Assembly: GCA_001805575.1 (NCBI GenBank)
Contig: MHGN01000066.1
Coordinates: 1 to 40,115 of the forward strand
Direction: 5' to 3'
DNA: 40,115 nucleotides
Origin: Omnitrophica WOR_2 bacterium RIFCSPHIGHO2_02_FULL_45_21
GTDB lineage: Bacteria > Omnitrophota > Gorgyraeia > Gygaellales > UBA12090
The notes beneath the pieces are model-generated. The model was not told where the DNA came from and did not search any database. It was given only the letters and a program-made list of their open reading frames with translations. The stretch's first letter is position 1. Each line of letters opens with the position of its first letter. The position numbers and the translations under genes are program-made. Positions 1 through 40,115 of the stretch are shown here, piece by piece.

Positions 1-60
1 TTGCGCCTGGGCGGGGAGGGCAGAAAGAAAAAGAGCAAGAAAAAGAAAATTTGTTTTCAT
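1..60 (-). CDS. Secreted or outer-membrane protein, N-terminal signal peptide only (partial)
   Basis: Only the first 20 codons lie in the window and the gene runs off the left edge. The start ATG (60-58) overlaps the TGA stop of pgpA in an ATGA junction, which argues for translational coupling. The residues read as a classic Sec signal peptide: a short basic n-region (MKTN), a hydrophobic core rich in Leu, Phe and Ala, and an ALPAQAQ-type cleavage region. The mature protein is outside the window, so no function can be given beyond export across the inner membrane. Confidence 0.6.
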   Translation of the reverse strand, partial: MKTNFLFLALFLSALPAQAQ

Positions 61-593
61 ACAATGAGCCGACGCAGAAGCTGGAGGATAATATTGACGA
101 AAAGGCCAGCCATCAGGTCATCCCCCATAACTCCAATGCCCCCTTTAAGTTTATCAATCTTGCAGATGGGATACGGCTTAAGCCCGTCCATAATCCGAAA
201 AAGAATAAAACCCAGCAGGCCAAAACTCAAGGAATAAGGCAGAAACAATAAACCCGCGAGCATTCCGTTAAAATCATCAATTACAATCTCGCGGGCATCC
301 TTACTCCTGAAAAGCTCCTCTGCCTTATCGGTGATTAGAAAACCTAAACTCGTGATTATTAAAACAGAACTCAAATGCGCGGCGGTATTGCCGCGAATAA
401 AAAAAATATAGGCAAAAAAAGCTGCTAATGAGGCCAGGGTGCCCGGTAAAAATTTGCTGTAACCGAGATAGAAAACACTACTTAACAGCTTAATCAAGTT
501 AAACCCCGCCCTTGTGCACAAGCCCCGCTCCTGCGAGCAGTGACAGGGGGTGAAACTACTTGTAGTGAACGAAGCCAAACTACCTCTGCCCAT
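57..593 (-). CDS. pgpA: Phosphatidylglycerophosphatase A
   Basis: Dephosphorylates phosphatidylglycerophosphate to phosphatidylglycerol at the inner membrane, the step after PgsA. Family motifs are visible: a FLPGTLAS stretch (48-55), the acidic IVIDDF segment (103-108), FRIMDGLKPYP (132-142) and the C-terminal GGIGVMGDDLMAG (151-163), with hydrophobic segments between them. It follows pgsA with a 14-bp overlap if the ATG at 593 is used. Residues 1 to about 32 have no family resemblance and are encoded by three successive palindromes (511-566), so the true start may be TTG at 521 or TTG at 497, just before the conserved part. The function is secure; the start is not. Confidence 0.88.
   Translation of the reverse strand: MGRGSLASFTTSSFTPCHCSQERGLCTRAGFNLIKLLSSVFYLGYSKFLPGTLASLAAFFAYIFFIRGNTAAHLSSVLIITSLGFLITDKAEELFRSKDAREIVIDDFNGMLAGLLFLPYSLSFGLLGFILFRIMDGLKPYPICKIDKLKGGIGVMGDDLMAGLFVNIILQLLRRLIV
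511..566. repeat. Cluster of three small palindromes at the pgpA 5' end
   Basis: Three palindromes lie in a row: CTTGTGCACAAG (511-522), GCTC-CTGC-GAGC (527-538) and ACTAC-TT-GTAGT (555-566). They fall between the end of pgsA and the conserved part of pgpA and encode the unconserved N-terminus of the long pgpA reading frame. They look like a small intergenic hairpin element that happens to be open in this frame. Confidence 0.5.
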
Positions 594-1173
594 TTTTTAA
601 GCCTAAGAAAAGCTGGCGGTTAGACCAGATATACGATATGCCTGAAATAAGGGTGAGCGCTACCGTAGAAAGCATGCTCAAATCAATAATGCTGCCTATT
701 CTCTTATCAAAAACAGGACTCCAGGAAAAATAGGTCTTCATTACGTCTTTAAAAACGAGCGAAGCCAGGATAATAATGATCGCGGCCATCTGGGAAACGG
801 TCTTATGCTTTCCGCTTTTAGAGGCGGCAATAACCACGCCTTTGGAGAAAGCAAAAAGCCGCAAGGAGGTTATCAGGAGTTCGCGCCCGATAATCACGAT
901 TACGCACCAGGCAGGGATAAGCTGCAGCTGGATAAAACTCAAAAAAGCAGCCAAGACCAGAATCTTGTCCGCTATAGGATCCATAATCCTGCCGAAATCA
1001 GTGATAAGATTCCTGGACTTGGCAATCATTCCGTCAAATAAGTCAGTAAGGGCGGCGGCTACAAAAATAACCAAGGCCAGGCCTTTGGAAGTTAAACCCT
1101 TAGAGAAGATAAAAAACATAAAAACAAAAGTAAGGATTATCCGTGAAACGGTGAGTTTATTGGGTAGGTTCAT
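580..1173 (-). CDS. pgsA: CDP-diacylglycerol--glycerol-3-phosphate 3-phosphatidyltransferase
   Basis: Integral membrane enzyme that makes phosphatidylglycerophosphate from CDP-diacylglycerol and glycerol-3-phosphate. Its 197 residues are normal for the family. The CDP-alcohol phosphotransferase signature is present as D44, D47-G48, A51, G61, D65 and D69. The usual Arg after the Ala is Lys (K52), a conservative change. About five or six hydrophobic segments are visible. It sits directly upstream of pgpA, so two consecutive steps of phosphatidylglycerol synthesis are adjacent. Confidence 0.93.
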   Translation of the reverse strand: MNLPNKLTVSRIILTFVFMFFIFSKGLTSKGLALVIFVAAALTDLFDGMIAKSRNLITDFGRIMDPIADKILVLAAFLSFIQLQLIPAWCVIVIIGRELLITSLRLFAFSKGVVIAASKSGKHKTVSQMAAIIIILASLVFKDVMKTYFSWSPVFDKRIGSIIDLSMLSTVALTLISGISYIWSNRQLFLGLKNGQR

Positions 1174-1247
1174 CTATTCGTAACTCGTAACTAACTAAAA
1201 GTTAAAGTTAAGGTTTGTTTTCTATGACTCAGCATTAACCTTTTGTA

Positions 1248-2510
1248 TTACACTATCTCCCCTACCAAATCATATTCGTAGGTAGCGGTAATCCTGGCCT
1301 TGACGAATGTGCCGGATTCTAAATGTTGAGCCGTCTTAACATAGACTAAGCCGTCAACCTCAGGCGCATCAATGCTAAGACGGCCAAGATAGGTCCCATC
1401 TGAATCTTGTTCGTCAATCAAAACCTCTAGTTCCTGAGCTAAAAATTTCTGATTTAACCTGTTAGATATCTCTTGCTGAGCCTGCATAATGGCATCAAAG
1501 CGCTCTTCTTTAATTTTATCCGGCACAGGATTGGAATATTCAAAAGCGGCAGTGCCTTCCTCTCTTGAATATCTAAAAACACCCAGACGTTCAAATTGCT
1601 GCTCTTTGACAAAAGAAAGAAGCTCGCTAAACTCCTTATCCGTCTCTTGGGGAAAACCCACGAGCAAAGAAGTGCGGATGGCCACTCCGGGAATTCTTTT
1701 GCGCAAGGAGGAAAGAAGCTTGATTATTTTTTTCTTATCGGTTGGCCGGCGCATTGCTTTTAAGATGCGGTTATTGATATGTTGTAATGGCAAATCCACA
1801 TATTTACAAATTCTTGACTCATCGGCTATCAAACGCATCAATCCGTCCGTCAAATGCCGCGGATGCAGATAGAGAATCCTTAACCAGCGGACATTCTTAA
1901 GCGAAGCGCTTATTTTACGCAGCAGTGTAGTAAACTCTAATTTTTTGTAGATGTCTAAGCCGTAGGCGCTGGTATCCTGTCCGATAATATTAATCTCTTG
2001 CTTGCCTGCCTTATCCATAGTGCGCACTTCTTCTAATATTGATTCCATTGTGCGGCTTTGAAGACGGCCCTTAATCTTAGGAATGACGCAGAAGCTACAG
2101 CTATGGTTACAACCCTCAGAAATCTTTAGATAAGCAAAATGCCGGGGCGTCAGCGGGAAACTTTCATTATTCTCGTTACCTAAAGCCATCCTTCCCACAA
2201 AGGCATCTACCTCTTTAAGATGGACCTTGAGCTCTTCTTTATAACGTTGAACCAGGCATCCGGCAACAATCACTTTCTGCAGGCGGCCCTCTTTTTTTAA
2301 GTCAATGAGGCCTAAGATTGCGTCAATGGATTCTTTCTTTGCCTGCTCAATAAAAGAACAGGTATTCACCAGGCCTATCTCGGCATCCTGGATATCCACA
2401 ATCTGATAACCCTTTCTGCTAAGGTATCCCAGAAGATTTTGCGAATCTACCAGATTCCGCGGACAGCCTAAGCTCAAAATTCCCACTTTATTGGCTTTAC
2501 TTTTATTCAT
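1248..2510 (-). CDS. rimO: Ribosomal protein S12 methylthiotransferase RimO
   Basis: Radical SAM enzyme that methylthiolates the conserved Asp of ribosomal protein S12. The 420 residues show the expected layout. An N-terminal UPF0004 domain has cluster-binding cysteines C16 (LGCPRN), C51 (NTCSF) and C85 (AGCL). The radical SAM core carries C134-x3-C138-x2-C141. A C-terminal TRAM domain covers roughly 355-420. The LGCPRN motif and the length favour RimO over the tRNA enzyme MiaB. It lies 31 bp downstream of rodZ in the ftsK-rodZ-rimO-pgsA-pgpA run. Confidence 0.95.
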   Translation of the reverse strand: MNKSKANKVGILSLGCPRNLVDSQNLLGYLSRKGYQIVDIQDAEIGLVNTCSFIEQAKKESIDAILGLIDLKKEGRLQKVIVAGCLVQRYKEELKVHLKEVDAFVGRMALGNENNESFPLTPRHFAYLKISEGCNHSCSFCVIPKIKGRLQSRTMESILEEVRTMDKAGKQEINIIGQDTSAYGLDIYKKLEFTTLLRKISASLKNVRWLRILYLHPRHLTDGLMRLIADESRICKYVDLPLQHINNRILKAMRRPTDKKKIIKLLSSLRKRIPGVAIRTSLLVGFPQETDKEFSELLSFVKEQQFERLGVFRYSREEGTAAFEYSNPVPDKIKEERFDAIMQAQQEISNRLNQKFLAQELEVLIDEQDSDGTYLGRLSIDAPEVDGLVYVKTAQHLESGTFVKARITATYEYDLVGEIV

Positions 2511-2541
2511 CTTGCTCTTTTAGATGCGGCTGGCTAAGGTT

Positions 2542-3426
2542 TTAAGGGTTAATCTTGAGCCCTTGGCGGTTGATAAGTATATTTTTAAGCTGTTGATTTT
2601 TCCTGCCTAAAGAAGAAAATAGCTTACCGTCAACTTCAAGCGCTATGGCTGCGGCGTTGCCTACGAAGAGCTCAATATTGTCTTTTGCTCTCCAGCTCTC
2701 GGCATTACCTTTACGCAAGAGGCCCTGATAAATCGTGCGGCCGTCAACTTTAACTTTGATAAAGCTTTCCTCTTTGGCGCGGATTACCAAGGTGATTTCT
2801 TTTAGTTTTGATTCTTGGGGGGGAAGAGTTAAAGAAGAGGCGGAATGAGCAGGGGTTTTTGAGGAGGCAGGCCCCGGCGTGGTTTGTGTTTTAGAAGGCC
2901 TCTTTGGGCTTAGAGGAACCTCTGGCTTGTGGACAGCGGGCTTGCTGACGCGGGAAAGTTTTTTCATTACCATTATACATCCCCTCAAAACTAAGAGCAT
3001 AAAAAACGCGCCCGCGACAACCGAGAGGACGGCTAAAATTATTTTCTTTTTTTCCATGATAAAACTAACCAAGGAATTTTTAATGCCTTTTAGCTGCTTG
3101 TGCCCCTCGGGGTACTTAAGGGATTCTTTTGCATCTGGCCTCATCGGGCCTGCCCCCCGAGGGGGGCCTGGCTTAAGGAGATGCTTTGCGGCAGTTGTAA
3201 GAGGATATTCTTTTGAAAATTCCTTCCAGTCAACTCGCAAGAAACGGCAGTAGATCTTCAGGAACCCCTTTAAATACACAGGGTCAATATTATCTAAGCG
3301 GCCTTCTCCTTCCAGGGCCCTGAGTACCGCAGGAGATATCTTGGTATTCTTGCTTACTTCAGCTATAGAATATCCATTTTCTTCGCGAACGCTCTTTAAG
3401 TATGCGCCGGCATTCTGCATAGTCAC
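2542..3426 (-). CDS. rodZ: RodZ-like cytoskeletal membrane protein (HTH + TM + DUF4115)
   Basis: Bitopic inner-membrane protein that in other bacteria links MreB to the wall-elongation machinery. Residues about 8-72 form the Cro/C1-type helix-turn-helix domain of RodZ. A positively charged stretch precedes one transmembrane helix at about 128-150. A Pro/Ser/Thr-rich periplasmic linker (about 160-205) leads to a beta-rich DUF4115 domain (about 211-290). The start overlaps the ftsK stop in an ATGA junction. The cytoplasmic linker at residues 87-92 is encoded by a 16-bp GC palindrome (3152-3167), probably a hairpin element tolerated in frame. Confidence 0.85.
   Translation of the reverse strand: MTMQNAGAYLKSVREENGYSIAEVSKNTKISPAVLRALEGEGRLDNIDPVYLKGFLKIYCRFLRVDWKEFSKEYPLTTAAKHLLKPGPPRGAGPMRPDAKESLKYPEGHKQLKGIKNSLVSFIMEKKKIILAVLSVVAGAFFMLLVLRGCIMVMKKLSRVSKPAVHKPEVPLSPKRPSKTQTTPGPASSKTPAHSASSLTLPPQESKLKEITLVIRAKEESFIKVKVDGRTIYQGLLRKGNAESWRAKDNIELFVGNAAAIALEVDGKLFSSLGRKNQQLKNILINRQGLKINP
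3152..3167. repeat. GC palindrome inside the rodZ linker
   Basis: GCCCCCC-GA-GGGGGGC, a perfect 7-bp inverted repeat. It encodes part of the unconserved linker between the HTH domain and the membrane helix. A second, weaker CCCC-TC-GGGG palindrome lies nearby at about 3103-3112, and both are followed by CTTAAGG. Confidence 0.5.
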
Positions 3427-5645
3427 TCTTTTACCTCGTCTCTTTCAACCTCTTCCTGGATAAATCCGTGTTCACTCAACCAGGAGTCCCGGTCAATGAG
3501 TATCTTGCGTGGCTTACTTCCCTGGAACGAGCCCACAATACCTTCCTGCTCCATAGCGTCAATAATTCTTGCGGCTCTGGCATAGCCCAGCATCAGCCTT
3601 CTTTGTAAGATGGAGACCGACGCCTGATTGCTCTCTAATATCAAACGCACTGCCTGATCAAACAATTCGTCTTTTTCTCTTTCAGAAAGATTCAATGCCC
3701 TTGCCTGTTCTTTGAGAATTTCTTCCTCAAAAACCGGCTCTGCCTGACTCTTGATAAATTCAACTACCCTCTCAATCTCGGAGTCTCGTAAAAGCGAGCC
3801 CTGGGCGCGAATCAACCTTGACTCCCCCGGGCGCATAAAGAGCATATCGCCTCTTCCTAAAAGCTTATCCGCGCCATTGGCATCCAGCACGGTGCGCGAG
3901 TCCACCTTTGAGGCGACCTTAAAAGAAATCCTGGCGGGAAAATTCGCTTTGATCACTCCGGTGATCACGTCAACCGACGGCCGCTGGGTAGCCAGAATCA
4001 AATGTATCCCTACTGCCCGCGACAACTGGGCTAAGCGGGTGATGGCATTCTCAATAGTATTGGCGGCAATCGCCATAAGGTCAGCCAATTCATCAATGAC
4101 CACTATAATATAGGAAAGCTTATCTGGCTCCTTTTGATTATAGGATTCAATGTTGCGGGAGCCTGCCTTTGCCAGAAGCTTATATCTTTCCTCCATTTCG
4201 CTGACCACCCAGTTTAAGGCATTAGCAACCTTCCTGGCATCGGTAACTACCGGAGATAAGAGATGCGGCAGTCCGTTATACACCGAGAGCTCAACCATTT
4301 TGGGGTCAACCATGAGGAATTTTGCCTCTTCCGGAGTTGCCCGATAAAGTATGGAAAGAATCAGGGAATTTACGCAGACCGTCTTGCCTGAACCGGTGGT
4401 CCCGGCAATCAAAAGATGGGGCATCTCAGCTAAATCCGAAACCACGCTCTTACCGGTTATATCTTTGCCTAAAGCCAGGGTGAGCTTACTTTGAGCGTTC
4501 TGAAATTCAGGGCTGGATAAAACCTCTTTCAGATAAACCGCGCCGATTGAGCTATTGGGAACTTCTATCCCTACTCGGCTTTTCCCGGGAATCGGCGCCA
4601 CAATCCTTACTGACTGCGCCTTCATGCTCAAGGCAATATCGTCGCCAAGCGAGACAATCCTCTGCACCTTCACTCCCGGGGCGGGCTCAAGTTCGTAGCG
4701 GGTAATCGCCGGGCCGCGCTCAATATTGGTTACCCGCACCGAGACGCCAAAATCCAATAACGTATCCTCTAAGATATGGGCGTTTCCGGTTAAATCCTCC
4801 TCAAGCACCTTTCTTGATGCGGACGCGGCAGGGTCATCGAGCAGGCCTAAAGAAGGAAGCTGATAGGCGCCGCTCTTAAGCTGGACTGATTTTGCTTTTA
4901 CGGCTTTAATCTCCTGAGGCCCCTGATTAAGCTTAAGCTCAATTTTAGATCCGGCTAAGGCCTGCTTCTGGCTGACAGGCAACTCTTCCCCGGCTATGGA
5001 TACCTCTTGAAGCTTCTCCTTATTTCTCTTCATCAACGGATTCAGGTTTAACCGATTAGAAACTGCAGGACGGCTAAAAAAGATAAAGAGGTTTCTAAGT
5101 GGGTTTATTCGGGGAAGCTTGAGCTTTGCCTTTACCGCCTCTGTTATTTTCAGGACAAACCGCGAAAGTAAAAACTCCATTACCAGAACGCAGGACAATA
5201 GAGCCAGAGTGATCACAATCACCCAGCCGCCGGTTCCGAAATAGTTAACCAGAAACCGAGAGAAGATAAAACCAATTAAGCCGCCCCGCCGAAAGCATAC
5301 CTCGCTTTGGCCTGAGGTCATGGCCATTAAACTGCTCAGCGAAAATGCAAGTAACAACAGTCCGGGAAGCCGAAAAGGCAGGAAAAAATTCCTCTCCCTA
5401 AATTTACCCAAGCCCCAGGAAAATAGGATCAGAGGCAAAAGATAACTTACCCAGCCAAAAATAAAGAACAAGCCGAAGGAAAATCCTGCCCCAAAGATAC
5501 GGATGAGATTTTTTGCCGGTGAATTTGCGGGAAAGCTTAAGAAAGACAGATCCTGGGGACTGTAAGAAATCAGACCTAAAAAAATCAGAAGCCCGACAGC
5601 AATAAGGATGATGGCTTTAATTTCATTGAGATGGCTGTGATTCAT
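3423..5645 (-). CDS. ftsK: DNA translocase FtsK/SpoIIIE
   Basis: Septal DNA pump that clears and segregates the chromosome terminus at division. The 740-residue protein has a compact N-terminal membrane domain with about four or five hydrophobic segments (10-165). A short charged linker follows, then the motor: the alpha domain (about 280-400) and the RecA-like beta domain with Walker A GTTGSGKT (415-422) and a Walker B of the VVIDELADL type. A C-terminal winged-helix gamma domain (about 665-730) reads the polarity sequences. The linker is much shorter than in E. coli FtsK and resembles SpoIIIE. It starts 9 bp downstream of pnp. Confidence 0.95.
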   Translation of the reverse strand: MNHSHLNEIKAIILIAVGLLIFLGLISYSPQDLSFLSFPANSPAKNLIRIFGAGFSFGLFFIFGWVSYLLPLILFSWGLGKFRERNFFLPFRLPGLLLLAFSLSSLMAMTSGQSEVCFRRGGLIGFIFSRFLVNYFGTGGWVIVITLALLSCVLVMEFLLSRFVLKITEAVKAKLKLPRINPLRNLFIFFSRPAVSNRLNLNPLMKRNKEKLQEVSIAGEELPVSQKQALAGSKIELKLNQGPQEIKAVKAKSVQLKSGAYQLPSLGLLDDPAASASRKVLEEDLTGNAHILEDTLLDFGVSVRVTNIERGPAITRYELEPAPGVKVQRIVSLGDDIALSMKAQSVRIVAPIPGKSRVGIEVPNSSIGAVYLKEVLSSPEFQNAQSKLTLALGKDITGKSVVSDLAEMPHLLIAGTTGSGKTVCVNSLILSILYRATPEEAKFLMVDPKMVELSVYNGLPHLLSPVVTDARKVANALNWVVSEMEERYKLLAKAGSRNIESYNQKEPDKLSYIIVVIDELADLMAIAANTIENAITRLAQLSRAVGIHLILATQRPSVDVITGVIKANFPARISFKVASKVDSRTVLDANGADKLLGRGDMLFMRPGESRLIRAQGSLLRDSEIERVVEFIKSQAEPVFEEEILKEQARALNLSEREKDELFDQAVRLILESNQASVSILQRRLMLGYARAARIIDAMEQEGIVGSFQGSKPRKILIDRDSWLSEHGFIQEEVERDEVKE

Positions 5646-5654
5646 CTAAAAATT

Positions 5655-7748
5655 TCAGGAGAGAGACGGTGGATCTGCCTGTTTCTTGCTCAGGTTTACC
5701 CTGCCCAACTCGTCAATGCCGATGACTTTAACATTTACCTCATCGCCGAGCTTAACCGCATCTTCAACATTCTTGATGAATTTATTGGATAACTCTGAAA
5801 CATGAATCAGGCCTTCTTTATTCGGCAGGATTTCGCAGAAGGCGCCAAAAGGCATAATCCGTTTTATCTTACCGGCATAAATTTTCCCCACCTCAGGCGC
5901 TTCAGTGAGGCCCTTAATTATGTCAATTGCCTTTTGGGATGCCTGGGCATCATTGGATGCCACCAAAACCGAGCCGTCGTCTTCAATATCAATGGAAACC
6001 CCTGTGGAATGGATGATTTTCTTGATCGTCTTTCCTCCCGGGCCGATTAGCTCTCCAATCTTTGCGGTATCAATCTTTAGTACGGTGATGCGGGGAGCAA
6101 ATGCGGAGAGTTCCTGGCGCGGCCGGGCTATGGATAGTTTCATCTTCTCTAAAATCGCCAGCCGCGCCTTCCTGGCATCGCTCAAGGCCTTTTCAATCAA
6201 ATCAAAATCTATACCGGAAATTTTTAAATCTAACTGAATTGCGGTAATGCCTTCTTCGGTGCCGGCAACTTTAAAATCCATATCTCCAAAATGGTCTTCC
6301 AGGCCGTTAATATCCGTAAGCACAATCTGGCGCTTGCCTTCTTTAATCAATCCCAGAGCCACTCCGGCAACCGGACGCCTGATCGGCACTCCGGCATCCA
6401 TCAGGGATAAAGTTGAGGCGCAGACCGTAGCCATGCTTGATGAACCGTTGGATTCTAATATTTCCGAGACCACCCGAACGGTATAAGGAAATTCTTCCTT
6501 CGCCGGCATCACCGGAGAAAGCGACTTCTCAGCCAGGGCCCCGTGGCCGATTTCGCGCCTGCCCGGACCCCTCATCGGCGCTGTCTCGCCAACCGAAAAA
6601 GGCGGAAAGCTGTAATGGAGCATAAAGGTCTTGGTAGTCTCGCCTTCTAAGGGCTCTAATCTCTGCTCATCGCTGGCTGTGCCCAGGGTAGTTACGGCTA
6701 AACTCTGGGTTTCTCCTCGGGTAAACAGGCCTGAGCCGTGGGTGCGGGGAAGGGTGCCGATCTCGCAGGTTATCGGGCGGATGTCTCCGGGTGAACGGTT
6801 ATCAATGCGGATTCCTTTCTCAAGGATATAATTGCGCACAATCTGTTTCTCGATTTCCTCCAGACAAAGGCGTACATCCTTGGCTACGTGTCCTTGGAGG
6901 GTAAACTTTTCCTCTAATTCTTTTGCCAGGTTAGCTACGGCGTCTTCCCTCTGCTCCTTACCGGATAAAAGACAAATTTCTTTGAGCCTGTTCTCGGACA
7001 GCGATTTAACCGAATCAAATAACGCCTGATCAATCTTCTTGAATTCAAGTTGCTGCTTTAGAACGCCGGCTTCTCTGGCAAAGTCATCCTGCATCTTGAT
7101 CAACTCTCTAATGGTATCAAATCCAAAATGAATGGCTTTTAAAACCAATTCCTCAGAGACCTCTTTGAGCCTAGACTCAAGCATCATCACGCCATCGCGG
7201 TTACCCACAACTACTAAATCAAGCGAGCTCTTTTCAATCTCCGCGTAGGTTGGGTTAATCACAAATTGCCCGTCCAGGTAACCTACTCTTACCGCGCCTA
7301 TCGGCCCGTTAAAAGGGATATCCGAAATAGTTAGCGCGCAAGATGCGCCGTTTACCGCCAGAACGTCCGGGTCGTTCTCTCCGTCACTGGAGAGAACTAT
7401 GCCAATAAGCTGCACCTCATGGAACATGCCATCGGGAAAAAGCGGCCTGATCGGCCGGTCAATAAGGCGGGCGGTGAGAATCTCGCTTTCTGAAGGCCTT
7501 CCTTCGCGTTTAAAGAATCCGCCGGGGATCCTTCCTGCGGCATAGGTCTTCTCCTGATATTCCACCGTCAGAGGAAAAAACCCCAAGGCTTCCTTTGACT
7601 GCTTGGACATACAGGCAGTGACTAAGACTACGGTCCCGCCGTAACGCACCACCACCGAGCCGTTTGCCTGCTTGGCAATCTTTCCGCTTTCAATGAACAA
7701 ATCCTGTTTTCCGCATTTAATACCCGTCTGCTTTTCATTCGTTTTCAT
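5655..7748 (-). CDS. pnp: Polyribonucleotide nucleotidyltransferase (PNPase)
   Basis: Phosphorolytic 3'-5' exoribonuclease of the RNA degradosome. The 697 residues contain two RNase PH domains, with the catalytic second core around FTRGETQSLAVTTLG and the GDMDFKVAGT segment. An alpha-helical linker lies between them. A KH domain (about 550-610, with the IGPGGKTIKK loop) and a C-terminal S1 domain (about 620-690, KRIMPFGAFCEI) complete the expected order. An AGGA about 9 nt before the ATG is a plausible ribosome binding site. The rpsO-pnp order is widely conserved; here the two genes are separated by 317 bp holding a repeat element. Confidence 0.97.
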   Translation of the reverse strand: MKTNEKQTGIKCGKQDLFIESGKIAKQANGSVVVRYGGTVVLVTACMSKQSKEALGFFPLTVEYQEKTYAAGRIPGGFFKREGRPSESEILTARLIDRPIRPLFPDGMFHEVQLIGIVLSSDGENDPDVLAVNGASCALTISDIPFNGPIGAVRVGYLDGQFVINPTYAEIEKSSLDLVVVGNRDGVMMLESRLKEVSEELVLKAIHFGFDTIRELIKMQDDFAREAGVLKQQLEFKKIDQALFDSVKSLSENRLKEICLLSGKEQREDAVANLAKELEEKFTLQGHVAKDVRLCLEEIEKQIVRNYILEKGIRIDNRSPGDIRPITCEIGTLPRTHGSGLFTRGETQSLAVTTLGTASDEQRLEPLEGETTKTFMLHYSFPPFSVGETAPMRGPGRREIGHGALAEKSLSPVMPAKEEFPYTVRVVSEILESNGSSSMATVCASTLSLMDAGVPIRRPVAGVALGLIKEGKRQIVLTDINGLEDHFGDMDFKVAGTEEGITAIQLDLKISGIDFDLIEKALSDARKARLAILEKMKLSIARPRQELSAFAPRITVLKIDTAKIGELIGPGGKTIKKIIHSTGVSIDIEDDGSVLVASNDAQASQKAIDIIKGLTEAPEVGKIYAGKIKRIMPFGAFCEILPNKEGLIHVSELSNKFIKNVEDAVKLGDEVNVKVIGIDELGRVNLSKKQADPPSLS

Positions 7749-7878
7749 TTGTCAGTATCCTATAAGTTATTGACTTTTGCTTTAGCAATAGACATTTTAT
7801 TTAAAACTCTAAACTTGAAACACTAAACTCTTCCCCTAAAAGCGGTCCTCCTGCCTAATATTAAATAAATGGCGGAAA

Positions 7879-7992
7879 AATGGAGCCCCTCCCAGGCTAA
7901 AGCCTGGGGTTCCTTGCTTGGCGAAATACTTGAGCGGCCAAACCCATCCGCCCAGCCATCGGCGGGGCGGTTTTTGGCCGCGAAAGTATAAA
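7879..7992. repeat. 114-bp dispersed repeat, copy 1 (rpsO-pnp gap)
   Basis: This segment matches 28553-28666 over 114 bp in the same orientation with a single difference (G versus A near 7906). It has two hairpins. The first is CCCAGGCT-AA-AGCCTGGG (7891-7908), extendable by flanking GGAGCC/GGTTCC. The second has outer arms GCGGCCAAA (7934-7942) and TTTGGCCGC (7973-7981), with an inner CCGCC/GGCGG stem. No coding signal was recognised. The form suggests a small non-autonomous mobile or REP-like element. Confidence 0.85.
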
Positions 7993-8007
7993 CTCAAAAC
8001 ACAAAGC

Positions 8008-8058
8008 CCAAAACTCAAAATAGAGATCTATTTTTAACATTTAGATTTTGGGTTTTGG
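8008..8058. repeat. AT-rich inverted repeat downstream of rpsO
   Basis: The arms at 8008-8021 and 8045-8058 pair over 14 bp with one mismatch. Nested inside is the 18-bp palindrome AAAATAGA-GA-TCTATTTT (8017-8034). It begins about 8 bp past the rpsO stop. The distal side on the minus strand is not a clean U-tract, so this may be a processing site or 3' stabiliser for rpsO mRNA rather than a standard intrinsic terminator. Confidence 0.45.
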
Positions 8059-8065
8059 ATTGCAG

Positions 8066-8341
8066 CTACTTTCTTAAATTCAATTTCTCAATGATTTCCT
8101 GATATTTCTTATTGTCTTCTTTTTTAAGATAATTTAAGAGCCTGCGCCTTTTACTGACAAGGACTAACAGGCCTCTTCGCGAATGGTGGTCTTTCTTATG
8201 CAGCTTAAAATGCTCGCCTAACTGGTTGATGCGTTCAGTTAAAAGGGCAACCTGCACCACGGCCGAGCCGGTGTCCTGGGGATGCTCTTTGAAACTTGAG
8301 ATTATCTTTTGCTTTTTCGTTTTTTCTAATACCAACGTCAT
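8066..8341 (-). CDS. rpsO: 30S ribosomal protein S15
   Basis: Primary 16S rRNA-binding protein of the small subunit platform. The 91 residues show the S15 signature region: [16 protein letters not shown], then the [27 protein letters not shown] core. An AGGAGGTGA Shine-Dalgarno abuts the ATG at 8341 with only about 3 nt spacing. The TTG two codons downstream would have a more usual spacing of 9 nt, so the start could be either. A strong promoter lies upstream (8367-8395). Confidence 0.97.
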
Positions 8342-8366
8342 TCACCTCCTCGCCTATTAGTGTCTA

Positions 8367-8395
8367 AGTATACTACACTAAGCGCAAATCGTCAA
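8367..8395 (-). promoter_or_regulatory. Sigma70-type promoter for rpsO
   Basis: On the minus strand TTGACG (8395-8390), a 17-bp spacer and TATACT (8372-8367) lie about 25 bp before the rpsO start. The match to the housekeeping consensus is close and placement is correct. Confidence 0.75.
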
Positions 8396-8474
8396 GCAAA
8401 ATTGCCTTCGGGCGGAGACTTCTGGAGATTTTGCGCAGACATACTCTCCTATACTCTCAAGGATTTTGGTATGT

Positions 8475-10955
8475 TTATACGGGAATGTTTATGCGGGGGC
8501 GAATTTTCTTCTGCTGTACAAGCTCAATGAATGTCTTAACGTAGGCAGGGTTAAACTGCTCTCCGGAGCATTTCCTTAATTCTCCAACTGCCTCCTCCGA
8601 TAATAAAGGACTGTTATACCCTCTTCCGGTGGTCATCGCATCAAAAGAATCGGCAATAGCGATAATCTGTGCGCCCCGGGGAATCATATCGCCTGTTAAT
8701 CCATGCGGATAACCTTTCCCGTCATAGCGTTCATGATGATACAGTACCAGCGGGATAACTTCTTCAAAAAAAGGCAATCCCTCTAAAATCTTGGCTCCTT
8801 GCGCCTGATGGCGCTTGACAAATTCAAATTCTTCATCGTTAAGCCTTTCTTTCTTCTGCAGGATTCTATCCGGAAGGCCGATTTTACCTATATCGTGCAG
8901 ATAGGCCGCTCTGTTGACCACTTCTATTTCATCATTAGGTAAATGTAAACCTTCGGCAAGGGCGGTGGCGTAAAAACTCACCCGCTCGGAATGGCCGGCG
9001 GTATAAAGGTCTTTCTCTTCTAAGGCCTTGACCAAAGAATGCATAGCATAGAAATAATTCCGGGCAATTTCTTTTTGTTTACTTTTTAATTCTTCTAAAG
9101 CAGACTCTAACTCTTTATTGCGCGCCTGTAAATCCATACTCACGTAGCCCAACTCACCCCTAGGCATAGTCCCTGCCGTAAGAATAGATTCTGATGCCGC
9201 AATTATCCTGTCCACTTCAGGATCAAATATTGCCAGAGGGGCTTTTGCATCGGGCGCAATCCGTTTTAATACCGCTTCGCAGGTTAAAACCAAATCCGGA
9301 TAATTCTTAATGTGTTCTCTGGGAAAGCCAACAGCGGCAATCTTCACTGAAATTTTTATTATTTCTTTATTAATCACAAATTCGCGGCGGGCTAATCTCT
9401 CTGCTAAAAGGCATAATGAATTCTCAAACTCACCGAGCTTGATATGGAAAACGCATAAAGAAAAGGCCTCTTCCCCATAACGGGCAAGCAGTGATTTCTT
9501 TCCCGCACATTCTTTAATCGTCTGCGAAACCATTTTAATTAAATGAGGCAGCGCCAAAGTGTGCCTCTCGCTTAATTGTGAAAATTCATTGAGATACAGC
9601 AGACAAAAGAAATGTTCTGCGGCTTTGGCTTGTTTTTGTAAAACAGACTGCACCTTGAGCTGAAAATATCTCTGGGTATAAAGCTCCGTCAGAGGGTCAA
9701 TAATCGCCTGAATTTTTAACTTTTCCGATTCAATAACCAAGCTTGTATATTTGTATATCTCAACCGCTGCGTATGAGACCGCGGATAAAAAAATGAGGCT
9801 GAATATATCCATCCTGAAATTATAACGCGCCTGAAGGAATATGTAACCCAGCGATATAAAGGATAATAGCGATGGCAAGAGCAATATAGAATAGGCCGGC
9901 TTAAGACGGTAGGAAAGAAATCCGCCGGCTAAGCTAAAGAAAAGAAAAATACCGATTCCTAACCAGTAGGGTAATGTTTTAAGCAGGTTTCCCGATAAAA
10001 GCATAAGCAAGCTATTGGCATTAATATAAATCCCTGGGATTGAGCCCAGGGGCGTAGGGTGAATGTCGTGGGCGATGTCCGCAGTTATTCCCAGCATAAC
10101 GATTTTATCCTTAAGCAAATCCGGCTCAATGGGTTGTGAACCTAAGAACTTATAAACGGGAAGGTTAATAAAATCGGATACGCCGGCAGAATAATTTATC
10201 GGGATAAGCCCGAAATTATCAACCTGAAATGTCAGCTGCGGAGAAAGAATGACTCTTCCCTGATTACTATCGTAGCGGATACTTTCAAGCGGTATATCCT
10301 TAAGCAATGCCAGAATTTTTATCTCCGCTGAAAAATCGTATTCCGGCGCCTGAAGGCTTTTGTTTTTTGTCCTAAATACTGCGCGCATGCTGCGCACCCG
10401 TATATCATGTTTAGCCGCTTTTTTATTTACCAAACCAATCGCTTTAGCCGGGGTTGAAAAAATATCCAGCGGCCTTACGAATTCTCCCTCCTCATCAATG
10501 TAACCGGCGAGAACGACATTGCCTGCATTTTTAATCACTTCGGCAAGCTGTAAATCTAATGACTCATCACTTGATTTACCCAGAAAGGTAAAATCAAGGA
10601 AAATTGCTTTGGGTTGGCAAGAGCTAATCTTGCCTACTAACTCAGCAAAGGCAGAACGCTTCCATGGCCATTGCAGCCCTGCTTCTTTAAGTGAAGCATT
10701 ATCAATGGCTACCACCAGAATATCATTAATTTCCCGGGGTAATTTTTTTCCGGCGCGGCTTAAGCTTGAAAAGAAATCATTAGTATGTAAGGCGGGGGTT
10801 TGTAAAAATCCTAATGGATGGAGAATAAAATTGTAGAAGATAAAAACCACGGCTAGCAAAAAGAAAATCCTGGCCGGTTCTTCATCTTTTATATAGGACA
10901 TAGAATATAAATTAGCATACCTGGCCTGCGTTTGCAATAAGATTTTCCTTGACAA
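8475..10955 (-). CDS. CHASE2 - degenerate GGDEF - HD-GYP membrane signalling protein
   Basis: Predicted sensor and cyclic-di-GMP phosphodiesterase of 826 residues. A transmembrane helix (about 29-50) leads into an extracytoplasmic CHASE2 domain with its typical AIDNASL...WPWKR segment (83-100). Further transmembrane helices lie at about 330-400. A GGDEF-like region starts with DPLTELYTQRYF, but the signature is YGEEAF in place of GG[DE]EF, so cyclase activity is unlikely. A coiled coil precedes a C-terminal HD-GYP domain with HD at 687-688 and HHERYDGKGYP at 740-750, which looks catalytically intact. The start is TTG at 10955 with AGGA about 8 nt upstream; an ATG at 10901 lacks a ribosome binding site. 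It is divergent from the prepilin gene, with 30 bp between them. Confidence 0.9.
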   Translation of the reverse strand: MSRKILLQTQARYANLYSMSYIKDEEPARIFFLLAVVFIFYNFILHPLGFLQTPALHTNDFFSSLSRAGKKLPREINDILVVAIDNASLKEAGLQWPWKRSAFAELVGKISSCQPKAIFLDFTFLGKSSDESLDLQLAEVIKNAGNVVLAGYIDEEGEFVRPLDIFSTPAKAIGLVNKKAAKHDIRVRSMRAVFRTKNKSLQAPEYDFSAEIKILALLKDIPLESIRYDSNQGRVILSPQLTFQVDNFGLIPINYSAGVSDFINLPVYKFLGSQPIEPDLLKDKIVMLGITADIAHDIHPTPLGSIPGIYINANSLLMLLSGNLLKTLPYWLGIGIFLFFSLAGGFLSYRLKPAYSILLLPSLLSFISLGYIFLQARYNFRMDIFSLIFLSAVSYAAVEIYKYTSLVIESEKLKIQAIIDPLTELYTQRYFQLKVQSVLQKQAKAAEHFFCLLYLNEFSQLSERHTLALPHLIKMVSQTIKECAGKKSLLARYGEEAFSLCVFHIKLGEFENSLCLLAERLARREFVINKEIIKISVKIAAVGFPREHIKNYPDLVLTCEAVLKRIAPDAKAPLAIFDPEVDRIIAASESILTAGTMPRGELGYVSMDLQARNKELESALEELKSKQKEIARNYFYAMHSLVKALEEKDLYTAGHSERVSFYATALAEGLHLPNDEIEVVNRAAYLHDIGKIGLPDRILQKKERLNDEEFEFVKRHQAQGAKILEGLPFFEEVIPLVLYHHERYDGKGYPHGLTGDMIPRGAQIIAIADSFDAMTTGRGYNSPLLSEEAVGELRKCSGEQFNPAYVKTFIELVQQKKIRPRINIPV

Positions 10956-10985
10956 TGGTTATCCTATCTGCAATGATAATAAATT

Positions 10986-11642
10986 GTGAAAAGGAAATCA
11001 TTTACCCTGATTGAGATTTTAGTGGGCTTGATTATCATCTCCATCCTGGCTTCTCTCTCCATTGCTTCCTATCGCAAGACCATAGAAATTAATAATGAAA
11101 GAATCTGCAATGAAAATCTAAAGGTGCTGCAGAAAGCAATTGATATATATACTCTGGAAAATGACTCCCTTCCAACTACCCTGGCCGAGCTTACTCCAGG
11201 GCAGATTTATTTAGCCCATTCTCAAGTAGCGGGCGAAGCAAAAGAAAATCATTTTACCGCTGCTTTAAGAAATCTTCTGGAAATAAAACCAGCTATGGCG
11301 CAACAACCTCCCTTAGCAAGATATTACGCCAGCAATAGAAATATATTTCGCTGTCCGGCTACTACCGCTGCTGCTCCTGCTCCCGGTAGTTGCAGCGTAA
11401 ACACTACCTCTGTTTTTACCTGCAGCTCTTATAGCTTTGATCTTACCGGCGCCACCTTTGATTCTACCACCAAGAGACTCAAAAAAGGAAATATAACTGC
11501 CCTTGTTTCCGATAGCAGTAGCAGGCACAGGAAGGGGACGGCGCTGGTAATGCTTGGGATAACGCCGGGAGGAACCGTGGGAAAAGTATCTACTGGTAAT
11601 ATAGTTATCCCTGACTCGCCTGACCAAAGTCAGGGGTCTTAA
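10986..11642 (+). CDS. Type II secretion / type IV pilin-like prepilin (GspG-like)
   Basis: Prepilin-type protein of 218 residues. It has a short basic leader and the class III prepilin signal KS-FTLIE (cleavage before F6, with Ser rather than Gly at -1), then a 20-residue hydrophobic helix (about 8-27). A GspG-like N-terminal half follows, with ENLKVLQKAIDIYTLENDSLPTTLAEL. Four cysteines (about C122-C147) and Ala/Pro-rich segments lie in the distal half. The start is GTG without a Shine-Dalgarno. The last residues (PDQSQGS) are encoded by a small hairpin. It is one of three plus-strand genes. A specific role, secretion pseudopilin or pilus subunit, cannot be decided. Confidence 0.8.
   Translation: MKRKSFTLIEILVGLIIISILASLSIASYRKTIEINNERICNENLKVLQKAIDIYTLENDSLPTTLAELTPGQIYLAHSQVAGEAKENHFTAALRNLLEIKPAMAQQPPLARYYASNRNIFRCPATTAAAPAPGSCSVNTTSVFTCSSYSFDLTGATFDSTTKRLKKGNITALVSDSSSRHRKGTALVMLGITPGGTVGKVSTGNIVIPDSPDQSQGS
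11619..11634. repeat. Small hairpin at the prepilin 3' end
   Basis: CCTGAC-CAAA-GTCAGG, a perfect 6-bp stem, with a second upstream CCCTGAC (11609-11615) that can compete for the same right arm. It covers the last codons of the prepilin gene. What follows is A-rich, not U-rich, so it is not a good intrinsic terminator on the plus strand. Confidence 0.45.
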
Positions 11643-11662
11643 AAAACAGAAGAAGACTAACT

Positions 11663-11890
11663 ATGCGTAAAATATGTTATTATTGCGGTAAAAAAGCTAT
11701 TGCCGGCAAGGTAATGACCCGCAAGGGACAGTTCAAGGCAAAGGGCGGCACCGGAAGCAAGGTCTCCCGCAGGAATAACCGTTTAATTCTGCCAAATCTC
11801 CAGCGGATCAAAGCCAATATCAATGGCCGAATCCTCCGTATCATTGCCTGCACCAAATGCATCAAGGCCGGGAAGGTCAAGAAGGCCTAA
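11663..11890 (+). CDS. rpmB: 50S ribosomal protein L28
   Basis: Large-subunit protein of 75 residues. The N-terminus has CYYCGK and the C-terminus CTKC, forming the four-cysteine zinc-binding (C+) version of L28. The central part reads SRRNNRLILPNLQRIKANINGR, as expected for the family. It lies 20 bp after the prepilin gene and may share its transcript. The last 14 bp overlap the 3' end of the convergent recJ gene. Confidence 0.94.
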   Translation: MRKICYYCGKKAIAGKVMTRKGQFKAKGGTGSKVSRRNNRLILPNLQRIKANINGRILRIIACTKCIKAGKVKKA

Positions 11891-13565
11891 CATCCTCTAT
11901 TTCAAGCTGGAGCTGGTTATTCCCGTTCCAGTTGTCCAAGGAAAGCCGATAGGCAAGATTAACTGCTTGGGCAGAATTTATCAAATCAAAATAGCTTGCC
12001 ATCCTAAAACCCAGCGCAGGATAGGTAACCTTTCCGTCGCTCACCCAGAATTTTAAGGTATCCCTCCCCATTATGACTGGCTTGGACTTTACTTTAAGAT
12101 TACTGCTTAAAAAAATCGGCCGGGGATTAGCCTGGCCAAAGGGCTCTAATAAGTTGAGCTGGCGCAGCAACTCAATACTTAAATCCGATAATTCTAGATC
12201 CAGATCAATATGCAGGCTGGGCAGTAAATCTTCCGCAAGCAGTCTCTTTAGGGCAATTCTATTTATCTCTTTTCTAAAATGCTCTATCTTATCCTGAGAA
12301 ACACTTAAACCGCAGGCCCGCTGATGGCCGCCAAAACTCTGCAAATATTCTCTTGCCTCAAATAAAGCCTCGAAGAGATGAAAGCCCTCGATAGAGCGGC
12401 CTGAGCCTTTTCCCGTTCCGTCAATTACCGAAATAATGATTGCCGGCCGATGAAACCTTTCAGTAAGTTTTGCCGCCACAATCCCCAGGACCCCGCGATG
12501 CCAATTCTCCTGATGCAAGACAATCACTCTTTCCTTGGTAAAGTCCATCTCTGATTCTAATCTGTTTAAGGCTTCATCCATAATCCTGCCCTCAATACGC
12601 TGGCGCTCCTGATTCTTTGAATGTAATTCTTTTGCCAGGAGCGCAGCTTCCGGCTCTGAATTGCAGAGTAAGAGCGCAAGCGCGGCCTCGCAAGAACCGA
12701 GCCTGCCGCAGGCATTGATGCGGGGAGCCAAAATATAACTTACATACTCGGTATCGATGGCCTTATTTTTGATACCTGAAACCTCAATCAGAGATTTTAA
12801 TCCTGGACGTTTGGTAGCATTGAGATGTTTAAGGCCCTCTTTAACGATGATGCGGTTTTCACCCACGAGGGGAACCATGTCGGCAATAGTACCTAAGCTA
12901 ACTATGTCTAACTCTTCCTCTAATAGCGGGTCACCCAGAAGATAACCGGCAACCTTGTAGCTCAAGCCGACACCGGCTAGATCCGCATAAGGATAGCGCG
13001 AATCCTTGCGTTTGGGATTGATCACTGCATACGCCGGCGGTAAAGTATCAGAAAGCAGAGAATGATGGTCAATTACAATGGTGTCAATATCTAATTTCTT
13101 AAGTTCATCTATTTCTTTAAAATTGGTTATGCCGCAGTCTAAGGTAATCACTAAACTAAAATCATGGCTATGCGCATATTTAACCGCATGCTCGCTTAAA
13201 CCATAACCTTCTTTGAGCCGGTGCGGAATATAGTGCTGGTGGCTAAGCCCCAGCTTCCTAAAGGCCGGCTTAAGCACAGCTAAAGAGGTCAGGCCATCGG
13301 CATCATAGTCAGAGAATAGCAGGACCTTTTCTCCTTTTAGCAATGCCTTTTGAATACGCACTTGCGCTTTATCTATGTCGGGGAGAAGCTCAGCTCTATG
13401 CAGCGAGGAGATACCGCAGTGCAAGAATCCTTCTGCCGTCGAGAGCGTGATTATGCCGCGGTTTATGAGCAGCTGGGCTAAAGAAGAAGAAATGCCTAAG
13501 CCCGAACTCATTTTTTTCTGCAAAGCAATATCCGCTTTCTTAACCTTCCAGATTTTTTGCATCAC
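11877..13565 (-). CDS. recJ: Single-stranded-DNA-specific exonuclease RecJ
   Basis: 5'-3' single-strand DNA exonuclease for recombination and mismatch repair. The 562 residues have the DHH phosphoesterase motifs: DYDADG near residue 86, VITLDCGI, and the VIDHH motif. The DHHA1 segment contains GSGRSI and the FGGH motif, followed by a C-terminal OB-like domain. The start is GTG (13565) or the next ATG (13562); both overlap the argS stop in the sequence ATGTGATG. It is the last gene of the DUF5679-rsfS-argS-recJ run. Confidence 0.95.
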   Translation of the reverse strand: MMQKIWKVKKADIALQKKMSSGLGISSSLAQLLINRGIITLSTAEGFLHCGISSLHRAELLPDIDKAQVRIQKALLKGEKVLLFSDYDADGLTSLAVLKPAFRKLGLSHQHYIPHRLKEGYGLSEHAVKYAHSHDFSLVITLDCGITNFKEIDELKKLDIDTIVIDHHSLLSDTLPPAYAVINPKRKDSRYPYADLAGVGLSYKVAGYLLGDPLLEEELDIVSLGTIADMVPLVGENRIIVKEGLKHLNATKRPGLKSLIEVSGIKNKAIDTEYVSYILAPRINACGRLGSCEAALALLLCNSEPEAALLAKELHSKNQERQRIEGRIMDEALNRLESEMDFTKERVIVLHQENWHRGVLGIVAAKLTERFHRPAIIISVIDGTGKGSGRSIEGFHLFEALFEAREYLQSFGGHQRACGLSVSQDKIEHFRKEINRIALKRLLAEDLLPSLHIDLDLELSDLSIELLRQLNLLEPFGQANPRPIFLSSNLKVKSKPVIMGRDTLKFWVSDGKVTYPALGFRMASYFDLINSAQAVNLAYRLSLDNWNGNNQLQLEIEDVRPS

Positions 13566-15229
13566 ATCTTCTCCGGAGCGCTCACCCCTGATAGTTTTAA
13601 CCCCAGAGCAATAATATTTTTACAGCCTAAAATCAAAGCTAAACGGGCATCCCTCACTCCGCCGTCCTCAACCAGCACCCGCAGGCTATCATAAAAACGA
13701 TGAAATCTTTCGGCTAATTCCTGCAAGTATGTTGTCAGGCAATAAGGGTCAAGCTGGATTTCGGCAACCCGCAGGCAATTTTCAAACTTAGAAATGGCCT
13801 TAAGAAGATTTATTTCCTCTTTTTCCTTAAGTAACGAGAGATCGGCTTCCTGGATTTGACTGGGAGGAACTTTGCTGTTCTTTAGGATACTGGCAATGCG
13901 CGCGTGAGCATATTGCACATAATAAACCGGATTTTCCTGCGTCTGCTGTTTAGCCAACTCCAGGTCAAAATCTAAGTGGCTGTCAGTGCGGCGCATCAGG
14001 AAGAAAAAACGCGCCGCATCTAAGCCAACCTCATCCAGAACCTGCCGTAAGGTGATATACTCGCCCTTACGAGTAGACATAGAAATCACCTTGCCTGCCC
14101 TAAGCAAAGTGGCTAACTGAACGATAATTACATTCAGAGCCTCTTTTTCTTTGCCTAAGGCGAGAAGCGCGGCTTTCAGGCGCAGGATATATCCGTGATG
14201 ATCAGGCCCCCAGAGATTTATCAGCCAGTCAAATCCCCGCTTGAATTTATCCTGATGATAGGCAATATCCGGCGCCAGATAGGTGTATGAACCGTCTGAT
14301 TTTACGATTACCCGGTCCTTATCATCTTGGAATTTAGTGGAGCTAAACCAGAGCGCTCCCTCCTGCTCATAGATAAAGCCTTTTTCTTTCAGCAAGGCGA
14401 TTGCCTTTTCAATCTTGCCTGATTTCTCTAAAGATTTCTGGCTGTACCAGGAGTCAAACTTTACCCCAAAATCATTCAGCTCTTTCCTGATTATTTCTAA
14501 AATCCGCCTGACTCCATACTCTTTACAGTATTCTACCGAGGCCGTTGTTTGCTGCGCCTCTAACAACTCTCTTGCCAAAGCAATGATATAATCTCCCTGA
14601 TAATGGTCATCGGGAAACTCTATTCTTTCACCGCTTAATTCCTCTAAGCGTAAATGGATGGAATTACCCAGGATGTTAATCTGGTTGCCGGCGTCGTTAA
14701 GGTAATACTCCCTGGTAACCTCATAACCTGATAATACGAGAACATTGCAAAGGGCATCCCCAACTGCCGCCTGGCGGCCGTGGGCTACGGAGAGCGGGCC
14801 CGTAGGATTAGCGCTGACGAATTCAAGCAAAACCTTTTTTGTTTTTTTTGATTTTGAAGCAAAATAATCTTTAGCGTTAATCAGCGCTTGTTTGAGCAGG
14901 GAATAAAAATATTCCTTTGAGAAATGAAAATTAACAAAACCCGCGCCGGCAATATCGGTTTTCTCAATAAAATCTTTTAGGCAGGAATTGGGTATCTCTT
15001 GGTCTAAGTAAGCGAGTAATTTTTCAGCGGTTTCTTTTGGAGAGGTTTTTAATGCCTGCGCTAATTTTAAAGCCAGAGAGGTGGATATATCGCCAAAGGA
15101 TTCTTCCTTGGGAATTTCTAAGAAAGGTGGTTTTATCCCGGATACGATACTTTCAGGAAGATTCAATCCTTCGGCGAGCGCCTTTTGAAGAAGCTGATTT
15201 AGATAACCTTCTAACTGGGCAAAGAGCAT
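13562..15229 (-). CDS. argS: Arginyl-tRNA synthetase
   Basis: Class I aminoacyl-tRNA synthetase of 555 residues. An N-terminal tRNA-binding domain (about 1-100) precedes the catalytic core, with SANPTGPLSVAHGRQ as the HIGH region (the second His kept as AHGRQ) and MSTRKG as the KMSKS equivalent. The all-helical anticodon-binding domain (about 430-555) ends the protein. Its first 77 bp overlap the 3' end of rsfS in another frame, an unusually long overlap. Its stop overlaps the recJ start. Confidence 0.96.
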   Translation of the reverse strand: MLFAQLEGYLNQLLQKALAEGLNLPESIVSGIKPPFLEIPKEESFGDISTSLALKLAQALKTSPKETAEKLLAYLDQEIPNSCLKDFIEKTDIAGAGFVNFHFSKEYFYSLLKQALINAKDYFASKSKKTKKVLLEFVSANPTGPLSVAHGRQAAVGDALCNVLVLSGYEVTREYYLNDAGNQINILGNSIHLRLEELSGERIEFPDDHYQGDYIIALARELLEAQQTTASVEYCKEYGVRRILEIIRKELNDFGVKFDSWYSQKSLEKSGKIEKAIALLKEKGFIYEQEGALWFSSTKFQDDKDRVIVKSDGSYTYLAPDIAYHQDKFKRGFDWLINLWGPDHHGYILRLKAALLALGKEKEALNVIIVQLATLLRAGKVISMSTRKGEYITLRQVLDEVGLDAARFFFLMRRTDSHLDFDLELAKQQTQENPVYYVQYAHARIASILKNSKVPPSQIQEADLSLLKEKEEINLLKAISKFENCLRVAEIQLDPYCLTTYLQELAERFHRFYDSLRVLVEDGGVRDARLALILGCKNIIALGLKLSGVSAPEKM

Positions 15230-15578
15230 TTTTCTTTGAGGGGAATTTCATAACCGGGGCATCAACCCAGAGTTTTTCTAAATTGTAGAACTCTCTTGAC
15301 TGACTGTTAAAGATGTGCACCACAATATCAAGGAGGTCTAACAACATCCAGGATGAATCTTCGCCGCCCTCCTGCGCTCTTATCTGTATGCCTTTTTTAT
15401 CCAGGCCTTCGCGGATGGCATCAACAATGGCCTGGGCGCGGCGTCCGGATGAAGCGGTCATAATAAGAAAAAAATCGCAAAAGTTGCTATGCTTGCGCAG
15501 ATCAAGAATTTTCAGCCCTTCGGCCTTCTTGCTTAAGGCAAGCTGCGCAGCCAGATACGCTTTTTTGAGTGAATCTAT
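15153..15578 (-). CDS. rsfS: Ribosomal silencing factor RsfS, apparent AUA start
   Basis: Binds L14 and blocks subunit joining when nutrients are short. The family-conserved region reads KKAEGLKILDLRKHSNFCDFFLI, then TASSGRRAQAIVDAI, DSSWMLLDLLDIVVHIF and YNLEKLWVDAP. The first ATG in frame (15461) cuts away the first 39 residues, including the conserved start. Upstream to the in-frame TAA (15602-15600) there is no ATG, GTG or TTG. The best start is ATA at 15578, which overlaps the TAG of the previous gene (ATAG) and has GGGAGG 9 nt upstream (15593-15588). The protein would be 141 residues; about 25 C-terminal residues overlap argS. CTG at 15554 is a weaker alternative without a ribosome binding site. 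Confidence 0.8.
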   Translation of the reverse strand: MDSLKKAYLAAQLALSKKAEGLKILDLRKHSNFCDFFLIMTASSGRRAQAIVDAIREGLDKKGIQIRAQEGGEDSSWMLLDLLDIVVHIFNSQSREFYNLEKLWVDAPVMKFPSKKNALCPVRRLSKSASSKGARRRIESS

Positions 15579-15730
15579 TTTTTCGCGCCTCCCAAGATCT
15601 TATACATTCCGGTTGAGCAATCAGGACATTTTCCCTTCATTGCCTTGCGGCCGTTTTTCATGGTTACTTCTTTGGCATCGCTCATTTCCTTCATCGCTTT
15701 GCATTTTACGCAGTATCCTTTTTCTGCCAT
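15575..15730 (-). CDS. Small zinc-ribbon protein, DUF5679 type
   Basis: A 51-residue protein with two CxxC knuckles (CVKC near the N-terminus and CPDC near the C-terminus) around a conserved MSDAKEVTMKNGRKAMKG segment. This matches the small DUF5679 family of unknown function; a nucleic-acid or zinc role is only a guess. The ATG at 15730 is chosen because GGAGGGAGAAG directly precedes it; the longer frame from 15772 would begin inside the upstream hairpin. It heads the rsfS-argS-recJ run and its stop overlaps the probable rsfS start. Confidence 0.85.
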   Translation of the reverse strand: MAEKGYCVKCKAMKEMSDAKEVTMKNGRKAMKGKCPDCSTGMYKILGGAKK

Positions 15731-15748
15731 CTTCTCCCTCCTCAAATG

Positions 15749-15787
15749 AGCCCTTGAAATCAGAGAGGTCAAGGGCTTATGATTATA
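15749..15787 (-). promoter_or_regulatory. -10 element and 5'-UTR hairpin of the DUF5679-rsfS-argS-recJ operon
   Basis: A perfect TATAAT (15787-15782, minus strand) lies 51 bp before the DUF5679 start; no good -35 is visible at 16-18 bp. Just after the expected start point is a perfect 9-bp hairpin, AGCCCTTGA/TCAAGGGCT (15777-15749), with an 11-nt pyrimidine-rich loop, ending about 18 nt before the ATG. It could protect the 5' end of the mRNA. Confidence 0.5.
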
Positions 15788-15875
15788 CTAATCTCGTACA
15801 AAATTTTTCTTGAAAACTACAAGGTAAAATATTAACATAATACCTGCTAGCTGTCAATTGTTTCTTCTATTTTGC

Positions 15876-16874
15876 CTATTTTTTCTCCTCAATCTCTCCC
15901 ACAATCTCCTCAATAAGGTCCTCAAGCGTTACCACTCCCAGAGTTTTTTTATATTCATCAACCACGATTGCCATCTGGATATGTTTAAGCTGAAACTCGC
16001 GCAAGAGTTCATTGACCCGCTTGCCAGAAACCACATAATAGGCAGGATGAATCAAATCCGCCAGGACAACTAGGCCTTTGTTGCGCCAGATATAAAGCAG
16101 ATCCCGCGCATAAATGATACCGATGATATTATCAACGGTCACGTCATAAACCGGGATACGGGCATGGCCTTCTTCAACTAAAATATCTAAGAGCTTTTCC
16201 GCATCCGAATTTTTATCTATGGCTATAATTTTTTCCTTGGGCACCATTGCTTCGCTTACCTTAGTATCGCCAAATTCAAATATCCGCTGGAGCATCTTTC
16301 GTTCTTCGTCAGAGAGGACCCCTTCTTCTTTGCCAATCTCAATCATCAGTTTCAGCTCTTCTTCGCTGATCAGGGGGGAACGTTTCTCAGGACGCGCGCC
16401 AAAAAGCTTGAGGATAAAATTACTCACGCCGATAAAAAAATTTATTAGCGAATCAAATGCCTTGATAAAAACCTCTAAGACAGGCGCGCTAAATAAAGCC
16501 GTCTTCTCTGAATAGCGGATGGCTATTGTCTTGGGTATAATCTCACAAATAATCAATACAAACATCGTTACACAAAAAGTAGATATTACTACCCCCCAGC
16601 TCGCACCGAATATGTTGACAAATACCACCGTAACTAAACTTGAGATAGCAATATTCACAAAATTATTCCCAATTAATATCGCGGCAACCACCCTATCTAA
16701 TTTGGCGCTCAGGCGAAAAACCGCACCCGCTCCCCTTGCGCCCTTGTTAAAGAGGTGTCTGGCCCTGATTTTGCTTAAGGCAATTAGAGAGGTTTCGGAA
16801 GCGGAGAAAAAGAAGGAAAATATTGCCAATATAATGAGAATTATAAGGACGGGAATGGATAGAAGGATATGCAT
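15876..16874 (-). CDS. CNNM/CBS-domain membrane protein (HlyC/CorC family), short form
   Basis: Membrane protein of 332 residues related to magnesium and divalent-cation transporters of the CNNM family. Residues 1 to about 175 are the DUF21/CNNM transmembrane domain, with FSASETSLIALSKIRARHL at the start and four hydrophobic segments. A linker with EEGVLSDEERKMLQRIFEFGD leads to a CBS pair (about 205-325). The usual C-terminal CorC_HlyC domain (about 80 residues) is absent, since the stop follows the second CBS domain. It lies 2 bp after mgtE, so two likely Mg2+ transport proteins are coupled. Confidence 0.88.
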   Translation of the reverse strand: MHILLSIPVLIILIILAIFSFFFSASETSLIALSKIRARHLFNKGARGAGAVFRLSAKLDRVVAAILIGNNFVNIAISSLVTVVFVNIFGASWGVVISTFCVTMFVLIICEIIPKTIAIRYSEKTALFSAPVLEVFIKAFDSLINFFIGVSNFILKLFGARPEKRSPLISEEELKLMIEIGKEEGVLSDEERKMLQRIFEFGDTKVSEAMVPKEKIIAIDKNSDAEKLLDILVEEGHARIPVYDVTVDNIIGIIYARDLLYIWRNKGLVVLADLIHPAYYVVSGKRVNELLREFQLKHIQMAIVVDEYKKTLGVVTLEDLIEEIVGEIEEKK

Positions 16875-16876
16875 TG

Positions 16877-18313
16877 TTAATGCGCTAATGCGGGGATGAA
16901 CAACTTAGCGATCTGAAAATAGATAATCAGGCCGAATACATCAACTATGCTGGTAGTAACGGGGCCAGCCAGCACCGCGGGGTCAAGGCCGAGCCGTTTA
17001 GAAATCAAAGGCAGGCTTATGCCGGTTAGAATGGCTAAAACAACGATTAAGGTCAGGCTTAAACCCACAACTATGGAAAGAGAAATATCATTTTGCAACC
17101 AAAAGGCGCGTAAGAATGCTACCGCCCCTACGATAAAACTCATCGCTAAGGAAGCCGTCAGTTCCAAACGCACTACCTTCCTGACATTCTTCCATCTGAC
17201 ATCGCCGGTCGCCAGGCCCCTGATAATCGTAATTGATGTCTGGGCGCCGGCATTACCTCCTGTATCTAAAAGCATGGGGATAAAAAAAGTCAACGCCACC
17301 ACGGTTCCCAGGGCATGTTCAAAGTTCTTTAAGACTGTTCCGGTAAGAAAGTCAAACATAAGTAAAAATATAAGCCAGCCGACGCGGCGCCTTACTAACT
17401 CTCCAACTGTGGTGGTAGCATAGCGGATTTCCTCGCCGCCCTTGGCTTCCATCTTGCCAATCTCATATAATTCTTTGGTGGCTTTCTTGTTAATCAAATC
17501 TATGACGTCATCAATAGTGATCAGCCCCAATAATTTATTTTCATCATCAACAACGGGGGCATCTAACAAGTCATACTTGGCGAATCTTTTGGCTACATCT
17601 TCTTTCAACATATTGCAGTCAAGCTTAATTGGCTCAACATCAGACATAACATCCTTAATCAGCATATCCGCGGGCGCTGAAATCAACGTCTGCAGGCTCA
17701 ATCCCCCGATAAGATGATGCTCATCATCAGCTACATAAAGCGAATAAAGATTTGGATATTGGCCGGCTTTACAGCTTTCCTGAAGATGGATGATTGCCTG
17801 GCGGGCAGTCATCATCTTTTTTAACTCCACAAACTCGGTGGTCATAATGCTTCCGGCCTGGCCTTCTTTAAAAGTAAGCAGTCTCCTCACGTCATCAACT
17901 TCTTCTTTTTTCATTACCGAGAAAAGCTTCTTGACTACTTTCGGTTTCAGGTCTTTAAAAAGCCTCACCCGCTCATCAGGAGCCATTTCATTTAAAATAG
18001 GAACAACTTCCTGGTTATCAAGATTATTAAGCAGATACGATTGCTCTTCAAAGCGCAGGTCCTCAAATACCTCAACTGCCTTGCGCGCGCTTAAGAGCCG
18101 AAAGATAAGAATCTTTTCCTGCTGGGTGAGTTTGGTCCAGCCTTCGGCCAAATCAATGGAATGGATATTTTTTAAGAGGTCTCTTGCCTGGGCGAATTCT
18201 TTTTTCTCTAACAATTCTCTTGCCTCCGGCAAAAAGAGCGCGAAGCTGCTTGGCCTGGATAGAGTTCGTTGCCCATGGTTATTGTGTGTGCGCTGATGAT
18301 TGAGCTGATTCAT
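16877..18313 (-). CDS. mgtE: Magnesium transporter MgtE
   Basis: Inner-membrane Mg2+ channel of 478 residues gated by cytosolic Mg2+. It has the MgtE N domain of helical repeats (about 35-160), a CBS pair (about 165-285), then a plug helix and five transmembrane helices. Signature segments PMLLDTGGNAGAQTS and DPAVLAGPVTTSIVDVFGLIIYF, including the pore Asp, are intact. About 30 polar N-terminal residues precede the domain. Its start overlaps the M16 protease stop by 4 bp. Confidence 0.95.
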   Translation of the reverse strand: MNQLNHQRTHNNHGQRTLSRPSSFALFLPEARELLEKKEFAQARDLLKNIHSIDLAEGWTKLTQQEKILIFRLLSARKAVEVFEDLRFEEQSYLLNNLDNQEVVPILNEMAPDERVRLFKDLKPKVVKKLFSVMKKEEVDDVRRLLTFKEGQAGSIMTTEFVELKKMMTARQAIIHLQESCKAGQYPNLYSLYVADDEHHLIGGLSLQTLISAPADMLIKDVMSDVEPIKLDCNMLKEDVAKRFAKYDLLDAPVVDDENKLLGLITIDDVIDLINKKATKELYEIGKMEAKGGEEIRYATTTVGELVRRRVGWLIFLLMFDFLTGTVLKNFEHALGTVVALTFFIPMLLDTGGNAGAQTSITIIRGLATGDVRWKNVRKVVRLELTASLAMSFIVGAVAFLRAFWLQNDISLSIVVGLSLTLIVVLAILTGISLPLISKRLGLDPAVLAGPVTTSIVDVFGLIIYFQIAKLFIPALAH

Positions 18314-19575
18314 TCTAACAAACGGGCAATTTCAGCCTGTTCTTTCTCCTTTTGAGGGCCAATAATGGCTAAACTCAAAGAGCGGCCCTTAAAGATATCC
18401 TTGGCTACCCTTAATAAATCATCAATAGTTACTTTGCTTATTTCTTTTAAAATTTCATCCGCGCTTTTTATTTTTCTTACGGCAGTCTCCTGCTCCCCCA
18501 TCCAGAGCATATGGTCAAGGGTATCTTCTAAACTCATTAAGAGCTGTCCGGTATAGTATTCCTTGGCGCGGGCAAATTCATTCTTGGCTACGGGAGACTT
18601 TGTAATTCTGCGAATTTCCTTTAATATCGCGGAAATTGCCGTGAACACCTTGTGGTTATCCACTCCCGCGTGAACAAAGAACGCCCCGCTATCGTTAAAA
18701 TATCTGGGCTGAGTGGCTATTTCATAGGCCAGCCCCTTCTTGTCCCTGATTTCACTAAAGAGCCGGCTGGACATATTCGCTCCCAAAACAATATGCAGCA
18801 GGCCTATCGTATGCCTATCCGGATGCTCTCGCCTATAGGAATGAAACCCCATTGCTAAGTGGCTCTGTTGTGTATCCTTCTGGAAAAACCTGCTGCGCGG
18901 CTTATCCTGATTAACGTTTACCTTCTTGAAATTTGTATTTGTTTTGGCCCTGGCTTTAGAGAATATCTTTGCTAAGGCATCAAGCAGTCTTTGGTGTTCT
19001 ATGTTCCCGCAGACCGAAACCACAATATTAGCCGGATGATAGAACTGACGCTGGAAATCGGCAATCGCGGGCTGTTTTAGGCCGCTTACCGAATCTAAAG
19101 TCCCGGCAAGATTCATACCTAAGGGATGCCCGGGCCAGAGCAGTTCATCTAATAGTTCATTCACGTATGCTTGCGGCAGGTCGCGGTACATCTTGATTTC
19201 TTCCAAAATTACTGATTTTTCCTTTTTCAGGTCATCATTAGCCAAAAGCGGCTCTAAAACCATATCGGATAAAATATCCAGGGCAAGCATCAGGTGCTTG
19301 GAAATAATCTTGGTTAGGTAACAGGTAAACTCTTCTGAGGTAAAACCGTTGAGCGATCCGCCCAGCCCCTCTATGGTTTCCTTAATACTACGCGCCGAAT
19401 ATTTCTTAGTTCCCTTAAAACAAAGATGCTCTAATACATGGGCAATGCCTTTATTGGCTTTTCCCTCATATCTTCCTCCAACGCCGAGCCAGATTCCCAC
19501 GGATGCGGAATTTCTCTGCGGCATTTTATGGGTGACTAATCTAAGCCCGTTAGCTAACGCGCTTTTTTCGTACAT
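18310..19575 (-). CDS. M16 family zinc metallopeptidase (processing-peptidase-like)
   Basis: Zinc peptidase of 421 residues resembling mitochondrial processing peptidase beta and B. subtilis MlpA. The inverted zinc motif HVLEH lies at 46-50, with a downstream Glu in the EEIKMYRDLPQAYVNELL region as third ligand. Both M16 halves are present; the second contains the G-rich LGANMSSRLFSEIRDKKGLAYEI segment. The substrate is unknown. Its first 26 bp overlap the end of trpA and its stop overlaps mgtE. Confidence 0.93.
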   Translation of the reverse strand: MYEKSALANGLRLVTHKMPQRNSASVGIWLGVGGRYEGKANKGIAHVLEHLCFKGTKKYSARSIKETIEGLGGSLNGFTSEEFTCYLTKIISKHLMLALDILSDMVLEPLLANDDLKKEKSVILEEIKMYRDLPQAYVNELLDELLWPGHPLGMNLAGTLDSVSGLKQPAIADFQRQFYHPANIVVSVCGNIEHQRLLDALAKIFSKARAKTNTNFKKVNVNQDKPRSRFFQKDTQQSHLAMGFHSYRREHPDRHTIGLLHIVLGANMSSRLFSEIRDKKGLAYEIATQPRYFNDSGAFFVHAGVDNHKVFTAISAILKEIRRITKSPVAKNEFARAKEYYTGQLLMSLEDTLDHMLWMGEQETAVRKIKSADEILKEISKVTIDDLLRVAKDIFKGRSLSLAIIGPQKEKEQAEIARLLE

Positions 19576-20353
19576 TTAAACCTCCCACAAACCTGCCAAC
19601 CTTCTTAAGCAAATCTTTTGCCCCGAGATTATCCCGGATTACCTTGATTACTGCGCTTCCCACAATCGCGCCGTCGGCAATCTTAAAAATCTGAGCTATA
19701 TGTTTGGCGCAAGAAATGCCAAACCCCACACAGAGAGGTTTTTGGGTATATTTTTTTATCTTAAGAATATTTTGCCTTAAGTCCGCGGATAAGTTTTCGC
19801 GCGCGCCGGTAACGCCGGTTAAGGAAACATAATAAATAAAGCCGCTGGATACTTTGCTTATGTATTTGAGCCTTTTGATAGAACTGGTAGGCGATAAGAA
19901 AAATATGGTTTTCAGGCCTTGTTTTCTGGCTAAAGATACCAGCCAGCTGTCCTCTTCCGGAGGCAGGTCGGCAATTATGATTCCATCCACGCCAGCTTTT
20001 ACCGCCTCACTGACAAATCTTACCTGGCCATAGGAAAAAATAGGATTGTAATAACCCATAAGGCAAAGCGGGATCTGCGTCTTTTTTCTCAAAGACCTCA
20101 CTAATGAAAATACAGCCGGCAGATGGACTTTCTTCTTAAGCGCGTAATTAGAGGCCGCCTGAATTATCGGCCCGTCTGCCAGGGGGTCAGAAAAAGGGAT
20201 GCCTAATTCAATAATGTCTACGCCCCTTCCTTCTAATTCTAAAACCAACTTTTCCGTAGTATTCATATCCGGATAACCGCACGTCAAATACACAAGCAAG
20301 GCCTTTTGGCCTTTAGTTCTCAACTCTCTGAATTTTGTATCTATTCGGTTCAT
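19550..20353 (-). CDS. trpA: Tryptophan synthase alpha chain
   Basis: Cleaves indole-3-glycerol phosphate to indole and glyceraldehyde-3-phosphate. The catalytic residues are at standard positions, E49 (IIELGIPFSDP) and D60 (LADGPIIQAA). Its 267 residues form one TIM barrel, with the phosphate-binding VGFGIS and GAIVGSAVIK loops near the C-terminus. It follows trpB after an 84-bp gap with two hairpins, unusual for a gene pair that is normally tightly coupled. Confidence 0.97.
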   Translation of the reverse strand: MNRIDTKFRELRTKGQKALLVYLTCGYPDMNTTEKLVLELEGRGVDIIELGIPFSDPLADGPIIQAASNYALKKKVHLPAVFSLVRSLRKKTQIPLCLMGYYNPIFSYGQVRFVSEAVKAGVDGIIIADLPPEEDSWLVSLARKQGLKTIFFLSPTSSIKRLKYISKVSSGFIYYVSLTGVTGARENLSADLRQNILKIKKYTQKPLCVGFGISCAKHIAQIFKIADGAIVGSAVIKVIRDNLGAKDLLKKVGRFVGGLNVRKKRVS

Positions 20354-20437
20354 ATCTATAACTACAGGCTTACGCCTGCAGTATCCTTTTAGACATTCTC
20401 CACACGCCTGCCTGCCGGCAGGCGGGTAAGTGTAGAG
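20350..20437. repeat. trpB-trpA gap with two hairpins
   Basis: The larger hairpin (about 20399-20438) has a perfect core CGCCTGCC-TGCC-GGCAGGCG and outer arms CTCCACAC/GTGTAGAG with one mismatch. A smaller CAGGC-TTAC-GCCTG (about 20366-20379) lies nearer trpA. The CCTGCC/GGCAGG core recurs downstream of prfA at 32511-32526. No U-tract follows on the minus strand, so these look like REP-type elements rather than terminators. Confidence 0.6.
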
Positions 20438-21622
20438 TTATAATTTAAAATAGTCCCTTACTATATTAATATCCTTATCGCCTCTTCCGGATAGGCATAG
20501 GATGGCTGTCTTTTTAAATTTTATTTGCTTAGATAATACTTTAAGATAATACAACGCATGGGCCGGCTCAAGCGCGGGAATAATACCCTCGGCCTCAGAA
20601 AGGAGTTTAAAACCTTCCAATGCCTGGCGATCAGTAACCGTTACGTATTGAGCCCGTTTTATCTTTTTGTAATAGCTATGCTCGGGCCCCACACCGGGAT
20701 AGTCAAGCCCGGCGGCTATTGAATGGGCAATGGCAATCTGGCCATCCTTATCCTGCAGAAGGAAGCTCTTTGAACCGTGCAATACCCCGATTCTTCCTTT
20801 ATTTAAGCTAGCCGCATATTGGCAGGTATCTAATCCCAATCCGCCTGCTTCAACTCCGATAAATCTCACCTTCTTATCTTTAAAGAAAGCATGAAACAAA
20901 CCCATAGCATTGCTTCCGCCGCCCACACAGGCAACTAAGTAATCCGGAAGGCGGCCTTCCAATTCCAGAATCTGTTTTCTTGTTTCTCTGCCGATTATAC
21001 TCTGGAAGTCCCTGACCATCATTGGATAAGGATGGGGGCCGGCCACTGAGCCGATGATATAATGGGTATTTCGGACATTGGTTGCCCAGTCCCTGATTGC
21101 CTCATTCATTGCGTCTTTTAAGGTCCTGCTTCCGGATTTTACCGGAATAACCCGCGCCCCTAAGAGTTTCATCCGAAAGACATTTAACTCCTGACGCCGG
21201 ATATCTTCCTCACCCATAAAGATAGCGCACTCAAGCCCAAAAAGTCTGGCTGCGGTTGCCGTAGCCACGCCATGCTGGCCTGCGCCGGTTTCAGCAATCA
21301 CCCGGCGCTTACCCATACGAACAGCGAGTAAACCTTGAGCGATGGTATTATTTATTTTATGCGCTCCGGTATGCAAAAGGTCCTCACGTTTAAGGTAAAT
21401 TTTTAATTTCCCGCCAAAGACCTTAGTTAGATTATCAGCCAGATATAAGGGCGTAGGCCTGCCGCAATAGGAAGCAAGGTGATAGACCAGCTTGTTCTGA
21501 AACGACTTATCCCTTTTTGCCTTTTGGTATTCTTTCACCAGTGTATCTAAAGCAGAAATCAACACCTCTGGCACGAACCTCCCGCCAAAACCGTTAAAAT
21601 GTCCTGTGCTGTCTGGTAGCAT
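20438..21622 (-). CDS. trpB: Tryptophan synthase beta chain
   Basis: PLP enzyme joining indole and serine to make tryptophan. The 394 residues include GRFVPE near the N-terminus, the PLP lysine K89 in HTGAHKINN, the phosphate-binding GGGSNAMG loop and the C-terminal SGRGDKD segment. This is the common TrpB1 type that partners TrpA. It lies 14 bp after htpX and is probably transcribed from the promoter upstream of htpX. Confidence 0.97.
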
Positions 21623-21636
21623 AGATTAAGGCCTAA

Positions 21637-22617
21637 TCACGAGGCAATTTTATTGTAGCTGGATAACATCTTGATGCGCTTGAGCATATTCGGGTGGGTG
21701 CTCATTACTTCTAACAACCGCTCTGCAAAACCAATGTTCAATCTTTTTGAACTTAAGACGGCCAGCTCATCAGTATCTATCGTTCCTGACCTATCCAAAT
21801 CTAACTGGCGCAATTCCTTAATTTCATTAAGAGCGCAGGAAGGGTCGTTAACAAAAAAGGCCTTTAGCCCTTCAACCTGCCTTAAACTCTCTTTATCAAC
21901 CCTAAGCGAACCATAGACTAACTTATACAAAGCTGAAGCCAAATTACTCGGCGCGCATCCCAGAGATAGAGCGCCTCTATCGGCAAAATACTCCCTGATT
22001 CTTGAAGCGTAGAGAACCAAAAGATTGGTGATAAAATAAAAAAGCATTGCCGCCATCCCGATAAGCGCTGCGCTATTGCCTTCGCTTCTCTTTTGCGCAG
22101 AGCCTCTATAATAAAGGTTGCTCACCGCAATATGATAAAGCACTATCGGTATGACTGAAAGTAAAGTAATGGTCAGCACATCCCTGTTTTTGAGGTGAGA
22201 GAGTTCATGAGCCAAAACCGCGCGCAATTCCTCTTCATTTAATAAATTCATAATCCCCCTGGTAACGCATACCCTGCCGTCTGATTTCCATCTGCCAAAG
22301 GCAAAGGCATTTGGGATGCCGATATCGGCAATACCTACCCTTGGCATCGGTATCCTGGCTTGGTCAGCTAAGCCTTTAACCATCGCATAGAGCTGAGCAT
22401 CTTCTTTAGCTGAAACATACTTTATGCGCATCTGCCATTCAATAAGCTTTGGCCCTATCATATACTGGATGAGCATCATTACCAGCGCAATGAATAAATA
22501 GGCCCAAAAATTAACGATGCCCAAACGAGCCGCCACCATCACCACAATCCCGTAGACAATGCTAAACAAAATTGCCACTAATAACCACATCCTTAATTTT
22601 AACCACAATATTGACAT
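21637..22617 (-). CDS. htpX: M48 family zinc metalloprotease HtpX with an EF-hand-like loop
   Basis: Membrane protease of 326 residues for quality control of membrane proteins. Two N-terminal transmembrane helices (about 10-55) precede the zinc site HELSH (137-141), with the third ligand in REYFADR (E209). Two further hydrophobic segments lie at 150-205, and the THPNMLKRI motif at 307-315. Between the catalytic part and the C-terminus, residues 273-284 read DLDRSGTIDTDE, a canonical 12-residue EF-hand calcium loop. An almost perfect Shine-Dalgarno (GGGAGGTGAT) and a strong promoter precede the ATG. Confidence 0.93.
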   Translation of the reverse strand: MSILWLKLRMWLLVAILFSIVYGIVVMVAARLGIVNFWAYLFIALVMMLIQYMIGPKLIEWQMRIKYVSAKEDAQLYAMVKGLADQARIPMPRVGIADIGIPNAFAFGRWKSDGRVCVTRGIMNLLNEEELRAVLAHELSHLKNRDVLTITLLSVIPIVLYHIAVSNLYYRGSAQKRSEGNSAALIGMAAMLFYFITNLLVLYASRIREYFADRGALSLGCAPSNLASALYKLVYGSLRVDKESLRQVEGLKAFFVNDPSCALNEIKELRQLDLDRSGTIDTDELAVLSSKRLNIGFAERLLEVMSTHPNMLKRIKMLSSYNKIAS

Positions 22618-22636
22618 CTCAAATCACCTCCCTTTC

Positions 22637-22664
22637 ATTATAACAAAAACTCGCATAATTTCAA
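22637..22664 (-). promoter_or_regulatory. Promoter for htpX(-trpBA)
   Basis: TTGAAA (22664-22659), 16-bp spacer, perfect TATAAT (22642-22637) on the minus strand. The -35 lies in the last codons of the nitroreductase gene, and the expected start point is about 12 nt before the htpX ATG. It can drive htpX and probably trpB-trpA. Confidence 0.75.
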
Positions 22665-23197
22665 GAAAATCGCCTGATTTCATCCATTGGTTTTCTTTTC
22701 TTATCCCGCACAACCTGGGTCTCCGGGTATCCAAGGCTTAAGCATATATCAACCTTTTTATCTTTTGGAATAGCTAATACCCGTTTTACTGCTTTTTCGT
22801 CAAACCAGCCAATCCAGCAGGCGCCCAGGCCTTCTTCCTGCGCCTGCAAAATCAGATGTTCACAGGCGATTCCAATATCAATCAGCGCATATTGCATACC
22901 CCTGAAATAGCCGCCCAGGCGGCAAAGATACGACGAGCGCTCCGTAACTACCGCAATGATTACCGGCGCCTTCCCGGCAAAAGAATTTAAAGCATAAATT
23001 CCGGAAAACGCCTGCGCGGCAAGTTTATTTTTTAATTTCTCATCGTCAACTATAATAAATGACCAGGGCTGGGAATTGCAGGCTGAAGGGGCAAGGCGGG
23101 CTGCCTCAAGGCATCTATCCAAAACTTCTCGGGAAATCAGATTGGGCAGGTATTTTCTTACGCTCTGTCTTCTCTTTACTAACTCAAGAAATGTCAT
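22661..23197 (-). CDS. Nitroreductase family flavoprotein
   Basis: FMN-dependent oxidoreductase of 178 residues, short but complete for the family. RRQSVRKY (8-15) and APSACNSQPWSFIIV are the FMN phosphate-binding regions, and the GLGACWIGWFDEKAVKRVL segment forms the distal part of the site. The substrate cannot be told from sequence; relatives reduce nitro compounds, quinones or flavins. It lies 9 bp after the response regulator gene and is probably co-transcribed with it. Confidence 0.88.
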   Translation of the reverse strand: MTFLELVKRRQSVRKYLPNLISREVLDRCLEAARLAPSACNSQPWSFIIVDDEKLKNKLAAQAFSGIYALNSFAGKAPVIIAVVTERSSYLCRLGGYFRGMQYALIDIGIACEHLILQAQEEGLGACWIGWFDEKAVKRVLAIPKDKKVDICLSLGYPETQVVRDKKRKPMDEIRRFS

Positions 23198-23206
23198 TAA
23201 CTAATT

Positions 23207-23578
23207 TCACTCGCCTAAAATTATCCTTACCGAGTCCAGAAGAGCCTGGGGGCGCATTTTATGCTTTATCAAACAGGCCTCGGCTCCTAATCTCTTTGCC
23301 CTCTCTATCTCTTGCGGAGAATCCCGTATGGTTAAGACTATCACCGGAATGTGCTGGGTCAGCGAATTTTTCTTATAGAGATTAAGGAATTCAAATCCAT
23401 CGATGTCAGGCATAACCAAGTCCAAAATAATCAAATCTATTTTTTCCTCTTCCAGCTCCTTCAGCCCCTGCCTGCCATCGCCTGCGCTAACGGTTTTATA
23501 GCCAGCCCGCTCCAGGAGAGAACCATTGATTTCTCTGGTTAGACGATTATCATCTATAAGCAGTATCTTTTTTGCCAT
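23207..23578 (-). CDS. Single-domain response regulator (CheY-like)
   Basis: A stand-alone receiver domain of 123 residues with no output domain. The acidic pair D9-D10, the phosphoacceptor D53 (LIILDLVMPDIDG), T83 and K105 are all present, so it should be phosphorylatable. No histidine kinase gene lies nearby. It starts only three bases after the T-run of an intrinsic terminator, with no clear Shine-Dalgarno, so expression probably depends on read-through of the leader. Confidence 0.93.
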   Translation of the reverse strand: MAKKILLIDDNRLTREINGSLLERAGYKTVSAGDGRQGLKELEEEKIDLIILDLVMPDIDGFEFLNLYKKNSLTQHIPVIVLTIRDSPQEIERAKRLGAEACLIKHKMRPQALLDSVRIILGE

Positions 23579-23581
23579 AAC

Positions 23582-23609
23582 AAAAAAGCACCCAGAAAAT
23601 CCCGGATGC
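23582..23609 (-). terminator. Intrinsic terminator directly before the response-regulator start
   Basis: Minus-strand GCATCCGGG pairs with TCTGGGTGC over 9 bp (three G-U pairs) around a 4-nt AUUU loop, followed by six T residues (23587-23582). The ATG of the response regulator begins at 23578. Confidence 0.8.
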
Positions 23610-23753
23610 CTTATCTCTTTATAATTGCGGCCGATAAAGGTGAGCTTTTTCTTTTTCGCATCACCTTCTTACCTCTCGTAGCTCTTACTGTTTACCTGCT
23701 CAAGGGTAACCTTTATCGGCAGTTTTACTTTCTTTTCGCGCTTTTCCCTTCTT
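23582..23753 (-). ncRNA. Structured leader RNA, candidate riboswitch or attenuator
   Basis: From the predicted start point near 23753 to the terminator is about 170 nt without a gene. A perfect 12-bp long-range stem joins GCCGATAAAGGT (23720-23709) and ACCTTTATCGGC (23641-23630). Inside are TACC-N8-GGTA and a GGTGA/TCACC hairpin that shares bases with the long stem, so the two compete. The right arm can also pair, with a bulge, with GATAAGG just before the terminator. I could not match it to the common riboswitch classes I know. It may instead be a separate terminated small RNA. Confidence 0.55.
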
Positions 23754-23759
23754 AATTAA

Positions 23760-23788
23760 AGTATACCTCAAAAATCACTGCTTTTCAA
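23760..23788 (-). promoter_or_regulatory. Promoter of the response-regulator leader
   Basis: TTGAAA (23788-23783), exactly 17 bp, TATACT (23765-23760) on the minus strand. The -35 abuts the left target-site duplication of the insertion sequence, so the IS landed immediately upstream of the core promoter. Confidence 0.75.
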
Positions 23789-23803
23789 GATATAAAATAG
23801 GCC
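23789..23803. repeat. Target-site duplication, left copy
   Basis: GATATAAAATAGGCC, identical to 25198-25212, directly abutting the TGT tip of the insertion sequence. Confidence 0.88.
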
Positions 23804-25197
23804 TGTCAACTGCAATTGAAAACTGGACACTTTTCAGGCAATTTCATTTGAAAACTGGACACCCTGTTTTTGGGGTATACTTGGAAGAAAAAGGAGGATT
23901 CTAAATATGGCCCAAATACACAAGCAGTTTTCAAATGAACAAGTCAAAGATCTTTTTAAGCGCTACATGGAAAAACAAATTGAACGTGCATATATTCAAG
24001 AGCTCTTGGGTATTAAAAAATCCCAGTTCTTTGCCCTTCTAAAAGAATACCGTGATAATCCTGGCGGATTCTCCATTAACTATAGGAGAATTTCGCCTAA
24101 ACGAATTCCCAAGATTGTTGAAAATAATATCATTAAGGAGCTCCAAATCGATAAAGATGCCATTAAAAATAAAGATATCCCTTTAAAATACTATAACTAC
24201 TCTTACATCAGAGACCGCTTGGAAAAAGCATATAATCAAACCGTCTCCCTCAACACTATCATTACACGCGCCAAGCTTCATGACTTCTACATCCCGCGCA
24301 AAGAACATAAAAAAACGCACGACCGTGAAGTCTTAACCAATTATATCGGAGAACTCATTCAACACGATGCTTCATATCATTTGTGGGCGCCGGCCTCAGG
24401 CCAAAAGTGGTGCTTAATCACTTCTTTAGATGACCATAGCCGGTATATTCCTTACGGCAAATTCGAAGAGCATGAATCAAGTTGGGCACATATCCAAGCC
24501 TTACAGTCCGTCGTGATTAAGCATGGCTGCTCTTATTCATACTATATTGACTGCCATTCCATTTTTAGATATGTCAGGGGCCGTGACCAGGTGCATCAAA
24601 AGCTAGAGAAATTCACTGATGAGGTTGATCCTCAGTGGAAGCAGGTATTGATTGACTGTCACATTAAGCCAATCTATGCTTTATCACCTCAGGCTAAAGG
24701 CAAAGTTGAAAGGCCATATCAATGGCTTCAGGACCGGATTATTCGTTCTTGCATCCGCGAAGATGTCAAGACCATTGCTCATGGCCAGCGTGTCTTAAAT
24801 GCGGAACTAGACCGCTATAACCATAAACAGGTGCATTCGACTACCGGTGAAATCCCTTACTTGCGCTTCCGGAATGCCAAAGAACGGGGTAAATCATTAT
24901 TCCATCAATTTACTATACCTTTACCTTACCTGACCTATAAAGACATCTTTGCATTTAGAACTACGCGCTTCGTTGATCAATACTGCAAAGTAACGATTAA
25001 AAACATGGCCTTTAGGCTCAAAGATGTTGAACCAAGGCAGACTATTAATATCCGCGTCTATCCCTTGAATGATTCTCTTATAGAGCTCAGATTCTGGCTA
25101 AAAGGCAAACTTGTTGATACGCAAAGAGTCAAAAAACAAGAACTCGGACTGTCCAGTTTTCAACTGTAAATAGTCCAGTTTTCAAAAGTTCCTAACA
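23804..25197 (+). mobile_element. Complete insertion sequence, 1394 bp, with 15-bp target duplication
   Basis: Both ends begin TGT, and TTGAAAACTGGAC lies exactly 12 nt in from each tip (23816-23828 and 25173-25185, inverted). A second copy of the motif lies inward at each end (23848-23860 and 25151-25163). The element is flanked by the identical 15-bp direct repeat GATATAAAATAGGCC (23789-23803 and 25198-25212). A single intact transposase gene fills the interior. The long duplication resembles the IS1202/ISTde1-type groups as I recall them, formerly within ISNCY; the family needs an ISfinder comparison. Confidence 0.9.
23907..25169 (+). CDS. DDE (rve-type) transposase of the insertion sequence
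   Basis: A 420-residue transposase. An N-terminal helix-turn-helix region (about 8-55) binds the ends. The integrase-type core has D154 (IQHDAS), D215 (YYIDCHS) and E268 in PQAKGKVERPYQWLQDR, the spacing and context seen in ISNCY/ISDol1 and IS1202-like transposases. A C-terminal beta-rich domain follows. AGGAGG lies 9 nt before the ATG. The frame is uninterrupted, and its last codons run into the inner copy of the right-end repeat. It is on the opposite strand from its neighbours. Confidence 0.9.
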   Translation: MAQIHKQFSNEQVKDLFKRYMEKQIERAYIQELLGIKKSQFFALLKEYRDNPGGFSINYRRISPKRIPKIVENNIIKELQIDKDAIKNKDIPLKYYNYSYIRDRLEKAYNQTVSLNTIITRAKLHDFYIPRKEHKKTHDREVLTNYIGELIQHDASYHLWAPASGQKWCLITSLDDHSRYIPYGKFEEHESSWAHIQALQSVVIKHGCSYSYYIDCHSIFRYVRGRDQVHQKLEKFTDEVDPQWKQVLIDCHIKPIYALSPQAKGKVERPYQWLQDRIIRSCIREDVKTIAHGQRVLNAELDRYNHKQVHSTTGEIPYLRFRNAKERGKSLFHQFTIPLPYLTYKDIFAFRTTRFVDQYCKVTIKNMAFRLKDVEPRQTINIRVYPLNDSLIELRFWLKGKLVDTQRVKKQELGLSSFQL

Positions 25198-25212
25198 GAT
25201 ATAAAATAGGCC
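25198..25212. repeat. Target-site duplication, right copy
   Basis: GATATAAAATAGGCC, identical to the left copy, directly beyond the right tip of the insertion sequence and 20 bp past the stop of the metallo-beta-lactamase gene. Confidence 0.88.
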
Positions 25213-25232
25213 GCTTTCCCTTCAACAGTTAG

Positions 25233-26636
25233 TCAACCTAATGTTACCGTTTCAAACTTCCTGGGGATATAGGCCCTAAAACCCTTGCTCCTTAAATTAA
25301 AAGCCAGGGCCTCTGATTGGTCCATATCGCCGTGAACGATAAAAATCTTCTTCAGTTTCCCTTTGCTGCTCAAAACATAATCTGCCAATTCGTTCTTATC
25401 CGCATGGGCGCTGAAGGCGTTGATAACTTCAACTTCTGCCTTTAACTCAAAACTTTCGCCGAAGATTCTTACCCTGCGCTGCTTTTCAACAATTCTCCTG
25501 CCCAGGGTATTCTTTGCCATATAGCCGACTACCAGGATAGTATTGCGCGGATTTCCGATGTTGTTTCGTAAATGATGCAGGATTCTTCCTGACTCGCACA
25601 TCCCTGAACTGGAGATAATCAGCATCGGACGTTTATCAAAATTCAGCTTTTTTGACTCTTCGCTATCGCGGATATAGTGGATTGTATTTTGCCTAAGGAT
25701 ATCGGTTCCGCTCTTTAATAATGACTTGGCCTCACGGTCAAAAGATTCGCTATGTTTTAAGAATACATCGGTAATCTTACAGGCCAGGGGGCTGTCCACG
25801 AATATGGGAAGGGGTTTAATCTTTTTTTCCTTAAGCAGTTCTCCCAGATAATAGACCACCTCCTGGGTGCGCTCAAGGGCAAAGGAAGGAATAATCACCT
25901 TACCCCCTCTTGCCATCGTGCGGTTGACCACTTCAGCTAATTTTAGCTTTGCCGCCTCGAGCGGCCCATGCGTTCTTCCGCCATAGGTGCTTTCAAGGAG
26001 CAGATAATCCACATCGTTTAAGGTTTCAGGGTCCTGCAGGAATGGCATATGTTGACGGCCCAAATCAACCGCATAGGCAATCTTTATGCTTTGTCCGCTT
26101 TCATTTTTTATGACTTCAAGATAGACTATTGCCGAGCCCAGGATATGGCCGGCATCATAAAAGGTGCAATTGATGCCGCTGGCGAGTTTAAATTTCTTAT
26201 GGTAATCAACCGCCCTTATTTTCTTTAAGGACTTTTGCGCGTCCTCAATGTTATAGAGCGGCGGCCGGGAGGAAAGTCCTTTACGGACATTTATCTTATT
26301 CACAAATTTGATATCTTCTTCCTGTATCCTGGCGCTATCCAAAAGCATCAGCTGACAGATATCCCTGGTAGGCCTGGTAACAAAAATTTTTCCGCCAAAG
26401 CCGCTTCTTGTGAGATTCGGTAGGTTCCCGCAGTGGTCAATATGGCTGTGAGACAAAACCGCGGCCTCTAACTTGCCGGGATTAAAGGGAAATTGGGCGT
26501 TAACCCGGTAAAAATCCTCGCGGTGCCCCTGGAACAAACCGCAATCAATGATTACCCTTTCGCCATTTGCCTCAAGGAGATGCATTGAGCCGGTAACGGT
26601 GCGCACACCTCCGCAAAAAGTAAGTTGAACACTCAT
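25233..26636 (-). CDS. Metallo-beta-lactamase / beta-CASP RNA-processing-type hydrolase
   Basis: Predicted zinc-dependent ribonuclease of the CPSF73/YSH1-like bacterial group, 467 residues. The HSHIDHCG motif (63-70) binds zinc. Further metallo-beta-lactamase motifs include DAGHILGS and the DLGRQHMP segment. The beta-CASP region (about 240-380) has SSSGMCESGRILHHL, and a C-terminal RMMBL region contains FSAHADKNEL and VHGDMDQSEA. Bacterial members are thought to cut RNA, but substrates are poorly known. Its start overlaps the trpC stop (ATGA). Confidence 0.92.
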   Translation of the reverse strand: MSVQLTFCGGVRTVTGSMHLLEANGERVIIDCGLFQGHREDFYRVNAQFPFNPGKLEAAVLSHSHIDHCGNLPNLTRSGFGGKIFVTRPTRDICQLMLLDSARIQEEDIKFVNKINVRKGLSSRPPLYNIEDAQKSLKKIRAVDYHKKFKLASGINCTFYDAGHILGSAIVYLEVIKNESGQSIKIAYAVDLGRQHMPFLQDPETLNDVDYLLLESTYGGRTHGPLEAAKLKLAEVVNRTMARGGKVIIPSFALERTQEVVYYLGELLKEKKIKPLPIFVDSPLACKITDVFLKHSESFDREAKSLLKSGTDILRQNTIHYIRDSEESKKLNFDKRPMLIISSSGMCESGRILHHLRNNIGNPRNTILVVGYMAKNTLGRRIVEKQRRVRIFGESFELKAEVEVINAFSAHADKNELADYVLSSKGKLKKIFIVHGDMDQSEALAFNLRSKGFRAYIPRKFETVTLG

Positions 26637-27523
26637 ATCTTTTTCCGACGAGTAATTTTTCTACTCCGCGGAGCATCCAGCTTTAAGGGCCCTTGGGTAT
26701 CCCGGGCTTTTGCCCGGGCGGATTCCATTTCCGGGGCATTACCTTCAGCGAGCTGCTTGAACTTTTCCCTGATATCCTTTGCCTTCATCAGAGCGCTGCC
26801 GATAAGAAGCGCATTCAGGTTTAACTTTTTACAGCTTTCATAGTCACGATGCGTTTTGATTCCTGATTCTGCCACCAGCACCTTATCCTTAGGCACATAC
26901 TTTATCAATGCGTTCCTTAATTTGTTATCTATCTCTAGGCTATGCAGATTACGGCTGTTGAGCCCGATAATCTCGGCTCCTTCATCCAGGGAATATTTAA
27001 GCTGCTCTAAATTATGCGCCTCCACCAGACAATCCAATTCTAAACGTTTAGCCAAAGAGAGGAACTCTGAAAGCCGTCCGTCTTTTAGAACCTCAGCAAT
27101 CAAAAGCACGCTATCTGCGCCAAAGAATTTTGACTCGTAGAGCTGATAGGGCTCAAAGATAAAATCTTTTCTTAAGATTGGCAGGTCAACAATTTTGCGC
27201 ACCTGGTTCAGATAGGAAATTTTCCCCAAGAAATATTTCTCTTCGGTTAAAACCGAGATGGCGCTGGCGCCTGCGTTCTGGTAGAGGCGGGAGATTTGCA
27301 GAAGGTCAAAATCTTCTCTCAGCATGCCTGCGCAAGGAGAGGCCTTTTTGAGCTCGGCAATAATATGAAGTTTGCCGCTTACGCTGATACTTGCCTTAAA
27401 GGGCCGCCAGATACGCGGCTCTTCCAACTTCAGGCGCAGCTCCTCTTCGGGATAACGGCGCTTTGCCTCTTTAAGCGACTTTTGTTTTTCTAAAAGGACT
27501 TCTTTTAAGAAATCTCCTGCCAC
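26633..27523 (-). CDS. trpC: Indole-3-glycerol phosphate synthase, with C-terminal extension
   Basis: Closes the indole ring from CdRP in tryptophan synthesis. The TIM barrel spans about 1-261; K60 lies in AELKKASP, and later motifs include LRKDFIFEPYQLYES, GLNSRNLHSLEID and LVAESGI. The usual SPS(K)G is SPCAG here. At 296 residues it is about 35 longer than typical: the tail from about 262 is basic and rich in Arg/Lys, and its DNA contains three palindromes (26664-26673, 26685-26694, 26701-26718). It lies 9 bp after trpD and overlaps the next gene by 4 bp. Confidence 0.95.
   Translation of the reverse strand: MAGDFLKEVLLEKQKSLKEAKRRYPEEELRLKLEEPRIWRPFKASISVSGKLHIIAELKKASPCAGMLREDFDLLQISRLYQNAGASAISVLTEEKYFLGKISYLNQVRKIVDLPILRKDFIFEPYQLYESKFFGADSVLLIAEVLKDGRLSEFLSLAKRLELDCLVEAHNLEQLKYSLDEGAEIIGLNSRNLHSLEIDNKLRNALIKYVPKDKVLVAESGIKTHRDYESCKKLNLNALLIGSALMKAKDIREKFKQLAEGNAPEMESARAKARDTQGPLKLDAPRSRKITRRKKI
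26664..26718. repeat. Palindrome cluster in the trpC 3' extension
   Basis: Three perfect palindromes: CTCCGCGGAG (26664-26673), AAGGGCCCTT (26685-26694) and CCCGGGC-TTTT-GCCCGGG (26701-26718). They encode the non-conserved tail of TrpC. Confidence 0.6.
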
Positions 27524-27532
27524 TATAGATTA

Positions 27533-28543
27533 TTAAATTGAGGTAAATTGCCTGAGTTCTTCTAACTTTCTCAAGGCCCTTCCTGAGTCAATGGACTCTT
27601 GGGCTAATTCAATGCCTTGCTTAATTGATTTTGCTTTATCCGCCACATAGATAGCGCAGCCAGAATTAAAAAGCACTATATCTCTCCTGGGCCCTTTAGC
27701 TCCCTGCAGTATCTCCTGGGCGATGCGGGCATTGGCCTTTACATCGCCGCCCTCTAAGTCCTTAAGGCGCGCCTTCTTAATTCCGAAGTCTGACGGATGG
27801 ATACTGTAAAACTTAAGCTTTTTATTTTTTAACTCGCATACCTTCGTTGCGCTAGTCGTAGTAATCTCATCAAGACCGTCTAGGCCGTGAACAACCAAGC
27901 CATGCCTTACTCCTAAATTACCCAAGACCTCTGCTAAGACCTTTAATAGTTTTAAATCGTAAACTCCCAATAACTGATGAGTAGCGAATGCCGGATTAGT
28001 CAATGGCCCCAGCAGGTTAAAGATAGTGCGCAACCCCAATTCCTTGCGCACGGCGGCCGCGTATTTCATTGCCGGATGCAAATTCGGCGCAAAGAGAAAA
28101 CCAATACCTATTTTTTTTAGGCACTCTTCTACTTTTTTCTGGTCAATATTAATGTTTATCCCTAATGCCTCTAATAAATCCGCGCTTCCGCAGCGGCTGG
28201 AAACAGCACGGTTACCATGCTTTGCCACTACCAGGCCGCAGCCACAAGCAACAAATGCCGAAACGGTTGAGATATTAAAGGTGTGTACTCTATCCGCTCC
28301 GGTGCCGCAGGTATCCAAGACCACATCCTCAAATGTATTTATCCTTTTGACAAATTTGCGCATTGCTAATGCCGCGCCGGTAATTTCATCCGCTGTCTCG
28401 CCCTTCATCCGCAGAGCCACCAGAAAAGCGGCAATCTGCGCGGGAGTGGTTTTCCCCTGCATTATCTCTTGCATAACCTCCTGCATGCGGGACTGGCCTA
28501 AGTCACTTCTTTCGCTTAAAATTGTAATTACTTCTTTAATCAT
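27533..28543 (-). CDS. trpD: Anthranilate phosphoribosyltransferase
   Basis: Transfers phosphoribose from PRPP to anthranilate. The 336 residues have an N-terminal helical domain, then the PRPP site DTCGTGADRVHTFNIST (GTGAD rather than the usual GTGGD), VAKHGNRAVSS and the GSADLLEALG segment. FLFAPNLHPAMKYAAAVRKELGLRTIFNLLGPLTNP is conserved. The start lies 10 bp after copy 2 of the 114-bp repeat, with GAGAAG as a modest ribosome binding site, so the repeat now forms its immediate 5' region. Confidence 0.96.
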   Translation of the reverse strand: MIKEVITILSERSDLGQSRMQEVMQEIMQGKTTPAQIAAFLVALRMKGETADEITGAALAMRKFVKRINTFEDVVLDTCGTGADRVHTFNISTVSAFVACGCGLVVAKHGNRAVSSRCGSADLLEALGININIDQKKVEECLKKIGIGFLFAPNLHPAMKYAAAVRKELGLRTIFNLLGPLTNPAFATHQLLGVYDLKLLKVLAEVLGNLGVRHGLVVHGLDGLDEITTTSATKVCELKNKKLKFYSIHPSDFGIKKARLKDLEGGDVKANARIAQEILQGAKGPRRDIVLFNSGCAIYVADKAKSIKQGIELAQESIDSGRALRKLEELRQFTSI

Positions 28544-28552
28544 CTGCTTCTC

Positions 28553-28666
28553 AATGGAGCCCCTCCCAGGCTAAAGCCTAGGGTTCCTTGCTTGGCGAAA
28601 TACTTGAGCGGCCAAACCCATCCGCCCAGCCATCGGCGGGGCGGTTTTTGGCCGCGAAAGTATAAA
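28553..28666. repeat. 114-bp dispersed repeat, copy 2 (trpG-trpD gap)
   Basis: Same element as 7879-7992, same orientation, one difference that breaks a pair in the first hairpin. It lies between the bidirectional terminator (28664-28689) and the trpD start. Confidence 0.85.
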
Positions 28667-28689
28667 AACTGTCCGCGGGACAGATTTTT
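28664..28689. terminator. Bidirectional intrinsic terminator between trpG and trpD
   Basis: CTGTCC-GCG-GGACAG (28669-28683), with five T on the minus-strand side (28668-28664) and five T on the plus-strand side (28685-28689). In the direction of the trp genes it lies after trpG and before trpD. Two more small hairpins precede it on the minus strand, CCTCC/GGAGG and GGTTA/TAACC. It could attenuate trpD expression, but no leader peptide with Trp codons was seen. Confidence 0.6.
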
Positions 28690-28735
28690 CTTGCCCTCCG
28701 AGAGGAGGTTAATTTAAGTAACCTGATATACTTTC

Positions 28736-30591
<1,856 letters not shown>

Positions 30592-30599
<8 letters not shown>

Positions 30600-31404
30600 A
30601 TTTTTTAGCTATACGTTGCCCGATGATTACCCTCTCTATCTTATTATAGTCCTTGACTAGATCTATTATCTTGAAATTACCAGTTTTTTCAAAAATGTTT
30701 TTTATTTTATCATACTGGCCAAAACCTATTTCCATCAATAGTAAACCGTCTTTTTTGAGCAACCTTGGCGCTTGGCGGATTATGCGGCGATAAAAATCTA
30801 AACCGCTGCATCCGCCGTCTAAGGCAATGCGCGGCTCATACTTCAGCTCCTTTTGCAAATGTTCAATGTCTTGAGAACGAATATAGGGAGGATTGGATAT
30901 GAGCAAATCGTAAGCGGATAGCGGATGCGGAAGAGCGGACAGCAAATCGCTTTGGATAAAATGTATCCTCTCTTCAGCTCCATTTAACCTGGCATTCTGC
31001 CGGGCGATTTCCAAAGCCTCGCGAGAAATATCTATAGCGATAATCCGGGCCTTAGCCAGATTTTTGGCTAAGGCTACAGCAATACATCCCGAACCCGTCC
31101 CAATATCTAATATCTTAATCTGGCCGCAGACTGACGGCCGGAGACTGGCGGCTGAATTTATTGCTGTTTCTACCAGGATCTCGGTCTCCGGCCGGGGGAT
31201 AAACACTCGTTTATCCAGCTTAAAAATCAACCCAAAAAATTCTACCTCACCCAGGATGTACTGTAAAGGAAAACCCTCGGAACGCAAAGACAAACAGCGG
31301 GATAACTTCTTGAGTACCTTCGCACTAAGAAAAAGGCCTCCGCTGTACAAGCTGCTGCGCGGACAATTTAAAATTGAGCTAAGCAGAATTTCTTTTTCAG
31401 TCAT
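30592..31404 (-). CDS. prmC: Peptide chain release factor N5-glutamine methyltransferase
   Basis: Methylates the Gln of the GGQ motif of release factors. The 270 residues have a helical N-terminal domain, then the SAM-binding ILDIGTGSGCIAVALA motif and the catalytic SNPPY. Its partner prfA is 9 bp upstream, the common prfA-prmC pairing. It overlaps the murA start by 8 bp. Confidence 0.96.
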
Positions 31405-31413
31405 TGTACATAA

Positions 31414-32484
31414 TTACGTTGCTGCCAATTGGTGTTTGGCGTCTTCTGCGATGAGGCCGTCGATAAAATCATCGAGCTCGCCATCTAAGATATTTTCTAA
31501 TTTATGCAGGGTTAGTCCAATGCGGTGGTCAGTAACCCTGCGGTCAGGAAAATTATAAGTCCTAATCTTTTCGCTGCGCTCTGCGCTTCCAATCTGGGCC
31601 TTGCGCTCGCAAGAGGTCTTGATCAACTCTTCCTGGCGCATTTTATCCAGAATGCGCGTCCTCAAAACCCGCATAGCTTTATTCTTGTTTTTGAGCTGGG
31701 AACGTTCATCCTGGCAGGTAACCACTGTAGCGCTGGGAAGATGGGTAATCCTGACTGCCGAATCTGTAGTATTAACCGATTGGCCCCCGGGCCCGGAGGA
31801 CCTGAAGACATCAATCTTTAAATCCTTAGGGTCAATGACCAAATCAATTTCCTGGGCCTCGGCCATCACGGCAATCGTTGCGGTTGAGGTATGAATCCTC
31901 CCCGAGGCCTCGGTAACCGGAACGCGCTGGACCCGATGCACCCCGGACTCATACTTTAAACGTTTATACGCGCCTTTGCCCCTGACTGAGAAAATAATCT
32001 CTTTGAAGCCTCCTGCCTCGGCGGGATGTCCTGCCATTACTTCCATAGCCCAATTATGATTCGCAATGTATTTACCATACATGCGAAACAAATCTCCGAC
32101 AAATATACCTGCCTCGTCTCCGCCGGTGCCGGCACGGATTTCAAGAATCATATCCATCTCTTCATCTTTATCCCCGCGCTGCATCGCCCGGGCTAATTCT
32201 TGTTCTGCTTGAACTATTTTTTCCTTGAGCCGGGGGATTTCTTTCCTGACCAATGCCGTAAACTCCGGATCAGAAGAACTCTCATTTTGTAGAAGTACCT
32301 CCAATTCAGCCAATTCCCCGGATAACGATTTATAGCGCCGGTATCCTTTGGCCAACTCTTCTATATCAGAGAATTCTTTTACTAATTTCTGATACTGGCC
32401 CTTATCCCCAATGAGACCCAGGTCAGCTAACTTTTGCTCAAGCTCTATGTAACGTTTTTCTATCGCTTCTAATCTCTCAAACAT
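31414..32484 (-). CDS. prfA: Peptide chain release factor 1
   Basis: Recognises UAA and UAG and triggers peptide release. The 356 residues show the stop-codon reading PxT motif as PVT (189-191, within HRVQRVPVTEASGRIH) and the GGQ loop (233-235, SSGPGGQSVNTTDSAVR). PxT rather than SPF identifies RF1. It sits between rpmE and prmC in a widespread gene order. Confidence 0.97.
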   Translation of the reverse strand: MFERLEAIEKRYIELEQKLADLGLIGDKGQYQKLVKEFSDIEELAKGYRRYKSLSGELAELEVLLQNESSSDPEFTALVRKEIPRLKEKIVQAEQELARAMQRGDKDEEMDMILEIRAGTGGDEAGIFVGDLFRMYGKYIANHNWAMEVMAGHPAEAGGFKEIIFSVRGKGAYKRLKYESGVHRVQRVPVTEASGRIHTSTATIAVMAEAQEIDLVIDPKDLKIDVFRSSGPGGQSVNTTDSAVRITHLPSATVVTCQDERSQLKNKNKAMRVLRTRILDKMRQEELIKTSCERKAQIGSAERSEKIRTYNFPDRRVTDHRIGLTLHKLENILDGELDDFIDGLIAEDAKHQLAAT

Positions 32485-32495
32485 TTAATCAGGCC

Positions 32496-32548
32496 ACAAC
32501 TTATGGAGCGCCTGCCTTCCGGCAGGCAGGTTAGCGAACATAAGTTGT
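32496..32548. repeat. REP-like hairpin between rpmE and prfA
   Basis: Perfect outer arms ACAACTTATG/CATAAGTTGT (10 bp) surround a CCTGCC-TTCC-GGCAGG core. It lies just after the rpmE stop in the direction of transcription. It shares an ACTTAYGTTCGC arm with the element on the other side of rpmE. Confidence 0.7.
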
Positions 32549-32557
32549 CCGGGCGAA

Positions 32558-32755
32558 TCATTTCCCATACTTCTTCATATACTTATCCACTCTCCCCGCC
32601 GAATCCACAAACTTCTGCTTTCCCGTAAAAAAGGGGTGGCATTTTGAACATACCTCAACCCGGGCGCTCGGCTTGGTTGAACGGGTATGAATCACCTCGC
32701 CGCAGGCGCAGATAATAGTTGCATCCTGGTATTTAGGATGAATTCCGTCTTTCAT
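32558..32755 (-). CDS. rpmE: 50S ribosomal protein L31
   Basis: Large-subunit protein of 65 residues at the central protuberance. It is the zinc-binding form: CAC near residue 16 and [11 protein letters not shown] near residue 36. AAAGGAGA precedes the start. REP-like hairpins flank the gene on both sides. Confidence 0.96.
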
Positions 32756-32777
32756 TTTTTTGTCTCCTTTTAATGAG

Positions 32778-32825
32778 CGCAGACTTACGTTCGCCTCACC
32801 GCAAAGCGGCGGTTCCGTAAGTTAT
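32778..32825. repeat. REP-like hairpin between rho and rpmE
   Basis: Outer arms ACTTACG/CGTAAGT with an inner CCGC/GCGG stem, ending about 8 bp before the rho stop. Read on the plus strand, its arm (ACTTACGTTCGC) matches the minus-strand arm of 32496-32548, so the two elements form an inverted pair around rpmE. Confidence 0.65.
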
Positions 32826-32833
32826 ATCCTCAC

Positions 32834-34090
32834 TTATTGGTTCATACTGTTAAGAAAATCCGCATTTGATTTTGTCTTGGATAATTTCTCAATCAATAGT
32901 TCCATGGCTTCCACGTTGTTTGTCTCATTCAAAACTTTGCGTAAAATCCAGACCTTATTCAACTCATCCGGCTTAAGCAGCAATTCTTCATGACGGGTAT
33001 TTGAGCGCTTGATATCTATTGCCGGATAGATTCTTCTTTGGAATAGATTGCGGTCAAGCTGAATCTCCATATTGCCGGTGCCTTTAAATTCTTCAAAGAT
33101 TACCTCATCCATACGGCTGCCGGTATCGACCAGAGCGGTTGCGATAATGGTTAAACTTCCGCCTTCATCAATAGCCCTGGCTGCGCCAAAAAAGCGCTTC
33201 GGCTTTTGCAGGGCATTTGAATCTACGCCGCCGGAGAGGATCTTGCCGCTATGCGGAACAACGGAGTTATAGGCCCGGGCAAGGCGGGTGATGCTGTCTA
33301 ATAGCACGACCACATCTTTCTTATGCTCTACCAAACGCCTTGCCTTCTCCAGCACAATTTCCGCAACCTGCACATGGCGCTCGGGCGGCTCGTCAAAGGT
33401 TGAAGAAATCACCTCACCCTTTACGCTGCGCTGCATCTCGGTTACCTCTTCCGGGCGCTCATCAATCAAAAGGACAATCAGAATAACATCTGGGCTATTC
33501 TGCATAATGGAATTGGCGAGCTTCTGCAGCAGCACGGTCTTACCGCTATATGGCGGCGCTACGATTAAGCCGCGCTGTCCTTTACCTATGGGCGTCAGTA
33601 AATTCATTATGCGCATGGAAATCTCTGTCGGGCCTGTCTCTAAGGCATAGCGGTCATGAGGGTAGACCGGAGTAAGATTATCAAAAAGCACCTTTTCTTT
33701 AAAATCCTCAGGGTTTTCAAAATTAACCGCTTCAACCTTAAGCAGGGCAAAATATTTTTCTCCTTCTTTGGGTGGGCGGATTTGACCGCTGACCGTATCT
33801 CCGGTTCTCAAATCAAATTTACGAATCTGGCTTGGCGAGATATAGATATCGTCCGGGCAGGGAAGATAGTTATAATTCGGCGAGCGTAAAAATCCAAAAC
33901 CCTCGGGAAGTATCTCTAAAACCCCCTCCCCAAACATCAGCCCTTCCTTTTCTGCCTGGCCCTGCAGAATTTTAAAAATAAGGTCTTGTTTCCTGAGGCC
34001 GCTTACACCATTGATATTCAGTTCTTTGGAAAACTTGGTTAATTCTGAAATTTTCATCTCTTTGAGATTTCCTATATCTACTTTTTCCAT
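32834..34090 (-). CDS. rho: Transcription termination factor Rho
   Basis: Hexameric RNA helicase for factor-dependent termination. The 418 residues have the Rho N-terminal helical domain (about 5-50), a cold-shock-type RNA-binding domain (about 52-115, with GFGFLRSP) and the RecA-like motor with the APPYSGKT P-loop and [12 protein letters not shown]. The ATG at 34090 is chosen because GGGAGG sits 4 nt upstream; a TTG at 34102 would place that site inside the gene. It overlaps coaE by 13 bp. Confidence 0.96.
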
Positions 34091-34599
34091 ATTTCCTCCC
34101 AAACCTCTTTTACCTGTTTTTCTGTATTTTTAAGCGAACCTCTATTATCAATGACAAAATCAGCCAGACGTATTTTCTTCCTTAAAGGCATCTGCTGTTT
34201 TATCCGTTTTCGGATTTGCTCCTTAGTCAGAGATAGGCTTACGCTGGCGCGCTCTAACTGTTGCTTAAGATTGGCTTTGACTGCGAGCAAATAATCGCAT
34301 TTCTCATCTAAGCCGCTTTCTACTAAAAGAGGAGCATCTATGACTATCACTCTTCTTGACTTATGTTTTTTAAGCTCAGAGAAAATATCTCTCTTAATCA
34401 ACGGATGGATAATCCGGCAAAGTTTTTTGAGTGCTTGCGGCTGGTCAAAAACAAAACCGGCTAAGGCCTTGCGCGCGGATTTATCTAAGATACGATGCAC
34501 TATTTTATCCGCATCAATGACATAAGCCCCAAGCTTTCGAAACATCCTGCTCACGGTAGTTTTTCCCGTACCCAGGCTGCCGGTAACACCTATAATCAT
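34078..34599 (-). CDS. coaE: Dephospho-CoA kinase, short form
   Basis: Last step of coenzyme A synthesis. P-loop GSLGTGKT (7-14), DADKIVH (29-35), a [11 protein letters not shown] segment (63-73) and the DAPLLVESG motif are present. At 173 residues it is about 25-30 shorter than usual. The part missing lies between [10 protein letters not shown] and RKALAGFVF, where relatives have the FG..IL...G.IDR stretch of the substrate-binding domain. The frame is intact, so this is a natural in-frame loss or a divergent form. Confidence 0.9.
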
Positions 34600-34628
34600 C
34601 TAACCCTTAAATTATTGATAAACTTAAT

Positions 34629-34800
34629 AAAGAATGGAAATATCTGGGAGCACACAATTAGAAAATTTTTGCCGTCTGCTGCGGCTTACGACTCGCTCAT
34701 TTTAACGCCTTTCGTCTGTCGCCAGCTGCATTCGCTCGTCGTAATTCCTGGCAGACTGTTGGCAAAAATTTTCGTGTGCGAACAGATATTTCCATTGTTT
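34629..34800. repeat. 172-bp imperfect palindrome between glgA and coaE
   Basis: The two halves are inverted copies over about 70 nt each. AA(G/C)AATGGAAATATCTG at the tips is followed by a shared GCACAC, then GAAAATTTTTGCC, GTCTGC and TTACGAC with small gaps. The centre is about 30 nt. No gene was seen in it. It starts 29 bp past the coaE start codon side and ends 4 bp from the glgA stop. It resembles a fold-back MITE or REPIN. Confidence 0.75.
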
Positions 34801-34804
34801 ATAG

Positions 34805-36193
34805 TTAATTCAGTAATTTTTGATACAACTTAATATATTCCCCGGCTGACTTTTTCCATGAAAAATTATAACTAAATGCCTTTTTGACCAATTCCATCCA
34901 TTTTCTTTTACTTCTATAGGCAGCAATAGCAGATTCCACTGTCTTAACAAAGGCCTCCTTTGTGTACTTTTTAAAGACAAAGCCGTTCTCTTTTGAAACG
35001 GTGTCGGCAAGGCCTCCGGTTTTAAAGACAAGCGGCGGCGTCCCATATCGCAAGGCAATCATCTGTCCCAGGCCGCACGGCTCAAAGCGCGAAGGCATAA
35101 GAAATATATCCGCACCGGCATAGATTTTATGCGCCAGGGCTTCATCAAATTTTATCTGGGCGCTGAGGTTAGCGGGATACTTTTGAGCGAGCTCAAAAAG
35201 AAGATTATGGTATTTGGCGTCGCCTACACCCAAAACTATTATTTGCATCTTGCAATGTCTGAGCAGATCTTCCATACTCTGCGCAATCAAATCCAAACCC
35301 TTCTGATGGCTGAGGCGGCTTACCATGCCAAAGAGAGGTATGTCTTCTTGAACCGATAAACGGCATTCTTCCTGGAGCATCTTTTTATTCACGTATTTAT
35401 CTATAGACGTACTTGCTGAATATGGCTTATAGATATAGGTATCTTTCTGCGGATCCCAGAGTTCATAATCAAGTCCGTTGAGGATGCCGGAAAGGTCTTT
35501 CTTTCTCTTATGCAGAACCCCTTCCAGGCCGCAGCCGGATTCTTGCGTCTTGATTTCCCCGGCATATGTCGGGCTTACCGTATTGAGCAAATCGCTAAAA
35601 ATGACCCCGCCTTTTAAGATATTTACCTTATGGTAAAATTCCAAGCCATCAATGTTAAACAACTGCCGATCCAATCCCAGCTTAGGGAATTCATCCTTAT
35701 TAAAAACCCCCTGAAAGCTGAGGTTATGGATGGTAAGCAGGGTTTTGATATCCTTATAAAAATCGTCTTTCTGGTATAGAGTTTTTAAATACACCGGAAT
35801 CAATGCTGTCTGCCAGTCATGGCAGTGGAGAATATCCGGCTTGAAATTTATCTCTTTCAGTAAATCAAGACTCCTGCGGCAATAAAATGAAAATCTCTCA
35901 AGATTATCCGTGTAATCTCCTGCTTTATCACCATAGAGCCCATCGCGGTCAAAATATTTATCATTTTTTATCAAATAAACCTGAATATTTTTCCCAAGCG
36001 CAGCTAGATCTATATCACTGCTAAAACCTAAGACCTCTGACCTGTGACCTGCGGCTATTTTGTATCGTGGCATTGCCAGCCTTACCTCTACGCCGTGCTT
36101 TTCTAAAACCAAAGGAAGCGCTCCAGCTACATCTGCCAAACCTCCGGTCTTGGCAAAAGGCACTATCTCGCTTGCGCACATAAAAACTTTCAT
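34805..36193 (-). CDS. glgA: Glycogen (starch) synthase, GT5
   Basis: Extends alpha-1,4-glucan chains from ADP-glucose. The 462 residues show the GT-B fold: the KTGGLADVAGALP nucleotide-sugar loop at 15-27, the HCHDWQTALIP segment, and the C-terminal catalytic SRFEPCGLGQMIALRYGTPP and KTGGLADTV motifs. Other glycogen genes are not in the window. It lies 30 bp after polA. Confidence 0.95.
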   Translation of the reverse strand: MKVFMCASEIVPFAKTGGLADVAGALPLVLEKHGVEVRLAMPRYKIAAGHRSEVLGFSSDIDLAALGKNIQVYLIKNDKYFDRDGLYGDKAGDYTDNLERFSFYCRRSLDLLKEINFKPDILHCHDWQTALIPVYLKTLYQKDDFYKDIKTLLTIHNLSFQGVFNKDEFPKLGLDRQLFNIDGLEFYHKVNILKGGVIFSDLLNTVSPTYAGEIKTQESGCGLEGVLHKRKKDLSGILNGLDYELWDPQKDTYIYKPYSASTSIDKYVNKKMLQEECRLSVQEDIPLFGMVSRLSHQKGLDLIAQSMEDLLRHCKMQIIVLGVGDAKYHNLLFELAQKYPANLSAQIKFDEALAHKIYAGADIFLMPSRFEPCGLGQMIALRYGTPPLVFKTGGLADTVSKENGFVFKKYTKEAFVKTVESAIAAYRSKRKWMELVKKAFSYNFSWKKSAGEYIKLYQKLLN

Positions 36194-36223
36194 TTATTCA
36201 TTCCCTGAATCTTCTCTGTTTCT

Positions 36224-38821
36224 CTAGTTGCAGGGTTCCATCTCCAGCCAGTTTATGCCCTTTTTAATATTGACTTTTATGGGTACCGCTAGCGGATAAA
36301 CGTTTTCCATTTTATCCCTGAGCAGATTTATCAGCGCAGGAGCTTCATCATTGATAACCTCAAAAACCAATTCATCGTGAATCTGCATGATCAGCTTAGA
36401 CTCAAGCTTCTTTTCTTTCAAGGCGCGGCAGAGATCAACCATTGCCAATTTGATCAGGTCCGCGGCCGAGCCCTGGATAGGAGAATTGACTGCCTGGCGC
36501 TCTGCAAAGGACATCAGCGCATTGTTCGAACTGCCTATACCCGGCAGATATCTCCTCCTTCCCAGCAATGTCTGGACATATCCCGAAATTCTAACCTGTT
36601 TTATTTGTTTCTCAATAAAATCTTTTACCCCGGGATAGCGTAAGAAGTAACTGTCAATAAAGTTTTGCGCTTCATGCGGTGCAATTTCTAAATCCTTGGC
36701 TAAGCCGAAGCTGCTCATACCATAGACAATACCGAAATTTATCCTTTTTGCCGTATCCCGCATCTCCTGCGACAGCGCATCCTGATCAACCTGAAAAATG
36801 AGGCTTGCGGTATGGCGATGGATGTCTAAACCATTCTTAAAGGCGGTACGTAAGGCTTCGTCTTCTGAAAAATGCGCCAGGACCCTGAGCTCTATCTGAG
36901 AATAATCAGCGCAGATGAGGGAATTTCCTTTTTCGGCAATAAAAGACCTGCGGATCAACCCGGCAATATCTCCCCGCGCCGGGATATTCTGTAAATTTGG
37001 GTTATGAGAAGAAATTCTCCCGGTCTCGGTTCCCGCCTGGTCAAAGGTAGCGTGAATTCTACTCGTTTTGGAATTTATAAGCGCAGGCAAACTATCCACG
37101 TAGGTATTTTTTAGTTTGGTTAACTGACGGTATTCTAAAATAAGCAGGGGAAGCTTATGTTTACGGGATAACTTTCGCAAAACCTCCTCATCAGTTGACG
37201 GCCCGCTCTTCTTCCTCTTAATCACAGGAAGTTTAAGCCTTCCGAAGAGCACATCCTGCAATTGCTTAGGCGAGTTAAGGTTAAACTCCCCTCCTGAATT
37301 CAGGGCATAGATCCTGCCCCTTAAATCAATAAGCCTTCTTTCTAAATCTTTGGATAAGTCAGCCAATGCCTTTGTATCTATTTTAACCCCGGCTAACGTC
37401 ATTGATGCCATAACCTCAACTAAAGGCATCTCTAATTCATAAAAGAGTTTGTCTTGCGAATACTCTTTGAGCTTTTCTTCCAGGATAGGTTTAAGCCTTA
37501 TCAGCAAGCTTAAGCTTTCTTCCGGACCAAAGGTGTGCGCCGGATATTTCTCTTCTAAATACCGAAAAGCCAATTCCGGCAGGCCGTATTCCGGAAGCGA
37601 TGAATCCACCAGATATGCTGCCAGCATCGTATCAAAATAGAGCCCCTGAAGATTAATGCTGTTTTTTAACAGCGAGAGCTTTGCTTCTTTTAGGTTATGG
37701 CTGATTTTCTTAATCGTTGGCTCTTCTAGCACTATTTGCAGCTGGGGGTCGCTAATGGCCAAAGAATAGAAATCCTCTCCCGAAGATAGATAAATTCTCC
37801 GGGTTGTATCTTCGCCCAGCCCCTGCACGCAGAAACGGGGTTCAGTGAGGAAAAAATAAAATTCATTCTCGAGCCTGGCTGACCCGAGGATCTTTTCTTT
37901 TAAAGTTATCTTATCCTCTAAAGGTTTTGAGATTATCTTGTTCTTAACTTCCTTTTCAACATTGGCAGGAAGCTTCTTGAGCAGGCTGTTAAATTCTAAC
38001 TGCTTAAATAAGGTCCACAGCCTATCATAATCAGGTTCTTTACGGCTTAATTTATCCAGATTAAAATCAACGTCAAGTTCATCGCGCAGCTTCAATAAAT
38101 CATAGCTTAAGCGGATAGCCTCAGTATTATTTTGAATCTCCTCCCGCAGGCCTTCAGATTTAATCTGGCTTGCGTTCTTAATCATATTTTCAACGTTGCC
38201 GAATTCTTCAAGCAGCATAAGAGCCGTCTTTTCTCCCACCCCTTTTACCCCGGGAATGTTATCAGCCGCATCTCCGGTAAGCGCAAAGAAATCAGGCAGT
38301 TGCTGAGGCTCTAAGCCATACGCACTCCTTACCTGTCCGATGGTATGGAGCATGCCTTCTTTATCCTTTCGGGGGTCAAAGACCTTTATCTTTTCATCAA
38401 CTAACTGTAAAATATCCTTGTCCGAACTCACGATAAGAACCTCTAAGGATTCCTTTCTTGCCTTTTGCGCGAGGCTAGCGAGCAAATCATCCGCCTCATA
38501 GCCCTCTAATTCAGCAATGGCAATGTTATAGGAAGAGACCACCTCCTTAATCAGCGCCATTTGCTGTTTGAGTTCATCAGGCATTGCGGAGCGCTGGCTC
38601 TTATATTCCTTATATTTCTTTTGACGGAAGGTCTCCCGGGAAACATCAAAGCAACAGGCGATATAGTCCGGTTTGTCTCTTAAGATTTTATTGAGGATAT
38701 TGGTAAAGCCCAATACCGCGCCCGTTGGTTGTCCCTGAGAAGTGGTAAAGTGCGGAAGGGCATAAAATGCCCGGTAACACAGCCCGGAGCCGTCAATAAG
38801 ATAGATTTTTGGGCTAGACAT
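36224..38821 (-). CDS. polA: DNA polymerase I
   Basis: Repair and Okazaki-fragment polymerase of 865 residues. The 5'-3' exonuclease domain (about 1-290) is intact, with DGSGLCYRAFYAL and GYEADDLLASLA. In the 3'-5' exonuclease-like domain (about 310-470) the catalytic acidic residues are missing: TEPRF stands where DTE is expected, and NLKEAKLSLL replaces the NLKxDxxxL motif. The polymerase domain is complete: ADYSQIELRVLAHFS (A), RINFGIVYGMSSFGLA (B) and QIHDELVFEV (C). So proofreading is probably absent, as in Taq polymerase. Confidence 0.96.
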   Translation of the reverse strand: MSSPKIYLIDGSGLCYRAFYALPHFTTSQGQPTGAVLGFTNILNKILRDKPDYIACCFDVSRETFRQKKYKEYKSQRSAMPDELKQQMALIKEVVSSYNIAIAELEGYEADDLLASLAQKARKESLEVLIVSSDKDILQLVDEKIKVFDPRKDKEGMLHTIGQVRSAYGLEPQQLPDFFALTGDAADNIPGVKGVGEKTALMLLEEFGNVENMIKNASQIKSEGLREEIQNNTEAIRLSYDLLKLRDELDVDFNLDKLSRKEPDYDRLWTLFKQLEFNSLLKKLPANVEKEVKNKIISKPLEDKITLKEKILGSARLENEFYFFLTEPRFCVQGLGEDTTRRIYLSSGEDFYSLAISDPQLQIVLEEPTIKKISHNLKEAKLSLLKNSINLQGLYFDTMLAAYLVDSSLPEYGLPELAFRYLEEKYPAHTFGPEESLSLLIRLKPILEEKLKEYSQDKLFYELEMPLVEVMASMTLAGVKIDTKALADLSKDLERRLIDLRGRIYALNSGGEFNLNSPKQLQDVLFGRLKLPVIKRKKSGPSTDEEVLRKLSRKHKLPLLILEYRQLTKLKNTYVDSLPALINSKTSRIHATFDQAGTETGRISSHNPNLQNIPARGDIAGLIRRSFIAEKGNSLICADYSQIELRVLAHFSEDEALRTAFKNGLDIHRHTASLIFQVDQDALSQEMRDTAKRINFGIVYGMSSFGLAKDLEIAPHEAQNFIDSYFLRYPGVKDFIEKQIKQVRISGYVQTLLGRRRYLPGIGSSNNALMSFAERQAVNSPIQGSAADLIKLAMVDLCRALKEKKLESKLIMQIHDELVFEVINDEAPALINLLRDKMENVYPLAVPIKVNIKKGINWLEMEPCN

Positions 38822-38900
38822 ACAAGCTAAGAAAGCATCAGAAGAATATAACCTAAAATTTCATCCGGGATTTTGAAAAATGGGATTTAGAGGAATAAAT

Positions 38901-39626
38901 CTATAGAAGAAGTATCTTTCTTTGCGTTGTTTCAATTAACGTATCTATCTGGTCGTTCTGGGGATCTAAGTGTTTGGCCTTGAGATACATATGCAGCGCT
39001 TGGGGATAGTTGCTCTTTTTGACCAGGATTCCTGCCTTTTCAATATAAAATTGCGCCAGCGCCTTGTTATCAGAGGACAGTTTATCTTTAAACTCTGCGG
39101 CTTCTTTATCAAGTTGAGCCGCCTGCGCGCCTAAATATTTCTCCCGTATCTCAGGAAAAACTTCTCTAAGCCCAGAGAGTCTATCCTCTGCCTTCCTGCT
39201 CATTGATTCTTCCTGAGCGTTGAGAGAAGCAAACTTCAACCAATACTCTGAGGCCTTCTGCAAATTGCCCCTGCCTTCATAGAAGAGAGCTAAATTATAA
39301 TATGCCTTGCCATAGCTGGGTTCAATAGCCACGGCCCGTAAATAAGCCTCCTCAGCATTCTCTATCTGGCCTAACGTTTCAAAAACAACGCCTAAGTCGT
39401 TATAGACAACACAAGAGGCGGGGTCTATCTGCAGGGCCTTTTGATAAAAACTAAGCGCCTCGGCCAGCATGCCTGCTTTTTGAGCCTGATAACCTCTTGA
39501 GCGATACTCTAAAGCATTTTCTGTAAGCAGGCCTGCGCAAAAGGCAGGGCTTGCTATTGCGATACATAGATTAATGACTAATAGTTGGGTTATATAAAAT
39601 GGGTATTTTGTTTCTGGCTGGACCAT
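38901..39626 (-). CDS. Exported TPR-repeat protein
   Basis: An unassigned protein of 241 residues from the ATG at 39626. A signal peptide with core LLVINLCIAIA ends near PAFCAG; the Cys may suggest a lipoprotein, but it does not fit a clean lipobox. At least three tetratricopeptide repeats follow: GYQAQKAGMLAEALSFYQKALQIDP, the YNDLGVVFETLGQIENAEEAY unit and the YYNLALFYEGRGNLQKASEYW unit. A helical stretch leads to a last repeat near the C-terminus. A longer frame starts at 39707, right after the acsB stop, but the promoter lies within that extension. Likely a periplasmic scaffold; no specific role can be given. Confidence 0.78.
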   Translation of the reverse strand: MVQPETKYPFYITQLLVINLCIAIASPAFCAGLLTENALEYRSRGYQAQKAGMLAEALSFYQKALQIDPASCVVYNDLGVVFETLGQIENAEEAYLRAVAIEPSYGKAYYNLALFYEGRGNLQKASEYWLKFASLNAQEESMSRKAEDRLSGLREVFPEIREKYLGAQAAQLDKEAAEFKDKLSSDNKALAQFYIEKAGILVKKSNYPQALHMYLKAKHLDPQNDQIDTLIETTQRKILLL

Positions 39627-39647
39627 AAGAATTTTGTACTTGCGTAT

Positions 39648-39676
39648 AGGATAATATATAACCTTGAGATAGTCAA
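39648..39676 (-). promoter_or_regulatory. Promoter for the TPR gene
   Basis: TTGACT (39676-39671), 17-bp spacer, TATCCT (39653-39648) on the minus strand. The expected start point is about 15 nt before the ATG at 39626. It may also feed polA and glgA. Confidence 0.65.
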
Positions 39677-39689
39677 GAGTTTTTTTAAT

Positions 39690-39704
39690 AAGCCCTTTGG
39701 GCTT
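39690..39704. terminator. Hairpin just after acsB
   Basis: AAGCCC-TTT-GGGCTT, a perfect 6-bp stem directly after the acsB stop codon. The minus-strand 3' side is A-rich (ATTAAAAAAA) rather than T-rich, so it is at best an atypical terminator or an RNA-end stabiliser. Confidence 0.4.
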
Positions 39705-39707
39705 CAT

Positions 39708-40115
39708 TTAAATCAAAGAGGGCATGCTCAGCGCGGGATGGCTGACTTTTTCTAAGAATGGAAGCAGCTCATCTATCGTAGTAGCAGCTGTTTCATCGGC
39801 GATTTTATTAATCAGCTCCGGCTCGCCGATTTCCTTCGCCCTTTTGATAAGTTTTTCGCCGAGTAATTCTTTTAATTCTTTGGGCATCCAGACGATCCTT
39901 TTCAGGCCGCCGTCAGCAGAGATAAACTTCTTGCTGGTAAGATAAATTTTTCCCACCCCTAAGAATCCAGGGGTCTGCACCCCGCCTCCTACCGAACCGG
40001 CCAGAGTAGTAAAGGTCATACCGCAGGGGGTCATCCCCGGGTAATCCCGGTGCACAATCATTATGCCATTTGCCTCAGGGATTAAGGCCAGGATACACTC
40101 AAAGCAGCCGCAGGA
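39708..40115 (-). CDS. acsB: Acetyl-CoA synthase (CO dehydrogenase/ACS beta subunit), C-terminal part
   Basis: Catalytic subunit that joins CO, a methyl group and CoA in the Wood-Ljungdahl pathway. The gene enters from the right edge and 135 codons are visible. They begin with CGCFECI (from 40112), the Cys-Gly-Cys that binds the distal nickel of the A-cluster. The family's closing segments follow: TTLAGSVGGGVQTPGFLGVGKIYL, FISADGGLKRIVWMPKELK, and ADETAATTIDELLPFLEKVSHPAL. The 40061 ATG is internal, since the frame is open to the edge. The rest of the enzyme and its partners lie outside the window. Confidence 0.95.
   Translation of the reverse strand, partial: SCGCFECILALIPEANGIMIVHRDYPGMTPCGMTFTTLAGSVGGGVQTPGFLGVGKIYLTSKKFISADGGLKRIVWMPKELKELLGEKLIKRAKEIGEPELINKIADETAATTIDELLPFLEKVSHPALSMPSLI

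Follow-up and report, generated by a model that had tools for sequence, protein, structure and literature searches.

A leader RNA in front of a CheY-like receiver gene of Omnitrophota, probably an aptamer-less copy of a free-standing c-di-GMP-I RNA

A stretch of 40,115 nucleotides from an Omnitrophota genome (contig MHGN01000066.1; hereafter the window) carries on its minus strand a promoter, a 12-bp stem, hairpins and a terminator, all in front of a gene for a single-domain (CheY-like) response regulator. The initial annotation took this leader to be a new cis-regulatory riboswitch of the receiver gene, with a terminated small RNA as the alternative. Which of these descriptions fits the locus, and whether the RNA is related to a known class, was investigated by homology searches, comparison of syntenic loci and folding.

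Parts of the leader and its surroundings

The promoter (TTGAAA-N17-TATACT, 23760..23788) agrees with the consensus at 10 of 12 positions, and its T-rich spacer and extended -10 region (TTTTTGAGGTATACTTT) are common to relatives. Based on the position of the -10 box, transcription is presumed to start at about 23753, which gives a 5' leader (23721..23753) running up to an outer stem, P0, of 12 perfect base pairs between GCCGATAAAGGT (5' arm, 23720-23709) and ACCTTTATCGGC (3' arm, 23641-23630). The -10 box is about 40 nt from P0. The interior is a simple hairpin (TTACC-CTTG-AGC / GCT-A-CGAG-A-GGTAA, 23669..23708), followed by a 3' side hairpin, P3 (23639..23665), in which GGUGA (23665-23661) pairs with UCACC (23643-23639). 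About 18 nt behind P0 lies a strong intrinsic terminator, AAGGCATCCGGGATTTTCTGGGTGCTTTTTT, with a 12-pair stem (23612-23582) and a T-run which stops three bases short of the receiver ATG (23578). The genes downstream, also on the minus strand, were identified as the receiver (23207..23578, 123 aa; Pfam Response_reg, 6e-25) and a nitroreductase-family gene (22661..23197, 178 aa; Pfam Nitroreductase, 1.2e-33).

The promoter, long stem, hairpins, terminator and gene assignments of the initial annotation were all confirmed. That the leader is structured was borne out by folding, since the 178-nt leader has a predicted energy of -49.1 kcal/mol compared to -36.3 +/- 3.75 for 200 shuffled sequences (z -3.4, none as low). 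The proposed competition between a hairpin and the long stem holds in part: the side hairpin and P0 share the ACC at 23641-23639, but the overlap is limited to these bases, so that 9 of the 12 P0 pairs can coexist with the hairpin.

An insertion sequence occupies positions 23788-25212, with a transposase gene on the plus strand (23907-25169) for which the best NCBIfam match, to the ISNCY family, is below cut-off. Its terminal repeats are paired (TTGAAAACTGGACA), and it is flanked by a perfect 16-bp direct repeat, AGATATAAAATAGGCC (23788-23803 and 25197-25212), which is likely the target duplication. The insertion is at the edge of the -35 box of the leader and splits the RNA from a beta-CASP ribonuclease gene; at the same place the sister species G001 (contig C16, L058) has unrelated DNA that contains a pair of small AbrB/RelE-like genes. 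Two other genes of the window deserve mention. The HtpX-like M48 protease (21637-22617) has a short, below-cut-off EF-hand match within its C-terminal part (Pfam EF-hand_5). An enolpyruvyl-transferase (murA-like) gene at 29338-30599 is apparently broken by a frameshift near 29600, either real or a sequencing error: the residues that close its 377-aa frame (29466-30599) are unrelated, and the 86-aa frame at 29338-29598 is the likely continuation.

Syntenic copies and descent from c-di-GMP-I

Homologous loci were identified in four genomes. The RNA of G001 is 89% identical to the window copy, while those of G003, G004 and G002 were found via synteny with the beta-CASP gene and the conserved promoter and 3' region; a family-wide DNA search was confident for G001 and part of G003 only and matched G004 weakly, and G002 was reached via synteny. 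The loci were aligned with the interior masked by N; alignment of the full sequences misplaced P0 in G003. Terminators are present at all four loci and TTTTNAGGTATACTTTAATTARGA at those of G001, G003 and G004.

The copy in G002, which belongs to another genus, is a genuine riboswitch of the c-di-GMP-I class: it scores 53.7 bits for RF01051, where the cut-off is 35 (E 2e-8). It has the beta-CASP gene upstream and htpX-trpB-trpA downstream, and the window copy lies between the same genes, which makes the two orthologous by position. It keeps the CCGATAAAGG / GGTGATG..CACCTTTATCGGC frame seen in the window; P0 is likewise shared and encloses the aptamer, which is followed by a side hairpin and terminator of the same type. 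The 5' arm of P0 in the window corresponds in position to the 5' edge of the c-di-GMP-I aptamer in relatives, the interior hairpin occupies the place of that aptamer, and the side hairpin agrees in place and in its GGUGATG start with many aptamer-bearing relatives.

None of the Rfam families reached its cut-off anywhere in the window. The initial annotation had suggested such a search, which was thus negative for the window and positive for its syntenic G002 counterpart. For the leader, c-di-GMP-I (RF01051, gathering cut-off 35 bits) was not listed even at E<10, and the matches which appeared at E 0.9-4 (trpB, Phe_leader, ctRNA and others) were rejected as being far below cut-offs and mostly derived from the terminator. 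A model made from 18 aptamers of the same family gave 4.1 bits at most on the leader, and not at the aptamer place. Neither a GNRA-capped aptamer-type hairpin, nor (A)CGCAAAG, nor a CCUAA tetraloop receptor was found in 23582-23790, and the interior hairpin lacks a GCAAA(G) motif. The window RNA is consequently outside RF01051 on score as well as on the conserved aptamer core, and the initial failure to fit it to a c-di-GMP aptamer was right for this copy. A still-working c-di-GMP-I riboswitch with an aberrant aptamer would account for the descent indicated by G002 and for the retention of P0; in view of these searches it is very improbable.

The copies differ in how much of the aptamer they keep. 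G003, G004, G001 and the window all retain the promoter, P0, side hairpin and terminator, with an aptamer that is degenerate or lost. In G003 the aptamer model matches exactly inside P0 (11.6 bits, with a GAAA loop and GCAAAGCC..GGCCUAAA); this degenerate aptamer is a weak but well-placed intermediate, its score being no better than that of a chance match elsewhere in the locus. No aptamer remains in G004, G001 or the window.

In a survey of 41 c-di-GMP-I riboswitches, the 5' edge of the aptamer was tested for complementarity to downstream DNA. Six, in other genera, had matches of 10-12 bp that were unreached by any shuffle, and several of these carry GAGGTGATG...ACCTTTATCGGC, as the window does. 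A search model, R3, was built from seven aptamer-bearing copies (the six survey copies and G002), the window being left out. The best R3 match in the 40-kb window is the leader itself (23722-23627, minus strand; 28.3 bits, E 8e-5), and its best matches in G003 (30.9 bits), G001 (28.7) and G004 (27.0) likewise fall on the homologous loci. As the palindromic P0 alone contributes 22.5 of the 28.3 bits, seen as a match on the opposite strand, the case for homology leans also on synteny, promoter and side hairpin. The window copy has the stem typical of these Omnitrophota RNAs, GCCGAUAA(A/G)GG : CC(U/C)UUAUCGGC, as a perfect 12 bp, together with its own promoter and a downstream terminator, but P0 contains no c-di-GMP-I aptamer, so it was filed as a derived, aptamer-less descendant and not as a full member. 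On the strength of these sequence comparisons, the window RNA descends from a c-di-GMP-I RNA and has lost the aptamer.

Conservation of the remnant and the genes behind it

The window and G001, the two known genomes of the genus, differ at 134 of 573 four-fold sites (23%) in five flanking genes, an imperfect neutral yardstick. Against this background the 3' part of the RNA has 4 changes in 107 positions (P 2e-8), and the 58 bases that make up the side hairpin with its 14-nt loop and the 3' arm of P0 have one change, with about 13.6 expected (P 3.6e-6). The promoter (1 change in 32 bases) and terminator (1 in 31) are similarly conserved. The interior, with a 9-nt indel, and the fast-evolving 5' leader, with 10 gapped columns and 5 changes, diverge at a near-neutral rate (9-10 gapped columns each). 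The scaffold is kept and the aptamer place is not. A new ligand aptamer in the interior was rejected as the main reading based on the indel and the near-neutral change.

The same pattern bears on the proposal that the RNA is a decaying relic, of which only promoter and terminator matter while the sequence between them is functionless. Such decay would agree with the state of the aptamer, which four of the five copies have lost or keep in degenerate form, and with G005, G007 and G008, where no such RNA was found between the beta-CASP gene and its neighbour. The near absence of change over the side hairpin, loop and P0 3' arm argues against a dead relic, as does the persistence of P0 and side hairpin across four copies that have diverged, where one pair shows a compensatory change and other changes are one-sided, giving G-U, and we regard this proposal as improbable. 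Based on the conservation of its 3' part, the window RNA probably still functions.

The genes behind the RNA are not conserved with it. In the window's genus, the only one where the receiver adjoins the RNA, they are this gene and the nitroreductase; in G003 and G004 an AsmA-like gene follows, and in G002 htpX, which lies 490 bases on and has its own promoter. In G005 the receiver directly follows the beta-CASP gene without any RNA, so that it is the RNA, and not a leader-gene pair, which is conserved. Equilibrium folding gave a terminator pairing of 0.95-1.0 in G001-G004 and of about 0.6 in the window, where the species-specific 5' leader offers an alternative fold with the 3' arm of the terminator. 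Since the alternative is confined to the window, a conserved antiterminator is unlikely, and the independence of the terminator in four of five copies does not support ligand-gated attenuation. Coupling of P0 to the terminator, considered as a candidate mechanism, likewise found no support from equilibrium folding. A leader peptide was also considered and rejected, because G002-G004 do not preserve the 16-codon frame that begins within the side hairpin; their ATG is directly followed by a stop, or the frame is a different one.

The initial annotation was thus partly supported. A riboswitch of the receiver gene is not, given that the orthologous copies precede the receiver, an AsmA-like gene or an htpX with its own promoter, that the terminator folds apart from the long stem in most copies, and that the RNA derives from c-di-GMP-I, as the intact G002 copy shows. 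The alternative, a terminated small RNA, is the best fit to a conserved, structured, promoter-to-terminator RNA. Conservation in relatives, which had been named as a check, was found at the G001-G004 loci and as compensatory changes in P0 over 52 relatives.

The chief rival is a cis-acting attenuator or riboswitch of the receiver and nitroreductase genes, co-opted after aptamer loss, in which a different signal, be it a new ligand, a protein, temperature or the translation of a short ORF, would gate read-through. In both species of the genus three bases separate the end of the terminator from the receiver ATG, and the leader promoter is the only good one just upstream of the receiver, which is parted from the beta-CASP gene by the insertion sequence in the window and by unrelated genes in G001; an arrangement of this kind also resembles an attenuator and counts against a purely free-standing RNA. 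The reduced terminator pairing of the window could be read in the same way. The alternative fold, however, is absent in G001, where the 5' leader is shortened; the interior, unlike a conserved aptamer, changes almost neutrally; the short frame is not maintained; and other genes stand behind the other copies. Attenuation of the receiver genes is on this evidence unlikely.

The leader is probably a copy of a free-standing Omnitrophota RNA, present about once per genome, in which a plain hairpin has replaced the aptamer arm, and would thus be a terminated small RNA unresponsive to c-di-GMP. The ancestral RNA would have carried the c-di-GMP-I aptamer inside P0; in the window's genus the plain hairpin would have taken the place of the aptamer arm while promoter, P0, side hairpin and terminator stayed. 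The promoter would produce a terminated transcript, about 170 nt long and spanning approximately 23753 to 23582, which would no longer sense c-di-GMP by the known fold and whose function would rest on P0 and the side hairpin with a putative partner, protein or RNA. As there is no other good promoter before them, the receiver and nitroreductase genes may be expressed by the fraction of polymerase that reads through the terminator.

The parent family and known systems

The parent family comprises loci L188-L239 (G083, G086, G037, G085, G072, G075 and others). Its members have the aptamer and a side hairpin inside P0 (GCCGAUAAAGG:CCUUUAUCGGC), and their 3' end is formed by P0 together with a U-run and/or a terminator that follows. 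The promoter abuts the outer stem directly, just before GCCGATAA(A/G)GG. Riboswitches of the c-di-GMP-I class are nearly universal in the window's order, being above cut-off in 113 of 125 genomes; four occur elsewhere in the window's genome, one of which precedes prepilin-like genes, as do several in relatives. R3 gave about one strong match per genome: scores >70 bits, with a gap to the ordinary c-di-GMP-I matches, were found in approximately 39 genomes of the order, and at E<=1e-13 the model matched in 67 of 285 genomes drawn across Omnitrophota. An exact pattern scan of the species collection returned 36 loci. Eighteen of them were scored with a model, and high scores (62-105 bits) were confined to three, all from Omnitrophota; the rest resemble chance matches.

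Within the window's order, two genes commonly flank the RNA: one is lipoprotein-like and encodes a peptidoglycan-binding domain, and the other, of glycosyl hydrolase family 1, has its own TATAAT behind the terminator of the RNA. Other families of the class have quite unlike gene neighbours, and the gene that follows lies on the opposite strand in 9 of the 22 contexts.

The pairs of P0 are formed in 97.9% of cells over 52 copies, compared to 28-46% for slid controls of the whole structure; this count comes from a model-based alignment that was fitted to the structure and is thereby biased in its favour, and it is cited in place of an earlier pair table that was partly built in by the search expression. 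Compensatory changes were A-U to G-C at column 11 (6 copies) and U-A to C-G at column 14 (10 copies). Among the variants, AAAGG/CCUUU becomes AAGGG/CCCUU, and G264 has GCCCGAAAAGG/CTTTTCGGGGC. A U-run directly follows P0 in 35 of the 52 copies (2.5 expected by chance), which suggests that P0 itself is probably the terminator stem of the parent RNA, with the aptamer as its loop. Based on its own promoter, the covarying P0 usually followed by a U-run, and the varied neighbours, the parent looks like a free-standing RNA with about one copy per genome, similar to the merRNA of Bdellovibrio.

The promoter pattern was rejected as a marker of the RNA, as it also matches L038 and L039 (G099 and G103), which are outside the family and have no RNA. 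At these two loci a very similar extended promoter, TTTTNAGGTATACTTTAAGTAGG, precedes prepilin-like genes, and it may represent a recognisable promoter class of this order.

Few riboswitch RNAs are free-standing; merRNA is a known example of the c-di-GMP-I class. No paper linking Omnitrophota to riboswitches was found, within an incomplete coverage of the literature. The free-standing c-di-GMP-I RNA of the phylum, as it appears from comparative data, is the wider and more interesting find; its architecture, in 67 of 285 sampled genomes, would be a second and far wider free-standing case after merRNA. A further proposal, to which we give even odds, is that an Omnitrophota-wide RNA sensing c-di-GMP controls no adjacent gene, and that one family is losing the sensor while the scaffold stays under purifying selection and becomes an aptamer-independent small RNA, with one locus showing the aptamer intact in G002, degenerate in G003 and absent from G004, G001 and the window. 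A syntenic locus with such graded loss of the aptamer would make a non-ligand role of the RNA testable. For annotation, it indicates that a leader without an Rfam match can derive from a known class by loss of the aptamer.

With respect to the c-di-GMP-I riboswitch (GEMM, RF01051), the orthologous G002 locus is a member, and promoter type, 5' edge (GATAAAGG) and a terminator behind are shared, but the window copy is without aptamer, Rfam match or conserved aptamer motifs. With the free-standing Omnitrophota RNA it has in common the promoter, P0 sequence, GGUGA side hairpin, terminator and occurrence of about one copy per genome; it differs in the plain hairpin that stands for the aptamer arm, in a 5' extension of about 30 nt and in having no U-run directly after P0. 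The merRNA of Bdellovibrio bacteriovorus is a non-coding c-di-GMP riboswitch which controls no gene and has been proposed to act as a c-di-GMP reservoir; it is massively expressed, and the authors who described it saw no conservation beyond Bdellovibrio (PMC3627812). It is a precedent for a c-di-GMP riboswitch RNA that controls no gene, but it keeps its aptamer and massive expression and has no known sequence kinship with the window RNA; a merRNA-like reservoir, with very high expression, an aptamer and no controlled gene, does not describe the window copy, which is without the aptamer. In the ghost aptamers of glycine riboswitches, a degraded aptamer leaves its stem as a scaffold and a second aptamer still binds the ligand (PMC6944388). 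The window RNA resembles these in the decay of the aptamer and the retention of the stem and, unlike them, has no remaining aptamer.
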